Assembly (NCBI RefSeq): GCF_034119865.1
Contig: NZ_CP139421.1
Location: forward strand, 186,001-250,000
Source of the DNA: Algoriphagus sp. NG3
GTDB taxonomy: Bacteria; Bacteroidota; Bacteroidia; Cytophagales; Cyclobacteriaceae
Length of the DNA stretch: 64,000 bases
Direction: 5' to 3'
Shown here: one piece after another, positions 1 to 64,000 of the stretch
How the letters are laid out: the number at the start of each line of letters is the position of its first letter
How positions within the stretch are numbered: the first letter of the stretch is position 1
Made by a program: the position numbers and the translations under genes
Notes under the pieces: model-generated
Database searches by the model: none
Told to the model about the DNA's origin: nothing
What the model saw: the letters and a program-made list of their open reading frames with translations, nothing else

Positions 1-45
1 GTCGAGTTATTTTCAAATTCAGTATTCATTTAAATTAGGCGTTAT

Positions 46-237
46 ATGACTTTTTTAGACAAAAATTATTGGTCCGAAAGGTATTCATCGGGCAAAACCG
101 GTTGGGATATAGGGCTTGCCTCCACACCCTTGGTGCAATATTTAGACCAAATTGTAAAACGGGATATTTCAATACTGATTCCAGGAGCCGGATCAGGACA
201 TGAAGTATTTATGATTTTGAAAAATTCAAAAATCTAG
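46..237 (+). pseudogene. TPMT-like methyltransferase, 5' fragment only
   Basis: The 63 residues read like the N-terminus of the thiopurine methyltransferase-like SAM methyltransferases common in Bacteroidota: an opening FLDKNYWSERY stretch, GWDIG, and a SAM-binding IPGAGSGHE motif at about residues 45-53. Full-length members are about 190-200 residues. Here the reading frame ends a few residues after the SAM motif, and the following DNA is the 3' end of the convergent gene on the other strand, which overlaps by 12 nt. The rest of the Rossmann fold is absent, so the fragment cannot be active. It looks like a relic of a deletion or rearrangement. The start is the ATG at 46. Confidence 0.7.
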
Positions 238-1029
238 TACATATTCGGCCTTTGCTCCTGGGTAATCAAAGAACACTATTCCACATTCATAGAAGTCCAG
301 ACTGAGTCTTACTTCTGGTTTGGTTTTAATTGCTTTCCAAGCTTGCTCCATTTCCTTTGACCAGTGGATATCCCCTATGGCAACTATGGTTTTGGAATGG
401 GCTTTAGGCACAATCTGCTCGAAATATCCTAGCGTACCCTCATAGGTATGATTGGCGTCTATTAAGGCAAAGTCAATCTCACCAACTGTTTGCAGGAGGA
501 TTGGCAGCGTATCACTAAGCTCACCTAAGATTACTTGTAGCTTATCATATCCTTGCTCAGGTGTAGCCACTCTGGCTATCTCCGGGGATCCTTCGAAAGT
601 ATAGACTTTGCCCTGCGTCACCCTCGACAGGTATCTGCTACCAATGCCCATGCAGGTACCGAGTTCCAATACAGTATGCGCCGGGGTAAGTGTGGCAAAA
701 TATTGGTAAAGTTGGGCGTATTTTCTATCGCTTGTACTGTATTTAGTGATATCCGCCACCCGTCTTTTTGGGGTGTTGACAGTTTTAGACCCGGCTCCAT
801 AGTCCATCACCTCAATACTTTCAGTGGAGGAAAGCAGCTGATTTCTGAACACCTCAATATCCAGATCTTCCTCCTTGCGGGCTTGTATAAAGCTGAGGAG
901 ATTTTGGTGAATTGAGAAGAGGAATGGCGACTGAAGTGAGTACTTATCTTCTTTAACGAGCCAATACCTTAAATAGGAAAGTAGCGGGTGTACTTTGCTG
1001 ATCAAATCAGTTGTGTAGATAATTGGCAA
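226..1029 (-). CDS. Class I SAM-dependent methyltransferase
   Basis: A 267-residue cytosolic protein with a class I Rossmann methyltransferase core. The SAM-binding motif I is VLELGTCMGIGS in the middle of the protein, followed by an acidic strand end (YTFEGSPE) and a motif IV-like FALIDANHTYEG. The conserved N-terminal SLQSPFLFSIHQ segment is typical of a Bacteroidota group related to O-methyltransferase family 3; the substrate is unknown. No ATG lies near the expected N-terminus. Likely starts are the TTG at 1029 (23 nt inside apaG) or the in-frame TTG at 1005, just past the apaG stop. The overlap suggests co-transcription and translational coupling with apaG. Confidence 0.8.
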   Translation of the reverse strand: MPIIYTTDLISKVHPLLSYLRYWLVKEDKYSLQSPFLFSIHQNLLSFIQARKEEDLDIEVFRNQLLSSTESIEVMDYGAGSKTVNTPKRRVADITKYSTSDRKYAQLYQYFATLTPAHTVLELGTCMGIGSRYLSRVTQGKVYTFEGSPEIARVATPEQGYDKLQVILGELSDTLPILLQTVGEIDFALIDANHTYEGTLGYFEQIVPKAHSKTIVAIGDIHWSKEMEQAWKAIKTKPEVRLSLDFYECGIVFFDYPGAKAEYVLDF

Positions 1030-1393
1030 TCATCTGGAATTCAGGGACGATCACTTCGAATTTCGTTCCGTCAAAAAGTTTTTCCATGTAATACACACCG
1101 GTCATTTTTCCCAATCCGGATTTCAGATTACATCCAGAAACATAGCTGTGGGATTCCCCTGGCTCAAGTATAGGTTGCTGGCCTACTACGCCGTCCCCTT
1201 CCACTATTCTTTTGAGTTCTGCTGCATCGGCTATTTCCCATCTTCTGCGTAATAGCTGCACAGTTTGGTTGCTTTTATTTTCAATCGTTACCTTGTAGGT
1301 AAATACAAAATGATGCTGATGCGGACTGGAAAATTCGGCTTGATAAGTGACTTCCACGCTCACTTGAATACCAGAAGTAACTGCAACTACCAT
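1007..1393 (-). CDS. apaG: ApaG domain protein
   Basis: At 128 residues this is the usual ApaG length (about 125). It shows the family features: an N-terminal ISVEVTYQ-type strand, a central FTYKVTIEN strand, the LLRRRWEI segment, the GVVGQQPILEPGE loop (a GxGVVGxQP signature) and the YVSGCNL/GKMTGVYYM pair. ApaG has a fibronectin type III-like beta-sandwich fold. Its role is unsettled: it was linked to cobalt/magnesium efflux phenotypes and Ap4A levels, and the fold is shared with eukaryotic polymerase-delta-interacting proteins and F-box proteins. It is the first gene of a two-gene minus-strand unit with the methyltransferase and diverges from ung across a 60-bp gap. Confidence 0.93.
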   Translation of the reverse strand: MVVAVTSGIQVSVEVTYQAEFSSPHQHHFVFTYKVTIENKSNQTVQLLRRRWEIADAAELKRIVEGDGVVGQQPILEPGESHSYVSGCNLKSGLGKMTGVYYMEKLFDGTKFEVIVPEFQMIANYLHN

Positions 1394-1453
1394 AGATATA
1401 GTGTTTTAAAAGTCCGTAAATATACCATTTAATATCTGAATGTAAATATACTT

Positions 1454-2116
1454 ATGCAAGTCAACATTGAAGCAAGCTGGCATGATGCTTTAGAGCATTT
1501 ATTTGAACAAGACCTTTTTAAAAACCTTGTGGCTTTTGTGAAAGACGAGTATGCCAGCTCAAAGGTTTACCCGCCAGGCAAAGAAATCTTTAATGCGTTC
1601 AACCATTGCCCCTTAGGAAATGTAAAAGTAGTCATCCTCGGACAGGATCCTTATCATGGTCCAGGGCAGGCTCATGGGCTTTCATTTTCGGTTAAGCCCG
1701 GAGTGCCTTTTCCGCCTAGCCTTATGAATATTTTCAAAGAGGTGGAGTCTGATGTGGGAAAACCCATGCCGTCCAGTGGTGACCTTACTCGATGGGCTGA
1801 TCAAGGGGTGTTTCTGCTGAATGCCACACTTACAGTTCGTGCCCATCAAGCCGGCTCACACCAGAAAAAAGGCTGGGAGGAATTTACAGATGAGGTAATC
1901 AAAACTATCAGTGAGCGGCGGGAGCATGTGGTTTTTTTGCTATGGGGTTCTTATGCCCAGAAAAAGTCAATATTGATCGATACCCGCAAGCATCTGGTTT
2001 TAAAAGCCCCGCACCCTAGTCCACTTTCTTCCTATCGTGGTTTTTTTGGCAGTAAACATTTTTCAAAAGCCAACGAATACCTGATGGCAAAAGGCATGGA
2101 GCCTATAGTGTGGTAG
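1454..2116 (+). CDS. ung: Uracil-DNA glycosylase, family 1
   Basis: Ung removes uracil from DNA as the first step of base excision repair. The 220 residues match the family size. The water-activating motif GQDPYHG is present with catalytic Asp65. The uracil-binding LLNATLTVR segment lies at about 121-129, and the minor-groove intercalation loop HPSPLS has catalytic His187. The ATG at 1454 gives the normal N-terminus. The gene stands alone between the divergent apaG and the convergent lepB, with a 197-bp gap before the lepB end. Confidence 0.97.
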   Translation: MQVNIEASWHDALEHLFEQDLFKNLVAFVKDEYASSKVYPPGKEIFNAFNHCPLGNVKVVILGQDPYHGPGQAHGLSFSVKPGVPFPPSLMNIFKEVESDVGKPMPSSGDLTRWADQGVFLLNATLTVRAHQAGSHQKKGWEEFTDEVIKTISERREHVVFLLWGSYAQKKSILIDTRKHLVLKAPHPSPLSSYRGFFGSKHFSKANEYLMAKGMEPIVW

Positions 2117-2274
2117 GGTGAAGCGCATTAACTCAAAAAAAATCTGATTATCCGCAATGATGCCAGTAGCCACGAAATCTGTGCTCACTGCATCAGCATG
2201 CAAGTGCTCTCAATTCTATAGTTGCACGATAACTTAACTGCTTTAAATTCTTTACTGGAAAAGCGGATAGACAT

Positions 2275-2306
2275 AAAAAAGCCCTGAGAATGATTTCAGG
2301 GCTTTT
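2275..2306 (-). terminator. Intrinsic terminator of the parAB-dapB-lepB unit
   Basis: A perfect 7-bp stem (GCCCTGA at 2281-2287 pairing with TCAGGGC at 2296-2302) is flanked by a six-A run on the left and a T run on the right. Read on the minus strand it lies 8 nt beyond the lepB stop and ends in a U6 tract. Because both flanks are A/T-rich it could also stop transcripts arriving from ung. Confidence 0.85.
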
Positions 2307-2313
2307 GCAAGGA

Positions 2314-3384
2314 TTAATTGATTCCTCTAAATATTCTATTCCAGCGGATCTTGCTGAACATGGACTCGTATTTGTCGAGTGAAAGCCATAAGAACCAGGC
2401 TTTGCCTACAATATGATCCTCGGGAACAAAGCCCCAATAGCGGGAATCCAGGGAGTCATGCCGGTTATCTCCCATCATAAAGTAATAATTCTGTTTGAAC
2501 GTATAGCTGTCCACTTTCTGTCCATCGATGAAAAGCTGCCCTTCTTTCACCTGCACATCATCCAGCCCTTCGTATTTTTCTATGGTGAAACTATATTTCA
2601 TGACATTTTCATTGGTCATCTCTATGGTCCATCCTTCTCCGGGAACCTTCAGTGGGCCATAGTTGTCCCGGGTCCATCCCAGCGTCATCCCATCAGGGAA
2701 AATTTCCGATTTTCCTCCGTTTTTTTCTATCCGTTTGGTCACGGATGTGACCACTGGAGAGCTTTTCAGACGTTCTATGATCTGGTCAGTGGCAGAGACC
2801 ATGTAGCTACCATCGGTAAATACATAGAAACTGTCCTGGTTGATTCCATATTCTTTTAAGAAATCAACATTTAAAGGCCTGTTGGTTTTGACATCGTAGG
2901 AGTACTGCATCTCCTCCGGCTGCAGTGCCGGTGCGTCATTGACGAAGAGATTTCCTTCGTTGATTGTGATTACATCGCCGGGAACACCTACTGCACGTTT
3001 GATATAATTGGTTTTAAGGTCAGTAGGGTACTGGAATTCTACCGGGTAATTGAAAACTACCACATCATTCCGCTCCACATCTGAGAAACCCGGAAGCCTG
3101 AAGTAAGGAATCTGAATAGCATCTGAATAAGAAGGAATCTCTGTTCCCCAGACTTTCTGATGGGTTAGGGGCACCTGAAGTGGTGTCATAGGAAATCTGG
3201 TTCCATAGTGCATCTTACTTACAAAAAGGAAATCTCCCACCAAGAGTGATTTTTCCATGGATGCGGTGGGGATAGTGAAAGGTTCTAAGAGTAGCCATCG
3301 GATCAAACTCGCGGCTACTACTGCAAAAATCAAGGCATCACCCCATTCCCGGGCAACTGATTTTTTTTTAGTTGACTTACTCAT
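2314..3384 (-). CDS. lepB: Signal peptidase I (long Bacteroidota form)
   Basis: LepB cleaves signal peptides of exported proteins at the outer face of the inner membrane. One membrane segment lies at about residues 17-33. The catalytic serine is Ser42 in the PTASMEKSLL motif and the general base is Lys129 in NYIKRAVGVPGD. The C-terminal box GDNRHDSLDSRYWG is present. At 356 residues it is longer than Proteobacterial enzymes because of the extended beta domain between the Lys box and the C-terminal box, which is usual in this phylum. The gene is last in the minus-strand set, 15 bp after dapB, and is followed by a clear terminator. Confidence 0.96.
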   Translation of the reverse strand: MSKSTKKKSVAREWGDALIFAVVAASLIRWLLLEPFTIPTASMEKSLLVGDFLFVSKMHYGTRFPMTPLQVPLTHQKVWGTEIPSYSDAIQIPYFRLPGFSDVERNDVVVFNYPVEFQYPTDLKTNYIKRAVGVPGDVITINEGNLFVNDAPALQPEEMQYSYDVKTNRPLNVDFLKEYGINQDSFYVFTDGSYMVSATDQIIERLKSSPVVTSVTKRIEKNGGKSEIFPDGMTLGWTRDNYGPLKVPGEGWTIEMTNENVMKYSFTIEKYEGLDDVQVKEGQLFIDGQKVDSYTFKQNYYFMMGDNRHDSLDSRYWGFVPEDHIVGKAWFLWLSLDKYESMFSKIRWNRIFRGIN

Positions 3385-3399
3385 GATTGGTTTTTAAGT

Positions 3400-4122
3400 T
3401 CAGAAAGATAGAAAATCATCCATGGAAAGTACGCCTTTCCTTCCTTTAATCCATTCAGCCACCAAAATTGCGCCAAGGGCAAAGCCCTGTCTGTTGTGTG
3501 CGGTATGGGTGATCTCAATATCGTCGATTTCAGACGAATAGCGGATGATGTGAGTCCCGGGGGCGGGGTCTATTCTTTTGGATGTGATTGGAAGAGATTG
3601 TTCATTTCCGTTCGTTTCTTCGGACAGCTCCCAGGAGTTCAGATTACTGATATTTTTAATAATACCTTCCGCCAATGTGATTGCGGTACCGGAAGGGGCA
3701 TCCAATTTGGCAGTATGATGGATCTCTTCTACTGAGCTCTTATATCCACTGGTTTCATTCATCAGTTTGGCCAGAAACTCGTTGACTTTGAAGAAAATAT
3801 TTACACCGATGCTATAGTTAGATGCATAGAAAAACGCTCCGTTTTTGCTGATTGTCAGTTCTTCAATCTCCGGTTTTTGGGCTAGCCATCCAGTGGTTCC
3901 TGAGATCACAGGGATACCATGTGCTATAGCCCACTTGAGATTCTCCACCGCAGCTTCAGGCTGGCTGAATTCTATAGCCACATCGATTTGAGACGCATCT
4001 AGTTGATCCAGTTCATGACGGTTATCAATATTGATTTTTCCGATTAGATTGTGGCCCCGGGATTCTGACAGCTGACCGATCAGCTGACCCATTTTTCCGT
4101 AGCCCAGAAGTAATATATTCAT
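3400..4122 (-). CDS. dapB: 4-hydroxy-tetrahydrodipicolinate reductase
   Basis: DapB reduces the dipicolinate precursor in the diaminopimelate/lysine pathway with NAD(P)H. The N-terminal dinucleotide-binding motif is GYGKMGQLIG. The substrate and catalytic motif is EEIHHTAKLDAPSGTA, with the adjacent catalytic histidines and the Lys. GTHIIRYSSEIDDIEITHTA matches the family C-terminus. Its 240 residues are the short form usual in Bacteroidota. The start is an ATG 2 bp past the DUF5683 gene stop, so the parA-parB-DUF5683-dapB-lepB genes are very tightly packed and probably form one operon. Confidence 0.97.
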   Translation of the reverse strand: MNILLLGYGKMGQLIGQLSESRGHNLIGKINIDNRHELDQLDASQIDVAIEFSQPEAAVENLKWAIAHGIPVISGTTGWLAQKPEIEELTISKNGAFFYASNYSIGVNIFFKVNEFLAKLMNETSGYKSSVEEIHHTAKLDAPSGTAITLAEGIIKNISNLNSWELSEETNGNEQSLPITSKRIDPAPGTHIIRYSSEIDDIEITHTAHNRQGFALGAILVAEWIKGRKGVLSMDDFLSF

Positions 4123-4124
4123 GT

Positions 4125-4721
4125 TTAAAAGTAAAGTTTTAATGAAAGTCCCATCGAAGTATTGTTCGAGGAAAATCTTTCATAATGAGGTTCAATTTTC
4201 AAGGCGATGTCGTCAGACACATCAAATCCTGATAGGTGAGCATCCACGTTGGCATCTATAATGTTTAAGGCATATATCCCTACTAGCACCAGGTAGCAAA
4301 GATCACGGTTACTCCTCCAATAATTTACATTGCGGACTAACCCATCTCTGTTTAAACTCGGGAAATCTGTGGTGTTTCCATTGTCAAAGTCAGCAAGTGC
4401 CTCTTTGAATATCTGGTAGCGGCGATTGTTGAAATTGATAAAGTAAATATCTGTAATCAGCCCCCCATATATCAGCGGTACTTTCCATGCTTTGCCATTA
4501 TATACTTGTCCTGCCCCTGGTAAAACGGCGGAAAGGATAGTGGCCTTTTTAGGGTTTTTTGGTAATAAAGAGTATTCTGGTTTTGGTGTTTCTGTGACTA
4601 AGGTGTCCGCCTCTTGAGCCATAAGCTTGTTATTTGTCAGACTGAAACAGAAAAGCAAAAGCCCCAATAGAAAAATTGGGACTTTGGAATTCGATACGCT
4701 ATAAGGTACTGCAGAATTCAC
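4125..4721 (-). CDS. DUF5683 family membrane protein
   Basis: A 198-residue protein with an N-terminal hydrophobic segment (about residues 14-31, signal peptide or anchor) and the DUF5683 core: a KKATILSAVLPGAGQVYNGKAWKVP motif (residues about 58-82), which is the family hallmark, followed by two hydrophobic stretches (LIYGGLITDIYFINF and CYLVLVGIYALNIIDA). The function is not known. In Bacteroidota this family is regularly found between parAB and dapB/lepB, as here, so the order is conserved rather than accidental. The start is a GTG at 4721, 2 nt beyond the parB stop. The conserved VDAHL motif near the C-terminus is present. Confidence 0.85.
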   Translation of the reverse strand: MNSAVPYSVSNSKVPIFLLGLLLFCFSLTNNKLMAQEADTLVTETPKPEYSLLPKNPKKATILSAVLPGAGQVYNGKAWKVPLIYGGLITDIYFINFNNRRYQIFKEALADFDNGNTTDFPSLNRDGLVRNVNYWRSNRDLCYLVLVGIYALNIIDANVDAHLSGFDVSDDIALKIEPHYERFSSNNTSMGLSLKLYF

Positions 4722-4723
4722 AG

Positions 4724-5635
4724 TTAGATGATTTCCAGGATTTCCAGAATCCGGTTAAGATCAGATGCTGAATTGAAGGGGATTTTTATTTCTCCCTTGT
4801 TTTTGGTGTTGGATTTCAGGGCTACCTTGGTGCCAAAATGCGAGGCCAATTGCTGCTGTAGCTTGTTGATCTCGTATTTTCTGACAGGGTCAAGCTCAGG
4901 GGCTGCGGGCTTCTCAGGCTTGCCTTCGCTTAGCGCCTTTACGAGTGCTTCCACATTGCGCACACTTAATCCCTCATCAATAGCTTTCTTGAAGATAGCG
5001 AGCTGCTTATCTACATCCTCAATATTGATAAGTGCACGGGCATGCCCCATGGACAATTGCTGGTCACGGATGGCCGCTTGTATAGTAGGGGGAAGTTTGA
5101 GCAGGCGCAAATAGTTATTGACCGTTGTCCGGTTTTTTCCTACCCGGTCTCCTAATTCTTCCTGTTTTAAGTCACATTCGGCCAGTAAGCGTTGATAGGA
5201 ATGGGCAATTTCCAGTGCATTTAGATTTTCCCGCTGAATGTTCTCTATCAAAGCCATTTCCAGCATCTGCTGATCATTGGCTGTACGCACGTATGCAGGG
5301 ATTTGGGTAAAGCCTGCAATCTTCGATGCCTGGAATCTCCGCTCTCCGGAGATTAGCTGATATTCATCCGTATCCAGTTTTCTCACCGTGATAGGCTGGA
5401 TGATCCCCTGTACTTTGATAGACTCTGCCAGTTCGGCCAGGGCTTCCTTGTCAAAATGAACCCGTGGCTGGAATGGATTGACCTGTATCTGCTCAAGTGG
5501 GATTTCAAAAATCCCTGTTTTAACTACCTCAGGCAAAATTTCCTCAGATTTGTGCTTGGACGGACTGTCTTCGAGTAGAGCTCCAAGACCTCTACCCAGT
5601 GCACTTTTTTTACGATTCGGTTTTTGATCTGACAT
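4724..5635 (-). CDS. parB: Chromosome-partitioning protein ParB
   Basis: ParB binds parS sites and spreads as a CTP-dependent clamp during chromosome segregation. An N-terminal ALGRGLGALLED peptide (ParA-contacting region) is at about 12-23. The ParB/Srx domain has QPRVHFDKEALAELAESI and the nucleotide-binding GERRFQASKIAG box. ALIENIQRENLNALE precedes the helix-turn-helix EELGDRVGKNRTTVNNYLRL. The C-terminal dimerisation domain ends the 303-residue protein. The start ATG is 2 bp past the parA stop. The chromosomal context (dapB, lepB) argues against a plasmid system. No parS or oriC was located in the window. Confidence 0.96.
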   Translation of the reverse strand: MSDQKPNRKKSALGRGLGALLEDSPSKHKSEEILPEVVKTGIFEIPLEQIQVNPFQPRVHFDKEALAELAESIKVQGIIQPITVRKLDTDEYQLISGERRFQASKIAGFTQIPAYVRTANDQQMLEMALIENIQRENLNALEIAHSYQRLLAECDLKQEELGDRVGKNRTTVNNYLRLLKLPPTIQAAIRDQQLSMGHARALINIEDVDKQLAIFKKAIDEGLSVRNVEALVKALSEGKPEKPAAPELDPVRKYEINKLQQQLASHFGTKVALKSNTKNKGEIKIPFNSASDLNRILEILEII

Positions 5636-5637
5636 AA

Positions 5638-6420
5638 TTAATTACTCACTTTTTGCAGGTTGTTCTTCTGGGCTATTTCTCCGGCAAGGTTGAGGTAGGC
5701 TACTGCTCCTTTTCCATCTGCATCGAAGGATATGGCCGGTAAGCCAAAACTTGGCGCTTCACTTAGTCTCACATTCCGGGGAATAATAGTATCGAAGACC
5801 ATATTTTTGAAATGTAATTTCACTTCTTCCACTACTTGGTTGGAAAGCCGTAATCGGACATCATACATGGTGAGTAGGATGCCTTCTATCTCCAGATCAG
5901 GGTTTAATCTGGTCTGAATGATTTTTATAGTGTTCAACAGTTTTCCCAGTCCCTCCAATGCAAAATACTCGCATTGTACAGGTATGATCACGGAATTGGC
6001 AGCAGTAAGGGCATTGATGGTTATTAAACCTAGCGAAGGGGAGCAGTCAATAATGATGAAGTCATATTTTTCTCTGAGCTCATGGATGACCTCCTTCATC
6101 TTCTCCTCGCGATTGTCCAGGTTGATCATCTCCACTTCAGCTCCCACCAGATCGATATGCGAAGGTACCAAATCGAGATTTTCGATTTCTGTTTTTAGGA
6201 TAATTTCACTTACGTCATTTCCATCCACCATACATTCATAAATGCTTGTATTGATGGATTTGGGATCATGACCGAGTCCAGAGGTTGTGTTTGCCTGAGG
6301 ATCAGCGTCAATCACCAGGGTCTTAAATTCCAGGACAGCCAAACTAGCCGCCAAGTTCATCGCTGTGGTAGTTTTGCCTACACCGCCTTTTTGATTGGCA
6401 ATGGCAATGATTTTTCCCAT
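5638..6420 (-). CDS. parA: Chromosome-partitioning ATPase ParA (Soj)
   Basis: A 260-residue deviant-Walker ATPase. The opening [20 protein letters not shown] contains the signature Lys11 and Walker Lys16. Walker A' is [12 protein letters not shown] and the Walker B-like region is [11 protein letters not shown]. It has the length and sequence of chromosomal Soj-type proteins without an N-terminal HTH. The reading frame extends upstream to 6450, but the ATG at 6420 places the start directly before the conserved strand and is preferred. It is the first gene of the minus-strand operon with parB, DUF5683, dapB and lepB. Confidence 0.97.
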
Positions 6421-6777
6421 GGTGTTTATTGAAGTATAATTTAATCTCAATATTAAGCAAAATGAATTCTTTTCCGCCTGATCTCCCTGCTTTTTTTAGC
6501 TAGGGTAGGAGAGGCTGTACTTAAACATTCATTGGTGGCTTTGAGAGGGTTTTAATAGTATGGTATTGGTATTCAGTAACTTGATTTGATGTGGGTTTGT
6601 TCAGCAAGGCCTTCCTTTGTACAAGGATTTGATTTAAGAATATGGTATGAGGATGAAGAACGCCAGTATTTAAGCTGAATTGCATGCTCATCCGATTTAA
6701 TGCAGAATCTGGCCTATTAGATGGCTGTGACAATTCATTTCTTCAGCTAAATCAATTATGCAATGAGATTTACCAGT
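6421..6777. other. Intergenic region upstream of parA
   Basis: About 357 bp between the parA start and the stop of the FAD oxidoreductase gene, both on the minus strand. It must carry the promoter of the parAB operon and the 3' end of the pigment arm. A 70-codon open frame on the minus strand here has no recognisable domain, no signal peptide and unusual composition, so it was not called. No terminator hairpin, repeat or RNA gene was recognised. Confidence 0.5.
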
Positions 6778-8301
6778 TCAGACATATGCCTTCAGTTTGT
6801 CCAACATATATTTTTTGCCCAAAATAAACTGGCAGGTGACCATGGCGCTGATCGTAACTCCAAGCACCCCGTGCAGCACTACATTTTGACCCGTAAGGAA
6901 CAGGTTGTCCAGTTTGGTATTTGCACTGATAAAGGATTTGACTGGGGCTTTGTAGTCTTTTTTGATCCCGTATAAGCCCCCCTCAATTGCCCCTATGTAA
7001 TCCCGCTGTGTCAGGGGGGTGGCGGTATAGTAGCTCTCAATGCAACTCTGAAAACCAGGATAAATCCTAGACAATGCACGGATCAATTCTTCGGCTTTTT
7101 TCTCTTTAAAACTAAGGTACTCTTCAGAACGCTCGCTTTCGCTCAATGTGGTATTGAAGCTGTTTTCCCATTTTTTCACATCTTCATAGTTCATGTAGGC
7201 CATGGCAGTGAGCGTGTGGGCATACTGAGAATTCTTATGTGGTCTGGAATTGAAAATCGCAAGGGCTTTCAGCCAACTTTCAACATCATAATAATGGGAA
7301 CCCCAGACATCTTCATCTATGAAATGATAACGGTTGGAATTTGAGAACTTGAAGGTGTCTGGCTTTAATTTGATATAAAGAATGAATGATGAGGCTGTAT
7401 TGTCCAGCTGTAGCATGCGGTTGACATTCACTTTTCTGAGTCCTTCCGTATTGAGCAATTTGAACGTGAGCGTCGGATGCAGATTGGAGATAAACTGTTT
7501 ACCCCTTACCTGCTTCCCATCTGCCAAGACTACATGCTGAACCTGCTTAGTGGTGTTTTCAATTTTCACTACTTCAGAATTAATGAAAATTTCCCCGCCC
7601 ATTTTCTTGATATCTTTTCTCAGCTGCTTGGAGATCTGATCACTGTGCTTCAGCTTGTAGGCACTGCCTATGTAAGAATCAATAATCAAGGCATGGATAT
7701 AAAACGGGGAGGAATTCCCATCTCCTGCATAGAGCAGATTGGACCCGGCGAGGACTTTTCTAAGCTTTTCATTAGTGGTACAGGAAGCTATGACCTCTTT
7801 AGCGCTGAGACTGAACGTGCTCATTTCATCAGCTTCCACATAATCTCTATCCAGATTATACCATTCAAATTCTTGGCAAATACGCTTGATCTCTGCACAA
7901 TACTTTCGCAATCCAGCTTCTTCTTCAGGAAAATAGCTGAGCAATTGCTGAATAAAATTCTCATATCCTTGGCCATGAGGGTAGAGAATGTCCTCTGATT
8001 CGAAGGAAATCACATCGTAGGCATCCTTGTCAAGGAGCTCTTTATCTACATTGTCCAAAAGATTGAAGTACTTGAAAAAAGGATACAATGCCTGGCCTTT
8101 ATCCAATCCACCGATGTAGTGGACTCCTGAGTCAAATTTGACTTGGTCTCGCTTAAAAGTCTGGAGGTTCCCTCCGATCTGGGCATTTTTTTCGAGAATG
8201 CATACGGACTTTCCTTCTTCCGCCAACACATAGCCACATAGCAGGCCTCCCAACCCAGCCCCTATAATAACAACGTCGTATTCTTTCTTAATTCTCCCCA
8301 T
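6778..8301 (-). CDS. FAD-dependent oxidoreductase, CrtI/retinol-saturase-like
   Basis: A 507-residue flavoprotein of the phytoene desaturase/CrtISO/all-trans-retinol 13,14-reductase superfamily. The N-terminal dinucleotide-binding motif VVIIGAGLGGLLCGYVLAEE (residues 10-29) is followed by the acidic ILEKN end of strand 2, GGNLQTF and the HYIGG segment. The C-terminal FAD-binding LDNLFLTGQNVVLHGVLG motif is intact. Enzymes of this type desaturate, saturate or isomerise polyene chains, and a member is a regular component of flexirubin-type clusters. The gene overlaps the upstream ligase gene by 14 nt, so it is the last gene of a four-gene operon with the C45 hydrolase, acpS and ligase. Action on the polyene product is inferred. 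Confidence 0.85.
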   Translation of the reverse strand: MGRIKKEYDVVIIGAGLGGLLCGYVLAEEGKSVCILEKNAQIGGNLQTFKRDQVKFDSGVHYIGGLDKGQALYPFFKYFNLLDNVDKELLDKDAYDVISFESEDILYPHGQGYENFIQQLLSYFPEEEAGLRKYCAEIKRICQEFEWYNLDRDYVEADEMSTFSLSAKEVIASCTTNEKLRKVLAGSNLLYAGDGNSSPFYIHALIIDSYIGSAYKLKHSDQISKQLRKDIKKMGGEIFINSEVVKIENTTKQVQHVVLADGKQVRGKQFISNLHPTLTFKLLNTEGLRKVNVNRMLQLDNTASSFILYIKLKPDTFKFSNSNRYHFIDEDVWGSHYYDVESWLKALAIFNSRPHKNSQYAHTLTAMAYMNYEDVKKWENSFNTTLSESERSEEYLSFKEKKAEELIRALSRIYPGFQSCIESYYTATPLTQRDYIGAIEGGLYGIKKDYKAPVKSFISANTKLDNLFLTGQNVVLHGVLGVTISAMVTCQFILGKKYMLDKLKAYV

Positions 8302-9574
8302 TTCTAGTGTCGATTATCTTTTTTGGCTTTCGGCTTTCCCCGCGGAAAAGTGCTTTTTGGATTTCTGATACAGAAGACCTTTTCAGCGAGGGCTTTACGC
8401 GGAGTCTGGCTTGCAGGTTTACGAGTAAAGACTCCATATCCTCATGAGTGCAAGTCTCAGGAAGCTCAATACTGACTGCGTCCATACCATTTTCATCGCT
8501 TTCCAAGCGGATGAGGTATGGGTTGGCAGTGGGGAAACTGTGAAGTATGTCTTCGATCTGACTGGGAAAAATAGCCGTTCCCTTTAGTTTGATCATCTGT
8601 GCCAATCGTCCTTCAATTGGCCCAAGTCTTGGCGTATTTCTTCCGCAGGCACATGGGGAACTATATTTTCTGGCTAGGTCTCCTGTTCTGAATCTTAGCA
8701 AAGGCATCGCTTCTACCCCGAGAGGTGTGACTGTCACCTCGCCGAGTTCTCCATCAGCTACTTCATTGCCATGCTCATCAAGAATCTCCAAGATAATCAG
8801 TTCGGGAAGTAAATGGCCTCCGTTTTTCTCACTGCATTCGGTGAATGCAGTGGCCATTTCTGTGGATGCATAGGTGGATCTCAGATCCAGATCCCAGTAC
8901 TTGGCAATGTTTTTTGACAATTGATTGTCGCTGAAATCCTGATTTCTCACAGGTTCTCCTATGCATAGCGCTTTTTTGATCTGATGTGGAAAGGCACTGG
9001 GAGAGGAACCTAATTTTTGGAGAAAGGAGGGGACGGCAATCAGAGCGGTTGGCTGGATCTGTTTGATCATTTCCCAATGAAACTCTGGGCTGCCCTGCCC
9101 AGCACGTAATACTGCCGCACCTAGTTCTGTCAATCCCATATAGTAGGCCATTCCCGCCATAAAGCCTTTGTCCAGGGTCGTAGTGATCTGGACTATGTCA
9201 TCAGCAGTGAATCCGGCTATAGATAGCGATCTGGCTTCGTTGTAGGCTAGTCTCTTCAGATCTTTTTTACTTAGGGCTATTGTTACTGGTTTACCGGTTG
9301 TACCCGAAGTAGTGACATATTCTACCAGTTCTCTTTTCGGAGCACAAAGGAATTCGGGAGTACGCTCTGCAAGGTCCTTTTTACTTGTCCTGAAGAAACC
9401 AGAAAGATCCGAAATCCTGGAAATTCCTTCGGTTTCCTCAACAGAAAACTTCCCTTTGTAGAATGGAGAGTTTACTTGAATGTAGCGCAATTGCTTTTTC
9501 AATAGGGCAACCTGTAGCTTTTCTATCTCTGCCAAAGGCAAAAAATCCGGAATATTTGTTAGGGTGAAATCCAT
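8288..9574 (-). CDS. Phenylacetate-CoA-ligase-like adenylating enzyme
   Basis: A 428-residue member of the PaaK/coenzyme F390 synthetase branch of the ANL superfamily. The P-loop-like A3 motif TTSGTTGKPV is at residues 88-97, A5-like STYASTEMATAF follows, and LLRFRTGDLARKY is the A7 region with the RTGD arginine-aspartate. A CACGRNTPRLG element resembles the zinc-knuckle loop of PaaK proteins. The small C-terminal domain starts after the hinge IKLKGTAIFPSQIEDI. The likely reaction is adenylation, then thioester formation, of an aromatic acid. In this cluster that acid is plausibly the 4-hydroxycinnamate made by the ammonia-lyase at 18170-19714, giving an aryl starter for the ketosynthases. 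Loading to CoA versus directly to a carrier protein cannot be told from sequence. Confidence 0.82.
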   Translation of the reverse strand: MDFTLTNIPDFLPLAEIEKLQVALLKKQLRYIQVNSPFYKGKFSVEETEGISRISDLSGFFRTSKKDLAERTPEFLCAPKRELVEYVTTSGTTGKPVTIALSKKDLKRLAYNEARSLSIAGFTADDIVQITTTLDKGFMAGMAYYMGLTELGAAVLRAGQGSPEFHWEMIKQIQPTALIAVPSFLQKLGSSPSAFPHQIKKALCIGEPVRNQDFSDNQLSKNIAKYWDLDLRSTYASTEMATAFTECSEKNGGHLLPELIILEILDEHGNEVADGELGEVTVTPLGVEAMPLLRFRTGDLARKYSSPCACGRNTPRLGPIEGRLAQMIKLKGTAIFPSQIEDILHSFPTANPYLIRLESDENGMDAVSIELPETCTHEDMESLLVNLQARLRVKPSLKRSSVSEIQKALFRGESRKPKKIIDTRNGEN

Positions 9575-9578
9575 AGGG

Positions 9579-9944
9579 TTAAACTACAATTACGACTGCG
9601 ACGGCAGTTTGCCTCGTGTGGCTGAGTGTCAAAAGTATCTCAGAATGGCCTTCTTGTTCAAAATATTCCATGCTTTTTCCATGCAATCTTATCTTTGGCT
9701 GACCTGATTCAAGTTTTAGAACTTCGATTTCATGGAATTGGGCATCATTTGCCCAGCCTTTCCCAATAGCTTTCATATAGGCTTCTTTGGCTGCAAATCG
9801 TGCGGCAAAGCTAGGAAAGGGATTGCCTTGGGCGGAGCAATAGGCTTCCTCATTCTCAGTGAAAACCAACTTTACAAATGCCGCTTTCTGGCATTTTTGA
9901 GCTATTCTGTCCACTTCGGCTATATCTATTCCTATTCCCCTCAT
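9579..9944 (-). CDS. acpS: Holo-ACP synthase (AcpS-type phosphopantetheinyl transferase)
   Basis: AcpS moves 4'-phosphopantetheine from CoA to the conserved serine of acyl carrier proteins. The 121 residues match the family. The metal-binding motif GIGIDIAEVDRI (Asp near residue 8) and the second motif SFAARFAAKEAYMKAIG (Glu and Lys) are intact, and LLTLSHTRQTAVAVV closes the fold. It overlaps the C45 hydrolase by 4 nt and precedes the ligase by 4 nt, so it belongs to the pigment arm. It probably activates the two carrier proteins at 21653 and 25318. Whether it is also the cell's only AcpS cannot be judged from this window. Confidence 0.93.
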   Translation of the reverse strand: MRGIGIDIAEVDRIAQKCQKAAFVKLVFTENEEAYCSAQGNPFPSFAARFAAKEAYMKAIGKGWANDAQFHEIEVLKLESGQPKIRLHGKSMEYFEQEGHSEILLTLSHTRQTAVAVVIVV

Positions 9945-11593
9945 TTGATTTTTCCCAGGTTTTCCTTAATCTGAGTTTTAATATTACGATAGGGGATTGC
10001 TTTGGTCAGAGCCTGTTCATAGTGGTTTTTTGCCTGCGCAAAATCCTTATTTCTAAAATAGTATTCACCTAGTATATAGTAAGGCTCGTAATACTCGGGA
10101 TTGGTGGAGATCCAGTGTTCTATAAACTCCTGGCTGGGGGAATCATTTTTACCTAGTGTTAAAAAATCATTTTTCAGCTTTTTATATTCCAAGAAATCCG
10201 AAAATCCTTCACCGGCATAAAAGGGATCCTGGTCTAGCCGCAGGGAATCCACTTCAGGAGAATCGAGTGGGTTTAGACCTGCCATATTTGCTATTGAACT
10301 TATGTCATAAGCATTAAATACATTTTCTTGAAAAGGAGCGGCAGAGATGTACGCGATTTTTTTTACAGGTTCAAAAATCACAGCATGATGGGCTAGCAGT
10401 TGGTTGATAGCCATAGGATTGCCAGTACCTAAGTCCTGCCCTTCTACACCTTTTTGATCTCTGATATAGTTTAGTGTGTTGGCTACAGAAATAGCGGTGT
10501 CCTGCCCAACCAATTGTTTCATTCTATCAAAACGCGGCGTAGATTCCGAATCCAGGATGTGATCCAGGTTAAGCTGGGAATTTCGGTATTCTTCGCTCTG
10601 GAAATGGTTGGCGACGATAAGTTCCTTGCCTTGGGGATAGAAAATTGCTGTTTTTTCCGGTGTTTTTTCTATTACCGCTGCTTTTTGGTCTATGGCTGAG
10701 GCAATGGTGAAAGACTCCGATACAAATACCTTGTATTTGGAAATGATAGCCAGCGCTTCTTCTATCGTGGCGGCATACTGGACTACTTCTCTGGCGATAA
10801 TAGAAACAGGGGTAGCACTTTTGGAAGGGAGTTCAGAAGGCAAAGCATTCAGTGTGACAGAAAGCCCCTTTTCGTTCATCCCCGAAACTACTCCGCTAAA
10901 ACCTCCCCAAGTGACCGATACAAAATCGTAGCCTTCACTGGGATTGACAAACAGCACGATTTTATCCTTGGCGAATTCATCCCCAAAATAAAAGTCAAAA
11001 TTTCTTCCCAACACCATTTCAGCTTTTCCAGAATCAAAATCCCACTGGGCCACTGCAGTACATGCCACTAGGTTCATGTTTTGGGCCATGTGCCCAATAT
11101 CGTGTGCGGCATGGTAATTCAGGATCCGGTTGAATCTGGGACCCACATACGCATATTCATCAGAGAAACTTTGGGAGACCATATAGATTTCCTGCAGGTA
11201 TTCTTCAGGTATATCCTGATCCAGATTTCTGTTGAACCAGCCAATCCCCAACTGCATCACATTCCGCAGCACTCTGGAAGGAAGTAGCTTCTCGATTTCC
11301 CCTACGAAGGCAGTTTCCTGGCTTTGGATAAGTTCTTTGTGCAATATTCCTAGAGCAATTCCTCTTTCGTACGGAGTGCCCTCAATGTAGCTTTCCCAGT
11401 TACCGTATTGGTTTTTGCGTAGCCAGTTATTTTTGTAGCGAAAAGTAGTACTGTTTATTTCCTCTCTGGATAGGGCTGAGGGGGAGATCTCAGGAAAATC
11501 AGGTGCGGGATAAACCGTAATCTTGATGTAGATTAAGGGTAAAATCAGCAATAGTGAAATGCCACCAAGAAGGATAAGTTTTTTCTTCTGCAA
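9941..11593 (-). CDS. C45-type Ntn hydrolase/acyltransferase with C-terminal TPR
   Basis: A 550-residue protein with an N-terminal membrane segment (about residues 6-24). Its core resembles the acyl-CoA:6-aminopenicillanate acyltransferase / acid ceramidase-like C45 family. The probable self-processing nucleophile is Cys178 in NLVACTAVAQWD, followed by the family's VLGRNFDFYFG and GFSGVVSGMNEKGLSVTLNA motifs. The last 60 residues look like a tetratricopeptide unit (YYILGEYYFRNKDFAQAKNHYEQAL). Such proteins recur in flexirubin and aryl-polyene clusters, where an acyl transfer or hydrolysis step at the envelope is suspected but not settled. The only plausible start is TTG at 11593, and its 3' end overlaps acpS by 4 nt. 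Confidence 0.8.
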   Translation of the reverse strand: MQKKKLILLGGISLLLILPLIYIKITVYPAPDFPEISPSALSREEINSTTFRYKNNWLRKNQYGNWESYIEGTPYERGIALGILHKELIQSQETAFVGEIEKLLPSRVLRNVMQLGIGWFNRNLDQDIPEEYLQEIYMVSQSFSDEYAYVGPRFNRILNYHAAHDIGHMAQNMNLVACTAVAQWDFDSGKAEMVLGRNFDFYFGDEFAKDKIVLFVNPSEGYDFVSVTWGGFSGVVSGMNEKGLSVTLNALPSELPSKSATPVSIIAREVVQYAATIEEALAIISKYKVFVSESFTIASAIDQKAAVIEKTPEKTAIFYPQGKELIVANHFQSEEYRNSQLNLDHILDSESTPRFDRMKQLVGQDTAISVANTLNYIRDQKGVEGQDLGTGNPMAINQLLAHHAVIFEPVKKIAYISAAPFQENVFNAYDISSIANMAGLNPLDSPEVDSLRLDQDPFYAGEGFSDFLEYKKLKNDFLTLGKNDSPSQEFIEHWISTNPEYYEPYYILGEYYFRNKDFAQAKNHYEQALTKAIPYRNIKTQIKENLGKIK

Positions 11594-11668
11594 TTCTAGT
11601 TTAATTTAGACTTTTGAATCTTTAGTGTATTTAGAGAAGGCAACATCACATTACTAAACATCAAAGTT

Positions 11669-12253
11669 ATGAATTTATTTTGCACCCTTATTCTTCCATT
11701 TCTGGCATTTTTCTCAAGTTCGGAAAAGCAAAACAGTAAAATTGACGGTCCGGTTACTTGGATAGGAATTGATTACACCCAGGCCAAATTTGTTGGGGCT
11801 GACGGGTTTACTGATCCGGGCGATTTGCCGAGGTTTCTGCAGGCTTGGAATGATTTTGTGATTACTGAGCCGGATAAATATGATGTGAAAAAGGCATTGG
11901 GTTCCTCAGATGTGACAATTGATTTGTCATATACCTATAAGAAAAATGAGGGGCTTGATACGGATGCTATGGTGCAGGAAGAGGATTTTCAGCTGTCTCA
12001 GGAAGAGGCTGAAGCAGTGGCTAAATCTTATGATTTATCTGAGGTAGAAGGCGCGGTGGCTTTATTGGTGGCTGAACGTTATAACAAAAAACTTTTGCAG
12101 GGGTCTCATTGGTTAATAATAATGGATGCCCAAAGTGCTGAAATAATCTCTGCTGAACGTTATGTGGAGAAGCCCCGTGGGTTTGGACTCAGAAATTACT
12201 GGGCACGCACTATTTATGAACTGCTTAAGAGTAAGGAGAAATCCATAAAATAA
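11669..12253 (+). CDS. Secreted protein of unknown function in the pigment cluster
   Basis: A 194-residue protein with a short hydrophobic N-terminus (about residues 1-17) consistent with export. The mature part contains an Ile-Asp-Tyr-Thr-Gln motif after WIG, a proline/aspartate-rich stretch, an acidic middle section (EEDFQLSQEEAEAVA) and a basic C-terminal tail. I do not recognise a named family. It lies 75 bp from the divergent C45 hydrolase and 63 bp before the halogenase-like gene, so it is very likely co-transcribed with the latter. A structural or assembly role for the pigment in the envelope would fit the context, but nothing in the sequence shows it. Confidence 0.75.
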   Translation: MNLFCTLILPFLAFFSSSEKQNSKIDGPVTWIGIDYTQAKFVGADGFTDPGDLPRFLQAWNDFVITEPDKYDVKKALGSSDVTIDLSYTYKKNEGLDTDAMVQEEDFQLSQEEAEAVAKSYDLSEVEGAVALLVAERYNKKLLQGSHWLIIMDAQSAEIISAERYVEKPRGFGLRNYWARTIYELLKSKEKSIK

Positions 12254-12316
12254 GTTATTTATATATACGGCAGGTGAATTGAATATAGGGCAAAGTGAAG
12301 CGGGTAAAGGTTTGAT

Positions 12317-13564
12317 ATGAGAAAAATAGTTGTGATAGGAGCTGGGCCTGCCGGAGTGGTAGCAGCCAGCTATCTTGCCAAAAAAGGATACGCTGCAGTT
12401 GTTCTGGAAAAGGAGGGCTTTCCCCGCTTTGTTATTGGCGAAAGCTTGCTGCCTAAATGTATGGAACCTTTGGAGGAAGCTGGACTGATGGCTTCATTAC
12501 TAGAAAAAGGCTACCAAAAGAAACTGGGAGCCTCCTATTACAATAGAAAAAATCAAAACTGTACCTTCCTATTTAGCCAACAATTTTCCAAATCCTGGGA
12601 TTGGACATGGAATGTGCAACGGGTTAAATTTGATCAGGATCTGGTCGATGCTGCAGAAGCCAATGGTGTGCAGTTTGTATTTGGAAGCACGGTGACAGCC
12701 GTGACAATTAATGGTGAAATCAGGAACGTCACCTATCAATCTGATAAAGGAGCTGACTCCACAATAGAAGCTGCTTTTGTTATTGATGCGAGTGGGTATG
12801 GAAGAGTGTTGCCAAAATTGTTTGCTTTAGACAAACCATCAATTCAGAAGCCTAGAGGTGCAGTTTTTGCACATTTTGTGGATCAGAAGCGGTCAGGACG
12901 GGAGGGCGATGATATTTTTATTTATCCATTTGACGATAAGAATTCCTGGATATGGGCTATTCCTTTTTCCGATGGTACAGCCAGTGTAGGTTTGGTTTCG
13001 GATACTGAGCAGGCCTTGGACTTTGCCGCTGATGATTACAGGGAATATCTCAAGTTTGTGCAGAATTTTCCGCTTCTCCATGGCAGGTTTGCTGAGGCGG
13101 CATATCAGCGGGATCCCACTAGTATTTTGGGGTATTCTGTAGGGGTTAAACAAATGTATGGAGAGGGCTATGTACTCTGCGGTAACTCTACTGAATTTCT
13201 GGATCCAGTGTTCTCATCCGGGGTTACTCTTGCTACGGTTTCAGGTTTGCTAGCTGCTAAGCTTGTAGAAAAGGAATTAAATGGAGAAACCGTAGATTGG
13301 CAAAAGGACTATGAGGATGAAATGAAGTATGGAATTGAGGTGTTCAGATCCTATGTAGATGGCTGGTATAATGGAGAGCTACAGACTATTTTCTTCAATC
13401 CTAAAATAAATCCCCTGATTAAGCGACAGATATGTTCAGTGTTGGCTGGCCACGTTTGGGATATGGAAAATCCCTTTGTCAAAAAGCATAAAACCATTTT
13501 AGCCACATTGGCAAAAGTGATCCATATCGAGAATAGAACAGGGGAAAGCGTGGAATTGCTGTGA
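12317..13564 (+). CDS. FAD-dependent halogenase/geranylgeranyl-reductase-like monooxygenase
   Basis: A 415-residue flavoenzyme with an N-terminal FAD motif VVIGAGPAGVVAASYL (residues 5-20), the EKEGFPRFVIGESLLP segment (31-46) shared by flavin-dependent halogenases and related reductases, and a WIWAIP sequence at 211-216 that fits the W-x-W-x-I-P signature of flavin-dependent halogenases. Lysines at 68-69 lie before GASYY, near where halogenases carry the catalytic lysine. The second FAD contact is YVLCGNSTEFLDPVFSSGV. Chlorinated flexirubins are known natural products, so chlorination of the aryl head group is a reasonable role. The same fold also covers hydroxylases and reductases, so the halogenase assignment remains an inference. 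Confidence 0.75.
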   Translation: MRKIVVIGAGPAGVVAASYLAKKGYAAVVLEKEGFPRFVIGESLLPKCMEPLEEAGLMASLLEKGYQKKLGASYYNRKNQNCTFLFSQQFSKSWDWTWNVQRVKFDQDLVDAAEANGVQFVFGSTVTAVTINGEIRNVTYQSDKGADSTIEAAFVIDASGYGRVLPKLFALDKPSIQKPRGAVFAHFVDQKRSGREGDDIFIYPFDDKNSWIWAIPFSDGTASVGLVSDTEQALDFAADDYREYLKFVQNFPLLHGRFAEAAYQRDPTSILGYSVGVKQMYGEGYVLCGNSTEFLDPVFSSGVTLATVSGLLAAKLVEKELNGETVDWQKDYEDEMKYGIEVFRSYVDGWYNGELQTIFFNPKINPLIKRQICSVLAGHVWDMENPFVKKHKTILATLAKVIHIENRTGESVELL

Positions 13565-13590
13565 GTAGTGAGTTAGTATCAAGTACCTAG

Positions 13591-13635
13591 TATCAAGAAT
13601 CAAGAGTCAAGAGTCAAGAGCCGAGAGTCAAGAGA
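13591..13635. repeat. Degenerate CAAGAGT heptad microsatellite
   Basis: Seven-base units of the form TCAAGAG/TCAAGAA are repeated about six times. The same heptad string recurs at about 13886-13930 and, decayed, at 14179-14215. It therefore marks both ends and the middle of the 295-bp tandem repeat. It is non-coding. Confidence 0.7.
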
Positions 13636-14208
13636 TAGGCTTCCCCGACGGAGGTTTGAGTAAGGATTGAGGTTGTTGGAAGATGCTTTTAAATATGTCC
13701 CATCGGGACATTTGGTCGGTAGAAACGGGTGATGGAATTGTAAAGGACGTTCCATGGGAACGCTTGGTGGTCTAAATTCCACAGCGGATTATGTAATTGA
13801 AGGATTGTGTTTGGGATAGCTAGGTTTTGGTTTTTGTTTACAGTTTTCATAAGCCGTTCGTGCGACACGAACGGGGGGCGAAGAGAACCAAGAATCAAGA
13901 ATCAAGAGCCAAGAGTCAAGAGTCAAGAGATAGGCTTCCCCAACGGAGGTTTGAGTAAGGATTGAGGATGTTGGAAGATGCTTATGAATATGTACCATCG
14001 GGACATTTGGCCGGTAGAAACGGGTGATGGGTTTGTTAGGGCGTTCCATGGGAATGCTTGGTGGTCTAAATTCCACAGCGGATTATGTAATTGAAGGATT
14101 GTGTTTGGAATAGCTAGGTTTTGGTTTTTGTTTACAGTTTTCATAAGCCGTTCGTGCGACACGAACGGGGGCGAAGAGAATCAAGGATTAAGTATCAAGT
14201 AGCTAGAG
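13631..14208. repeat. 295-bp tandem direct repeat with internal palindromes
   Basis: Two head-to-tail copies (13631-13925 and 13926 to about 14214) begin with AGAGATAGGCTTCCCC and are highly similar throughout, with scattered substitutions and small indels. Each carries three inverted repeats with 3-nt loops. Copy 1 has ATGTCCC-ATC-GGGACAT at 13695-13711, CGTTCC-ATG-GGAACG at 13748-13762 and CCGTTCGTG-CGA-CACGAACGG at 13854-13874. The first two are mismatched in copy 2; the third is perfect in both. Heptad strings border the units. The second unit runs into the stop codon (14209-14211) of the MMPL fusion gene. Open frames of 60-95 codons crossing the units are not coding. The structure suggests a REP-like mobile or recombinogenic element. 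Confidence 0.85.
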
Positions 14209-17200
14209 TCAAGATCGCTTTTTGATTGCCATCAAAGTATTGCTTGAGTCTTTGGATTCTGAGAGGATTATTAGCTCCAACTGCTTGTCAGCGGCCCAAT
14301 TTTCGATATAGGACAAGTCGAAAAATGAAAGTTCATCTGTTACTTTATTGAATTTCATCCATCTGGTGCTCCATTTTTCAGAGTTGAGCGTCCACTTGTG
14401 TTTTGAAGAATCATCGAGCAAGCCGTCTTTAATGATCAGGATCCCGTCCTTATTTAAGCCATTGAGACATTGTTGAAGAACCAGGATCCTTCTTTCAGGA
14501 CTAAGGTAGTGCAGCACATCCATCAGGATAATCGCATCGGCTGATTCTAATTTGGACTGGGTGATATCCTCTGTATAGAACTGTAAACTTCCCTTGTTCA
14601 AGTAGTGATTAGCAGCAGTCGCTACCTTATCTTCATCGTAATCAATGCCGATAATATTCCGGTCTGGATTTTTTAAGTGGAGGTAGTAGCTGAGAAAACC
14701 ATAGCCACATCCCAGATCATATATCTTCTCTTTACCGATCAACTCTTGATGAATTAGCTCATAATTGTGCTTTTCATGTCTGTATTTTATTCTAAAATAC
14801 CATTCCAAAACCGGGCCTTTGTATAGGTAGCCATAGTTTAGGGGTACATATAGGTATTCGGCATCTTCCCGCTCTTGGGAGAATCGGGCATGCTCGGCTT
14901 TGTAATAGTTCGTGATATTCTTTGCACGCTGCCTATAACCTTCTCCAAACCTGGAATCTGTGGGAGCGATCCTAGGGAGAATTTTCATATTTATATAGCC
15001 GCTCTTTACATAATAGTCCCCTTTGGGCAAGCAGTAATGTAGGCCATGAAGAAGTACCGGAGTAATATCGATTTGCAGCACCTCGCTGAGGTAAAATGCA
15101 CCTTTGTGAAAGCGGGTCATTTGCCCATCAGAAGAGCGATGGCTTTCAGGAAATATCAGAACCGAATACCCCTCAGCTACCACTTCCTTAATTTTCTCCA
15201 GATTATCCTCTAGAGGCTGAAATGCTGGGATATAGTCGGCAAACCGGATAAATCTTCCGAAAATAGGAGAGTTGTAAACCCACGGGCCTACCAAAAATGT
15301 GATTTTCGGATGCTGCATAGCGATGTACAGGATATCCAAAAATGAACTGTGATTTGCGATAATGATAGAAGGTTTGCTGAAATCCAACAGTTCAAAATCA
15401 TAATAGCGCTTCTTGACAAACACCATGAATTTCAGCAGGATCCAGGTGAAAAACTGGATTAGCCGATGGACAAACAGCTTTTTGCTTTTTACCTCCCAGA
15501 AGGGTATTATGCGCACGATCACGGTCAATGCAGTACTGATAATACAGCCGAGGAAGAAAAAAGAAAATGCCAATGCACTCATGATCAATTCCAGCAGTGT
15601 GTAAGGAGGCTTGTTTTGATTAGTACGTCTGGTAATGAGTGTCTTATATAAAAATGGCTGAACAACAAAGCTTAAAAGCACAATGGTACTGATTCCAATC
15701 ACACTGACCGCCGCTATGGAGCGGATGGCTGGATGCTGGCCAAAAAACAAGACCCCGGTGCCGATTATCGTGCTGATCGAAGAAAGTAAAATCCCAGCTT
15801 TGTTAGTGGCAAGCGCATCCCTGCCATACTTGTATTTACGTTGAAGTCCGTCAGTGATAAAAATGGCGAAATCATCTCCCAGCCCGAATATGATCGTAGC
15901 GATCATAATGTTAATGAAATTGAATTTGATGTCAAGCAGTGCAGAAAGGCCCAAAATCCAGACCCAACTCAAGGCCATAGGCAGGAAAGAGATCAGCGTC
16001 AGTTCCAACCGCCCATATACCAGCAACATGGTGAAAAAGACCAGTACACTCGCAATGATAAGCAATAAGTTGAAATCCTCCTTTACAGCATTTACCAAGG
16101 ATTCAGCTATGCTTTCTCCATCCACGATAATGGTGCCGGGCACCGCTGAGATGGTCTCTTTCCATATGGGATAGTCTTCCTTCTCAAAAACTAGGGTAGT
16201 GAGTATGCTGGTGTTTTGGTCTTGGATGACCAGTTTCTTAAGGCTTTCGAATTGAGCTGCAAACTCGAAGGTATTTAGCTGAGGAGGATCTGTTTTTATC
16301 TTCCGGACAAAAGGCAGGAACGCTTTTGAGCTGTAACCTAATGAATCTGCAATAGAAGTAAATGATTCTGTAAAAGGCTCCTCTCTTTGCTCCCAAAAGC
16401 TTGTCCACGATTCCGCTTTTTGCTTTATTTCATTTGATGGCAAAAGGAAGGAACCAATGGAATTTACTTCCAGCTCTGTATTGTCAGGATGGTTTGTTAA
16501 AGTCTGGAAAAGCAGTCTGTTTTGCGCAGCGGCTTCGTTTTCTGTAGCTCCATGGGCTACCACGGTTATTCTTTTCTCTTTATCTGGATCTATATTTTGA
16601 TGGGCGATTTCTTTCTTTTTCAGCTCTTCCGGATAAAAATTGAGTTTTGAAAGGTCGTTTTCAAAAGCTACATCACTTGCATAGAAAGCAAGGAAAGCAG
16701 TTGCCGATAAGATTGTGAATAGAACCCACTTGGGCTGTTTCGTCCTTTCTGTATTAAATTTTTCTACAAGCAAATCCAGTTTTTCGCTCCCTTTTTTCTG
16801 AGTGTTTCCACCGATAAGCTGAATCAGATGTGGAAATAATAAAAGGATAAACAGCAAGGTGAATAATAGGCTTAAACCTGTAAATATCCCGAAATCCCTC
16901 AATGCTTCAGAATTGGCAAAAGTGAGGGAGAAAAATGCGATAATCGTGGTGATACTGCTGATCATCAGAGGAAATGCGATGCTGTTGCGGGTTTTGATAG
17001 CGTCTTTTTCCTGGCTCAGATGGGAGAAGAAATGAAAGGAATAATCCACCACTATACCCATGATGACAGCACTGGCACTGAGAGCCAAAGCCGAAATCCC
17101 ACCTGCAAATACATAGACCATGCTAATGGAAGCGGCGATTCCAAATGTGCCAGGAAGGATAAAAAACAGGATGGTGGAAAGTCTGCGGTAATAAAAGTAA

Positions 17201-18012
17201 AGCAAGCCTACAATAAATAGCAGAGCCAGTGTTACTGTGAGGATAATGTCACTTTTAATTTGCTTGGCGTTAGCTGCTACTATGGCAAAGGAACCAAAGT
17301 AGTCCAAGGTAGGATGATTCGCGTTTTGATTCCAGTTTTCTTTAAATGCTGAAAGTTGCTCGTCCAAAACCTGCACCTGGCTTACATCTTTGGTGTCTAT
17401 CGTCAGCAGGCCATTGAGCATCAAGTGAGAGCTTTCCTTGGAGATAAACATACCCTCTGTAGCAAACACTTGTTGGAGTGAGAGGCCTTTTGAAAGGTTT
17501 TTGTAAGCCAATTGCCCAAAATGCAGCGGGTCATTGGATATGTTTTGTCCCATTCCAAATCCACCTGCGCTGCTTACCAGCTCTTTGTTTTCCAATAAGG
17601 CTTTTGTAATACTTTCCCTTGCAATCAGACTGTCTATTGCTTCATAATCACTTTCCTCCAAAAACATAAACATATGTTCCTGCACAAAGGAATTGAAAAT
17701 ATCAGGATCTATATCGGAGCGATATTGTACATCAGTAAGTTGCCCACCAAAGTCTTCTTGCAACCTTTTGATCAAAGCATTTCCTGCACTGTCGATTTGG
17801 TAGGTATCATTCTGAAATCCCCTTATATCGAGCGAAAGGAATAAAGTGCGCTCACCTTTTTCTATTACCGGTTTGAGGGCATTCCTGTCCAAAGTATTGG
17901 GGATGGATTTGTTCAGGTTTTCCCGAATATCCAGATTCATTGCGCTGTATGCCCCAGCCAAAATAACGAGGATGAATAGGAGTAAAGGAAGGTACTTTGT
18001 CATTTGAGGCAT
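14209..18012 (-). CDS. MMPL exporter-PlsC acyltransferase-methyltransferase triple fusion
   Basis: A 1267-residue three-part inner-membrane protein. Residues 1 to about 800 are an RND/MMPL exporter with two repeats, each having a periplasmic domain and helices; signature motifs are VIMGIVVDYSFHFF (about 317-330) and IIFGLGDDFAIF (about 707-718). Residues about 830-1040 form a lysophospholipid (1-acylglycerol-3-phosphate-type) acyltransferase with the HX4D motif HSSFLD (His888, Asp893) and FPESHRS (954-960). Residues about 1090-1267 form a class I methyltransferase with YDLGCGYGF (1098-1106). Separate exporter, acyltransferase and methyltransferase genes are standard in aryl-polyene clusters. 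Here they are one chain, which suggests that modification, esterification and transport of the polyene are coupled. It diverges from the ammonia-lyase operon. Confidence 0.9.
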   Translation of the reverse strand: MPQMTKYLPLLLFILVILAGAYSAMNLDIRENLNKSIPNTLDRNALKPVIEKGERTLFLSLDIRGFQNDTYQIDSAGNALIKRLQEDFGGQLTDVQYRSDIDPDIFNSFVQEHMFMFLEESDYEAIDSLIARESITKALLENKELVSSAGGFGMGQNISNDPLHFGQLAYKNLSKGLSLQQVFATEGMFISKESSHLMLNGLLTIDTKDVSQVQVLDEQLSAFKENWNQNANHPTLDYFGSFAIVAANAKQIKSDIILTVTLALLFIVGLLYFYYRRLSTILFFILPGTFGIAASISMVYVFAGGISALALSASAVIMGIVVDYSFHFFSHLSQEKDAIKTRNSIAFPLMISSITTIIAFFSLTFANSEALRDFGIFTGLSLLFTLLFILLLFPHLIQLIGGNTQKKGSEKLDLLVEKFNTERTKQPKWVLFTILSATAFLAFYASDVAFENDLSKLNFYPEELKKKEIAHQNIDPDKEKRITVVAHGATENEAAAQNRLLFQTLTNHPDNTELEVNSIGSFLLPSNEIKQKAESWTSFWEQREEPFTESFTSIADSLGYSSKAFLPFVRKIKTDPPQLNTFEFAAQFESLKKLVIQDQNTSILTTLVFEKEDYPIWKETISAVPGTIIVDGESIAESLVNAVKEDFNLLLIIASVLVFFTMLLVYGRLELTLISFLPMALSWVWILGLSALLDIKFNFINIMIATIIFGLGDDFAIFITDGLQRKYKYGRDALATNKAGILLSSISTIIGTGVLFFGQHPAIRSIAAVSVIGISTIVLLSFVVQPFLYKTLITRRTNQNKPPYTLLELIMSALAFSFFFLGCIISTALTVIVRIIPFWEVKSKKLFVHRLIQFFTWILLKFMVFVKKRYYDFELLDFSKPSIIIANHSSFLDILYIAMQHPKITFLVGPWVYNSPIFGRFIRFADYIPAFQPLEDNLEKIKEVVAEGYSVLIFPESHRSSDGQMTRFHKGAFYLSEVLQIDITPVLLHGLHYCLPKGDYYVKSGYINMKILPRIAPTDSRFGEGYRQRAKNITNYYKAEHARFSQEREDAEYLYVPLNYGYLYKGPVLEWYFRIKYRHEKHNYELIHQELIGKEKIYDLGCGYGFLSYYLHLKNPDRNIIGIDYDEDKVATAANHYLNKGSLQFYTEDITQSKLESADAIILMDVLHYLSPERRILVLQQCLNGLNKDGILIIKDGLLDDSSKHKWTLNSEKWSTRWMKFNKVTDELSFFDLSYIENWAADKQLELIILSESKDSSNTLMAIKKRS

Positions 18013-18169
18013 AAAAATCCATCAACGAAAGACGTGGTTTTGTACTGCAATATTACAATCTCCCTACCGGACTTTATTAATTCTATGTCAATTTATCGTT
18101 TATTCTGGGTGTTTGATCCTACGAAAACAGCTAAATGTCCTAGTTTTGTTGTTTAGAATTTATGGAGAT

Positions 18170-19714
18170 ATGAAAGAAAATCTGCCGGGCGACTATCAGC
18201 GGCTAGAGGACATCAAGAGATATTTAAGGGGAGAAAGCGGATATGTTTTGTCGGGCGTTCAAGTAGAACGTTCACTTCGATCCTTCCGCTTTCTGAGTGA
18301 ATTTTCGAAAAACAAGGTCATCTATGGGATTAATACCGGCTTTGGCCCCATGGCCCAATACAGAGTCAGTGATGAAAATCTTACCGAACTTCAATATAAT
18401 TTAATCAGAAGCCATGCCAATGGCTCCGGGGATTTTCTGTCTCCTGAGGTTACGAAGATTATCATGATCTGTAGGTTGAATTCCTTGGCGTTGGGATATT
18501 CAGGAACCAGCCCGGATGTACTCAATACTCTTGCTTCTTATATTTCCTATGAAATCTATCCTGCCATCCCACAGCACGGAGGAGTAGGGGCAAGTGGTGA
18601 TCTGGTGCAACTGGCACATTTGGCGCTAGGACTGATAGGTGAGGGAAAGGCTTACTACAAAAATCAGCTGGTGCCTATTTCTGAAGCATTACTGTCTTCA
18701 GGGCTCAAGCCTGCCACATTACAATTACGTGACGGACTTTCTCTGATCAATGGTACTTCCTGCATGAGTGGCTTGGCTTCCATTAATCTGATCCATTCAT
18801 CTACGCTGATATATTTCAGCATACTTGCCTCCTCCGTCATGAATGAACTGACGGCTTCCTACACGGATTCCTTCAGCGAAGAGCTTAATGGCACCAAGTT
18901 GCATAGTGGGCAACAGTTCGTGGCTCAGAAGATGCGTGAAATTCTAGCCGATGGCAATGTGCTGAAGAACAGAAAGGATCATCTCTTCAATGAGAATTTT
19001 ATCAATGGTCAGGAGTTTTTCTCGGAAAAAGTGCAGGAATATTATTCGCTAAGGTGCGTACCCCAGATCATAGGGCCGATATACGACACCTTTAGCAATG
19101 CCAAGAAAATCGTAGAAGAAGAAATCAACTCGGCCAACGATAACCCTATAGTATGCACAGAGACGGAGAATGTATATCATGGCGGGAATTTTCATGGAGA
19201 TTATATTTCCTTCGAGATGGACAAGCTGAAGATTGCTGTGACGAAACTGAGCATGCTGATGGAGCGTCAGGTCAATTATTTAATGAATGATAAGTTAAAT
19301 AATAAATTCCCTGCTTTCCTGAATATGGGTAAATTGGGATTTAATTTTGGGCTACAGGGAATGCAGTTCACGGCGGTAAGCACTACTGCCGAAAATCAGT
19401 CTTTAAGTTCATCCGTATACATCCATTCTATTCCCAATAATGGAGATAATCAGGATATAGTGAGTATGGGCACCAACTCTGCGCTCATGGCGGAGCGGGT
19501 AATAAATAATACTTTTGAGGTGCTGTCTGTACAGTTGCTGGCAATTGCCCAGGCAATAGACATAGATCAGAGCTATGTTAAGCTTTCTTCTGCTTCCCAG
19601 AGGTTATATGATTTTGTGCGAGAGGAAGCAGATGCAATTAAAGAGGATAAACCCAATTATGAAGCATTGGCCAGGTTGAAGGCTAAATTGTTACAAAGTA
19701 AAGAAGGAGTATAA
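18170..19714 (+). CDS. Aromatic amino acid ammonia-lyase (HAL/TAL family)
   Basis: A 514-residue MIO-dependent lyase. The Ala-Ser-Gly that cyclises to the cofactor is in HGGVGASGDLVQLAH (residues 141-143), and the catalytic tyrosine lies in VIYGINTGFGP (Tyr52). The conserved NGTSCMSGLASI and NDNPIV segments are present. It releases ammonia from an aromatic amino acid. In flexirubin-type clusters the homologue is a tyrosine ammonia-lyase giving 4-coumarate as starter. The selectivity pair here is Ser81-His82, as in classical histidine ammonia-lyases, so substrate choice rests on context. The frame opens at 18113, but the ATG at 18170 gives a family-like N-terminus. It is the first gene of a 12.3-kb operon, and the fabG ATG follows its stop directly. 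Confidence 0.9.
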   Translation: MKENLPGDYQRLEDIKRYLRGESGYVLSGVQVERSLRSFRFLSEFSKNKVIYGINTGFGPMAQYRVSDENLTELQYNLIRSHANGSGDFLSPEVTKIIMICRLNSLALGYSGTSPDVLNTLASYISYEIYPAIPQHGGVGASGDLVQLAHLALGLIGEGKAYYKNQLVPISEALLSSGLKPATLQLRDGLSLINGTSCMSGLASINLIHSSTLIYFSILASSVMNELTASYTDSFSEELNGTKLHSGQQFVAQKMREILADGNVLKNRKDHLFNENFINGQEFFSEKVQEYYSLRCVPQIIGPIYDTFSNAKKIVEEEINSANDNPIVCTETENVYHGGNFHGDYISFEMDKLKIAVTKLSMLMERQVNYLMNDKLNNKFPAFLNMGKLGFNFGLQGMQFTAVSTTAENQSLSSSVYIHSIPNNGDNQDIVSMGTNSALMAERVINNTFEVLSVQLLAIAQAIDIDQSYVKLSSASQRLYDFVREEADAIKEDKPNYEALARLKAKLLQSKEGV

Positions 19715-20446
19715 ATGAGAGATTGTTGTTTGATTACAGGAGCATCCAGAGGCATAGGTAAGACTATTGCCGTCACCTTGGCTCAGGATTATGGGTTTCA
19801 TATCTTGGTAAACTACTCCAGCAATGAAGCTGCCGCATTGGACACTGTGACAGCAATTCAGGCTATTGGAGGTACTGCTGAGTTACTTCGTTTTCGGGTA
19901 CAGGAGTATGATGAGACTTCATCTACTATAGCTGATTGGATCAAATCAAATCCAGAATCTCAGATCAAAGTGCTGGTAAACAATGCTGGGATGACAAAAG
20001 ACAATCTGTTGGTGTTTATGGAAAAGGATGATTTTAATTCTGTGCTGGATGTCAATTTGCGTGGAACCTATAATGTGACAAAAGCGGTGATTAACCATAT
20101 GGTGAGAAAAAGATACGGGCGCATCATCAATATCGCTTCCCTTGCGGGAGTGAAAGGAGTTCCTGGTCAGACTAACTATTCAGCATCCAAGGGGGGCATG
20201 ATTGCTTTCACAAAGTCTTTGGCACAAGAGGTGGCCAAGCGTAAAATCACCGTAAATGCGGTGGCTCCGGGATTTATCGCTACGGATATGACCAAGGATC
20301 TACCGGAGGAAGAACTTGTCAAGCTTATACCGATGAATAGATTTGGCACTCCAGATGAAGTGGCCGGTGCAGTGTCTTTTTTGGTCTCAGAGAAAGCCGC
20401 TTACATCACAGGAGAAACTATCAATATAAACGGGGGGATTTCATGA
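19715..20446 (+). CDS. 3-oxoacyl-ACP reductase (FabG-like SDR)
   Basis: A 243-residue short-chain dehydrogenase that reduces the beta-keto group formed by the ketosynthases. It has the cofactor motif TGASRGIG near the N-terminus, LVNNAGMTKD, the catalytic Ser of NIASLAG, and the YSASKGG Tyr-Lys pair. The C-terminal AAYITGETININGG is the classical FabG end. Its ATG follows the ammonia-lyase stop with no spacer and its stop overlaps the next ketosynthase by 4 nt (ATGA), indicating translational coupling. Being inside the cluster it is taken as the dedicated polyene ketoreductase, not the housekeeping FabG. Confidence 0.93.
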   Translation: MRDCCLITGASRGIGKTIAVTLAQDYGFHILVNYSSNEAAALDTVTAIQAIGGTAELLRFRVQEYDETSSTIADWIKSNPESQIKVLVNNAGMTKDNLLVFMEKDDFNSVLDVNLRGTYNVTKAVINHMVRKRYGRIINIASLAGVKGVPGQTNYSASKGGMIAFTKSLAQEVAKRKITVNAVAPGFIATDMTKDLPEEELVKLIPMNRFGTPDEVAGAVSFLVSEKAAYITGETININGGIS

Positions 20447-21666
20447 GCAGGGTAGTGATCACCGGCATGGGGATATATTCCTGTATAGGTAAGAATTTAG
20501 AAGAAGTACTTCATTCGCTTCAAAATGGATTGAGTGGAATTTCCATTGATTCTTCCCGTGAAGAGTTGGGATTTCGCTCCAGATTGGCAGGGATGGTGGA
20601 TGAGCCTGATTTGAAGGCTGTTTTGAACAGAAAACAGCGTAATACGCTGAGTGAAGAGGCTAAATATGCGGTTGTTGCCACAGAAGAGGCTTTGGCGATG
20701 GCGGGTTTGGATATTGCATACTTCGAGCAGCATGAGGCGGGAGTGATTTATGGCAATGATTCATCTGCAAAAGCTGTAATAGAGTCCGTGGATACGATCC
20801 GTGAAAAAAAGGATACTACTTTGGTGGGATCCGGATCTATTTTCCAGTCCATGAACAGCACCGTCACAATGAATCTGGCGACAATCTATAAACTTCGCGG
20901 GATTAATTATACAGTAAGTGCTGCTTGTGCCTCGGGTTCGCATGCCATAGGTATGGGATATCAGCTGATCAAAGCAGGATTGCAGGATATGATCATTGTG
21001 GGTGGTGCCCAGGAAGTGAACCCTTTGGCATTTGGAAGTTTTGATGGGTTGGGCGTGTTTTCTATACGTGAGGATGACCCTAAAGCATCTTGCCGTCCTT
21101 TTGACCGGGATAGGGATGGACTAGTGGCAAGTGGTGGAGCGGCGACATTGATTATAGAGAGTTATGAATCAGCAATAGCAAGAGGTGCCAGTATTTTGGC
21201 TGAGTTGGTTGGTTATGGTTTTTCATCTAATGGTGAGCATATTTCCAATCCCAACGTGGACGGGCAGGTTCGTTCGATCCGAATGGCCTTGAAAAGTGCA
21301 GATCTTACAGCTGATAAAATTGATTATGTAAATGCGCATGCTACTTCTACTCCGGTAGGGGATCGGTTTGAGGGAATGGCGCTACATGAAGTGTTTGGGT
21401 CAAAAACACCTATCAGTTCTACCAAGTCTATGACTGGCCATGAATGCTGGATGGCCGGTGCAAGTGAGATCGTTTATTGTCTGCTCATGATGCAGCATGA
21501 TTTCATTGCACCTAATATTAATTTCGAAAATCCAGATGAAGTTTCTGCCAAACTTAATATTATTGCACATTCAAAGAAGGCTGAATTAACGCATGTAGTC
21601 TCCAATTCCTTCGGTTTTGGGGGTACGAATTCAACTTTAATTTTAAAGAAGTATGACGAAGGATAA
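20443..21666 (+). CDS. Beta-ketoacyl-ACP synthase (FabF/B type)
   Basis: A 407-residue condensing enzyme with the complete Cys-His-His triad: Cys162 in SAACASGSHAIG, His299 in VNAHATSTPVGD and His333 in KSMTGHECWMAGA. The gating SNSFGFGGTNS motif is at the C-terminus. It elongates the acyl chain with malonyl-ACP. It is the first of three full ketosynthases in this operon. Its start overlaps fabG by 4 nt and its end overlaps the carrier protein gene by 14 nt, so the three are likely to be made in fixed ratio. Confidence 0.94.
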   Translation: MSRVVITGMGIYSCIGKNLEEVLHSLQNGLSGISIDSSREELGFRSRLAGMVDEPDLKAVLNRKQRNTLSEEAKYAVVATEEALAMAGLDIAYFEQHEAGVIYGNDSSAKAVIESVDTIREKKDTTLVGSGSIFQSMNSTVTMNLATIYKLRGINYTVSAACASGSHAIGMGYQLIKAGLQDMIIVGGAQEVNPLAFGSFDGLGVFSIREDDPKASCRPFDRDRDGLVASGGAATLIIESYESAIARGASILAELVGYGFSSNGEHISNPNVDGQVRSIRMALKSADLTADKIDYVNAHATSTPVGDRFEGMALHEVFGSKTPISSTKSMTGHECWMAGASEIVYCLLMMQHDFIAPNINFENPDEVSAKLNIIAHSKKAELTHVVSNSFGFGGTNSTLILKKYDEG

Positions 21667-21901
21667 GGTAATAGAGCGGATAAATAATTTTCTGGTAGAG
21701 GAATTTGAAGTGGATCAAAGCGTCATCGAACCTTCTGCAAGTTTGCAGGATACCCTGGAATTGGACAGCTTGGATTACGTGGATTTGGTAGTGGTGATTG
21801 AGGATAATTTTGGATTTAAAGTGACCGGGGAGGATTTTAAATCTGTAAAAACGTATCAGGATTTTTACGATCTGATTTTTGAAAAAGTGAGTGCGGCCTA
21901 A
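21653..21901 (+). CDS. Acyl carrier protein 1
   Basis: An 82-residue carrier protein with the phosphopantetheine attachment serine in LELDSLDYVDLVVVIED (Ser about residue 40). It is helical and acidic, as usual. It probably carries the growing polyene chain and would be loaded with the cofactor by the cluster's own AcpS. It overlaps the upstream ketosynthase by 14 nt and shares one base of its stop with the next gene's ATG. It is distinct from the second carrier protein at 25318-25572, so the pathway uses two ACPs. Confidence 0.93.
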   Translation: MTKDKVIERINNFLVEEFEVDQSVIEPSASLQDTLELDSLDYVDLVVVIEDNFGFKVTGEDFKSVKTYQDFYDLIFEKVSAA

Positions 21902-22773
21902 TGGCATCCTGGACGGGTAGAAGTAGGGGTAATGTGCTTGGGTATAAAACTGTAGTGTATTCCCTCCGCATTTTTGGACTGTCCAAAACGTACTTTTTAC
22001 TCAGGATGATTTCCTATTATTACTACCTCTTTGCAGGGGAACCTAAGAGACATATTCTCCGCTTTTATCAAGATCATTTGGGGTTTTCCAGAAGCGAGGC
22101 GAAAGCCTTGTGTAAAGAGAATTTCTTCCTGCTGGCTCAGAGTATCTTGGATAAGATCGCCTTGGCTATGGATTTGGGAAAGGAGATTTACTACAAGCAG
22201 CGGGGCGAGGATCAGCTCATCCGGATGGCAAAATCAGGACAGGGAGGATTTGTCTTTTCTGCACATCTTGGTAACTGGGATATTGCCGGAAATCTATTGC
22301 AGAATCTGGATGTGCCACTGAATGTGCTCATGTACGAAAATGAAGAAGAGAAAATCAATGATTTTCTAGAGCGGATCGGATCAAAGCCAAGTTTTAATAT
22401 CATTCCTATCAAAGAGGATATGTCCCATCTGGTGAAAATCTACAAGCACTATAAGCAGAAGGAACTTATATGCATCAATGCAGACCGTTTCTTGCCGGGA
22501 GCGAAAACTGTCACCGCTGATTTTCTGAATGGTACAGCACATTTTCCAGAGGGGCCATTCTCCATAGTTAATAAGCTTAAAGCAGAATATACTTTCATAT
22601 TTGCAGTGAAGAGTAGTAAATTTGGATATGAGTTCAGTGCCACCAAACCCCGGAGAGCCGACGGTCAGATTCATGGAATAGTGGCAGATTATATAAACGC
22701 TCTAGAGGAAAAAGTAAAACAATTTCCTGCACAGTGGTTTAATTACTACGATTTCTTCCAAGATCCCTCCTAA
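21901..22773 (+). CDS. LpxL/HtrB-like lysophospholipid acyltransferase
   Basis: A 290-residue protein of the LABLAT acyltransferase superfamily. A hydrophobic N-terminal region (about residues 25-45) anchors it to the inner membrane. The catalytic HX4D motif is HLGNWD (His122, Asp127) after GGFVFSA. The later INADRFLPG and TAHFPEGPFSI segments match the second and third conserved blocks. In aryl-polyene and flexirubin clusters this class is thought to pass the finished polyenoyl chain from the ACP to a lipid or alkylresorcinol acceptor. Its position directly after ACP 1 (1-nt overlap) fits that. The acceptor cannot be deduced. Confidence 0.88.
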   Translation: MASWTGRSRGNVLGYKTVVYSLRIFGLSKTYFLLRMISYYYYLFAGEPKRHILRFYQDHLGFSRSEAKALCKENFFLLAQSILDKIALAMDLGKEIYYKQRGEDQLIRMAKSGQGGFVFSAHLGNWDIAGNLLQNLDVPLNVLMYENEEEKINDFLERIGSKPSFNIIPIKEDMSHLVKIYKHYKQKELICINADRFLPGAKTVTADFLNGTAHFPEGPFSIVNKLKAEYTFIFAVKSSKFGYEFSATKPRRADGQIHGIVADYINALEEKVKQFPAQWFNYYDFFQDPS

Positions 22774-23204
22774 TGTTTTCAGCTCAAGAATTAGAAAATA
22801 TACCTGTACATACACTGATTCCACAGCGGGAACCCATAGTGATGATTAGTCGGGTGACAGCTTATTCAGGAAAGCAAATACGAACAGAACTCGATATTGA
22901 TGAGGAAAATATCTTTCTGGGCAAAAATGGGTTTTCTGAATCCGGGATGCTGGAGAATATCGCACAAACTGCCGCAGCGATAGTAGGTCTGGAGGCTCTT
23001 AGTGCAGGAAAGGAAGTGCCTTTGGGATTTATTGGGGGAATCACTAAAGTGAAAGTCTATGAGCTTGCTCCGGCTTTATGCACAGTACATACGCAGGTGG
23101 AGATCTTGCATGAAATATTTAATATTACACTGATCAAGGGCAAACAATTTCACTTGGAAAATTTGCTGCTGGAATGTGAAATGAAAATTGTAATCAATCC
23201 GTGA
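22773..23204 (+). CDS. 3-hydroxyacyl-ACP dehydratase, hotdog fold (ApeP-like)
   Basis: A 143-residue hotdog protein. The opening IPQREPIVMISRV strand and the central FSESGMLENIAQTAAAI helix correspond to the dehydratases of aryl-polyene clusters, with the Glu in the helix as likely catalytic residue. A C-terminal sheet (TVHTQVEILHEIFN) completes the fold. It would remove water from 3-hydroxyacyl-ACP to form each conjugated double bond. The 1-nt overlap with the upstream acyltransferase and 4-nt overlap with the thioesterase show tight coupling. A second dehydratase-like protein lies at 28989-29363. Confidence 0.82.
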   Translation: MFSAQELENIPVHTLIPQREPIVMISRVTAYSGKQIRTELDIDEENIFLGKNGFSESGMLENIAQTAAAIVGLEALSAGKEVPLGFIGGITKVKVYELAPALCTVHTQVEILHEIFNITLIKGKQFHLENLLLECEMKIVINP

Positions 23205-23626
23205 AATATATAGAAGACGAGATTCTGGTCAATATCCGGTTTTCAGAGGTAGATTCCTTGGGGATCGTTTGGCATGGAAATTACCTGAAATTTTTTGAGG
23301 ACGGCAGAGAGAATCTTGGTCTTAAATACGGGATGTCCTATCAGGATCTCTACGAAAATAGGCTGATCTTGCCTATAGTGGACACCCAGATGAAGTTCAA
23401 ATCCGTGCTGAAATTTGGCCACGTGGCGCGGTTGGTGACCAGACTTCAATACACCCAGGCAGCAAAGGTTATCTATCATTATACCGTGTATAATGAGACT
23501 ACTTGCAAACTAGCTGCAATAGGTGAGACCACACAGGTGTTTGTGAATGAAGAGATGGAACTTCAGCTGAATACTCCCCCGGTTTTCGAAAAATGGAAGT
23601 CTGAGCAAGTATGGCTGGAAAAATAG
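23201..23626 (+). CDS. YbgC/FadM-like acyl-CoA/ACP thioesterase (4HBT hotdog)
   Basis: A 141-residue single-hotdog thioesterase. The N-terminal NIRFSEVDSLGIVWHGNYL segment is the 4-hydroxybenzoyl-CoA thioesterase signature, with the catalytic Asp (SEVDS) and the WHGNYLKFFEDGRE helix. It hydrolyses an aryl or acyl thioester; here editing or release of polyenoyl-ACP is plausible. The start is GTG at 23201, overlapping the dehydratase stop in the sequence GTGA. The end overlaps the next ketosynthase by 16 nt. Confidence 0.87.
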   Translation: MKYIEDEILVNIRFSEVDSLGIVWHGNYLKFFEDGRENLGLKYGMSYQDLYENRLILPIVDTQMKFKSVLKFGHVARLVTRLQYTQAAKVIYHYTVYNETTCKLAAIGETTQVFVNEEMELQLNTPPVFEKWKSEQVWLEK

Positions 23627-24729
23627 AGGTTTTTTTAGGCGGTGAAAATATCATCTCTCCATTAGGCTGGGGCATTCAAGAAGCATTTTCCAATGCCCAA
23701 CAGGGTAAGTCAGGGCTTCAAGCCTTAGAACAGCCTTTTACTGGTGTCTCAAGACTTTTTGCAGCCAAATTTGAAGCGAATTGCTTTTCTACCGATTCCC
23801 CTATCACGGAGCTGGCAGAGGAATGTTGGAGAGGGAGTTGGGAGGAATTATACCTTACAAATCAGCTTGAAGAGCGCTGGTTATTTGTTTTAAGCACCAC
23901 CAAGGGTGATGTGGCACAGTTGAAGTTGGGGGATTTATCCCGGGCAAATCCGCATGCGCTGATGAAAAATATCCAAATAGGATTGCCTTTTTCCAGTGAG
24001 GGAATAGTTATTTCCTGTGCATGTATTTCGGGCATATCCGCTGTAATCTATGCCGCGGATAAAATAGCCACAGGTCAGGTAGATCATGCTATGGTTGTGG
24101 GAGTGGATATGTTGAGTGAATTTACCACCAAGGGTTTTGAATCATTTTTTGCCTTGGATAGTGAGCAGTGTAAACCTTTTGATGCCAACAGAAAGGGCCT
24201 AAATCTGGGTGAGGCAGCTGCCAGCCTGGTGCTTTCAAGGGATCGGGATATTTTCAAAACACGGCCTATAAAGTACCTATCGGGAGCCACGAGCAATGAT
24301 GCAAATCATATTTCCGGGCCATCCCGTACAGGCGAAGGGCTTTTTAGAGCTATGGAAAAGGCCCTGAAGTTTAGTGGGAAGCAAAGGAAGGATGTTAGTT
24401 TTATTTCGGCGCATGGCACAGGCACTCCATTCAACGATTCGATGGAAGCGGAAGCTTTCTCCCGCGCAGGATTGGAAGATGCATACGTAAACAGCTTCAA
24501 AGGGTATTTTGGCCACACCCTAGGGGCAAGTGGACTGGTGGAGATAGCCATGACCCTTCAGAGTCTAAGACAGCAAGTGCTGTTAAAAACCCTTGGTTGT
24601 GAGATTCCGGAGGAGAAATCGGGAATTAATATTCTGACGGAAAATACTGGATTGGATGTACAGGTTGCAATGAAGACAGCTTCTGGTTTCGGAGGTTGTA
24701 ATGCAGCAGTTTTGATTGAAAAAATGTAA
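23611..24729 (+). CDS. Beta-ketoacyl-ACP synthase 2
   Basis: A 372-residue ketosynthase, slightly short for the family. The nucleophile is Cys138 in ISCACISGISAV. The two active-site histidines are in ISAHGTGTPFND and YFGHTLGASGLVE, and TASGFGGCNAAVL is the C-terminal glycine-rich gate. It is divergent from the FabF-like enzyme at 20443 and is probably specialised for polyene elongation or initiation. It is followed after 3 nt by a half-length ketosynthase-like protein, which may be its partner. Its ATG lies within the thioesterase gene. Confidence 0.9.
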   Translation: MAGKIEVFLGGENIISPLGWGIQEAFSNAQQGKSGLQALEQPFTGVSRLFAAKFEANCFSTDSPITELAEECWRGSWEELYLTNQLEERWLFVLSTTKGDVAQLKLGDLSRANPHALMKNIQIGLPFSSEGIVISCACISGISAVIYAADKIATGQVDHAMVVGVDMLSEFTTKGFESFFALDSEQCKPFDANRKGLNLGEAAASLVLSRDRDIFKTRPIKYLSGATSNDANHISGPSRTGEGLFRAMEKALKFSGKQRKDVSFISAHGTGTPFNDSMEAEAFSRAGLEDAYVNSFKGYFGHTLGASGLVEIAMTLQSLRQQVLLKTLGCEIPEEKSGINILTENTGLDVQVAMKTASGFGGCNAAVLIEKM

Positions 24730-24732
24730 GAT

Positions 24733-25299
24733 ATGGCGGTAAACATAATCACTTCCTGTATTATTGAAAATGGTTCGGTAACTGTTAACGGTTCTGAGCT
24801 GTTTTCCAGCGGAAGCAGTGATTCTGCCATGTTTCTTAAGGAAACCTTTAAGGAATTGCAGCTTTCCTATCCCAAGTTTTACAAGATGGATAAGTTGTGC
24901 CAACTGGCATTTGTAGGTACTGAGTTTCTTTTGAAAGCAGTGGAGGAGGAATTCGGGGATGATGAAGTTGCCCTGTGTTTTTTCTGTGGGCAGTCGAGTC
25001 TTGATACCGACTTTCGGCATCAGCAGTTGATCAATGAGGGAGCTAATGTAAGCCCGGCTATCTTTGTGTATACGCTACCGAATATTATGATGGGAGAAAT
25101 AGCCATCAGAAATAAATGGTACGGGGAAAATCTGCTTATTTTAACGCCTGAATTTGATTTTGAAAGCTGGGCGATTGAAGCAGAAGTATTAATCGCCAGC
25201 GGCAAAGCTAACTATTGTCTGGGGGGATGGGTAGATGTATTTCAGGAAAACTATAAGCTTCAGCTTTATTTGGCCGAGGCTACCGGAAGTAGGATGTAA
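24733..25299 (+). CDS. Half-length ketosynthase-like protein without active site
   Basis: A 188-residue protein that aligns by eye with only the N-terminal half of beta-ketoacyl synthases: the KFYKMDKLCQLAFVGTEFLL helix, the LCFFCGQSSLDTDF strand and turn, and the SPAIFVYTLPNIMMGEIAIR segment that precedes the active-site loop in full enzymes. The nucleophilic Cys loop is not conserved and the C-terminal half with both histidines is missing, so it cannot condense. The frame is clean and the gene sits in a tight operon, so it is a functional component rather than a pseudogene. It recalls the chain-length-factor-like ApeC of aryl-polyene systems. A role as partner of a neighbouring ketosynthase is inferred. 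Confidence 0.8.
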   Translation: MAVNIITSCIIENGSVTVNGSELFSSGSSDSAMFLKETFKELQLSYPKFYKMDKLCQLAFVGTEFLLKAVEEEFGDDEVALCFFCGQSSLDTDFRHQQLINEGANVSPAIFVYTLPNIMMGEIAIRNKWYGENLLILTPEFDFESWAIEAEVLIASGKANYCLGGWVDVFQENYKLQLYLAEATGSRM

Positions 25300-25317
25300 T
25301 TAATGTCAATATAGAAA

Positions 25318-25572
25318 ATGAGTTTACAGGAAGAAATAAAAATTCAGCTGATAGAGCAGTTAAATCTGGAAGATTTGACTCCGGGGGATATTACTGATGA
25401 CCAACCGCTTTTCGGCGATGCCGGTATCGGTCTGGATTCTATAGATGCCTTGGAGATTATCGTAATGTTGGACAACCACTTTGGGGTGGTGCTGGATAGT
25501 CCGGAACAAGGTAGGGAAGTCTTCAAATCGGTAAATTCACTCGCAAACTTTATAGAAAAAAGCCGGGCTTGA
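25318..25572 (+). CDS. Acyl carrier protein 2
   Basis: An 84-residue carrier protein with phosphopantetheine serine in GIGLDSIDALEIIVMLD (about residue 41). The sequence differs strongly from ACP 1 at 21653. It sits between the half ketosynthase and the third full ketosynthase and overlaps the latter's TTG start by 4 nt. It may serve a separate step such as starter loading. Start is ATG 25318, 18 bp after the preceding stop. Confidence 0.92.
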   Translation: MSLQEEIKIQLIEQLNLEDLTPGDITDDQPLFGDAGIGLDSIDALEIIVMLDNHFGVVLDSPEQGREVFKSVNSLANFIEKSRA

Positions 25573-26747
25573 CAGCAGTAAATATTACAGGACTAGGAGT
25601 GGTAAGTGCATTGGGTAAAGGCGCACAGCACCACAGCGACCAACTCAGATCAGGGGTGGTGGGCATCCGCCAGCACCAAATAGATCAGATAGTCCTGTAT
25701 GCAGGGAGAGTAAGTTATTCCAATCGCCAATTATCGGCTTTGTGTGAAGTGCCATTTTCGGAATATATATCCAGAACTGCCTGGCTTGGGCTATTGGCTG
25801 CGAAGGAAGCTCTGGGCAACTTAGCTTCTGATTCTAAAATCCCAGCAGCTTTCATCAATGGCAGCACAGTAGGGGGTATGGATCTGAGCGAGCAGTATTT
25901 CAAAGCTGTAAGTAGAGGAGAGCTGGGGGATACTGGACTTTTTCAGATGCACGATCTCGGTGCAAATACCGATTTTATAGCCAGTAATTTAGTGCATTTT
26001 GACTATGTCAATACCTTGTCTACAGCCTGTTCTTCTGCGGCGAATGCAATTATGCAAGGGGCTCAGCTCATCAGTTCAGGAGAATACCATCGGGTCTTGG
26101 TAGGAGGTACTGATGCCTTGTGCAATTTTACAATCGAGGGATTTAAGGCACTCATGGTGTATGATCCCGAATTGTGCCAGCCATTTGATATCAACCGGCG
26201 CGGATTGAATCTGGGAGAGGGTGCAGCATACCTGCTTTTGGAAAGCGACAAAGGGATGAAGGAAAGTGGTAATTCCTGTATCGCAAAACTATCAGGATGG
26301 GCAAACCGGAATGATGCTTTTCATAATACAGGAACTTCCCCTGAGGGAATAGGCGCTCAGAAAGCCATGCGTGCAGCGCTAGAGATAGCCCGGCTTTCTG
26401 TCGCAGATATAGATTATATCAATGCTCACGGCACAGGAACCCCAACGAATGATTCTTCAGAACTGGCTGCTATGGAATCGGTTTTCGGGGGGCAGCTTCC
26501 GGACTTTAGCTCTACCAAAGGTGCGACAGGCCATACATTGGCTGCTTCAGGTGCTATAGAAGCCGTGATTTCAATTAGTAGCATACTAGAAAACTGTGCC
26601 TTTGGTACCGTTGGTATAAGTCATCCCATGACTAGTTCTAAAGCACTACTGACAAGGCCAAAATCCAAAGAAATACGCCATGTGATGTCAAATTCCTTTG
26701 GTTTTGGAGGGAATTCCACCTCATTGATTTTCTCCAAAAATAGATGA
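25569..26747 (+). CDS. Beta-ketoacyl-ACP synthase 3
   Basis: A 392-residue ketosynthase with the full triad: Cys144 in LSTACSSAANAI, one histidine in INAHGTGTPTND, the other in KGATGHTLAASGAIEAV; the SNSFGFGGNS gate is at the end. The spacing and CSSAANAI motif resemble KS-alpha-type enzymes that work with a chain-length factor. The next gene encodes exactly such a degenerate partner. The start is TTG at 25569 overlapping the ACP 2 stop (TTGA), and the ATG of the partner overlaps its own stop by 4 nt. Confidence 0.92.
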   Translation: MTAVNITGLGVVSALGKGAQHHSDQLRSGVVGIRQHQIDQIVLYAGRVSYSNRQLSALCEVPFSEYISRTAWLGLLAAKEALGNLASDSKIPAAFINGSTVGGMDLSEQYFKAVSRGELGDTGLFQMHDLGANTDFIASNLVHFDYVNTLSTACSSAANAIMQGAQLISSGEYHRVLVGGTDALCNFTIEGFKALMVYDPELCQPFDINRRGLNLGEGAAYLLLESDKGMKESGNSCIAKLSGWANRNDAFHNTGTSPEGIGAQKAMRAALEIARLSVADIDYINAHGTGTPTNDSSELAAMESVFGGQLPDFSSTKGATGHTLAASGAIEAVISISSILENCAFGTVGISHPMTSSKALLTRPKSKEIRHVMSNSFGFGGNSTSLIFSKNR

Positions 26748-27658
26748 ATAGACTATATATCCACCAAGCAATTTCCATATCAGCCCAAGGTTTTTGGGAG
26801 GGATTTTCTGTGCCGGATTTGAGAGAGTATTTAGTAGCTTTCAAAGCTGCTGATGCTGACTACAAAGCTGTGATCCCGGCCACATCACTCCGAAGAATGT
26901 CTAAAATTACCAAGATGGCGCTGCTTTGTGGTTTGACTGTTTCAGGAAATTCAACGCTTGATTGGGATGCAATTATTGTGGGGACTGGACTTGGCAATTT
27001 GGCCGATACAGAGAAGTTTCTGCTGAACAGTTTTTCCCAAACTGGATTGGTTTCTCCTACTGCTTTTACCCAGTCCAGCCATAATACCCTCTCAGGGCAA
27101 CTTGCTTTGCAGCTGAAAAACCATGGCTATAATATGACGCATGTGCAGCGAAGCCTTTCTTTTGAAAATGCGCTGAAAGATGCAGCTCTTCAGTGCAAGC
27201 TTGGTTCTAAGAATATTCTACTTGGTGCTGCAGATGAGCACATTCCCTTGCTTGATAGTTTGGCTCAGGATATGGGCTATTCAGATGAGGAGATTTCGGG
27301 ATTTGGTGAAGGAGCTTCCTTTTTTCACTTAAGTGAAGTAAGGTCTACTGGTGTTTTTGTTCAAGATATTTCGGTGCAATCATCGGAAGTAAAGCCTTTG
27401 GATGTTTTGGATGAGTTTCTTCGCAAAAATCAGGTGGACAAGGATGTCTGCTTGATTATTACTACAAACGATAAGCTTCATGGAATCACTATGCAGCAGA
27501 GATCAGTCCCAAACCTGGCAGGAAAATACATGACTTCATCAGGACTGGGGATGCATTTGGGATGTTTTTACCTGGCGAAGAAAGAATGCAGACATGTAGT
27601 AATCGTTAATAACAGCTCAACCAGAGGGTTGGGCCTAATACTGCTTGCTTATGACTAA
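26744..27658 (+). CDS. Chain-length-factor-like degenerate ketosynthase
   Basis: A 304-residue ketosynthase homologue lacking the catalytic apparatus. Around the position of the nucleophile it reads MTHVQRSLSFENAL, so Gln135 probably stands where active enzymes have Cys, the same replacement seen in type II polyketide chain-length factors (KS-beta). The two active-site histidine motifs are not recognisable, and the C-terminus (YMTSSGLGMHLGCFYLA, VVIVNNSSTRGLGLILL) keeps only the fold. With a 4-nt overlap to ketosynthase 3 it most likely forms a heterodimer with it and helps set polyene length. Its stop overlaps the deacetylase start by 14 nt. Confidence 0.8.
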   Translation: MNRLYIHQAISISAQGFWEGFSVPDLREYLVAFKAADADYKAVIPATSLRRMSKITKMALLCGLTVSGNSTLDWDAIIVGTGLGNLADTEKFLLNSFSQTGLVSPTAFTQSSHNTLSGQLALQLKNHGYNMTHVQRSLSFENALKDAALQCKLGSKNILLGAADEHIPLLDSLAQDMGYSDEEISGFGEGASFFHLSEVRSTGVFVQDISVQSSEVKPLDVLDEFLRKNQVDKDVCLIITTNDKLHGITMQQRSVPNLAGKYMTSSGLGMHLGCFYLAKKECRHVVIVNNSSTRGLGLILLAYD

Positions 27659-28382
27659 AATGCATGTAGTCATGATTGCTGTAGCTATAGTAGCTTTAGC
27701 TATTTTGCTTACCCCTGTATCCAATTTTTATTTGTTGGCCTTGGTGCTGGGAATCTTTTTGTTTTTCGGAGCAATGTCACTCAGGATTGGAGCTCAGTTT
27801 TTTCTGAACTCTATACTCACCACAAGTGAAGGTAATGTCTTGCTTAGTTTTGATGATGGGCCTGATCCGGTGAATACTCCCTTGATTCTGGATATTCTGA
27901 AAAAGCACAACGTAACATCAGTGTTTTTTCTAATTGGTAAAAAAGTTAAGGGAAATGAGGTTCTCGTCAGGAGAATACATGAAGAAGGTCATTTACTGGG
28001 GAGTCATTCGTTTAGCCATGCTCCCACTATGGGCTTTTGGAACAGAGAAAAAACAACAGCCGATATAGGGGATGGGCATGCTGAACTGCTGAAAATCATC
28101 CCTCAAGCGGGAAATCTGTACAGGCCTCCCTTCGGAGTGACTAATCCCGCAATAGCTTACGCAATCAGAAAGTGTGGATTGCAATCTGTGGGTTGGACTG
28201 TAAGGAGTTTTGACACCATACGTAAGGAGCCTTCAGAAATGCTAAATAGACTTAAGCGCAGCATAAAGGGATCGGATATTGTACTGATGCACGATACCCA
28301 GCCACACACCATTTCGATCTTAGACCCACTGATCTTGGAACTGAAAAAAAGAAAATTGACTTTGAAAGCTGAATTGAATTAA
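27645..28382 (+). CDS. Membrane-anchored polysaccharide deacetylase (NodB domain)
   Basis: A 245-residue protein with two N-terminal hydrophobic segments (about residues 5-22 and 27-45) and a carbohydrate esterase 4 domain. The metal and catalytic Asp motif is SFDDGPDP, the zinc-binding H-x3-H is HSFSH, and RPPFGVTNPAIAYAI and VLMHDTQPHT are the later family motifs. CE4 enzymes remove N-acetyl groups from amino sugars. A deacetylase of this type is a steady but unexplained member of flexirubin clusters, perhaps acting on a glycolipid carrier or head group. Its stop is directly followed by the LolA-like gene. Confidence 0.85.
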   Translation: MLMTKMHVVMIAVAIVALAILLTPVSNFYLLALVLGIFLFFGAMSLRIGAQFFLNSILTTSEGNVLLSFDDGPDPVNTPLILDILKKHNVTSVFFLIGKKVKGNEVLVRRIHEEGHLLGSHSFSHAPTMGFWNREKTTADIGDGHAELLKIIPQAGNLYRPPFGVTNPAIAYAIRKCGLQSVGWTVRSFDTIRKEPSEMLNRLKRSIKGSDIVLMHDTQPHTISILDPLILELKKRKLTLKAELN

Positions 28383-28988
28383 ATGCGCTTGACTATCTCT
28401 ATTCTATTGGTTTTTGTACTTTCTATTGCTGCTTTTGGGCAGCAGGCGGGGGCTGATTTTGCTATCAGACTTCAGAATCATTACGGATCTGTAAATTCGA
28501 TCACAGCTGATTTCACACAACTGAAACAAAGTGCGCTTTTTGATGCCCCTTTGATTTCAAAAGGCCTTTTTTACTTTGAAAGCCCAGACAAAATCCGCTG
28601 GGAGCAGCAGGAGCCATCTGCATCTTACTTTGTAATCACTAAGGATCAGGTAATACAGTATGACGGTGAGTCAGTGAAGAAGTCTTCAGGACTGAACATG
28701 CAGATGAGTATTTTTCGGCAATTTATAATGAGTACCATTGATGGGTCTATTCTAAGTGATAAGGCATTCGATAAGGAATATCAGTCTACAAATGGCAAGA
28801 TGTACATCACATTGATGCCTTTAGATAAGCGCATGGCTAAGCGACTGCAAAAAATCGAGTTGAAATTTGACGAAAAATCCCTGCTTCTAGATCAGCTGAA
28901 AATGTTTGAGAACGCAGATGATTTTACAGAAATCACTTTTACCGATCAGAAAGTAAATGCTGAAATACCACCTGCAATTTTTCAATAG
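28383..28988 (+). CDS. LolA-like outer-membrane lipoprotein carrier
   Basis: A 201-residue periplasmic protein with a signal peptide (residues 1 to about 20, ending near AFGQQ). Its LolA-type half-barrel is recognisable from VNSITADFTQLKQS and SKGLFYFESPDKIRWEQ. The housekeeping LolA moves lipoproteins between membranes. A dedicated copy inside aryl-polyene clusters is thought to carry the hydrophobic product to the outer membrane. Together with the MMPL fusion this gives a plausible export route: flip or extract at the inner membrane, then ferry across the periplasm. The start ATG follows the deacetylase stop directly and its stop abuts the next ATG. Confidence 0.87.
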   Translation: MRLTISILLVFVLSIAAFGQQAGADFAIRLQNHYGSVNSITADFTQLKQSALFDAPLISKGLFYFESPDKIRWEQQEPSASYFVITKDQVIQYDGESVKKSSGLNMQMSIFRQFIMSTIDGSILSDKAFDKEYQSTNGKMYITLMPLDKRMAKRLQKIELKFDEKSLLLDQLKMFENADDFTEITFTDQKVNAEIPPAIFQ

Positions 28989-29363
28989 ATGAAGCAATCC
29001 GTACTAGATCAAACCCTCGATATTTCCATCCATTTACAAGGAGAATCAGAGTCTGTTTTGGTGGTGAAAATCCAGGCGGTAAGTCCTGTGTTTGAAGGGC
29101 ATTTTCCAAGCAATCCTATTCTGCCAGGGGTCATCATGGTGGAGGCGGTGAGGGTTTCTTTGGCCAGACTTTTTCAAAAAGAGTTTCAGCTTAAGACAGC
29201 GTTGAACATCAAATTTCTTGCTGTGCTTAACCCTTTGGAGTATCAGGAAGTACAACTGACTATTCAGCATTCTGAGGAGGGTGAAGGTATGAAAGTCGAT
29301 GCAAATCTCACTAGCGGAAATACTGTTTTCTTTAAAATGAAAGGTATATACCAGAGGATTTGA
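28989..29363 (+). CDS. FabZ/FabA-like 3-hydroxyacyl-ACP dehydratase
   Basis: A 124-residue single hotdog. FEGHFPSNPILPGVIMVEAV is the family signature and contains the catalytic His and Glu. The rest is a short sheet ending in FFKMKGIYQ. Similar small proteins occur as second dehydratases in aryl-polyene clusters, giving the pathway two dehydratases (see 22773-23204), either as a heterodimer or for different steps. The start ATG is directly after the LolA gene stop; the next gene's ATG shares one base of its TGA. Confidence 0.88.
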   Translation: MKQSVLDQTLDISIHLQGESESVLVVKIQAVSPVFEGHFPSNPILPGVIMVEAVRVSLARLFQKEFQLKTALNIKFLAVLNPLEYQEVQLTIQHSEEGEGMKVDANLTSGNTVFFKMKGIYQRI

Positions 29364-30499
29364 TGGAGAAGAAAGTCTGTATTATCATCCCCACCTACAA
29401 CAATGCCGGTACACTCAGGAAAGTGATTTCAGAGGTGTTATCAGTGGGCACCTATTTGCTGGTAGTCAATGATGGCTCTACGGATGATACGGGGAGTATC
29501 CTTAAGGAATATCCAGGGTTGGATTACCTCAGTTTTTCCGCAAATCAAGGAAAGGGAATGGCTTTAAGGGCAGGCTTTGAGCGGGCAGAGGCTCTTGGTT
29601 TTGATTATGCGATCACATTGGATTCGGATGGGCAGCATGAGCCGGATAATATCTTGGACCTATTGGCTGAGCTTGAGCATCTGGAAGAGGAAACTGTGCT
29701 GATGGGCTCCAGGAATATGGCTCAGGATGGTATTCCCAAGAAAAGTAGTTTTGGGAACAGCTTCAGCAATTTTTGGTTTTGGGTGGATACAGGAATCAAG
29801 CTTTCTGATACTCAAACGGGGTTCAGGGCATACCCATTGACAGCTATTACGAGAAAGAAGTGGTTTACCCGAAAGTTTGAATTTGAAATAGAGGTAATCG
29901 TGCGGTTGGCATGGGAGGGCATCCCCGTAAAGGAAGTGCCTATCCGTGTGAATTATCCGGAAGATCGGGTCAGCCATTTCAGACCCTTTACTGATTTTGC
30001 CAGGATATCTGTTTTAAATACTGTTTTGTTTATAATGGCCTTGGTTTACTATGCGCCCAAGCGCTTGTTTTTCACCAAGGGAGACCGGAATATTTTCACC
30101 CTGATCCGAAGGGAGTTTCTGAGGCATCAGGATGATCCTGTGCATATGGCTGGTTCGGTTGGCTTGGGCTTGTTTTTTGGGGTTTTTCCTATTTGGGGAT
30201 TTCAGATGATAGCAGCATTTTTTGTAGCGAGTTTGTTGAAGCTGAACCGGGTATTGGTGCTTACCTTTTCCAATATTAGTTTGCCACCGATGATTCCGGT
30301 GATCATTCTCGCAAGTTACTTTTTTGGGAGCTTCTTCGTGAGAGAAAAAGTGCTGATTCCAGACTTTGCTGAGATCACGATGGAGACGATTTATCTCCAA
30401 CTCCACCAATACCTGGTGGGAGCTGTGATTTTATCGGGTGTGCTCGGGATAGTTGGTTTTTGTTTTACTTATTTGCTCATGAAGATTAGGGGGAAGTGA
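29363..30499 (+). CDS. Glycosyltransferase family 2 fused to DUF2062 membrane domain
   Basis: A 378-residue protein. The N-terminal GT-A domain has IIIPTYNNAGTL, the nucleotide-sugar motif VVNDGSTDDTG, the DSDGQH metal-binding motif and LMGSRN, placing it with dolichol-phosphate-mannose-synthase-like enzymes. Residues about 240-375 are a DUF2062 domain with several membrane helices. It probably adds a sugar to a lipid carrier or to the pigment at the inner membrane. The ATG at 29363 overlaps the upstream stop by one base (TGATG) and is preferred over the TTG three bases earlier. It is the last gene of the operon; no convincing terminator hairpin follows. Confidence 0.88.
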   Translation: MEKKVCIIIPTYNNAGTLRKVISEVLSVGTYLLVVNDGSTDDTGSILKEYPGLDYLSFSANQGKGMALRAGFERAEALGFDYAITLDSDGQHEPDNILDLLAELEHLEEETVLMGSRNMAQDGIPKKSSFGNSFSNFWFWVDTGIKLSDTQTGFRAYPLTAITRKKWFTRKFEFEIEVIVRLAWEGIPVKEVPIRVNYPEDRVSHFRPFTDFARISVLNTVLFIMALVYYAPKRLFFTKGDRNIFTLIRREFLRHQDDPVHMAGSVGLGLFFGVFPIWGFQMIAAFFVASLLKLNRVLVLTFSNISLPPMIPVIILASYFFGSFFVREKVLIPDFAEITMETIYLQLHQYLVGAVILSGVLGIVGFCFTYLLMKIRGK

Positions 30500-30570
30500 A
30501 CGGGGAGGGCTTTTCGAAGTATCCCTAATCGTGTGTCATTCATAACATTGTATTAATATCCAATTAATCC

Positions 30571-30594
30571 CTACTGGGTATCTTTACCCTATGT
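30571..30594. promoter_or_regulatory. CTACTGGGTATC motif upstream of AraC gene
   Basis: CTACTGGGTATC at 30571-30582 is followed by TTTACCCTATGTCA, giving a short GGGTA/TACCC hairpin. The same dodecamer occurs at 36378-36389 before the OmpA-domain gene, also followed by ACCCTGTCA. Two identical 12-mers in front of genes in 6 kb is unexpected by chance; the meaning is unknown. Confidence 0.35.
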
Positions 30595-30685
30595 CAGAAC
30601 GGGAGGGATACGCAAGTGTGATGAATGTACTTTGCCGGATCCAGTGGGTTTCTGATCAGATGCCATCAATTACAAATTATTCGAC

Positions 30686-31771
30686 ATGGGTATAATACTC
30701 GCTGTTGTCACTTTGCAAGCGCTCACCAGCGGTTTGTTGATTTATCTCAACAAGCGCTTTAAAGGGGAAGATCTTTATCTGAGCATATTGTTTGGGGTTA
30801 TCTTTATTCATTTGGTATATAAGGGTGCGTTGCTTGTTTTTTTTGAGGATAGGGAAATATTCGAAAAATTGCATGGCTGTTTTTCCTTGCTCTATGGCCC
30901 ACTGCTTTATTTTTATAGCCGTTCTATTTTTAGTAAACCTATCAGTTATCGGTTGTTTCTAGCCCATGGTATCCCGTTTTTCACAGGATTGGGACTGAAT
31001 GTCATGATGCTGGTTTTTCTTTTTATAGAGACAGACTTCCAGAAGATAATGGAGTTTTATCATCAATTGACCCAGTGGCTGGTGTTTATGTCTTTCACCG
31101 CTTATGGTTTGTATTGTTTTTATACGTTGACTTCCATCAGAGGTTCTTGGGCTCTGAAGCAAAAGGTGTTGGTTTCCAAGATAATAGCCGGAAGTTTTTT
31201 GTTCCTTTCTCTCCTGATTTTGATAGGCTTTGCATCTAAGATCTTTGGCTTTACTATCAGTATAAATATGCGTTATATCTATTTCTTGATGATGTTGGGA
31301 ATGTTTTTTTCGGTATTACAGATCAGAATGCGCTTGTTGTTGTCCAAGGAAAATAAAAATGCCGAGGAAAGCCAATTGGCTATAATCCCACAATCGAAAT
31401 ATAAAAACTCAAAAATCAAGGAAGAGGAACTGGAAGAGGTGATGGTACGGATACGGGCATTTTTTGCAAGTAACAAACCTTATCTGGATCAGGACTATAG
31501 CCTAGATCAACTGGCGAATGATACTGGATTTCCCAAGCTCAAAATCACCCAGGCATTGAACTTACATCTGGGACAGAATTTTTATCAATTCATCAATACA
31601 GCCCGGATTGAAGAGTCCAAACTTTTGCTTCAAAACCCAACGGAAGAGAATCTTACACTGGTAGGATATGAAGCGGGTTTTAAATCAAAATCCACATTTT
31701 ACAAGTATTTCAAAGAGGCCACAGGCTCAAGTCCAAACGACTATAAAAAGTCGTTTCAAGTGGTGAGCTGA
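30686..31771 (+). CDS. AraC-family regulator with N-terminal membrane domain
   Basis: A 361-residue protein with about seven hydrophobic helices in residues 1-215 and, after a charged linker, a C-terminal AraC/XylS double helix-turn-helix (about 255-358). The first HTH is SLDQLANDTGFPKLKITQALN, and the second is around TLVGYEAGFKSKSTFYKYFKEATGSSPNDYKK with the family signature. Membrane-tethered AraC proteins of this architecture are common in Bacteroidota, but few have known ligands. It stands alone between the pigment operon and a repeat-filled spacer. The nearest candidate targets are the TonB receptor/phosphatase pair or the OmpA gene, which shares a 12-bp upstream motif. Confidence 0.88.
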   Translation: MGIILAVVTLQALTSGLLIYLNKRFKGEDLYLSILFGVIFIHLVYKGALLVFFEDREIFEKLHGCFSLLYGPLLYFYSRSIFSKPISYRLFLAHGIPFFTGLGLNVMMLVFLFIETDFQKIMEFYHQLTQWLVFMSFTAYGLYCFYTLTSIRGSWALKQKVLVSKIIAGSFLFLSLLILIGFASKIFGFTISINMRYIYFLMMLGMFFSVLQIRMRLLLSKENKNAEESQLAIIPQSKYKNSKIKEEELEEVMVRIRAFFASNKPYLDQDYSLDQLANDTGFPKLKITQALNLHLGQNFYQFINTARIEESKLLLQNPTEENLTLVGYEAGFKSKSTFYKYFKEATGSSPNDYKKSFQVVS

Positions 31772-31966
31772 GCTATCCAGACCTTAGGTGTCTTCAATTG
31801 TGGTCAAACTTTTTGAGCAGCTTGAATGGAAGGGAGTAAAAGGTTAGTGTAGTTGGGTATTTTCTGCCTTTTTTTCAAAAAGTCTAGAAGAACTGGTTAG
31901 CATTAAAAAAGATCAGTTCTAAAAGCAGGGGAGGGATCGTGATGTTTTACTATGTAGTAAACTAGG

Positions 31967-32265
31967 GTTTGACCACCTTGCTCTCAAAGTGTTTACCAGA
32001 GATATAGGAGTGCCCCAGGATTTACCGATCGTGCCGTTGGCACTCTTGACAGATTCATTCGGATTTCTCAACCCTGAATTTCGCTTTGCTGCATTCAGGG
32101 CGGTTACCTGTTGTGCCTTTGGCACAAACGCTCAACTTAACTAATTTCTGGCATGAATGATTTCCCTTACCAAAGGTAAGGCCTGTAAATGCCCAGAATG
32201 CAATTCTGGGTTAATGATATAATTGATATGTTTTTCAGAGTGCCAACGGCACGATCAGTAATGTA
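31967..32265. repeat. Dispersed hairpin repeat, copy 1
   Basis: About 299 bp similar along its length to 61187-61604. It contains five perfect inverted repeats, all with 3-nt loops: GTGCC-GTT-GGCAC (32031-32043), TTGTGCC-TTT-GGCACAA (32111-32127), CCTTACC-AAA-GGTAAGG (32165-32181), CCCAGAAT-GCA-ATTCTGGG (32192-32210) and GTGCC-AAC-GGCAC (32240-32252). No reading frame is conserved between the copies. The architecture is like REP/BIME elements. Confidence 0.85.
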
Positions 32266-32273
32266 AAGCTAGT

Positions 32274-32357
32274 TGGGATCAATCCCCCTGGGTATGCGTC
32301 CCACTGTATTAGCCCAAGCCGAAGAAAAGGTGGTGAATAACGGAGTGAAAACTCCTA
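32274..32357 (+). promoter_or_regulatory. Possible structured RNA leader before the TonB receptor
   Basis: A GC-rich block of short complementary runs (GGGATCAATCCC, GGGTATGCGTCCC, then CCCACTGTATTAGCCCAAGCC) is followed by a GGAGT-GAAA-ACTCC tetraloop hairpin at about 32340. The order GGGA...AATCC...CCCACTGT loosely recalls the core of cobalamin riboswitches, but the B12 box and the usual length are absent. It may be a structured 5' leader of the downstream receptor mRNA or simply another degenerate repeat. Confidence 0.25.
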
Positions 32358-32516
32358 CATTATCTCTGTTAATTTTTTCATAACTATTTGATAATTCTGT
32401 TTATATATCTGTTAATCAGGTCGTTAAATTCTATTCTTACTGAGAAAAGTACTCGTAAATTTATACGGACGACAACTGATTTCCAGATGCATAGGTTTGT
32501 TAAAAATTTTAAACCT

Positions 32517-35375
32517 ATGCAAAAACAATTACAGTTAATGTTGGTATTGCTGCTCTGGAGCTTTGTGGCAAATGCCCAAACCAGCGCCTCATTATCCGGA
32601 AGAATTTCTGATGGAAATGGTTATCTGCCGGGAGTGAATGTCTATGTAGTAGAGACAAGCCATGGAGCTCCCACAGACTTGTCGGGGAAATTTGATATAT
32701 CCAATCTCCCTGTAGGAAAGGTATCTCTGCGGATCAGCTACTTGGGGTATGAGACCAGAACCCAAGAAGTAGATCTAGTGTCTGGGAAGAATTCACTTGG
32801 AAACATTGTGTTGGCGGAAGCGGCAGGAGATCTGGAGGAATATGTCATGAACGGGACGATGATTCCTTCTCAGATGAAGGCTATCTCCATCAAAAGGAAT
32901 TCGATGGCCATCATGGATGTAATCGCCGCTGATGCCATAGGTAAGCTTCCCGATAGAAATGCAGCAGAGGCAGTGCAGCGTCTTCCCGGAGCCAGCGTAA
33001 ACAGATATCATGGAGAGGCCAATCAGGTCAGCGTAAGGGGAACTCCCTATTCTTGGGCATCTACATTATACAACGGCACCCGACTTCCCAGTGCCAATGT
33101 GTTTGGCAACAGGAACTCGCTTTTGGACGCTATTCCTGCCGAGATGATTCAGTATGTCCAGCTTTCCAAGGCTATTACTCCGGATATGGAAGGAGATGCT
33201 ATCGGAGGAAGTGTGAATTTTGTGACCAGAACGGCTCCGGAAGACAGAACGCTGAATGTGAGCTTAGCTGGAGGATATGGAGAGAAATCCCAAAAGGGAA
33301 GTTACAATGCTTCTTTGGTTTACGGTGACAGGCTCCTTGACGGCAAACTGGGTTTTGTAGTCTCTGCATCTATTTGGAATAGAAACTTTGCTTCCGATGA
33401 AATTGCGTTGGACTATAACCTGACCAATGTAAATCCTACAGAAAGATACAGCATCAATACCATGAACGCCAAGCGCTACTTTGGCAGAAGAACTACTTCG
33501 GCAATCAATGCTGCAGTAGAATATGAGTTTTCTCCTTCAAATAAAGTGTTTGCACGCTTAGTACGCGACAGGTTTGATGATGTAAGACCCGTGTATGAGA
33601 CTTATTACGAGTTCAATAGAAACCGTTATCGCTATAGCAACCGGGAGTCGGAATATAAGACCAATCTGAAAGGGTTTGAATTGGGCGGTAACCATAATGT
33701 AGCTACCAATTTCAAGATTGACTGGAAAGTATCCTCCTACGATATGTTCTACCGTCTCGATACTCCTCCCAATATGCCATCTGATCAAAAAGGACTTCCT
33801 ATAGCCCAATTTTACCAAAACCTGGCAGGTGATTTTGGTGGTAGATCATCTGATGGGTTGATTTATAATACCTTCGATGCTCCTGATGGCAAGGGTATAG
33901 CTCCACTTAATTTTGATCCTCAACTGACCAATGAGAATGACTTTTTGGATCCAAGTCGCTTGTCACTTCAGCAGCTTATCATTTATCAGATTGACCAGAG
34001 GGACAGGGACAATGTTGGGCAAATGGATTTCACCTGGGACAAGGATTCCAAATTGACACTTAAGGCAGGTGGTAAGTTTCGTTTTAAGAAAAACGAAGGA
34101 ATGAATACACCTCAGGTATTTTTGCCAAATGCCGCTCTTGGAATCCCCAACTCCGCTCCTTTAAGATTCTTGAGTGAGTTTGACAGGATGGACTTTCCTG
34201 TAGCAAGTACCTATTTCAGCGAATTGAACGGTCAGTTTGATGGACTGGCAATCAACCCGATGACTCAAAACCAGGTGTTTGAAATCTTTTCACCGGAGTT
34301 TTTTGCTGCTAATGATATCAATGATTACTCTCCTGCCTCCAATGCTACCACGAAATTCAATGGGACTGAGGATGTTTATGCAGGATATTTTATGGGTATC
34401 TATGACATCAATGCAAAGCTGAAAGTGATTGGTGGCTTCAGAAATGAATATACCAAAATCGAAATGAACAGTTCGGTGTATGATGTGGCAAATCAGGAGG
34501 TGAACCCGATCACTAAGGATCACAGTTATAATGCATTTCTGCCCATGCTGCACTTCAAATACAGTCTGGCTGAGAACAAAAACCTGCGGCTTGCCTATAC
34601 CCGCACCTTTGCCAGGGCTAATTTTGCGGATTTAAGCCCTTCAGAAAACATCGATGTCACCGGTGGCGTGCCTAGAGTCACCCGGGGAAATACCTTCCTG
34701 CTGCCTACTTTCTCTAATAACTTCGATATCATGGGGGAATGGTTTTTACAGGATGTAGGATTGGTGACTGCCGGGGTTTTCTACAAGGACATAGATAATT
34801 TCATCTTCAGGGATCTTTCTACAGAAACTATTGATGGCACTGGATATCTGGTGTCACAGCCTAAAAATCTGGAATCAGCTTATCTGCTGGGTTTTGAAAT
34901 GGGTATCACCAAACGCTTTTCTAGTTTGCCTGGATTCTGGAGTGGTTTTGGGGTGGATCTAAATTACACGCTTATCCATTCCGAATTGGAAGTGCCTAGA
35001 CTCAGTGAGAATGGTGATCCGATTGCCATGGATATTACTTCGCTTCCAAACCAATCACGAAATCTCTTCAATGCATCTGTTTTCTATGAGAAAAATGGAT
35101 TGATGTTGAGGTTGGCAGGAAACTACAGAGGGCCTTCCGTAGAGACTATCAATCAAAATCTGGGGCCGGATTACTACATCCATGTAGGCAAAAATTTTAC
35201 GGTTGACTTCTCTGCCGCTTATTCCATTTCCGAACGGATTAAAGTATTCGCAGAAGTCAGAAATCTCACCAATGAGCCATATGTCCAATACCTTGGCGAA
35301 AACAAAAACCGGATTACTTCCAGCGAATGGTATGCTACCAATGGTCAGGCTGGTCTTAGATATGTTATATTTTAA
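32517..35375 (+). CDS. TonB-dependent receptor with carboxypeptidase-like N-domain
   Basis: A 952-residue outer-membrane transporter. The signal peptide is residues 1 to about 21 (ending FVANAQ). A CarboxypepD_reg-like beta-sandwich covers about 25-105 (GRISDGNGYLPGVNVYV, GKFDISNLPVGKVSLRISY). The plug domain spans about 125-240 (IGKLPDRNAAEAVQRLPGASV, QVSVRGTPY, PDMEGDAIGGSVNFVTR). The remainder is a 22-strand barrel ending in an aromatic residue (LRYVIF). The ATG at 32517 directly precedes the signal peptide and is chosen over an upstream extension. Ten bases after its stop begins a secreted phosphatase, so the pair probably captures and dephosphorylates a phosphorylated substrate. The ligand is unknown. 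Confidence 0.92.
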   Translation: MQKQLQLMLVLLLWSFVANAQTSASLSGRISDGNGYLPGVNVYVVETSHGAPTDLSGKFDISNLPVGKVSLRISYLGYETRTQEVDLVSGKNSLGNIVLAEAAGDLEEYVMNGTMIPSQMKAISIKRNSMAIMDVIAADAIGKLPDRNAAEAVQRLPGASVNRYHGEANQVSVRGTPYSWASTLYNGTRLPSANVFGNRNSLLDAIPAEMIQYVQLSKAITPDMEGDAIGGSVNFVTRTAPEDRTLNVSLAGGYGEKSQKGSYNASLVYGDRLLDGKLGFVVSASIWNRNFASDEIALDYNLTNVNPTERYSINTMNAKRYFGRRTTSAINAAVEYEFSPSNKVFARLVRDRFDDVRPVYETYYEFNRNRYRYSNRESEYKTNLKGFELGGNHNVATNFKIDWKVSSYDMFYRLDTPPNMPSDQKGLPIAQFYQNLAGDFGGRSSDGLIYNTFDAPDGKGIAPLNFDPQLTNENDFLDPSRLSLQQLIIYQIDQRDRDNVGQMDFTWDKDSKLTLKAGGKFRFKKNEGMNTPQVFLPNAALGIPNSAPLRFLSEFDRMDFPVASTYFSELNGQFDGLAINPMTQNQVFEIFSPEFFAANDINDYSPASNATTKFNGTEDVYAGYFMGIYDINAKLKVIGGFRNEYTKIEMNSSVYDVANQEVNPITKDHSYNAFLPMLHFKYSLAENKNLRLAYTRTFARANFADLSPSENIDVTGGVPRVTRGNTFLLPTFSNNFDIMGEWFLQDVGLVTAGVFYKDIDNFIFRDLSTETIDGTGYLVSQPKNLESAYLLGFEMGITKRFSSLPGFWSGFGVDLNYTLIHSELEVPRLSENGDPIAMDITSLPNQSRNLFNASVFYEKNGLMLRLAGNYRGPSVETINQNLGPDYYIHVGKNFTVDFSAAYSISERIKVFAEVRNLTNEPYVQYLGENKNRITSSEWYATNGQAGLRYVIF

Positions 35376-35384
35376 TTAATACTT

Positions 35385-36203
35385 ATGAAGACAGTAAAAA
35401 CACTACTTATTTCGGCAACATTGCTTGCCTCTTTGCAGGCAGTTGCACAAAAAAACCTTGGGCTTGAATCAAGTCCTAATTTCAGAGAGTTGGGCGGTCT
35501 AGCAGTTGGGGACGGATATCAGATCAAAGATGATATGATCTATCGCTCAGGAAGCTTCAGTCATCTGCCAGAGGACGACAAGGAAAAACTGGCCAAAACC
35601 AATATTAATACCGTTGTGGATTTCCGCTCTGCTTTCGAAATTGAGCGGGAGCCGGATGATATTCCCGCATCATTACAGGCTGCCTATGTCTCCTCCCCTA
35701 TAGGAGCGATGGATCAAAAAGCTATGGGCAAATTTATGGAGGTGCTTAATAGGGAAGAATTCAAGACCGAGAGTCTGGATTCCTTGATGGTGGAGGCGAA
35801 TAGAAATTTTGTTGTACATATTGCGGATTACAAGCCTTTCTTTGAAAGCCTTCTAGATCAGGATGCTGTAGTGTTATTTCATTGTAGTGCTGGCAAAGAC
35901 CGAACAGGTTTGGCATCCTCTCTACTGCTTCATATCCTTGGGGCTGACTGGGATACCATCATGTCCGACTATTTGAGGTCAAATGATGCCGTACAGAAGC
36001 TCGATGAAAACAAGCTCGCCATGTACGGGATATCAAAGGAAAGGGCGAGGTATTTAATGGGGGTTCAGCCAGTATATCTGGAAACAGCCTGGGCTGAGAT
36101 CAACAAGAAATATGGCAGTATTGATGCCATGCTGGAAAAAGAGTTTGGAATCGGGGAAGAGCAAAAAGCAAGATTAAGAGCCAAATTCCTGAAGAAAGGC
36201 TAG
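35385..36203 (+). CDS. Secreted tyrosine/phosphoinositide-type phosphatase
   Basis: A 272-residue exported enzyme with a signal peptide of about 21 residues (ending AVAQ). The CX5R active-site loop is FHCSAGKDRTGLASSLLLH. The Lys-Asp inside the loop is typical of the MptpB/LipA-like Tyr_phosphatase3 family, whose members have phosphotyrosine and phosphoinositide phosphatase activity. SSPNFRELGGL near the mature N-terminus and YRSGSF are family-specific. It starts 9 bp after the TonB receptor stop, so it is its operon partner: it may release phosphate from a ligand in the periplasm before or after uptake. A terminator follows 53 bp downstream. Confidence 0.9.
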   Translation: MKTVKTLLISATLLASLQAVAQKNLGLESSPNFRELGGLAVGDGYQIKDDMIYRSGSFSHLPEDDKEKLAKTNINTVVDFRSAFEIEREPDDIPASLQAAYVSSPIGAMDQKAMGKFMEVLNREEFKTESLDSLMVEANRNFVVHIADYKPFFESLLDQDAVVLFHCSAGKDRTGLASSLLLHILGADWDTIMSDYLRSNDAVQKLDENKLAMYGISKERARYLMGVQPVYLETAWAEINKKYGSIDAMLEKEFGIGEEQKARLRAKFLKKG

Positions 36204-36256
36204 TGTTACTTTTGTAAAAACAACCCGAAGCCCTTTTCAAAGTGCTATAACATCAC

Positions 36257-36302
36257 GAGCGTAGAATCATCCAAAACATGGTTCTGCGCTCTTTTTCTTT
36301 TA
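36257..36302 (+). terminator. Intrinsic terminator of receptor-phosphatase operon
   Basis: A 14-bp stem (36257-36270 with 36278-36291, two non-Watson-Crick positions, 7-nt loop) is followed by a T-rich run CTTTTTCTTTT-like tract. It lies 53 bp after the phosphatase stop on the plus strand. Confidence 0.8.
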
Positions 36303-36377
36303 GAAAAATGGATTTGAGCAAGTAGAGCGCATTTTTCAAGCAACCACTCGACAGCCAATTTTTTCAGTTGAGATATA

Positions 36378-36410
36378 CTACTGGGTATCCAACTTGTCCA
36401 GACCCTGTCA
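36378..36410. promoter_or_regulatory. CTACTGGGTATC motif upstream of OmpA-domain gene
   Basis: A second exact copy of the dodecamer seen at 30571, here 112 bp before the ATG of the OmpA-domain gene, again followed by ACCCTGTCA (36402-36410). It could be a regulator site or an upstream promoter element. Confidence 0.35.
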
Positions 36411-36500
36411 TATTTGGGTTGTAAATAGATTTTCTGTTTACCTTTTTTAACTATCCCAGACTAAGTAGCAGAATCAAGTTTAACCAGACTGAAAAATGCT

Positions 36501-37928
36501 ATGTATTTGAATAGGATAGAAAAAACAATTTGTATGGCTGCACTTTTAATGATAGGAGGGAGTGTAATGCCACTTCAAGCCCAAATGAAAGAGCGGGTGG
36601 TAGAGCGCGCCAAAGAGTCATCCACCAACAAAGCGGAACGTACAGTAGATGAAACCATAGAATCTGTAGGAGATGGGATAGTAAACGGGGTGAAGGGATT
36701 ATTTACTAAAAAAGGCAAAAAAGGTAAGGATCAATCGGATAGTATGGAATCTGGAGGAAGCCAGGGGACGGGCGGGGAGTATGGATCAGAAGACTGGTCT
36801 GAGGAGGGAGGTTTCGACGGGATGAACTCCGGACAGGCTTCAGATGGTAGTGCTAGCTTATCCAAATACACCAAATTCTCCTTTGTCCAGGGCGAAGAAA
36901 TCATAGCCTATGATGATTTTATGCAGGATAAAGTGGGGGATTTGCCTGCTTCTTGGGTCACTACTGGAACAGCTGAAATTGTCAATTTTGACGGGATCGA
37001 AGGAAACTGGGTGTGGTTTAACAAGACCAAAGGAAATTTTATACCTGAATACCTGAATGATTTTCCCGAGAACTTCACCGTGGAGTTTGACCTGATGTAT
37101 GATTTTGCCTTTGGGACATTTAGTTCCAGTAGAAATATTGTGCTTGTGTTCACCGATATTGCCAATCCTGAAGCAAATTTAGGATGGGAGGGGTCCGGGG
37201 ATTATTTCACGCTACAGAAATTGTCCGACAACTATCTGGGAATTCAGTTTTCAGGCAATAGTCATGATGGAGGGCCTTACATCGTAGCCAGAAAAGCAGT
37301 TCATACCGAAAAGGGATTGAATTTCAGAAATGATTTCAATGCCAAGCACCTGATTAACGAAGAAGGAGCCAACAAGTCAATCCATATCTCCATTTCCCGT
37401 ATGGGCAGAAGGGTGCAGGTATTTGCCAATGAGGAAAAAGTCCTGGATCTTACTGCGGCCTTTCAAAAAGATGTTAAGCTGACAAGTGCGAGATTTTTTG
37501 TCAACAACGCAGCTGATGGAGACAATTACTACCTCAGCAACATTCGCTATGCTGTAGGGCAACCGGATACCCGAAACAAACTCCTGGAAAGCGGAACTTA
37601 CAGCACCTCTGCAATCACCTTCAACTCGGGCTCTGCTGTGATCAAACCTGAATCCTATGCCATACTCAAAGAAATAGCAGATGCACTTAATTCCGAGTCA
37701 GGTAAGTCAGTATCCATAATCGGCCATACCGATAGTGATGGTTCCGCAGAACTAAACCAGCGACTATCTGAGGAGCGTGCAGCTGCGGTAATGCTAGCCT
37801 TGCAAAATGAATTTGGTGTCAATAATGCCATGGAGACATCAGGTAAAGGGGCTTCAGATCCCATCGCTGAGAATAATACCCCTACTGGGAAAGCAAATAA
37901 CAGACGGGTGGAATTCATCCTTAATTAA
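36501..37928 (+). CDS. OmpA-domain outer-membrane/periplasmic protein
   Basis: A 475-residue secreted protein. Signal peptide about 1-28 (ending PLQAQ). A charged amphipathic region (KERVVERAKESSTNKAERT) and a Gly/Ser-rich low-complexity stretch (about 75-115) precede a beta-rich central domain (about 120-350) resembling a concanavalin-like fold of unknown specificity. The C-terminal OmpA peptidoglycan-binding domain covers about 365-475, with SVSIIGHTDSDGS, NQRLSEERAAAV and NNRRVEFIL motifs. It probably links the cell wall to an outer-membrane or extracellular partner. It is a single gene with its own long upstream region, which shares a 12-bp motif with the AraC gene upstream. Confidence 0.88.
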   Translation: MYLNRIEKTICMAALLMIGGSVMPLQAQMKERVVERAKESSTNKAERTVDETIESVGDGIVNGVKGLFTKKGKKGKDQSDSMESGGSQGTGGEYGSEDWSEEGGFDGMNSGQASDGSASLSKYTKFSFVQGEEIIAYDDFMQDKVGDLPASWVTTGTAEIVNFDGIEGNWVWFNKTKGNFIPEYLNDFPENFTVEFDLMYDFAFGTFSSSRNIVLVFTDIANPEANLGWEGSGDYFTLQKLSDNYLGIQFSGNSHDGGPYIVARKAVHTEKGLNFRNDFNAKHLINEEGANKSIHISISRMGRRVQVFANEEKVLDLTAAFQKDVKLTSARFFVNNAADGDNYYLSNIRYAVGQPDTRNKLLESGTYSTSAITFNSGSAVIKPESYAILKEIADALNSESGKSVSIIGHTDSDGSAELNQRLSEERAAAVMLALQNEFGVNNAMETSGKGASDPIAENNTPTGKANNRRVEFILN

Positions 37929-38018
37929 TTCTGATCCAATCCTTTCTGGTAGGTAACAAGACCTCGATAATCTTGACAATCTGAAATCAATTTTTAAAAA
38001 CAAAACATTTAATTCACA

Positions 38019-38447
38019 ATGAAACTACACTGTATCAATCTTTCGGTCCTGAGCCTGGTAGCTGTCCTTTTACTTTCTAACTGCAAAGAAAAGGAGGAGC
38101 CTGCCACTGATTACTCTCAGTTTATGATGGGAGAATGGACGATTTCCGAGTCGTTCACTCTGGCAGGCGAACCTGAGATTATTGACGATTGCAACCGGCA
38201 AACAACTTATAATTTTATGGCAGGGGGAATACTGAACGTCAATCCCCGCGTGACTGCCAGTGATGGAAACAGCACGTTTTGCGCAGCAGTGCTGAATGAT
38301 GGATTGGGAGTGGATGTGGATTATGTGATCACAGGGAATAGGATGGAGAGTCCCATAGGTAATGCCACACTGGAAAAAATCAGCAACAGTTCCGTGAAGC
38401 TGACTTTTGACGAAGAGGAATTTGGAATAGTGGTATTGGAGAGGTAA
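38019..38447 (+). CDS. Lipocalin-like lipoprotein
   Basis: A 142-residue protein with a lipoprotein signal peptide; the lipid-attachment Cys is about residue 22 in LLLSNC, followed by a charged KEKEEP spacer. The mature domain begins with FMMGEWTISES, like the Bacteroidota lipocalin-like family (G-x-W motif), and contains two cysteines (IDDCNRQ, STFCAAV) that could pair. No ligand is known. It stands between the OmpA gene and the convergent CHAT gene. A hairpin with T run at 38487-38516 follows. Confidence 0.8.
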   Translation: MKLHCINLSVLSLVAVLLLSNCKEKEEPATDYSQFMMGEWTISESFTLAGEPEIIDDCNRQTTYNFMAGGILNVNPRVTASDGNSTFCAAVLNDGLGVDVDYVITGNRMESPIGNATLEKISNSSVKLTFDEEEFGIVVLER

Positions 38448-38486
38448 TCTGAAATCCCAAAATATAACTTTTAAGGATAGTTAGGA

Positions 38487-38516
38487 AGAGCATCAGGGGT
38501 AACCTTGGTGCTTTTC
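38487..38516 (+). terminator. Probable terminator after the lipocalin-like gene
   Basis: An imperfect stem of about 10 bp (AGCATCAGGGG with CCTTGGTGCTT, short loop) is followed by CTTTTCTTTATTT. It sits 40 bp beyond the stop codon, in the convergent gap before the CHAT gene end. Confidence 0.5.
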
Positions 38517-38652
38517 TTTATTTCTGCCAAAGGCAATTTTATCTGGCTTTTATCTCGCCAGCTTCTGTGTCAAAGTGGTATTTGTGTTTCAGTCTTATAC
38601 TAGAATCAACCAGCATTTCCTTTTATCTAAGTGTGTATGTTTTAGTTAGTCG

Positions 38653-41600
38653 TTAACTGGTCTTTTTAGCTCTGACTCTCCAGCTAATTCCTATTCCCCC
38701 CACGATCAAAAGTAAGGCAATTGCTATCATCCAATTGGGTATTCCAGCGTGCCTGATAGGATTGGTATTGCCGGAGACTACCAGCCCTGCCCAGTAAAAT
38801 GGATGACTTAGCTCCGCATCCGGATTGGCTTTTAGATATTCCCGCTTAGCATTGGCCAGTGAAGTGTTTTTTTTATTTCCTTCCAATAAAGATTGATAAA
38901 AAGAGACCATAAGCGATTCAGAACTTTGATCGGGGAGTTGCCAAAGTCCCATGATCAAGCTTGGTACGCCGGCATATGAAAATGCAGTAGCCAAACTTTT
39001 TACCCCTTCCCCTTTCTTGATCGGGCCATATCCAGTATTGCAAGCACTCAAGGTAGCGAGATCCGCCTGAAGCCGCATATTATAAAGTTCATAAGCATGA
39101 AGCCTACTGTCATCAGCAAATACAAAACTGGATTGCTCTCCTTCCAGGTCGTTGACTTCTGCATGCATGGCAAGATGCAAAATTGAATAATCCTTGGCTT
39201 TTGCTAGGAAGAAACCCTTATCCAGCTTATCTCCCTGATGGATTTCACCTTCCAGTAATTCGGAGATCCGGATAGCTTCTGAGGCGGCACCCGGCAAATC
39301 AATAGCTGAATTGCCCCGTAGCAATTCTTTTTCCTGAGTAGTGGAATATTGCGGAGCAAAAGCAGCAAAGGAAGCAGTGCTGTTTTTCTCCATTCCTTCC
39401 TGTAGCAACCAGAGCGGTAGCGAACCGGAGTAGCTGATGTCATGCTGTGTCACCAGAAATCCGTCGGGCTTACCGGTTGGTGTCAGCGCTTCAAAAGGCA
39501 CATAGTTTACTATATCATCGGGAATGATCAATAATTGCCTCTGGAAATCAGAATCTATTCCATCAGGAAAGAGGGATGCAAACAGCTCCGTGGAAGATTC
39601 ATAAAAAGCTATATCCCTACTCTTCAGTTGATCCATTGTCTTGGATACTAAAGATCTAAGCTTGGTGGTGGAGCCGAGGCTATGCAGCAAGATTTTGTTC
39701 TTTGAGATTTCAAACAGATAAGAAGAAGAGTCTGTCACTAGATATCTCAGAAGGGTCGTTTGTTTGTCTATTGCCTCTTGAACATGGGATAGTTTAACAT
39801 TGCTTTGACTCAGTCTCAGGTACTGGGGAGTGAGTTCTTCCAATGTACTCTCCAGAATCTCGAGCTCTTGCTCGTGGTGATGGAGCTTGGATCTCAAGAA
39901 GTCCGGCTGCCCGGTCTCAGCGGAATCTTTTTGGAGGCTTAGCAACTGTTCTTTGTAGTGGACAATCAGTTTGCGGTGCTCATCTTCCTTTTGTTGAATT
40001 GAATCGGGAACAAGAATGGCTGTTTGGCGTGCATTTTTCATGAACTTCTTCCAATCCTGACTGCTCCTATTGTTTTCCAAGAGGCCCAATAACTGGCTTA
40101 GAGCGCCCTCGTCTTCCGGATGTTCTGATCTAAGATGGCATTCCAGCAGCCCAAGCTGGATCTTTGACTGCAGGGATGCTAAGGCATCAGTATATGCACC
40201 ACCTAGGTAATAGCTGTCCAGCATTGCCATGGCCAATTGAAAAAGATGCTTTGCGGTTTCCAAATCCTGATATGAAGCCGTACTGTCAAAAAGCGAAAGA
40301 TATGTTTGCCCAACGATGGTCAGTCCTGAGATGTAATTTGAATGTACCCGTCCACCAAAATCGACCAACTGAATAGACTGCAGTGAGCTAGACAGACTGT
40401 CTGATCCTGTCAACATCGCCAATGTCTTACTTCCGTAGTGTTTTGCGCTCTTTAGATCATGTTTTGCGTTGGCGATTTTAGCTGCAATAATAATATAGTC
40501 AATCACCTCTCCCTTGTGCCGGGAGACGGCCATGGCAGAGTCAATATATTTTTCGGCAATCGCAGGATTGTTTTTATCCAGATAAATCAAGGACAGTTTT
40601 GCATACGTGTCAGCCACTAAAGAGGAGTGACCGTGGCTGTCTTTAATTTTTAATGCTTTTTCATAGTGGGAAATTGCACCATCAAAGTCTCCTTTCAAAA
40701 AATGGAGTTCTGCCAATTCTTCCTCAGAACTGACCAGATACTTTAGGAACTCTTGAATATGGGATTGGTCTATGGATGAGACCAGAGATGCGATAGAGTC
40801 TCTGTAGCTGATGGCCTCATCCAATTGCCCTTTTTGTGTCAGGACATGTAAGTGTTTGTTCCAATAATTCAACATCAAGTGGAGGTTCGGATCATCTTTT
40901 TTCTGGGAAATCAACTGGTTTTTCTTCCCCCAATTTTCATCTTTATTGACAACTAGTTCTCTGATTTTAGCCAATAGCCCTTCCGCTTCATTGAGGTCAC
41001 CATACCGTAAATTCCAATTGATCAAATTCCCGTAAACCGTCATCAGGTAACTTTGATCCAATTCCTCAGCTTCTTCCCATACTTTTGCCGCTTTTTGATA
41101 AGTTTGGTACTGCTTATTTGACAGGCCCAGTAAGCCATAGTTAAATGCCAAGTTGTTATAAGTTAGGCCTACCTCTTGGTGGCTTTCTCCATAGAAAGAT
41201 ATTTGCTTGTCAAGCGCCTGCTCATAAAATTCCACAGCCTCTGGGTAGTTCCCGATTTTGTTGTGGATATAGGCAATATCAAAAAGAACACTCGATAAAC
41301 TTTCCGGGTCAGGATCATCTGTGGTAATAAGGGTTCTGTGGATTTTTTCGGCTACCGGAAGCGCCTCGGGCCATTTTCCGTTGTATCCGAGAAAATGATA
41401 GTAGGTATTGAGGAGGGATATTTTCTCATCCAAAGGGAGATTAGTACTGTCCATCAGCTGGTAAGCGGATGCCAAAAGGGGAATGCCTTCCGCTGCGTAA
41501 TTGTACGAAAGAGCCAAAGAGTGATTTCTTTTAACCTGCAGATAATTCCGGATTTCAGTCACCCCGTCTGTGTAGGACTCCAATGCGCTATCTCTATAGG

Positions 41601-44600
41601 AAACAGATTCGGTATGCAACCCCAGCTTCTGAAGGGAGTCAGCTTTTTTTGTAAAGACGCCCCATGATGAATCGCCATATAGATCCAAGATGCTTTCAGC
41701 GACAGATTCAGACTCTTTTTGAGTGTCAGTCTTTAGTTCTTTTTCAGTTCCACAAGAAGCCGTTGTCAAGAGTAGAATGATTGCAAAGCCTCTGTTTCTT
41801 TTGATAGTATAATAACTTAACAACGCTAGAGCTAATACTGCTCCCACAATCCACCAGCCCTTCCGTCCGCGATCTTCCGCTACATCACCCGCATAGATAA
41901 ATGCTCCCCAGTAATAGGGATGTGCTGTGTTTTCATCAGCAGTGGCAATGTAATCCAGCTTCGAATGGCGGATTGCCGATTCGTACGAATCCCCTTTTTT
42001 TATTTGGTTGTAAAAACCAGTCATTAAAGTTTTAGTAGATAGGTCAGGAACTGCCCAGATACTCATGAGTATATTTGAAATGTTGGCATACATAAAACCT
42101 CTGGCAAGACTCATAATCCCTTCCCCTTTTTGATAATCTCCTACACCTGAGTTACAGGCTGATAGCGTGACCAGATCAGCAGTTAATTGAAGGTTGAACA
42201 ATTCAAAACTGTGCAGGAAGCCATCCTCTGCTTCGTCTTCCTGCATTACTAGACTGGAAATCAGCGGATTAGTATTGTTTATTTGGCTATGCGCCGCAAG
42301 ATGTATGATATCTGCGGTGGCGGCACTTTCTTTGAATCTGCTTTCCAGTGCATCTGTAGCAAGCAAAATTGTTGAATTGAAACCTTCAGCTATTTCTCTG
42401 ACTTCCGCAGTATTGTTGGGTAGGGATGCGAAAGTAGCTCTGGTAACTTCATTTGAGGCATTGCGAACCTCATTCTGGAATCCGGAATACGCCGGAGCTA
42501 TGCCTAGAAATTTCACCTCTTTCCCAGATTTTATCTTCTTTCGGTTCTTGTTTAATAAAAAAGCGGAGTAATGATATGAAATCTGATAACGCTTAATCAA
42601 ATAGGGTAAATCCTTTAGACTATGGGCTGGCTTGGCGGGTTCGCTCAGAAAGGCTTCGAAAGGCAACAATGCCAAATCCCCATCCGGAATGATGATTACT
42701 TTGTCGGCATTAAACTGATCCAAAATCGGCTTGAGAAGGATTTCGAATAAGTTATATCCATGGTTTTTGAAATCATTGGTTTTCGATTGGATAGAACTTA
42801 AAAACTCCTGAGTTTCCTTTTTAAGGGCAGGCGTATTTTGGATTTTCAAATAGTTCGATTTGCCTTTGAGAGTATAGAAGGCCAAATAATAAGATCCAAA
42901 ATTTTGGTATTGGATCAGAAGATGGTCTGACTTGCTGATACTCAAAGGTAGCGTTGCCGGGAGCAGTTCGTTTTCTACACCATAGACTTCACCGTATTTA
43001 ATAGCGTAGTAGTTTGGATAGTCTTTCTTATAGGAGGATATCAACATCTCTAAGTCAGCTTTTGTCTGGAAATAAGCCTCATTTTTGGGATTCACCAGAT
43101 AGAATTCCTCCGTTAAGTCTCCGCTTTGCTGCTCTGAATCCTGATAACCTACCGCTTCAAATTCCAGCAATTTTGATTTAAGCTCATATTCTTTATCCAA
43201 TAGCTCTTGAGGAATACCGGTTACATCCAGACTGGCTGTGAAGAAGGATTCCCTTAGAGGCAGTGATTTGGAGAAATCGGATAAGAGAATACTTTTATTC
43301 AGGTATTCACTACTCTTCGTGAGGTCGTATAGCTGATTACTGACCAAAATTGCCTCCTGTGCCAGATCATAGTTAGAAGCATAAATATTGGATTTGGAGC
43401 GAAGGCTATAGATCCCCTGCTTGGTTTTCAAAGCTTGTCGAATGGATAGAATGTATGAGTCCAATGCAGCGTCCAGGTAGCTTTGATCTTGATTGATCTC
43501 ATAAAATCTTGTCAACAAATAGCCTTTTCGGGAGAAAAAATCCGTAAGAAAATCTTTGCCTGATAGTTCTTGGAATGATGGATTGTAGGTTATGGGTTTT
43601 CCTTCAATCCCCAAAAATACACGCGTAGCTTTCTGAATCTGTTCCTCCGCAGCAGTTGGGTTATGCTGACTTAGTTCATATTCCGCCTGATCAAACAGCA
43701 ATAGCCCATAAGAATCCCGAATATTATCCTGACTTTTCTCAAACTGCTCTATGGCTTTTGCCCGATACACTAATTGCTGAGGCAGATCTTCCTTTGCCTT
43801 ATAAATTTTGGCATATTTCAAATAGGTGTCGGCGAGATGGGGACGATCTTCTCCATATGCAGCTAATTGGAATTTCTCTGCCTTTTCTGCAAATACCAGT
43901 GCCGAGTCATAATCTCCTGCTACAAGGTATGCGTTGGTGAATTCATTGTAAAACTCCAGTAATTTGGGGTCATCAGGGTACTTTTTTTGAAATTCATCGT
44001 AATTTCTTTTTAAGTAGGATAAGGCTATTCTGCCATCCTCTGGACTGTGGTTTCGTTGGGAATAAACATCGGCGAATATCAAATCCAAAGGAAATCTATC
44101 CGTAATATGGGTGTACTGCTCCGGGATATTGTTTCGGATGGTTTCCGATTGCTTAAGATGGTTGATGGCTTCTTCGTGAACCCCGAGAATACTATAGATC
44201 AATGCAATATTCGAATGCACCATCTCTCCGATCATGGTGTTCATTTCTGCCTTGTCCTGCCGCAGGATTACCAGACAACTATCATAATAGCGCAAGGATT
44301 GGTCGTTGTCATTGATGCTTTTATAGACTGTAGCTACATTGTTATAAGTCCGTGCGATGTGTCCGCTATTTTGATTATCCTGATTGTTTTCTTTGAGGAA
44401 GTTGAGTGATTTCAAGAAGAAGGACGCAGACTTATTGTACTCGTTTTTTCCTGCCAACACCACAGCATAGGTACTCCGAACCATATTTACCAATCGCATA
44501 TTGGTGGAGGGGTTATTGTCCAATACTACATTTGCTTTTGCATGATAAAAATCAGCCGAATCCAGTTTGTTTTGGCGGTGAAAGCTTGTTCCCAATTGAG

Positions 44601-44838
44601 TATAAGTATAGGCGAGACGATCCGTTGCTTTTACCTTTTCAAAATAGGATGCAAGAGATTTAAAAGTTTCCCTAGCTTCTTCAGTATCAATTTTTTGTCT
44701 GGAAAGATGGACGGCTGTGGTGTCCAGAAGGTTTGACTTATGCCAGTATTCTGTGCTGTCAACGGTAGATTGTTGAAGTGCTTTAGCCTGCTGCTTGAAA
44801 GAACATAGGAAAATAAAAATCACTAAAAATCTGATCAT
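38653..44838 (-). CDS. Giant tandem TPR-CHAT protease, two complete modules
   Basis: About 2061 residues made of two successive, similar units. Unit 1: signal peptide (about 1-21), tetratricopeptide repeats to about 520, CHAT caspase-like domain about 620-985 with catalytic His850 (HLAAHSQ) and Cys895 (LSACNSG), then a membrane helix at about 995-1012. Unit 2 opens at once with KRNRGFAIILLLTTASCGT, which looks like an internal lipoprotein signal peptide (Cys1029), then TPRs to about 1560, a coiled region, a second CHAT domain with His1892 (HLAMHAE) and Cys1933 (LSACNTG), and a C-terminal membrane helix (about 2034-2055). CHAT domains are clan CD proteases. It is the third gene of the sigma/anti-sigma operon. 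The ATG at 44838 starts the signal peptide and is preferred to a TTG at 44871. The substrate is unknown. Confidence 0.88.
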   Translation of the reverse strand: MIRFLVIFIFLCSFKQQAKALQQSTVDSTEYWHKSNLLDTTAVHLSRQKIDTEEARETFKSLASYFEKVKATDRLAYTYTQLGTSFHRQNKLDSADFYHAKANVVLDNNPSTNMRLVNMVRSTYAVVLAGKNEYNKSASFFLKSLNFLKENNQDNQNSGHIARTYNNVATVYKSINDNDQSLRYYDSCLVILRQDKAEMNTMIGEMVHSNIALIYSILGVHEEAINHLKQSETIRNNIPEQYTHITDRFPLDLIFADVYSQRNHSPEDGRIALSYLKRNYDEFQKKYPDDPKLLEFYNEFTNAYLVAGDYDSALVFAEKAEKFQLAAYGEDRPHLADTYLKYAKIYKAKEDLPQQLVYRAKAIEQFEKSQDNIRDSYGLLLFDQAEYELSQHNPTAAEEQIQKATRVFLGIEGKPITYNPSFQELSGKDFLTDFFSRKGYLLTRFYEINQDQSYLDAALDSYILSIRQALKTKQGIYSLRSKSNIYASNYDLAQEAILVSNQLYDLTKSSEYLNKSILLSDFSKSLPLRESFFTASLDVTGIPQELLDKEYELKSKLLEFEAVGYQDSEQQSGDLTEEFYLVNPKNEAYFQTKADLEMLISSYKKDYPNYYAIKYGEVYGVENELLPATLPLSISKSDHLLIQYQNFGSYYLAFYTLKGKSNYLKIQNTPALKKETQEFLSSIQSKTNDFKNHGYNLFEILLKPILDQFNADKVIIIPDGDLALLPFEAFLSEPAKPAHSLKDLPYLIKRYQISYHYSAFLLNKNRKKIKSGKEVKFLGIAPAYSGFQNEVRNASNEVTRATFASLPNNTAEVREIAEGFNSTILLATDALESRFKESAATADIIHLAAHSQINNTNPLISSLVMQEDEAEDGFLHSFELFNLQLTADLVTLSACNSGVGDYQKGEGIMSLARGFMYANISNILMSIWAVPDLSTKTLMTGFYNQIKKGDSYESAIRHSKLDYIATADENTAHPYYWGAFIYAGDVAEDRGRKGWWIVGAVLALALLSYYTIKRNRGFAIILLLTTASCGTEKELKTDTQKESESVAESILDLYGDSSWGVFTKKADSLQKLGLHTESVSYRDSALESYTDGVTEIRNYLQVKRNHSLALSYNYAAEGIPLLASAYQLMDSTNLPLDEKISLLNTYYHFLGYNGKWPEALPVAEKIHRTLITTDDPDPESLSSVLFDIAYIHNKIGNYPEAVEFYEQALDKQISFYGESHQEVGLTYNNLAFNYGLLGLSNKQYQTYQKAAKVWEEAEELDQSYLMTVYGNLINWNLRYGDLNEAEGLLAKIRELVVNKDENWGKKNQLISQKKDDPNLHLMLNYWNKHLHVLTQKGQLDEAISYRDSIASLVSSIDQSHIQEFLKYLVSSEEELAELHFLKGDFDGAISHYEKALKIKDSHGHSSLVADTYAKLSLIYLDKNNPAIAEKYIDSAMAVSRHKGEVIDYIIIAAKIANAKHDLKSAKHYGSKTLAMLTGSDSLSSSLQSIQLVDFGGRVHSNYISGLTIVGQTYLSLFDSTASYQDLETAKHLFQLAMAMLDSYYLGGAYTDALASLQSKIQLGLLECHLRSEHPEDEGALSQLLGLLENNRSSQDWKKFMKNARQTAILVPDSIQQKEDEHRKLIVHYKEQLLSLQKDSAETGQPDFLRSKLHHHEQELEILESTLEELTPQYLRLSQSNVKLSHVQEAIDKQTTLLRYLVTDSSSYLFEISKNKILLHSLGSTTKLRSLVSKTMDQLKSRDIAFYESSTELFASLFPDGIDSDFQRQLLIIPDDIVNYVPFEALTPTGKPDGFLVTQHDISYSGSLPLWLLQEGMEKNSTASFAAFAPQYSTTQEKELLRGNSAIDLPGAASEAIRISELLEGEIHQGDKLDKGFFLAKAKDYSILHLAMHAEVNDLEGEQSSFVFADDSRLHAYELYNMRLQADLATLSACNTGYGPIKKGEGVKSLATAFSYAGVPSLIMGLWQLPDQSSESLMVSFYQSLLEGNKKNTSLANAKREYLKANPDAELSHPFYWAGLVVSGNTNPIRHAGIPNWMIAIALLLIVGGIGISWRVRAKKTS

Positions 44839-44867
44839 AGTATTTAAAGAGTTAACGCGTAGAATTG

Positions 44868-45617
44868 TCAATCCAAACTCAATAGAATCCTTTCCACCTC
44901 ATCCATTTTATAGCCGCTGCTTTTTCTCAGACGGATCATTTCCTCTTTTCCTTTGGTAGTGTCACCTTTTACCAGATAGCTTAAAGCCATGTACCACTTG
45001 GCCTGATCCCTAAGCTGTGTACCATCGCTATAGAGGTAATTGTCAAAATAATAGATTGCACTGTCGTATTGCCCCAGTTCAAACTTGGAAATGCCTTTGT
45101 AGAATTGGATATAATCTGTTTGGTAGGGTAAGATTCTAGTAAAAAGACTGTCAGAAACACCATATTTTCCGCTTTCATAAGCTATGAATGCGGCTTTTTC
45201 CATATCCTCTGGATTGATTTCTTCTCCACGTGTGATAGGGGAGACTACATTGGGATAAGGGGAGTAATAGGAAAGAAAGGAATCATAAGCAGTATCTGAG
45301 TCCTGGGTATCAGTAAGATTCAGAATAAGGACAGTGGCAGCTACAAGCAATGCTACTCCTGCTGCAACCTTCCAGATAAAGGTCTTAGGATGGATTTTAT
45401 GCACTTTTTGATCATCCTTTAACTCCATCTCGACCTCACCTAAAAACGACTTGAGTTCTTTATGCTTATGCCGAATCACAGCTTCACGGGTCGCCTGCTG
45501 AAACTCAAATTCCTCCCGGAATTCCTCATCTGAACGCAGCAAAGATTCCAGCCTCAGTTTTTCCTCCTCAGTCAGCTTTCCCTTAAAGAAACGGTCAAGC
45601 AATTCTTTACCTTCCAT
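44868..45617 (-). CDS. Transmembrane TPR anti-sigma-like protein
   Basis: A 249-residue protein. The N-terminal cytosolic part (about 1-80) is charged and helical and starts GKELLDRFFKGKLTEEEKLRLESLL, much like the zinc-less anti-sigma regions of Bacteroidota. One membrane helix is at about 82-102 (VAAGVALLVAATVLILNL). The periplasmic part contains two or three TPR-like helices (YKGISKFELGQYDSAIYYFDNYL, AKWYMALSYLVKGDTTKGKEEM). It begins one base after the sigma factor stop, and the CHAT gene follows after 29 bp. It probably holds the sigma factor at the membrane and senses a periplasmic partner through its TPRs, possibly the CHAT protein itself. That link is inferred from gene order. Confidence 0.85.
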   Translation of the reverse strand: MEGKELLDRFFKGKLTEEEKLRLESLLRSDEEFREEFEFQQATREAVIRHKHKELKSFLGEVEMELKDDQKVHKIHPKTFIWKVAAGVALLVAATVLILNLTDTQDSDTAYDSFLSYYSPYPNVVSPITRGEEINPEDMEKAAFIAYESGKYGVSDSLFTRILPYQTDYIQFYKGISKFELGQYDSAIYYFDNYLYSDGTQLRDQAKWYMALSYLVKGDTTKGKEEMIRLRKSSGYKMDEVERILLSLD

Positions 45618-45618
45618 C

Positions 45619-46173
45619 TTAGTATTCAAATTTTTTGTGTTTAAACGACTCCTTGAGTGTCTTCATGCAGCGGGATTTGTGGCTTTTGACCACATCCGGA
45701 TGATTGTAATCCAACAATAACTGGATTTCCTTCATGCTTTTGTTTTCATAGTAATACAGCTCAAGGATTTTTTTGCATTTTTCCCCGAGCTTGGCGAGTG
45801 ATTTTCCGAGGAAAGACACTTTGGAATCAGGTTCTTCTATAAAGAGTTTGGCTTCTTCATACATTCCCTGAGTCCATTCCTGATCTTGGGTGAATTCTAC
45901 GCCTGGACGTTCCTTTTTCAGCTTGGTAAACAACATAAACTTCCCCATCGAAAAGAGGTAGGTTTTGATACTGCTTTTTTCCAGTTCTAATTTCCCGCTT
46001 ACAGCCCTGTCAAATAAGGCAATACTTACATCTTGATAGATGTCCTGGAGTAGCTCCTCGTCCTTGTGGTAGCGTTTGGCAAATTGGAGGAATTGCTCCC
46101 GATATAATTTATAAACTTCTCCAAGTGCGGCTTTATCCCCGGATTTCAGCTTCTCTATAAGAATTTCACTCAT
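45619..46173 (-). CDS. ECF-type sigma-70 family factor
   Basis: A 184-residue sigma factor with regions 2 and 4 only. Region 2 includes LYREQFLQFAKRYHKDEELLQDIYQDVSIALFD, the usual core-binding and -10 recognition helices. Region 4 (about 130-180) has KILELYYYENKSMKEIQLLLDY and DVVKSHKSRCMKTLKE, the helix-turn-helix for the -35. It is the promoter-proximal gene of a three-gene minus-strand operon with the anti-sigma-like and CHAT genes. The 271-bp gap to the divergent DUF4412 gene must hold the promoters for both directions, so the secreted-protein genes downstream on the plus strand are candidate targets. Confidence 0.93.
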   Translation of the reverse strand: MSEILIEKLKSGDKAALGEVYKLYREQFLQFAKRYHKDEELLQDIYQDVSIALFDRAVSGKLELEKSSIKTYLFSMGKFMLFTKLKKERPGVEFTQDQEWTQGMYEEAKLFIEEPDSKVSFLGKSLAKLGEKCKKILELYYYENKSMKEIQLLLDYNHPDVVKSHKSRCMKTLKESFKHKKFEY

Positions 46174-46444
46174 TTACCTTTAGTCTTAAAAATTGGAATA
46201 AGGTAAACATATATATAATTTTTATTTATACATACACTTAGTTCAAGATCAGTGGGTTAGTTTTGATGAGCCTAGGTGCGAAAGTTTTGACACAATTGAT
46301 GCAAAGTTGCGTGTACGTGTGAAGGAGACGATAGCCTCATTTTTCAGGGCAGTCAAATGACCTGGATAAAAAGTTTTTTAAGGTCATCTGTTTACCATTT
46401 TTCAAGGAGGAAGACTAAGTCATAGCAATCAAAAATCACACGCT

Positions 46445-47227
46445 ATGAAAAGATATTTTAATTCCAAGATTTACCCACTGTGTTTCTGCCTGTTTTTTAT
46501 GGTAATCGAAGGACAATCCCAAGTCTTGAAAAAACTCAAAGACCAGATGGCAACCAAAGCCATTTCGGGAGATGACCAATCCAAAGAAGGGAAAGGATTA
46601 GGGGGATTTGATTTGTCCGGGATGATGGGTCAGACCAAGGACTTTAAGGCTCCTTCTGCATACAGCTTTGATTTCCAGGTTACCATGGAGATGAATATGG
46701 AAAAGGGCAAGCCTATGACCCAAGTATGGAAGTACAATGTGGCCGAAAGCTACTTTGGAATGGAAATGTCCGGTATGCTGATCATATATGACCTGGACAG
46801 TGATGTAATGGTAACCCTCAATCCCAAAGACAAAACATACACGGCAATGTCCACCTCCATGATGGGAATGTTCGGAAATGCTGCTGATGATGAGGATGAT
46901 GCCAACATGCCTGAAATGAAAAAGACCAATGAGACCAAAACGATTTTGGGCTACACCGCCACCAAATATATCATGGAGGATGAAGACTTGACAGGAGAAT
47001 TTTGGATGGCTCCTGAAGTGAAGTTTGATCAGGCCGCCTTTGCCAAATCCCTAGGATCTTATTCTAAAAAGTCTGTGCCCTTACCGGAGAAAATGCAGGG
47101 ATTCATGATGGAAATGACGGCTTTTGACAAGAAAGGAAAAGTCACTTCCCATATGAAAGTAGTGCAGCTTGGCGAGATCGAGCAAGTGATAGATATGAGT
47201 CAATACAAGAATGGGATGGCCTTTTAA
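46445..47227 (+). CDS. DUF4412 secreted protein
   Basis: A 260-residue protein with an N-terminal signal peptide (about 1-25, ending GQSQ) and a Met-rich DUF4412 domain. The domain contains SAYSFDFQVTMEMNMEKG near its start, a MLIIYDLDSDVMVTLNPKDKTYT segment, and TKTILGYTATKYIMEDEDLTGEFWMAP, which is the family hallmark. The unusually high methionine content (clusters such as MSTSMMGMFG and EKMQGFMMEM) could bind metal or guard against oxidation, but this is a guess. It is the first gene of a plus-strand run of secreted proteins, divergent from the sigma factor operon. The periplasmic function is unknown. Confidence 0.82.
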   Translation: MKRYFNSKIYPLCFCLFFMVIEGQSQVLKKLKDQMATKAISGDDQSKEGKGLGGFDLSGMMGQTKDFKAPSAYSFDFQVTMEMNMEKGKPMTQVWKYNVAESYFGMEMSGMLIIYDLDSDVMVTLNPKDKTYTAMSTSMMGMFGNAADDEDDANMPEMKKTNETKTILGYTATKYIMEDEDLTGEFWMAPEVKFDQAAFAKSLGSYSKKSVPLPEKMQGFMMEMTAFDKKGKVTSHMKVVQLGEIEQVIDMSQYKNGMAF

Positions 47228-47238
47228 ACCGCTGAATC

Positions 47239-47946
47239 ATGAAACTACTTGCGATCGCATTCAATCTGCTTCTGCTCCTCGCGGCATCTATGTGCAGTTC
47301 ATCTTCAGGGGAGAAAAGTCTCTTGGGTAATAATTCCAGCTCCAAAAAAGTGGATGATTCCTGTCTGATGGACTATACGGGAGAAAATGAAGGGAAATTT
47401 TTCACCGAAGAATTAATCAAAGATTTGGCCAATGGCAATCCAATCAAACCAGACCATTATGAGCCAAGACATATGTATAGATATTCCTGGAAGGAGAATG
47501 GTGTCATCCATTTCATAGGGTTTGATGAAATGGAAACCGCTGAAAAACTCCGGCTAAAGCGGAATGATAAGAATAAGGATATTCCGAATCTGGTGGTGGA
47601 CTATACCAAAAACACTTACCGGGACAAAACGCCTGAAGAAGCAACAAAATTGAACAAACTAATCGATGATGAGCTTGGAAAATCCAACGATCCCAATGCC
47701 AATGCCTCTTCCAATAAATCCCTTCAAAATACGGTTATGGCTATGCAGCAAAATGCCTACATCCCATTGGACACAAAAGCCGACTATGCTGTGTATAACA
47801 GGAAAGGGTTCGGGGTATTTGTTGTAGTAGGTGAAGTGTTGCTCTCGCTTAGCGCCCAGGTAGGCCCTTACGGGTCTGTGGATGAGGAAAAAAGTGTAGA
47901 ACTGGCCAGGAAACTGGCAGATAAAGTGGCCGAAGTATGCAACTGA
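47239..47946 (+). CDS. Secreted/lipoprotein of unknown function
   Basis: A 235-residue protein with a hydrophobic N-terminus followed by AASMCSSSSGE. The cysteine at about residue 19 could be lipidated, although Met at -1 is unusual for a lipobox. The mature part has an N-terminal domain (about 45-140) and a C-terminal domain with two hydrophobic strands (GFGVFVVVGEVLLSLSAQVG). I recognise no family. It lies 11 bp after the DUF4412 gene and overlaps the next by 10 nt, so the set is co-transcribed. Confidence 0.78.
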   Translation: MKLLAIAFNLLLLLAASMCSSSSGEKSLLGNNSSSKKVDDSCLMDYTGENEGKFFTEELIKDLANGNPIKPDHYEPRHMYRYSWKENGVIHFIGFDEMETAEKLRLKRNDKNKDIPNLVVDYTKNTYRDKTPEEATKLNKLIDDELGKSNDPNANASSNKSLQNTVMAMQQNAYIPLDTKADYAVYNRKGFGVFVVVGEVLLSLSAQVGPYGSVDEEKSVELARKLADKVAEVCN

Positions 47947-48497
47947 TGCTTAGGGTGGTTTCGTTCTGTTTGGCTTTGATACCATACTATGCAGTGGGTC
48001 AATCTCAAGTTATGTTGCCCTCTGAGAAACACATGGTTTACTTTGAAGTAGGTGGGCAAATAGTTTTTGATTCTGTCGCGATGGCAAATTCTACACTTAC
48101 TGTATATCCCAACCAGCTCATTTTTAGTGTGATGGATGGTGAAGGTCAGCATGTCTCATTGACTTTTGCAGGTAAAGATATTTCGCAGCGGAAGCCTGAA
48201 GTATTGTCCTTCGACGAGCCTGGCTTATTCCATGGCTATAGTGAATCAGGTGACGTGTTTTTTATTTCCTATGGAAAGTTTGCCGGTGACCGGGAACCTG
48301 GACAGATCAAGTACGACACTTCTTTGCCCCAAAATATTATGGAAGGAAAACTTCGGGTGATTAGCTGGACTAAGGAAGGATTTGTCTTTGAGTTCGAAGG
48401 GAAACTGGGCGAAGGAGATGCTGCAGGTAATCCAGAGAGCTGGGTTCCGTTTTCAGGCAGAGTGGAATCAGGCAAGTACCAGAAATTTGAGATGTAG
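47937..48497 (+). CDS. Secreted beta-rich protein of unknown function
   Basis: A 186-residue exported protein with signal peptide (about 1-22, ending AVGQS). The remaining sequence is short alternating hydrophobic strands with Gly/Pro turns, suggesting a beta-sandwich or lipocalin-like fold. There is no catalytic motif and no recognised family. Its start overlaps the previous gene by 10 nt. A second in-frame ATG at codon 4 is an equally good start. Confidence 0.72.
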   Translation: MQLMLRVVSFCLALIPYYAVGQSQVMLPSEKHMVYFEVGGQIVFDSVAMANSTLTVYPNQLIFSVMDGEGQHVSLTFAGKDISQRKPEVLSFDEPGLFHGYSESGDVFFISYGKFAGDREPGQIKYDTSLPQNIMEGKLRVISWTKEGFVFEFEGKLGEGDAAGNPESWVPFSGRVESGKYQKFEM

Positions 48498-48600
48498 CAG
48501 CCATCTCTTTATGTCTACTGTAGCAAGTGCTGTATGGGGATCTATAAGCACTTCCAATAAATCAATAACGAATGTTTTACTAACCAATAACTCTAAAAAA

Positions 48601-49107
48601 TTGAAAACGCTTATTCGAATTATCGCACTTGCTTGGTTCACTTTTATTCTAGTGGAATCCAACGCACAAACTGTCAAAGGAGCTATTACCGTAGGGAAAT
48701 ACTCTGAATTGAAGCTGGAAACCAAATCAGATAATCTGATAGATATTTTCATAGACTTCAGAAAAGATAGGTATCCCATTTTGTTCTCATTTCAGGGGGA
48801 CGGCATCAAATCTAAGGAAGGGAGAGAGATCATATTTTTTGAGTTTATCACCGAAGTCTATCACAACGGAAAATTGATGGGGAAGACCTCACGTAACCCC
48901 ATGCCATATATCCCGGGAGATATGATCATAGGCACTGAAGGGTTCGATTTTATCTCCTTGCTAAGCTACAACGAAAAAAGCAGGGGGACGCTCATGGAGA
49001 CACCTGCCAAGCTTGCTCCGGGAAGTTACCAGGTCAAGCTGCTTGCCCGGCCATTGGAGGTAAAAGGCCAAATCAAGCCCGCTACTTTTTCTTTCAACAT
49101 CCAATAG
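48601..49107 (+). CDS. Secreted protein of unknown function, TTG start
   Basis: A frame is open from 48382, but residues before 48601 overlap the preceding gene in another frame and are not protein-like. Starting at the TTG at 48601 gives a good signal peptide (KTLIRIIALAWFTFILVESNAQ, first residues, ending about 24) and a 168-residue protein. The mature part is beta-rich, with LIDIFIDFRKDRYPILFSF near its start, and no known domain. The next ATG would remove the signal peptide, so TTG is preferred. It is in the same strand run as its neighbours, 103 bp after the previous stop. Confidence 0.65.
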   Translation: MKTLIRIIALAWFTFILVESNAQTVKGAITVGKYSELKLETKSDNLIDIFIDFRKDRYPILFSFQGDGIKSKEGREIIFFEFITEVYHNGKLMGKTSRNPMPYIPGDMIIGTEGFDFISLLSYNEKSRGTLMETPAKLAPGSYQVKLLARPLEVKGQIKPATFSFNIQ

Positions 49108-49114
49108 ACATTTT

Positions 49115-49717
49115 ATGAAGACCAATTTAGTAAATCGATTGATGCTGCTGGCCGGCATTTCCCTCCTTGCCTTTGCCTGTGGTGGATCCAAAGAAGATCA
49201 GGCTCTTGAAAAAGTAGCCAAGGAACTGGGTATGGACAAGGAGAAACTGAAATCCAAATCCTTCTATTCCTATGAAGTATCGGGTGGATCCCTGGATGGA
49301 CAAACATTCACTACACCGGTGTATGCCCAAGCGGGCATAGATACCAGATGGGATGAAAATAGGAAGATCAATGCATCCACCATCGGATTTGTAGATCCAC
49401 TCCAAGGCAACTCTACTTTTAGAATGATCTGGGAAGATGATAGGATAAGTCCACTTAAGCCGGAGGAAAATCCTTTTGGGGAGAATTCCTTCGTAGAATT
49501 GAAAGTGGCGAAAGATGATGAAAAACATGTGTTTCTATCACAGAGTGGTTCTTATAAATTGATCTCTAAGAAACCGAAAACCTGGGTGGACCAGATCACT
49601 AAGGAGGGGTATCTGGTTTTAGATATAGAAGCGGAGTTTGAAGGGGATTTCATAGAAACTTCCACAGGACAAAAAGTAAAGATTAAAGGCTGGGTGAAGG
49701 GTTTTGATCCCAGGTAA
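49115..49717 (+). CDS. Lipoprotein of unknown function
   Basis: A 200-residue protein with a clear lipoprotein signal peptide: charged start, hydrophobic core, lipobox LAFAC with Cys about residue 22, then GGSKED. A short helical acidic segment (EKVAKELGMDKEKLKSK) precedes a beta-rich domain containing YSYEVSGGSLDGQTF and GWVKGFDPR. No known family. It starts 7 bp after the previous stop, and a 122-bp gap follows. Confidence 0.75.
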   Translation: MKTNLVNRLMLLAGISLLAFACGGSKEDQALEKVAKELGMDKEKLKSKSFYSYEVSGGSLDGQTFTTPVYAQAGIDTRWDENRKINASTIGFVDPLQGNSTFRMIWEDDRISPLKPEENPFGENSFVELKVAKDDEKHVFLSQSGSYKLISKKPKTWVDQITKEGYLVLDIEAEFEGDFIETSTGQKVKIKGWVKGFDPR

Positions 49718-49839
49718 TTTTCTTTTTGGTGCTCTAATCTGCCTCAATTTCCATTTACAAATCAGGCTGTAACTCATGCGGCGTAGATGATATTCATTTT
49801 GTGCCTGGGAGGATTATGGTCTTTCTAAACTAATAAATC

Positions 49840-50643
49840 ATGAAAAACTACATCAAAAAAATGCTGCTAAGCGCTTTGGTCATCATGAGCCTGGGCACTA
49901 TAGCCTCCGCACAGACTTTTCCAGCTCAGGCCACCGGGATATTTACCCTGGATATAGGAAATGAACTCCGAGTGCTTCAGACTCTTCCTTCATCTGAAAT
50001 TCAGGGGATTTTAGCTACAGAGAAAAAGGAAAAGCTAGCCGATTTCAAAGGAAATTATGATAAAAATACAGGGAAGTTTGAAGGAGAATTGACCTATTGT
50101 CAGGGGAAGAAAGAGCCACTGCTCTTTTACTTTACCAGAAATAATGCAGATGAATTAGAGGTGTATTTTGGCCCCGCCGGCAATGATCGGAAAGCCGCAG
50201 GGACAAGGAAAGGACGGACTAGGCCCACCTTGGCATTCAATTGTGTCTCGGGATCTGATCACACTCAACTCAATGAACCTTTTATGGGTAAAGGAACCTG
50301 GGCCGGTACTTGGAAAACACATCTAGGCATGATTAGACTCATCCAAATCAATGATGTAAAGACAGGGAAAACTTTTGTAAGTGGGGATTTTGAAAATACC
50401 GGAGTAATTCACCTGATAGATTTTTCAGGAAATGAGGTGGAGGGTGAATTCATTTCCAGTACTAAGGGCAATGGCTATTTCAAAATTACTCGAACCAGTG
50501 ATAATAAGTTTGAAGGAACCTATCGATGGGGTAGTCAGACAGAATGGACTCAATGGGGTGGGGAACGCAAAGACGCCAAGCTTCCCCAACTCACTTCCAC
50601 CGGAGCTCAGCATTTTATCAACCGCTTGCTAGCCGGAGATTAA
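49840..50643 (+). CDS. Secreted Gly/Trp-rich repeat protein of unknown function
   Basis: A 267-residue exported protein; signal peptide about 1-24 (ending IASAQ). It contains repeated strand-turn units with Gly-x-Tyr/Trp motifs (FKGNYDKNTGKFEGELTY, GTWAGTWKTHLGMIRL, FEGTYRWGSQTEW), suggesting a barrel of MORN-like or lipocalin-like strands. Two cysteines (TYCQGK, FNCVSG) could pair. I do not recognise the family. It is 27 bp before the next secreted protein gene. Confidence 0.75.
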   Translation: MKNYIKKMLLSALVIMSLGTIASAQTFPAQATGIFTLDIGNELRVLQTLPSSEIQGILATEKKEKLADFKGNYDKNTGKFEGELTYCQGKKEPLLFYFTRNNADELEVYFGPAGNDRKAAGTRKGRTRPTLAFNCVSGSDHTQLNEPFMGKGTWAGTWKTHLGMIRLIQINDVKTGKTFVSGDFENTGVIHLIDFSGNEVEGEFISSTKGNGYFKITRTSDNKFEGTYRWGSQTEWTQWGGERKDAKLPQLTSTGAQHFINRLLAGD

Positions 50644-50670
50644 ACAGATTCAACTTCCATCTAAAAAAAA

Positions 50671-52278
50671 ATGATTATGAAAAAACATATTGTTATACAA
50701 ATCTTCCTGCTCATGCTGGCAGGAATAGTCCAGGCGCAGGATTTTACCGGAGTGTATAATCCTCCTACACAGCAGTTTGGAAGCACTCCCGACCCAAATA
50801 TAGAATATAGGCTGACCCAAAGTGGCAATAATCTGACTGGTGAAATCATCCACAAAAAAGAAAATATGAAAGCCACACTTACTGGAACCTTGGCTAATAA
50901 AGAAGTGAACGGAACGCTGAAATATGATAAAAATCCATGGCACTCCCTCGATCAGAAGTTCAGGATCTTTATCAGGGCAAATGATAACGCATTCATGTTC
51001 ATGCACGAGAGTACCAAGGGTGCCCGCTATTATGGTGGCGCCCTGATCAAAAACCAGACTTTGACGAATCAGCAGGCAAATCAGGCCCAAGCTGCTACAT
51101 CCCTTCAAAAAGGGGCTTTTTCCGCAGGAAGCGGAGTAGTAGCGCAGCAGGCGACAAGCACTCCAAAAGCGGGCGTAGCTATTGCCCGGGCCCCAGCGCC
51201 GAAAAAAACAGCAAGGAATATAGGTGGATACTATCGTATCGAAGGCATGACCGATGCCAGTGGTACGAAAAGAAACCTCTTCGTAAATGTCAGGAATTTC
51301 CCGGACAACCAGGACAAAAGCAAGGCTTATGGAGAAGCGCTGATTTTGGGAAATGCATATGGCATAGGATCTCCGGATGGAAGGCTATTCGGGTATGAGA
51401 CCAATGAGGACGACGTGACGGTGATGTTTGATCCGATCTATGAAAATAACGCCAAGAATATCCGGGCCAACGGTCGGATTGCGGTTGGGAGTAATGGCAC
51501 ATATCTCGTAGCTCCAAAATTGGGATACAAAATGATTAAAATCAGCCAGGCTGAAGCTGAGCGGGAGAGTAAAAAGCTAAGTGCTACGGTAAAGGTGAGG
51601 GTGGATTATAAATTTATCTACGTTAATGATTCCTTCGAATGGCCTAAATCCGCACTTAATTCAACTCAGGCATTCTATTCTTCTTTCGATAGAGCAATCT
51701 ACGGAACAGGTAGTATCAAAGCTACTTTAGAAACATCATCTTCCACAATCCAAGTGAAGAGTGTTGGTAATCTTCCGGAGCGTGTATTTGATGCTCCCAA
51801 ATCAAGACCTGTCTCGAAAGGGTATAAGAGTTATTACTTTGAAAAAAAGAACAACCTTGCTTGGGGGCGTGGTAAAGGAAGTGGATATGGTTTTTACAAG
51901 TTTGCCAAAGATGCTGAATTTGCCAAGCCTCAGAACAATACACATACAGGAGAATTCTTAATAGAAGTAGGCTATAAAAGGGAGTTTGAAGTTCCAAGAG
52001 CGGCTTTGGAGGGAAAAGATCAGAGAGTGGGGATACAGGTCAGCGCCCACTTGTCTAATGCGGCTGGTACTGGAGACATCACATTTGGAAATATGAATCG
52101 GAAGGTTTATCTCCATGAACTAGGTGTTGCGAGCAAGTTATCAGAAGAGGAAAAATATGTCAACTATGTAATGCACGAGAAGAAAATCAGTACAGATCCA
52201 ATTTATTATACAGCTGGCGTTACCAGAGGGCCATTCTTAGTGACTTTTGTTGCATTTACAGTAGAAATCGTTGAATAA
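50671..52278 (+). CDS. Secreted two-domain protein of unknown function
   Basis: A 535-residue exported protein with signal peptide about 1-22 (ending IVQAQ). Domain 1 (about 24-130) is a small beta domain with FTGVYNPP, YRLTQSGNNLTGEI and ATLTGTLANKEVNGTL, like a lipocalin-type Bacteroidota domain. A Gln/Ala/Pro-rich linker (about 130-180, including RAPAPKKTA) joins it to domain 2 (about 185-535), which has GGYYRIEGMTD near its start and no known signature. A second ATG two codons in is also possible. It resembles its upstream neighbour in style but not clearly in sequence. Confidence 0.75.
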   Translation: MIMKKHIVIQIFLLMLAGIVQAQDFTGVYNPPTQQFGSTPDPNIEYRLTQSGNNLTGEIIHKKENMKATLTGTLANKEVNGTLKYDKNPWHSLDQKFRIFIRANDNAFMFMHESTKGARYYGGALIKNQTLTNQQANQAQAATSLQKGAFSAGSGVVAQQATSTPKAGVAIARAPAPKKTARNIGGYYRIEGMTDASGTKRNLFVNVRNFPDNQDKSKAYGEALILGNAYGIGSPDGRLFGYETNEDDVTVMFDPIYENNAKNIRANGRIAVGSNGTYLVAPKLGYKMIKISQAEAERESKKLSATVKVRVDYKFIYVNDSFEWPKSALNSTQAFYSSFDRAIYGTGSIKATLETSSSTIQVKSVGNLPERVFDAPKSRPVSKGYKSYYFEKKNNLAWGRGKGSGYGFYKFAKDAEFAKPQNNTHTGEFLIEVGYKREFEVPRAALEGKDQRVGIQVSAHLSNAAGTGDITFGNMNRKVYLHELGVASKLSEEEKYVNYVMHEKKISTDPIYYTAGVTRGPFLVTFVAFTVEIVE

Positions 52279-52298
52279 CAATTCTTTCGTCCAACATA

Positions 52299-53135
52299 AT
52301 GAGAGGCTATTATAAAAGGTATAGACTAAATAGGGTAATTCAGCTAGCACTCTTAGGCGGTTTGATGATATGCGGGACCTTGGCTAGTGCGCAAGAAGCC
52401 GATCTCACCACCTATGACAGCGAAGAAGGCGGACTTTATTTCGATCAGGCTATTATTTACTCCTATTCAGACCATACGGGTAGATCTGGGGAAATCTGGA
52501 TCTATCACAGCACATGTAGTGGACGATTCCTTTTTGACCATGCTGCATGGGGTAGGGAAGATGAGATGATCCATTATGTCATCTCCCAGCCTGACGGCAG
52601 TTACCTGACCTTTGGCACAGAAGCCGAAGGATCAGGCAACGGCCGGGTTGTCACGGTGGACTCAGTCTATTTGGAGTCTAAAGTTTCCATTTCTCCCGTT
52701 CCTCCCAAAGACGCAAACATTGAATTTATCCCCATTCCTGAGGCCGATGAAGTAATTGCAGGACTGGAAAGCAGAGCTTATGAAGTCCGGAAACTCAAGG
52801 AGGCGAATGGTTCTGAAAAGATCCACCTCGCTACAGTGGGTTTTGATACGCGGTTGATCTACTTGTTTAACCAGCAGGCAAAAGAACTTCGGCTGCCGCA
52901 AATTCTAGGACAAGCCTTCGGATTGGGGGCTGATCAGCTCATTACCCAGCTAGAATCCACTTACACCGATTCAAATGGACGGGTCTATTGGAGTAAACTA
53001 AAACTCGAGACAATCGACCCTACTACCTATTGGGCTCCATTTGCTGACTATACGTTGAGGGAAAGAGCGCCAGATGGGAAGCTTTCTTCGCGTCCGGTAT
53101 CTGAAGCTTTGGAATTGTGCCAGGATACACTGTAA
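52299..53135 (+). CDS. Secreted protein of unknown function
   Basis: A 278-residue exported protein: long positively charged start, hydrophobic segment about 14-28, probable cleavage after TLASAQ. The mature part contains two cysteines (HSTCSGRF and LELCQDTL at the extreme C-terminus) and a mixed alpha/beta sequence without recognised motifs. It begins 20 bp after the previous stop and ends the plus-strand run. Its stop codon lies in a small TAAGTT-ATC-AACTTA palindrome (53133-53147). Confidence 0.73.
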   Translation: MRGYYKRYRLNRVIQLALLGGLMICGTLASAQEADLTTYDSEEGGLYFDQAIIYSYSDHTGRSGEIWIYHSTCSGRFLFDHAAWGREDEMIHYVISQPDGSYLTFGTEAEGSGNGRVVTVDSVYLESKVSISPVPPKDANIEFIPIPEADEVIAGLESRAYEVRKLKEANGSEKIHLATVGFDTRLIYLFNQQAKELRLPQILGQAFGLGADQLITQLESTYTDSNGRVYWSKLKLETIDPTTYWAPFADYTLRERAPDGKLSSRPVSEALELCQDTL

Positions 53136-53445
53136 GTTATCAACTTATAATAAAGGTCTTTATTCGAAGATCCATTGTAGGTAAATCCAGCCTTTCCTGC
53201 TATGGCTGAGGCTAGCTTTTAAAATACAGTTTTGGGATTTACCGATGCATGGAAGAATAGCTGTTGCCGTCAAAAAGCATGCGATTGTTGAAAAACCGCC
53301 CACATGAAAAATTGGCTAACCACTCAAAATTATAGTGTATGATTTTGCACTGGCATCTTTCAGTATGCCTTTTTAGGGCTTCTAGGCAGTATTTGAGCAG
53401 TATTCCCAGTGTGGAGGTGTCCGCGATCCGTAGGAGTAACGGTGA
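53136..53445. other. Convergent intergenic gap
   Basis: About 310 bp between the end of the secreted-protein run and the end of the minus-strand pair. Apart from the small palindrome at its left edge I see no gene, clear terminator or repeat. A short T-rich run near 53215 has no convincing stem. Confidence 0.5.
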
Positions 53446-53919
53446 TTAATTGATAAAATATACAATCCCCAGCTTCACTACAAGATCATCTCCTGGAGGT
53501 ACTGCGTACTTGATTTCGGGGTTTATCCCCAAAGCATTATTGAATTTCAACATCCCCCCTACACCAAAGGAAAAAGAGCGATTTGCTTTAGTGCCAAGCT
53601 CATCAAATTCATTAGTATAATAATAGGCCCTATAACCAGCAAGGGTATAGAATTGCTTCATTTTTTCGGTAAAGTAATAGCGGGCATGCAGGTCTAGACT
53701 ACTGGCTTTGCCTGATGCAGGTAAAAATACAGTATAAGAGGGAACAACTGAAAAGTAATGCAAGGGGAAATATTCTGCGGTAAAATTCATCCCAAACAGG
53801 TTGTCTGAAAATGACCATTCATAGGCATTGCTGGCTCTCCACTGTCCTTTATACTGGGCAGTAGCCATCATAGAGGCCGTACAAAATATAAAGGACAAAA
53901 TTATTTTTTTACTGTTCAT
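53446..53919 (-). CDS. Small outer-membrane beta-barrel-like protein
   Basis: A 157-residue protein with signal peptide about 1-21 (ending ATAQ). The mature sequence is a series of amphipathic aromatic-rich strands (YEWSFSDNLFGMNFTAEYF, LDLHARYYFT, FYTLAGYRAYYY, FSFGVGGMLKF) ending in LGIVYFIN, a typical barrel end with a near-terminal Phe. It is most like small eight-strand Bacteroidota barrels. It lies 9 bp after the DUF2490 gene, also a barrel protein, so the two are probably co-expressed. Confidence 0.78.
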   Translation of the reverse strand: MNSKKIILSFIFCTASMMATAQYKGQWRASNAYEWSFSDNLFGMNFTAEYFPLHYFSVVPSYTVFLPASGKASSLDLHARYYFTEKMKQFYTLAGYRAYYYTNEFDELGTKANRSFSFGVGGMLKFNNALGINPEIKYAVPPGDDLVVKLGIVYFIN

Positions 53920-53928
53920 TACCTTTAA

Positions 53929-54765
53929 TCAAAAGCTAAAATTCCTGGTGATTTCTTTTCTTGTGGATCTGAAGTCAAGTGTGTACATCACATTCAGTCG
54001 GATTATTTGCCTGTTACGGTAGGTGCCAGGGACATTGGTAGGGCCATAAGTCCACATGTGTCCTCCAAAGAACATCAGATTGTTATAGGTATATCCAATT
54101 GCGGTGTAAACCCTATTTTCCTCTAGGATATTCCACTTATTTTTTCCTGTTTCTAAAAAGATCTCATTGGATGGGGCTATAAAGAGTGTGTGGTTTTCCA
54201 TCTTAGGCTTGTTTAGCGGTACATAAGCAGTGATTTTGTATCTGAACCTGTCCGTATAGTTGTATTCCGCACCTATGTTATTGTCTCTTTTAAACCTATG
54301 TTCAAACCTAAATTGGTGTAGGACTTTTACTCGTCCTACACTCTGAGTGAGGAGCCACTGGTGCCAAAATCTAGGCTCCAAGACGGAGTTCACATATTCG
54401 GGATTTCCCGGATCAGGAGAATAATTCCAAACCAATGTTGGACCAAATGTTACTTCAAAATTATCGGTAAACATATAAGTCATGCCGAAGCGGTTGTAAA
54501 CCTGGCTCATTCTTCCTACAAAATCAGACGGGTTGTCTGCACTGTTTCTTCTACGGTAGTGATTTTCCTGATACCACCACCATTTATCGGAAAGCCTGAA
54601 TTTCAGGTAAAGACCATTCCACGATTCTGTAGTGGAGGGAAGGTTGGTTTTTTCTTCTGGTATATACACCTCTTGCGCCTTTGCCAAAAAATGACCCATT
54701 AAGAATCCAATGAAAAGAAGGGCTGTTTTAGTATTTGCAGTATGCATTTTGATAGTATTTCCCAT
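53929..54765 (-). CDS. DUF2490 outer-membrane protein
   Basis: A 278-residue protein with signal peptide ending FLAKAQ and the DUF2490 domain: SWNGLYLKFRLSDKWWWYQENHYR at the start, then repeated strands such as WHQWLLTQSV, LHQFRFEHRFKRD, FRYKITAYVPLNKP and FIAPSNEIFLE. The family is a predicted outer-membrane barrel of unknown role. The last residue is Phe, as in barrels. The frame opens at 54792, inside the neighbouring gene; ATGs at 54765 and 54747 both give good signal peptides, and 54765 is used here. Confidence 0.84.
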   Translation of the reverse strand: MGNTIKMHTANTKTALLFIGFLMGHFLAKAQEVYIPEEKTNLPSTTESWNGLYLKFRLSDKWWWYQENHYRRRNSADNPSDFVGRMSQVYNRFGMTYMFTDNFEVTFGPTLVWNYSPDPGNPEYVNSVLEPRFWHQWLLTQSVGRVKVLHQFRFEHRFKRDNNIGAEYNYTDRFRYKITAYVPLNKPKMENHTLFIAPSNEIFLETGKNKWNILEENRVYTAIGYTYNNLMFFGGHMWTYGPTNVPGTYRNRQIIRLNVMYTLDFRSTRKEITRNFSF

Positions 54766-54769
54766 TCTT

Positions 54770-56728
54770 TTACAGCTCAAAAATTGATTCAAGTTTCAAT
54801 GGAGATTTTTCTTTATTAAGCCTTCTTTCTAGCCGTTTGGTATCCTGTCCTCTGAGTTCTATCATTTTTTGATTCAATGATTGGGACATTTTAATCAGCG
54901 CGTTCAGCCTGGTAAAGTCCTCGGTAGTTTTGATTTCCTGTATATAGTAATTGTACAGCGTTTCATAGCTGTCAAACAATCTTTCTTGAATACGTTGATT
55001 GTAGCGCGTGTAGGTGAAAGGATTAAACACTTCCTCTTGATAGAGGCTATCCATTTTGTCAAAATCAGCATGTATAGCTTTAAGTGCGGAAGCTTGGTTT
55101 TCAAGTGAACCCAATAGGTTTAGAATGACATTTGAATAGGTTTGCTTCTCTGTGAAATTTTCAGCGGAAGCATATTTTACCCTCAGTTCTTCCAGCTGCA
55201 CTCCCAAAATATTGCTAGTGATATGTTGTGCCAAAGGTTTGATCCTGTTGTCCTCAAAGTTCTCGGCAGAATAGAGTATTTTGACTAATTCCGTTTTGGA
55301 TTCGATTTGTTGGTTAATGTCCAGTAAGACAGAGCTTTTACGTTCGTCTTCAAGGGCGGCCTCCAGGACTCTGAATTGTTTTCTAAGATGATCCCTTTGT
55401 TCGCCCAGATAGATGTAAAGTTTCTCATACAGGCTTTCTTTGGTGGTGGCGGAGCCGTAGGCCATGATTTGTGACAGCGATTCATCCATATAGCTGACCT
55501 GTACGGTGTCAGCTTCTCCGAGCCAGGAGAATGTGTTTTCTAATAGCAGTTTTTGATCTAAAAATTGAATTTGTTTGCTTTCGAACTGATTAATTAATCC
55601 TGCTAGTTGTTCAAGTTTTTCACCTTGTATCTCAAGGTATCTGAAAGCTATTGCGGTAGAGTCTGATTTGTTTTTAAGTAAATTGAGGGATGGCAGGGAT
55701 AAGTATTCAGAGATATTGGACTGATTATCCTTGAAAATTGCAGGAGCCTCTTCTATAAATTTCTGATCAGATCTGCTTATTTCATAAACAAATCTTCTGG
55801 TGTGCAGAGGGCTTCTTATCAGATCCTTGTTGCCGTTAATGTATGCTTCCTCATTCTTTAATAGTTTGTGCAAAAAATTCTCAATAAATTCATTTCCATC
55901 TGCTTGAGCTTCTGCTTCAATGCTCCCTTTAAGGAAAGCGTCCTGATAAAGTATTCCAAACACCTCGTCCGCTATCCTATAGTTTTTCACATTTCCGGAC
56001 TCTAATTCATTCAGTTTAGCTATGGTGTTGTAAAAAATGATGTCTTCGATTATTTCATCTGTCAACAGGTTTCGCTTGACTATCCCCAGCAGAAAACCGT
56101 TTTCATACTTTCTGGTTTCACTGACCAATTTGCCTTCCGACTCATAGACCATTGTCAATTCTCCGTGGAGAATACCTCCTTCCAAAAGTCGGGCTTTGAC
56201 AAATTGGGTTTGATTATCAGCAAAGGTTTTGTATTGAAGATGTCCGATTAGATTTCCTGTTTGGAAAGTAATAGCATCTGATTGGGCTGTGCGCTTCGGT
56301 TTACCCTCTTCAAAAACATTCTCCTCTATGGTCCATTTCCCATTTGGAAGACCGGATATATAATTGGCAGTGATCTTCACCTGATGGCTTTCCAGCCGGG
56401 ATACCACATTAAAGTCTATTACCTCATCCAACGTTACCATGTGTTCTTCATCCAAATAGTCCCATTGTCCTATTTTTTTGTTTTGCTCATATCTCCCGGT
56501 AATCGATTTTCTTATAAAAACATTCTCCGAATAGGATCCTTTAGTAGAGGATTCAAATTTAAAATTCCCTTGTAAGATCGATTCATTGGAGGGGTCTAGC
56601 TGGTAATTAAAGTTTGCCTGCCCTTCTATCCCGTTAAATTTGTATTCCCCTTGATATGACTTCAGATCCTGCCCGAAAAGTAAATGAGAGCTTAGTATCA
56701 AGGTAATGAGTAGTCCGGTACTTTTCAT
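54770..56728 (-). CDS. Secreted MORN-like repeat/coiled-coil protein
   Basis: About 652 residues with signal peptide 1 to about 19 (ending LLFGQ). The N-terminal third has MORN-variant/YwqK-like units (NKKIGQWDYLDEE, SGLPNGKWTIEE, GGILHGELTMVYESEGKLVSE, YENGFLLG). The rest is predicted helical and coiled-coil rich (LEQLAGLINQFESKQIQFLDQKL, LEAALEDERKSSVLLDINQQ). No enzymatic motif was seen. The ATG at 56728 begins the signal peptide and is preferred to a start at 56758. It precedes the two barrel-protein genes on the same strand with no gap, so the three likely form one unit acting at the envelope. Confidence 0.8.
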   Translation of the reverse strand: MKSTGLLITLILSSHLLFGQDLKSYQGEYKFNGIEGQANFNYQLDPSNESILQGNFKFESSTKGSYSENVFIRKSITGRYEQNKKIGQWDYLDEEHMVTLDEVIDFNVVSRLESHQVKITANYISGLPNGKWTIEENVFEEGKPKRTAQSDAITFQTGNLIGHLQYKTFADNQTQFVKARLLEGGILHGELTMVYESEGKLVSETRKYENGFLLGIVKRNLLTDEIIEDIIFYNTIAKLNELESGNVKNYRIADEVFGILYQDAFLKGSIEAEAQADGNEFIENFLHKLLKNEEAYINGNKDLIRSPLHTRRFVYEISRSDQKFIEEAPAIFKDNQSNISEYLSLPSLNLLKNKSDSTAIAFRYLEIQGEKLEQLAGLINQFESKQIQFLDQKLLLENTFSWLGEADTVQVSYMDESLSQIMAYGSATTKESLYEKLYIYLGEQRDHLRKQFRVLEAALEDERKSSVLLDINQQIESKTELVKILYSAENFEDNRIKPLAQHITSNILGVQLEELRVKYASAENFTEKQTYSNVILNLLGSLENQASALKAIHADFDKMDSLYQEEVFNPFTYTRYNQRIQERLFDSYETLYNYYIQEIKTTEDFTRLNALIKMSQSLNQKMIELRGQDTKRLERRLNKEKSPLKLESIFEL

Positions 56729-56954
56729 AGCACAAATAAAGCACTTAATAGCCGCCAAATAAAATTTGGCAGGAGTTATTCAGTATTGCTTAGCGAAGGA
56801 TTTTTTTAGTCAAACCCCAGTTCAATAGCTTTTGTTTGATAATTATGCGCTCGTTTTCCTAGTACAGGAAATCATCAAAATGCAGATGACTGAGTTATTC
56901 CGGAATTAAAATCTAGCTGTCACCAAGAAATTTGATACGGTTTATTTTTGCAAC

Positions 56955-56986
56955 TTTGTTTCGTATAGAGAAGGCTGGTATATTTG
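56955..56986 (+). promoter_or_regulatory. Bacteroidota-type promoter of the metal-uptake receptor
   Basis: TTTG at 56955-56958 and TATATTTG at 56979-56986 are separated by 20 nt, an exact fit to the phylum's primary sigma consensus TTTG-N19-21-TAnnTTTG. Transcription would start near 56993, about 18 bp before the receptor start codon. Confidence 0.75.
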
Positions 56987-57001
56987 CAAATCAGTTGCAA
57001 A
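56983..57001. promoter_or_regulatory. Palindromic operator over the -7 element
   Basis: TTTGCAA-ATCAG-TTGCAAA is a perfect inverted repeat (7-bp arms, 5-nt centre). It starts within the -7 box and covers the expected transcription start, the position expected of a repressor site. The partner lipoprotein gene at 60328 has a related TGCAACA palindrome. A Fur/Zur-class repressor is the likely reader, by analogy. Confidence 0.6.
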
Positions 57002-57010
57002 AAATAATTT

Positions 57011-59251
57011 ATGCTTTCTCTCTTATCCACTTTGGTGGGACTAGTTCAATTGACCTCTCTCTATCAAATCGCAGCAGATGGTAGTTTGAATAATTCTGGT
57101 TCGTCCATCATTTCAGGATATTCTACTTCAGCTATAGATACTATACCCTCAGATACATCCAGTACGGTCGAGTTAGAAGAATTCCTCTTAATTGATCTGG
57201 CTTATCAATTGAGAAATGAGGAATCAAATGCGCTCGATATTGTAAAGCAGGGTTTTATCAGGGAAAACCGGGGTGGAAGCTTGATGAAATCCCTTGAACG
57301 CATTCCGGGTATCAGCAACATAGGAATAGGCTCAGGAGCGTCCAAGCCATTGATCAGAGGCTTGGGCTTCAACCAGGTGATGGTGGTAGAAAATGGAATA
57401 AAGCATGAAGGACAGCAGTGGGGAGCAGACCATGGACTGGAAATAGATCAATACGCTGCCGATCAGGTCATGATCATCAAAGGGCCTGCTTCTTTTAAAT
57501 TCGGATCTGATGCCATAGCTGGAGTGGTGGATATCCGTGAAAAAGCCCCCCCTTCAGAAAATGGCATAGGCGGGACGGTAGATCTAGGCGCTAAATCAAA
57601 TAATGACTGGCTGGGCGGTTCTGTGAATATTTATACAAGGAAAAACCGATGGTTTGCCGATGGCAGGATTACATATGCTTCTTATGGAGACTTTAGAGTA
57701 CCTACAGATTCGGTATTTGTATATGATTTTGGCGTAGCCTTATCAGATCATCATGTAAGAAACACTGCCGGTAAGGAATTTAATTTTACAGGCAGAGTTG
57801 GCTACATAGGAGACAATGTCCGTAATATTTTTTCTGTATCGAAGGTTAGCTCTAAATCCGGATTCTTTGCCAACGCGCATGGGCTAGAACCCCGTCAGGT
57901 GGATGCAGAACTTCATGACCGCTCCAATAGGGACATTCTGCTGCCATATCAGGAAGTAGATCATACCAAGTATATCAATAAACTCAGCTATGCGGTAGGT
58001 AACAATCTACTTGAAGTGGATCTTGGTTACCAGAGAAATGACCGCAAGGAGTGGAGTCAATACGTAAACCACGGGTTTATGCCGCCTGTTTTTCCTTCGG
58101 AAATGCCCTATCCTTCTACTTTGGAAAGAGCCTTTGACAAGGAGGTATTTTCACTTAACGTGAGGGATGAGTTATTCCTGGATAAGCATATGCTTTCTTT
58201 TGGTGCAAGTGCGGAGTATCAGGATAATGCCATCGGTGGGTGGGGCTTTTTGATTCCGGAGTTTAAGCAGTTCAGCTATGGGTTGTATGCAGTTGAGAAA
58301 TACAAGGTCAACCCGCGTCTACAATTGACAGGGGCACTTCGCTATGATCACAGTAGAATCCATGTGTATGAGTATCAGGATTGGTTTCCCAGTGTCAAAG
58401 ATGCCAGCCAGGCTACGGAGTCCGATTACCTTTACAGGGCAGTGGATTTCAAAAGGAACTTCCAGAGTTTGGTATGGTCAGCAGGGTTCAATTATGTTCC
58501 GGGAGATATTAGCTTTAAAGGAAATTTAGGCACAAGCTTCCGGGTTCCTATAGCCAAAGAGCTCGCTGCTAATGGTGTCAACTATCATTATTTCAGATAT
58601 GAAAGAGGTAATGCTGATCTCTCACCAGAGCGTTCTTTCCAATTGGATCTGGGGGTCGAGCTCAATAAAGAGCTGGTAAAGCTCAGTATCAGTCCATTTG
58701 TTAACTATTTCCCGAATTACATATACCTCAACCCTTCCTTTGAGCATGATTACCTGTATGGAGCAGGAAATCAGGTCTTTAATTACACGCAAAGTGAAGT
58801 ATTTAGATATGGAGGAGAAATCTCCGCTACTTATCAGCTAGATACCCATTGGAGCTTTGAGCTGCTGGGCGAGTATGTCTATAGCCATCAGCTTTCAGGA
58901 GATAAAAAAGGTTTTACCTTACCATTTTCACCACCTCCATCAGGAATAGTCAATGTAACCTATAGACCTGCGTTTCAGCGTCACTTCAGCTCCCCGTATA
59001 TCGCATTGGATTATAGATTGACAGCCAGACAAAACAATATCGTACCGCCGGAAAAGGTGACGCCTGGATACCAACTGGTGAATTTAAGGTTGGGGTCTGA
59101 GTTGTCGGTTGCCGGTCAGAAAGTGAATGTTGATCTTCAGATTCAGAATTTATTCAACACCAAATACCTCAATCATACCAGCTTCTACAGGCTCATAGAT
59201 CTGCCTGAAGCTGGGAGAAACATTGCTTTGTCACTGCATTATCAGTTTTAA
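57011..59251 (+). CDS. TonB-dependent receptor, probable metal (zinc-type) uptake
   Basis: A 746-residue outer-membrane receptor without an N-terminal carboxypeptidase-like domain. After a hydrophobic leader comes a plug domain (about 70-185; SLMKSLERIPGISNIGIGSGASKPLIRGLG, GIKHEGQQWGADHGLEID, IIKGPASFKFGSDAIAGVVDI) and a barrel ending in ALSLHYQF with the terminal Phe. His-containing loops (FFANAHGLEPRQVDAELHD) recall ZnuD-type zinc receptors. Genes for two DUF4625 lipoproteins follow within 16 and 9 bp. The start ATG lies 10 bp after a palindromic operator. Zinc or a similar metal is inferred from the His-rich partners and the operator, not shown. Confidence 0.87.
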   Translation: MLSLLSTLVGLVQLTSLYQIAADGSLNNSGSSIISGYSTSAIDTIPSDTSSTVELEEFLLIDLAYQLRNEESNALDIVKQGFIRENRGGSLMKSLERIPGISNIGIGSGASKPLIRGLGFNQVMVVENGIKHEGQQWGADHGLEIDQYAADQVMIIKGPASFKFGSDAIAGVVDIREKAPPSENGIGGTVDLGAKSNNDWLGGSVNIYTRKNRWFADGRITYASYGDFRVPTDSVFVYDFGVALSDHHVRNTAGKEFNFTGRVGYIGDNVRNIFSVSKVSSKSGFFANAHGLEPRQVDAELHDRSNRDILLPYQEVDHTKYINKLSYAVGNNLLEVDLGYQRNDRKEWSQYVNHGFMPPVFPSEMPYPSTLERAFDKEVFSLNVRDELFLDKHMLSFGASAEYQDNAIGGWGFLIPEFKQFSYGLYAVEKYKVNPRLQLTGALRYDHSRIHVYEYQDWFPSVKDASQATESDYLYRAVDFKRNFQSLVWSAGFNYVPGDISFKGNLGTSFRVPIAKELAANGVNYHYFRYERGNADLSPERSFQLDLGVELNKELVKLSISPFVNYFPNYIYLNPSFEHDYLYGAGNQVFNYTQSEVFRYGGEISATYQLDTHWSFELLGEYVYSHQLSGDKKGFTLPFSPPPSGIVNVTYRPAFQRHFSSPYIALDYRLTARQNNIVPPEKVTPGYQLVNLRLGSELSVAGQKVNVDLQIQNLFNTKYLNHTSFYRLIDLPEAGRNIALSLHYQF

Positions 59252-59266
59252 TAAACCAACTTAATT

Positions 59267-59698
59267 ATGATGAAAAACAAGATCAATTACCTTATTCTAT
59301 TGCTTTCGGCAGGCTTGATTTTCAGCTCATGCCAGGATGAGGATGAGAAGCCAGTGTTAGCTGCTCCTACCATGTCAAATATCGAATTGGGACTGGGGAA
59401 TAATGAGATGGCAGAAATCGGGAAAGACTTCCACTTTGAAGCAGATGTAGTAGCTGGAGATAAAATCGAAGATATCCAGATTAATATCAGACAGAAAACC
59501 GGAGAAAATTATTCAGGCCCTTGGTCATTTGAGGTGGTTTGGGATGAGTATAAAGGCTTAAAAAACACAAATATCCACCAGCATTTTGATATTCCAGAAG
59601 ATGCTGTAGAAGGGATATATGATTTTGTGATTACCGTCAATGATCAAAATGGGGAGAGTGTGGAAGTGGTAAGAAATTTGACAATTTATTCTGAATAA
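59267..59698 (+). CDS. DUF4625 lipoprotein 1
   Basis: A 143-residue surface or periplasmic lipoprotein: lipobox FSSC with Cys about residue 22, followed by an acidic QDEDEKP spacer. The DUF4625 domain is an immunoglobulin-like sandwich with the FHFEADVVAGDKIEDIQI and FDIPEDAVEGIYDFVITVNDQNG signature. One HQHFDI segment supplies histidines. It is 15 bp downstream of the TonB receptor and 8 bp before a second paralogous lipoprotein. The family commonly accompanies this receptor type in Bacteroidota. Confidence 0.87.
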   Translation: MMKNKINYLILLLSAGLIFSSCQDEDEKPVLAAPTMSNIELGLGNNEMAEIGKDFHFEADVVAGDKIEDIQINIRQKTGENYSGPWSFEVVWDEYKGLKNTNIHQHFDIPEDAVEGIYDFVITVNDQNGESVEVVRNLTIYSE

Positions 59699-59706
59699 AA
59701 TATACA

Positions 59707-60177
59707 ATGAAAATACAATCGGTTTTTCTTATAGCATCCCTTTCCATTGCCATGATAGCTTGTTCAGGTAATGAGGATGAAATAGACACTCAGTTACCGG
59801 TGATCGATATGGACTTTGCCGAAGCCTTCCCAAAACAATGTGATGTGCTGGAGCGGGGGGAAACGTATGAGTTTACAGCTCGGTTTATAGATAATTTTGA
59901 GTTGGGCAGCTACAGCTTGGATATCCATCACAACTTTGATCAGCACACACATAGTACCGAAGTAAATGATTGTACTATGGATCCGGTCAAAACTCCTGTG
60001 AATCCCTGGTTAATCATAGAGGGATTCCCTATCCCTTCTGGCCAAAAGGAGTATCTGGTGACGCAAGTGCTAGAAGTGCCAGAGGATATAGATCCTGGCG
60101 ACTATCATTTTATGATCAAGCTCACTGACAAAGAAGGTTGGCAGACAATACGTGGAATAAGCATCAAGGTCAACTAA
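59707..60177 (+). CDS. DUF4625 lipoprotein 2
   Basis: A 156-residue lipoprotein paralogous to the preceding one: lipobox MIAC (Cys about 19), acidic linker, then the DUF4625 domain (YEFTARFIDNFELGSYSLDIHHNFDQHTHS, LEVPEDIDPGDYHFMIKLTDKEG). It has more histidines than its partner, clustered in DIHHNFDQHTHS, and two Cys (QCDVLE, DCTMDP) that may form a disulfide. It ends the receptor operon. A 150-bp gap with its own operator separates it from the His-rich lipoprotein. Confidence 0.87.
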   Translation: MKIQSVFLIASLSIAMIACSGNEDEIDTQLPVIDMDFAEAFPKQCDVLERGETYEFTARFIDNFELGSYSLDIHHNFDQHTHSTEVNDCTMDPVKTPVNPWLIIEGFPIPSGQKEYLVTQVLEVPEDIDPGDYHFMIKLTDKEGWQTIRGISIKVN

Positions 60178-60259
60178 CATTCACAAATAACTGAGTAACT
60201 GATCATCGAGCCTTCTGTGTAAATAAATGCAACAATATGGCGTTTTGTTTTCTCTTTTA

Positions 60260-60280
60260 TGCAACAATGTTGTAAGTTTG
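60260..60280 (+). promoter_or_regulatory. Second operator and -7 element, before the His-rich lipoprotein
   Basis: TGCAACA-A-TGTTGTA (60260-60274) is a 15-bp palindrome with one mismatch. It overlaps TAAGTTTG (60273-60280), a match to the TAnnTTTG -7 box. The left half TGCAACAAT is repeated at 60228-60236. The arrangement mirrors the operator at 56983, suggesting one shared repressor. The TTTG at 60244 is 25 nt from the -7, longer than ideal. Confidence 0.5.
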
Positions 60281-60327
60281 TTTTTCAGATCTGAGACAAC
60301 TAAATCAACTATTTTATAATTACCAGT

Positions 60328-61041
60328 ATGATTAACATGAAGAACAACAACAAAAGATTCCTATTGCCAGCGCTAATTGCCGGAGCTTTTTTGACATTTT
60401 CCTGTTCGGAAGATGATCCGGATCCTATCGTACAGGAAGGTATAGAGAAGTCCAGTTTGATCTTTACGGAGATATCCGGAGAAGGTGATTTTGGAGCTCA
60501 TGGTGACCATTTTCATGGGATCAATTCAGCTACTGAAGGAGAATCTATGACTATAGAGTTCGATTCTCAAGGAAATGCAGTAGAAGGAGGACATTTGCAT
60601 CTGCATCCAGATGGAATTTACAAGGTGGAGCTTCAGGCCTGGGATTACCAAGGGAATAGGGTCGAAGGAGATTTTATCCAAGATAAAGCCACTGCAGATA
60701 TGTACAAGGCTTTCTTGGTAGGTGGAGATCTTACGCTGAATCCTGATACTGATGATGAGTCAGGTGCTGTATTCCAGCCAAGAGAGCAGACTTATGGTGA
60801 TGGCACAGCAGTAAGCGGTCAGTATGAGACAACTGGTATATTAGGATACTTTACGCTAGGTGAATCTAATGAGGGCGAATTTATGATCACTTATATTTTA
60901 AGAGAGTTTGCAGAAGCAGACACTAAAGCCACTATTACTAGATTAGATTGGAACTCAAATGACTATTCGACTAAATTCCCTGGTCAGGATGTGTTGGCAC
61001 TAGAGTTTGAGATCCATGCTGAAGACGATCACGACCATTGA
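60328..61041 (+). CDS. His-rich lipoprotein, probable metal binding
   Basis: A 237-residue lipoprotein (lipobox LTFSC, Cys about residue 26, then SEDDPDP). Histidines are concentrated in three places: FGAHGDHFHGIN (about 56-67), GGHLHLHPDG (about 90-99) and the C-terminal HAEDDHDH. The spacing of the first two on adjacent strands could form a metal site. Two ATGs (60328, 60337) are possible starts. It has its own promoter with an operator like that of the receptor operon, and a terminator follows. A role as a zinc-type scavenger or sensor partner of the receptor is inferred. Confidence 0.84.
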   Translation: MINMKNNNKRFLLPALIAGAFLTFSCSEDDPDPIVQEGIEKSSLIFTEISGEGDFGAHGDHFHGINSATEGESMTIEFDSQGNAVEGGHLHLHPDGIYKVELQAWDYQGNRVEGDFIQDKATADMYKAFLVGGDLTLNPDTDDESGAVFQPREQTYGDGTAVSGQYETTGILGYFTLGESNEGEFMITYILREFAEADTKATITRLDWNSNDYSTKFPGQDVLALEFEIHAEDDHDH

Positions 61042-61066
61042 TTGTAGAATTGGTTAGAATATCCGA

Positions 61067-61098
61067 AAGCTGTCTGGAATATCCAGGCAGCTTTTTTT
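61067..61098 (+). terminator. Intrinsic terminator of the His-rich lipoprotein gene
   Basis: An 11-bp stem (AAGCTGTCTGG at 61067-61077 with CCAGGCAGCTT at 61083-61093, one G-U pair) has a 5-nt loop and is followed by a run of seven T. It lies 26 bp after the stop codon. Confidence 0.9.
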
Positions 61099-61186
61099 GG
61101 CTCTATATGGAGTAGGGGTATGTGCTTTTAAGGCTTCAGTCCTCATCGTTTGGGGATTATGAAGCATGTCCTATGTGATTGATTTT

Positions 61187-61604
61187 TGTTTGAGCCACCT
61201 AGCTCTCATAATTTTCTCCAAAGATATAGGAAACCCCAGCTCTAGAATTAATCCAGAATTTACCGAACGAGGCTGTCTCATAAGTAAGTTTTCTTGTCAG
61301 GCTGAGCGAAGTCGAAGCCTTTAATGCGCTAATTAAGCCCATTTCGACTTCGCTCAATGTGACAATTATGAGTTATGAGACAGCCTCTTTTGGCGGATTC
61401 ATTCGGATTTCCCAATCCTGAATTTCGCTTCGCCACATTCAGGGCAGCCACCTGTTGTGCCGTTGGCACAAACACTCGAATCAACCGAAATCTGGCAAAA
61501 TAATTTTCCTTGCCAAAGGCAAGGCCTGTAAATGCCCAGAATTCAATTCTGGGTTATTGAAATTGATATGTTTTCAGAGTGCCAACGGCACGATCAGTAA
61601 TGTA
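61187..61604. repeat. Dispersed hairpin repeat, copy 2, interrupted by a MITE-like insert
   Basis: Matches copy 1 (31967-32265) from its left end to CGATCAGTAATGTA. It has four of the five palindromes: TTGTGCC-GTT-GGCACAA (61455-61471), CCTTGCC-AAA-GGCAAGG (61508-61524), CCCAGAAT-TCA-ATTCTGGG (61535-61553) and GTGCC-AAC-GGCAC (61579-61591). The CCTTRCC stem differs from copy 1 on both arms in a compensating way. The first palindrome of copy 1 is replaced here by the 119-bp insert. Confidence 0.85.
61269..61387. mobile_element. 119-bp MITE-like element nested in the repeat
   Basis: Perfect 15-bp terminal inverted repeats (GAGGCTGTCTCATAA at 61269-61283; TTATGAGACAGCCTC at 61373-61387) enclose an inner inverted repeat with a perfect 14-bp core (TGAGCGAAGTCGAA about 61303-61316 with its complement at 61343-61356). 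There is no coding capacity and no obvious target-site duplication. The ends resemble those of some Bacteroidota insertion sequences, so it is probably a non-autonomous relative mobilised in trans. Confidence 0.8.
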
Positions 61605-61706
61605 GGACTTGTTGAGCAGTCTCAGCTACACCAGTACTTCCTACCGCTATAGATCTCATTAAGATTGGCAGCAATAAAAAATTGAGCATATTCAGGCTTA
61701 GAGAAG

Positions 61707-64000
61707 TTAAGCTTCATTTTTATTGAACATATCCTGATATTTTTTAGGGCTGATACCATATTCAGCTTTGAAGGCTCTGGAAAAATAAGACTGGCTGCTG
61801 AAACCCACCTGAAATACAATATCGCTCACGTTGCCTTCTTTGTTTTGTAGTAGGAGAGAAGCTTTTTTCAGTCGGTATTTTTGAATCAGTTCCTTTGCTG
61901 AATGGTTTGTATTGGCCTTTAGTTTTCTGTAGAGGTGCGTGGTACTCATCGCCATCTCCTCACTGATCATTTCCACACTCAACTCAGGATTTGCGATATT
62001 TGCCTCGATGATCCCCATTACCCTTTTCACAAAGAAATTATTTTCATTGTCAACTCCTCTGGACTGATGGGAGATTCCCATAAGGTTGGTGTTGAAATAA
62101 AGATTCAATTCCTGGCGTCGGGCCAAAAGCTGATCTATATAGGCTTCTAATAGGGGTATTTCAAAAGGTTTGGTAAGGTAGATATCCGCTCCTACTTTAA
62201 TCCCTTCCAACTCATTTGCGGGAAGGCTCCTAGCAGTAAGCAAGATTATGGAGATGGGGCTGGTTTTTGGATTTTCTTTGATTTTTTCACAAAAGGATAT
62301 ACCATCCATGACGGGCATCATGATATCAGAAATAATCACGTTAGGGAGATATCTGTTTGCCTTAAAGAGTCCTTCTTCCCCGTTTTCCGCAGTCAAGAAA
62401 TGGTATTTTTCCCCAAGGCTGGTTTCTATTAAGTCCAGGATGTCGGTATTATCATCGATCAATAATATCGTCGTTTTTTCTGAGGCGGTTTCTACATGGG
62501 GCCACTTGTGATGATGGTGCTGGATATGATGTGCTTCCTTAGGATCAGCGTCTTCTAAAATAGATTTTCCGGTGCCTACATGTTCTTTAGCAAATGGTAA
62601 TGTCACTATGAAAGTACTTCCTTTATTTACTTGGCTTTTTACGGAAATATGGCCATGGTGTAGCATGACATAATCTTTCACCAGCGTAAGGCCTATACCA
62701 CTGCCTAAGTTCTTTTGTTTGCCGGTAGCAGCTTGGAAGAACCTATCAAAAATATGGGTAAGAGCCTCTTGCTCTATCCCCACTCCAGAGTCAATCACTT
62801 CTATTTTACATTCCCCAGCTTTCACTCCGCCAGATTGAATTTCAGATATGCGAACGGTGATTTTACCATAATCCGGTGTGAATTTAAATGCATTGGAAAG
62901 CAAGTTGAATAGAATAGTCTCCAGTTTATCTGCATCAGCCCATAGCATGGTGTCTTGGCAGCTATGCTCAAAGGAATAGCGTATGTGATGGCGATTGGCT
63001 GTATCCTCAAAGAGTATAAAGACCTGATGGCAAAATGAAACGAGGTCGATTTCTTGGGGAGAAAGCTGGAGCTCCCTAGATGTCATTCTACTGAAATCCA
63101 GCACCTGATTGACTAGTTTTAGGAGTCGGGAAGCATTTTTTTCTGCCAACTGAAGTAATGTGTGGCTTTTTTGATCAAGACTGGGCTGAAGTTGAACCTG
63201 ACGTAAAGGTGGGAGTATAAGGCTGATAGGAGTTCTAAGCTCATGACTGATGTTGGTGAAAAAGTTCTCTTTGGTTTTTTCCAGTTCCTCTGCATGTTCT
63301 ACCTTCAGTTTCGAAATCTTCAGTTCGTTTGTCAATCTGACTCTTCCGGAATAGAACTTTAGCGCATAATAGATCATTGCGATAAGAAATAGCGCATACG
63401 CTACTATAAAATACCAGCGTAGGAGAAATGGAGGCAAGACGGTTATCTTGAGTTTTCTGACTGCAGTTTCTCCTTGCTCATCTAGATTGATGGATTTCAC
63501 CAAGAACGTGTAAGTACCTGCAGGAAGGTTGGAATATACGGCAGTATTGTTGGATCCCGAGACTTGATGCCAAACATCATCAAAACCCAGAAGTTGATAG
63601 GAGTGCCTATTGTGATCAGGCTGTAGATAGTCCAAAGTTGAAAATTGAAGGGTAAATGACCGTTCATTGTAATTCAACCTCAGCTCGTCGGTAAATGAAA
63701 TATCCTGCTCTAGCAATACTCTTCCGTTTACGGGGTCTACCACTCTGATGGGTTTATTGTTTATTTCTAAATCAGTGATATAAACAGAAGGGTTTATGTC
63801 CTTCTTCTGAACCTGAAAAGGGGAGAAACTGATAAAACCGTTGTCACCGCCAAACAATAGCTGGCCATCTGTTCTTCTGGCCGCACAATTGTAATAAAAA
63901 CTCTTGATCGGAAGTAGATTATCCAAAGGATAACTGTGGAGCTGTCCAGTATTAATTTCAAATTTATGAATAGAACTGTTTCTTACAGACCAGATATTTC
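61707..64000 (-). CDS. Hybrid two-component regulator (HTCS), N-terminus outside window
   Basis: The reading frame continues past the right edge without a stop, so only the last 764 residues are present. Order from the edge: the end of a two-component propeller (IHKFEINTGQLHSY, DGQLLFGGDNGFISFSP), a Y_Y_Y domain (AVYSNLPAGTYTFLVK), one membrane helix, a histidine kinase (FFTNISHELRTPISL with the phospho-His; ATPase N box NLLSNAFKF, DSGVGI, GSGIGLTLV), a His-rich linker, a receiver domain (TILLIDDNTDI, SDIMMPVMDG with the phospho-Asp) and an AraC helix-turn-helix at the C-terminus. HTCS proteins sense periplasmic ligands, often glycans, and directly activate neighbouring genes. Its target genes probably lie beyond the window. 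Confidence 0.93.
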   Translation of the reverse strand, partial: NIWSVRNSSIHKFEINTGQLHSYPLDNLLPIKSFYYNCAARRTDGQLLFGGDNGFISFSPFQVQKKDINPSVYITDLEINNKPIRVVDPVNGRVLLEQDISFTDELRLNYNERSFTLQFSTLDYLQPDHNRHSYQLLGFDDVWHQVSGSNNTAVYSNLPAGTYTFLVKSINLDEQGETAVRKLKITVLPPFLLRWYFIVAYALFLIAMIYYALKFYSGRVRLTNELKISKLKVEHAEELEKTKENFFTNISHELRTPISLILPPLRQVQLQPSLDQKSHTLLQLAEKNASRLLKLVNQVLDFSRMTSRELQLSPQEIDLVSFCHQVFILFEDTANRHHIRYSFEHSCQDTMLWADADKLETILFNLLSNAFKFTPDYGKITVRISEIQSGGVKAGECKIEVIDSGVGIEQEALTHIFDRFFQAATGKQKNLGSGIGLTLVKDYVMLHHGHISVKSQVNKGSTFIVTLPFAKEHVGTGKSILEDADPKEAHHIQHHHHKWPHVETASEKTTILLIDDNTDILDLIETSLGEKYHFLTAENGEEGLFKANRYLPNVIISDIMMPVMDGISFCEKIKENPKTSPISIILLTARSLPANELEGIKVGADIYLTKPFEIPLLEAYIDQLLARRQELNLYFNTNLMGISHQSRGVDNENNFFVKRVMGIIEANIANPELSVEMISEEMAMSTTHLYRKLKANTNHSAKELIQKYRLKKASLLLQNKEGNVSDIVFQVGFSSQSYFSRAFKAEYGISPKKYQDMFNKNEA

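What the first reader, a model, noticed from the sequence alone, without database searches (positions are those of the whole stretch)
38653..46173. ECF sigma / membrane anti-sigma / double-CHAT protease operon
Three minus-strand genes in close order encode a sigma factor, a single-span TPR protein with an anti-sigma-like cytosolic part, and an exported giant protein with two intact caspase-like CHAT domains. Seen: tight spacing (1 bp, then 29 bp), signal peptide, TPRs, both His-Cys pairs. Known: CHAT proteases are activated through TPR or partner sensing. Inferred: a periplasmic TPR-protease senses a signal and cleaves or binds the anti-sigma-like protein, freeing the sigma factor. That would be a proteolytic transmembrane signalling route, possibly a stress or defence response, different from site-1/site-2 protease cascades.
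Basis: partly seen in the sequence, partly recalled or inferred. Interest (0 to 1): 0.8.

Follow-up and report, generated by a model that had tools for sequence, protein, structure and literature searches.

The report
Caspase-like protease-controlled envelope sigma switch
Many Bacteroidota carry a gene set in which a caspase-like protease anchored outside the inner membrane probably cuts a membrane-bound inhibitor and so frees a transcription factor for outer-envelope genes; in this genome two such proteases are fused into one giant protein.

Summary
The three genes are real and their linkage is not chance. The window (genus Algoriphagus) encodes an ECF sigma factor, a one-span protein with a cytosolic anti-sigma domain and periplasmic TPRs, and a giant protein that is a fusion of two membrane-anchored TPR-CHAT proteases, both His-Cys pairs intact. 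In Bacteroidota, CHAT lies near the sigma/anti-sigma pair in 58 of 100 loci found through the anti-sigma protein (0 of 20 control regions), and the anti-sigma gene lies near CHAT in 61 of 80 named loci found through CHAT. Linked CHATs carry a C-terminal membrane anchor (50 of 55), unlinked ones rarely (1 of 15). A two-part motif before the sigma gene occurs four times in the 5.9-Mb genome, also before an OmpA-like gene flanking the locus and a beta-barrel protein gene. The anti-sigma protein has a conserved yet disordered juxtamembrane loop (PITRGE), the likeliest cut site. Best reading: an envelope-stress pathway with a caspase-fold protease as first cutter. Binding, cleavage and sigma release are inferred. 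The closest known mechanism is Craspase, a CRISPR-linked TPR-CHAT that cleaves a sigma inhibitor. Defence is not supported.

The parts
45619..46173 (-). ECF sigma factor, 184 aa
   Evidence: TIGR02937 56.3 bits over cut-off 42.9
44868..45617 (-). Membrane anti-sigma protein, 249 aa: cytosolic anti-sigma domain, one TM helix, periplasmic TPR domain
   Evidence: hhalign 97% to sigma-linked anti-sigma factors; AlphaFold model, helices 2-68, 81-102, 105-115, 136-248
45228..45230 (-). Codon of Arg130 in the conserved, disordered juxtamembrane loop; proposed cut site (inferred)
   Evidence: R in 91 of 114 homologues; residues 129-133 pLDDT under 50; position
38653..44838 (-). Fused double TPR-CHAT gene, ATG start (ORF extends to a TTG at 44871)
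   Evidence: two PF12770 stretches; separate genes of 972 and 1105 aa in the closest relative
41887..42771 (-). CHAT domain 1 (H861, C906)
41752..41859 (-). Junction: TM helix of CHAT1, basic loop KRNRG, lipoprotein-signal-like stretch of the second unit (aa 1005-1040)
   Evidence: sequence; homologous stretch in G019
38770..39606 (-). CHAT domain 2 (H1903, C1944)
38686..38736 (-). C-terminal hydrophobic helix of the giant protein, followed by a basic tail
46180..46208 (-). Promoter-like motif GTTTACCT-N16-ACTAA, 6 bp before the sigma ATG
36436..36464 (+). Same motif, 36 bp before the OmpA-like gene
36501..37928 (+). OmpA-like protein, 475 aa, predicted sigma target
   Evidence: PF00691 80.5 bits; members of the same kind stand behind the motif in relatives
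38019..38447 (+). Small lipoprotein-like gene 90 bp after the OmpA-like gene, possibly cotranscribed (inferred)
   Evidence: ORF; no Pfam match

Best explanation
A conserved envelope-stress switch of Bacteroidota. At rest the cytosolic domain of the membrane anti-sigma protein holds the ECF sigma factor. The TPR-CHAT protease sits on the periplasmic side, exported by a signal peptide and anchored by a C-terminal helix. On an envelope signal, read by its own TPRs or by the TPR domain of the anti-sigma protein, it becomes active and cuts the anti-sigma protein in the exposed juxtamembrane loop, most likely at Arg130 (a Met in one lineage). This first cut leads to release of the sigma factor, perhaps after further trimming. 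The sigma factor then transcribes its own operon, an OmpA-like protein, a small beta-barrel outer-membrane protein and, in some species, CHAT itself. In the window two CHAT proteases are fused into one polypeptide. Shown by sequence: gene set, hydrophobic helices and signals, intact active sites, linkage, anti-sigma homology, the motif and the genes behind it. Inferred: sigma sequestration, that the motif is this sigma factor's promoter, the signal, cleavage, the cut site and release.
For: Linkage: CHAT in 58 of 100 anti-sigma-centred loci against 0 of 20 control regions; anti-sigma gene in 61 of 80 CHAT-centred named loci. Linked CHATs have a C-terminal helix in 50 of 55, unlinked in 1 of 15. 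The His-Cys pair is kept in 117 of 117 linked CHATs. Anti-sigma homology, 97%, E 9.9e-11. Juxtamembrane loop conserved (R130 in 91 of 114; YPNVVKPITRGE in Belliella proteins 50-53% identical overall) yet disordered (pLDDT under 50 at 129-133). The motif stands before sigma (21), CHAT (5) and other genes (28) of 60 matches in 222 loci; two control patterns gave 4 and 4, none near a gene start. In the whole genome four matches, two of them at this locus. Craspase shows that a TPR-CHAT can cleave an inhibitor of an ECF sigma factor (passages, PMC10028731).
Against: No cleavage, binding or expression data. The loop Arg also occurs where CHAT is absent: R/K at the column +/-1 in 100 of 117 with CHAT in the locus, but in 4 of 7 from CHAT-less genomes and 2 of 5 from genomes with only weak or other CHATs. 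The Arg/Met and Asp/Glu covariation rests on 2-3 changes on the tree. CHAT lies near the pair in only 14 of 40 order-level loci and 5 of 20 CHAT loci of the family sample. The loose motif is not enriched before CHAT genes (2 of 61, background 42 of 959). Genome-wide, motif counts do not exceed those of the reversed pattern (4 against 5; 24 against 32), so that evidence rests on position. The motif ends at or within a few bases of the called sigma start, so the start or transcription start needs checking.
Confidence: 0.6

Rival explanations
1. CHAT is an output, not the activator: the sigma/anti-sigma pair senses stress by another route (another protease or a direct conformational change) and induces CHAT as an envelope quality-control protease.
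For: CHAT lies on the same strand directly behind anti-sigma in 17 of 117 pairs, the window included, and the motif precedes CHAT in 5 loci. Sigma/anti-sigma pairs without CHAT nearby are common (42 of 100 loci).
Against: In 60 of 117 pairs CHAT is tail-to-tail and needs its own promoter, and the loose motif is not enriched before CHAT genes (2 of 61 against 42 of 959). A mere output would not explain the tie between anti-sigma linkage and a membrane anchor on CHAT or the conserved disordered loop.
Confidence: 0.22
2. CHAT acts on another periplasmic substrate, or only binds the anti-sigma TPR domain as a scaffold or co-sensor; anti-sigma cleavage, if any, is done by a classical site-1 protease.
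For: Both proteins have TPRs. In two loci a subtilase gene stands between sigma/anti-sigma and CHAT (L038, L154). The loop is also present in some CHAT-less genomes.
Against: His and Cys are kept in 117 of 117 linked CHATs, which a pure scaffold would not need.
Confidence: 0.12
3. An antiphage or other conflict system in which the CHAT protease is the effector.
For: A CHAT protease acts in type III-E CRISPR immunity (passages, PMC10028731); other conflict roles are recalled.
Against: PADLOC: no match for CHAT and sigma, one weak match (E 0.016) for the middle protein. Predicted targets are OmpA-like, beta-barrel and other exported proteins.
Confidence: 0.04

Closest known systems
Craspase (type III-E CRISPR: Cas7-11, TPR-CHAT Csx29, Csx30, CASP-sigma)
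   Same: A TPR-CHAT cysteine protease cleaves an inhibitor of an ECF sigma factor encoded in the same locus (passages of PMC10028731). Craspase TPR-CHAT chains are among the solved structures related to these CHAT domains.
   Different: Craspase is RNA-guided and, as recalled, cytosolic. Here CHAT has export signals and a membrane anchor, the inhibitor is a membrane protein with an anti-sigma domain plus TPRs, and the predicted targets are envelope genes.
RseA-DegS-RseP type regulated proteolysis of ECF anti-sigma factors
   Same: Membrane-spanning anti-sigma factor with an extracytoplasmic part; an envelope signal would trigger a first cut outside the membrane (described in passages of PMC10028731; otherwise recalled).
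   Different: The candidate first cutter is a caspase-fold TPR-CHAT cysteine protease rather than a PDZ serine protease; no site-2 step was examined.
CRISPR-linked CalpL/CalpT/CalpS and the PCaspase cascade
   Same: Protease-controlled release of a sigma factor (recalled; only a search listing naming CalpL was seen).
   Different: Nucleotide-signal activated and CRISPR-linked (recalled); not compared by sequence.
[quoted passage not shown]
   Same: Anti-sigma control of an envelope process in Bacteroidota (title seen only in the reference list of PMC12045153).
   Different: No CHAT or TPR partner known to me (recalled); not compared by sequence.

Membership tests
ECF sigma / anti-sigma pair | Sigma factor of the ECF type | tested here: met
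   TIGR02937 56.3 bits, cut-off 42.9; Pfam Sigma70_r2 and r4 hits are below their cut-offs
ECF sigma / anti-sigma pair | Adjacent protein with an anti-sigma domain | tested here: met
   hhalign 97%, E 9.9e-11, against 14 sigma-linked proteins, 5 of them over the cut-off of NF052375; NF052375 itself is hit by 16 of 21 members at E up to 0.1, the window member far below cut-off, 16.8 of 100 bits
ECF sigma / anti-sigma pair | The anti-sigma protein binds and inhibits the sigma factor | not testable with these tools
   no complex prediction or assay available
CHAT protease family (PF12770) | CHAT domain with catalytic His and Cys | tested here: met
   two PF12770 stretches; H861/C906 and H1903/C1944; 117 of 117 linked CHATs keep both
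CHAT protease family (PF12770) | Proteolytic activity | not testable with these tools
   needs biochemistry
Craspase (type III-E CRISPR) | Cytosolic TPR-CHAT without export signal or membrane anchor (recalled) | tested here: not met
   N-terminal hydrophobic signal and C-terminal helix
Craspase (type III-E CRISPR) | Cas7-11 effector and CRISPR array in the locus | not tested
   no Cas or array search was run
RseA/DegS/RseP-type regulated proteolysis | Linked first-site protease is a PDZ serine protease | tested here: not met
   the linked protease-like gene of the window is CHAT
RseA/DegS/RseP-type regulated proteolysis | Site-2 intramembrane protease step | not tested
   no search or assay run
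CHAT cuts the anti-sigma loop (proposed) | Cut-site residue changes together with the protease specificity residue | tested here: inconclusive
   13 of 14 Glu-type CHATs pair with Met-type anti-sigma, but only 2-3 changes on the tree of 102 pairs; the S1 role of that residue is recalled

The most novel reading that the evidence does not exclude
A phylum-wide envelope-stress pathway of Bacteroidota in which a membrane-anchored, periplasmic caspase-family TPR-CHAT protease is the dedicated first cutter of an ECF anti-sigma factor, at a conserved Arg in the juxtamembrane loop, with an OmpA/beta-barrel regulon; Craspase would then be a cytosolic cousin of a widespread CHAT-to-sigma circuit.
Probability: 0.55. 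Interest if true: 0.86.

Novelty: new variant of a known kind. Interest (0 to 1): 0.76.

Why it matters
CHAT proteases are abundant in Bacteroidota (at least one in 59 of 68 family genomes searched) and most have no known substrate (recalled). If this is right, one large CHAT class gains a substrate, a predicted cut site, a promoter motif and a small target set, all testable in laboratory strains, and caspase-fold control of sigma factors is not confined to CRISPR systems. It would also give a concrete handle on how these bacteria sense envelope damage.

Tried and rejected
Defence was checked with PADLOC and not supported. Arg/Met with Asp/Glu covariation was tested as a sign of enzyme-substrate coevolution: striking by count (13 of 14) but not independent on the tree, so it is only a hint. 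That the loop Arg should occur only where CHAT exists was tested and did not hold cleanly: R/K at the column +/-1 in 100 of 117 with CHAT in the locus, 21 of 24 with CHAT elsewhere or unknown, 4 of 7 in CHAT-less genomes, 2 of 5 with only weak or other CHATs. A motif before CHAT genes in general was tested and not found (2 of 61 against 42 of 959 background), although a strict form precedes CHAT in 5 loci. A fold search with the whole anti-sigma model listed 50 of 1189 matches, mostly TPR proteins, none labelled anti-sigma. Three papers on outer-membrane biology of Bacteroidota were searched by terms: no CHAT in any of them, sigma factor only in one reference title. The third CHAT of this genome (L026) had no sigma or anti-sigma match in its 17-kb stretch. 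A structure of the CHAT half was not obtained.

Full report
What is there. The window holds three minus-strand genes in the order sigma (45619-46173), membrane anti-sigma (44868-45617) and a giant TPR-CHAT gene (38653-44838 from ATG; to 44871 from TTG). The sigma factor passes the general ECF model (56.3 bits, cut-off 42.9). The giant protein has two CHAT domains, each with its His-Cys pair, H861/C906 and H1903/C1944. The genus is most likely Algoriphagus: a same-genus genome (G030) has a contig of 58,407 bases, the length of a record titled Algoriphagus sp. MSM8, and the nearest named homologues of the middle protein are Algoriphagus.

The giant gene is a fusion. CHAT1 is followed by a hydrophobic helix (about aa 1005-1024), a basic loop (KRNRG), a lipoprotein-signal-like stretch ending in Cys (aa 1029-1040), and then a second TPR-CHAT with its own C-terminal helix. 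In the closest relative, G019, sigma is 97% and anti-sigma 96% identical, but there are two separate CHAT genes of 972 and 1105 aa. The 1105-aa protein is 90% identical to window aa 971-2072 and keeps, before the lipoprotein-like stretch, a counterpart of the CHAT1 tail (47% identity over 90 residues around the junction); the 972-aa protein is only 34% identical to window CHAT1. The simplest reading (inference) is that the fusion is older and G019 has replaced CHAT1.

Linkage. I built small profiles for sigma, anti-sigma and CHAT from fetched loci. Loci found by the anti-sigma protein have CHAT in the fetched stretch in 12 of 20 (relatives), 32 of 40 (best phylum-wide matches) and 14 of 40 (order-level sample drawn with the Met-type alignment; two of these 40 gave no anti-sigma ORF over my threshold): 58 of 100 in all. 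Control: 20 regularly spaced 15-kb regions from five genomes had CHAT in 0, anti-sigma in 0 and sigma in 5. From the CHAT side, I picked 20 loci from the best-scoring rows of the family listing before seeing their neighbours: 5 have sigma plus anti-sigma beside CHAT. Of 80 named contigs closest to window CHAT2, 61 have the anti-sigma protein in the fetched stretch, or 49 of 61 if loci near a contig edge are set aside; these 80 were chosen by likeness to this CHAT, so they are not a random sample of CHATs. Among 117 non-redundant pairs (some from overlapping or related genomes), CHAT is adjacent and tail-to-tail in 60, adjacent and downstream on the same strand in 17, and elsewhere nearby in 40; a sigma gene is next to anti-sigma in 113.

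Topology. In the first 70 CHAT domains compared, a C-terminal hydrophobic helix follows CHAT in 50 of 55 domains from loci with the anti-sigma gene and in 1 of 15 without; that one, L062, begins 380 bp from a contig start, so its neighbours are unknown. Over the 117 pairs it is 113. A hydrophobic N-terminal stretch is seen in 92 of 117 (some ORFs are cut or start too early). With a basic tail after the helix this puts the protease domain in the periplasm (inference from the positive-inside rule).

The middle protein. A profile of 21 homologues against 14 proteins that match NCBI's anti-sigma model (5 of them over its cut-off, all with a sigma gene in the fetched locus) gives 97% probability, E 9.9e-11, over the cytosolic domain and the TM helix. 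The AlphaFold model (mean pLDDT 81.5) has helices 2-68, a TM helix 81-102, a helix 105-115, a stretch without secondary structure at 116-135 and TPR helices 136-248; residues 129-133 have pLDDT under 50. This stretch is well conserved: R130 in 91 of 114, and YPNVVKPITRGE in Belliella proteins that are 50-53% identical overall. Conserved but disordered, just outside the membrane, is what a protease site would look like. Cleavage is inferred.

Met/Glu switch. In 117 pairs the residue shortly after the conserved LW of CHAT is Asp in 103 and Glu in 14. Thirteen of the 14 Glu-type pair with an anti-sigma protein that has Met and no Arg at the site (DPGLxTAMS-like); the other (L154) has Lys. One Asp-type pair (L244) has neither Arg nor Lys there. 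On the CHAT tree of an earlier set of 102 pairs this is 3 changes of Asp/Glu and 2 of the site, with one independent pair on supported branches, so it carries little statistical weight. That this Asp lines a specificity pocket is recalled, not tested. Craspase chains align there with Ser, and deleting M427 of Csx30 blocked its cleavage (passage). The Arg is also found in some anti-sigma proteins of genomes without CHAT (4 of 7), which weakens the cut-site argument.

Promoter motif and targets. Comparing the regions upstream of 111 sigma genes with 959 others gave a two-part motif. In 222 loci (3.37 Mb, some overlapping) it has 60 matches: 21 before sigma, 5 before CHAT, 28 before other genes, 6 unassigned. 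Two control patterns of the same make-up gave 4 and 4, none near a gene start. A looser form is not enriched before CHAT genes (2 of 61 against 42 of 959). In the window's whole genome a strict form occurs four times, against five for the reversed pattern: before sigma, before the OmpA-like gene beyond the CHAT gene, 57 bp before a 169-aa beta-barrel protein gene (PF13505) and 34 bp before a 185-aa gene. In eight more genomes, chosen because their loci bear the motif, 24 matches were found against 32 for the reversed pattern; 20 of the 24 lie within about 11 kb of a sigma/anti-sigma/CHAT locus by my reckoning from the coordinates. 23 of 24 stand close before a gene: sigma, CHAT, OmpA-like proteins, the same 165-169-aa beta-barrel family, lipoprotein-like and other exported proteins, and the 185-aa gene again. 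The position of genome-wide control hits was not examined. In several loci the motif ends at the called sigma start, so start codons or transcription starts need checking. The targets point to outer-envelope maintenance.

Mechanism and novelty. The best reading is an envelope-stress switch with CHAT as the first cutter of the anti-sigma protein (0.6). The strongest rival is CHAT as an output (0.22). Ten searches of the open library showed no paper on a sigma/anti-sigma/CHAT set outside CRISPR in their listings; two of these listed only part of many hits, and an ECF classification paper that I looked for is not held, so an earlier mention is possible. One paper, of which I saw two passages, notes CHAT proteins, one of them apparently transmembrane, in a Bacteroides fragilis T6SS region (PMC11854122). 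The nearest system seen in print is Craspase (passages). The window's set works like Craspase and like RseA-type proteolysis, but by tested features it belongs to neither.

Noticed in passing
L026 (genome 2355000-2372000), 4935-10316 -: Third CHAT protein of this genome, 1793 aa, with no sigma or anti-sigma match in its stretch; long CHAT frames of about this size occur in several related genomes.
   Followed up: partly
L038 3995-5377; L154 9393-10706: A subtilase-family gene (PF00082) stands between the sigma/anti-sigma genes and CHAT in two distant loci.
   Followed up: no
L136 4001-5953: In one 'CHAT upstream' locus the gene next to CHAT encodes a PKD / DUF7619 / DUF7849 protein, probably a surface protein.
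   Followed up: no
G198 (unnamed family member): 71 first-look CHAT candidates in a 3.7-Mb genome, 29 of them scored as matches, many in tandem on contig C190.
   Followed up: no
L033, L041, L045: Anti-sigma-like TM-TPR proteins without a sigma gene beside them, next to a gene for a protein of about 1000 aa; they might belong to a Bat-type operon (guess).
   Followed up: no
L197: A contig titled Rickettsiales bacterium carries a Bacteroidota-type triad with three CHAT genes; possibly a misassigned bin.
   Followed up: no
window 35385-36203 +: A tyrosine phosphatase gene (PF13350) lies just before the OmpA-like gene, behind a large gene that looks like a TonB-dependent receptor by eye.
   Followed up: no
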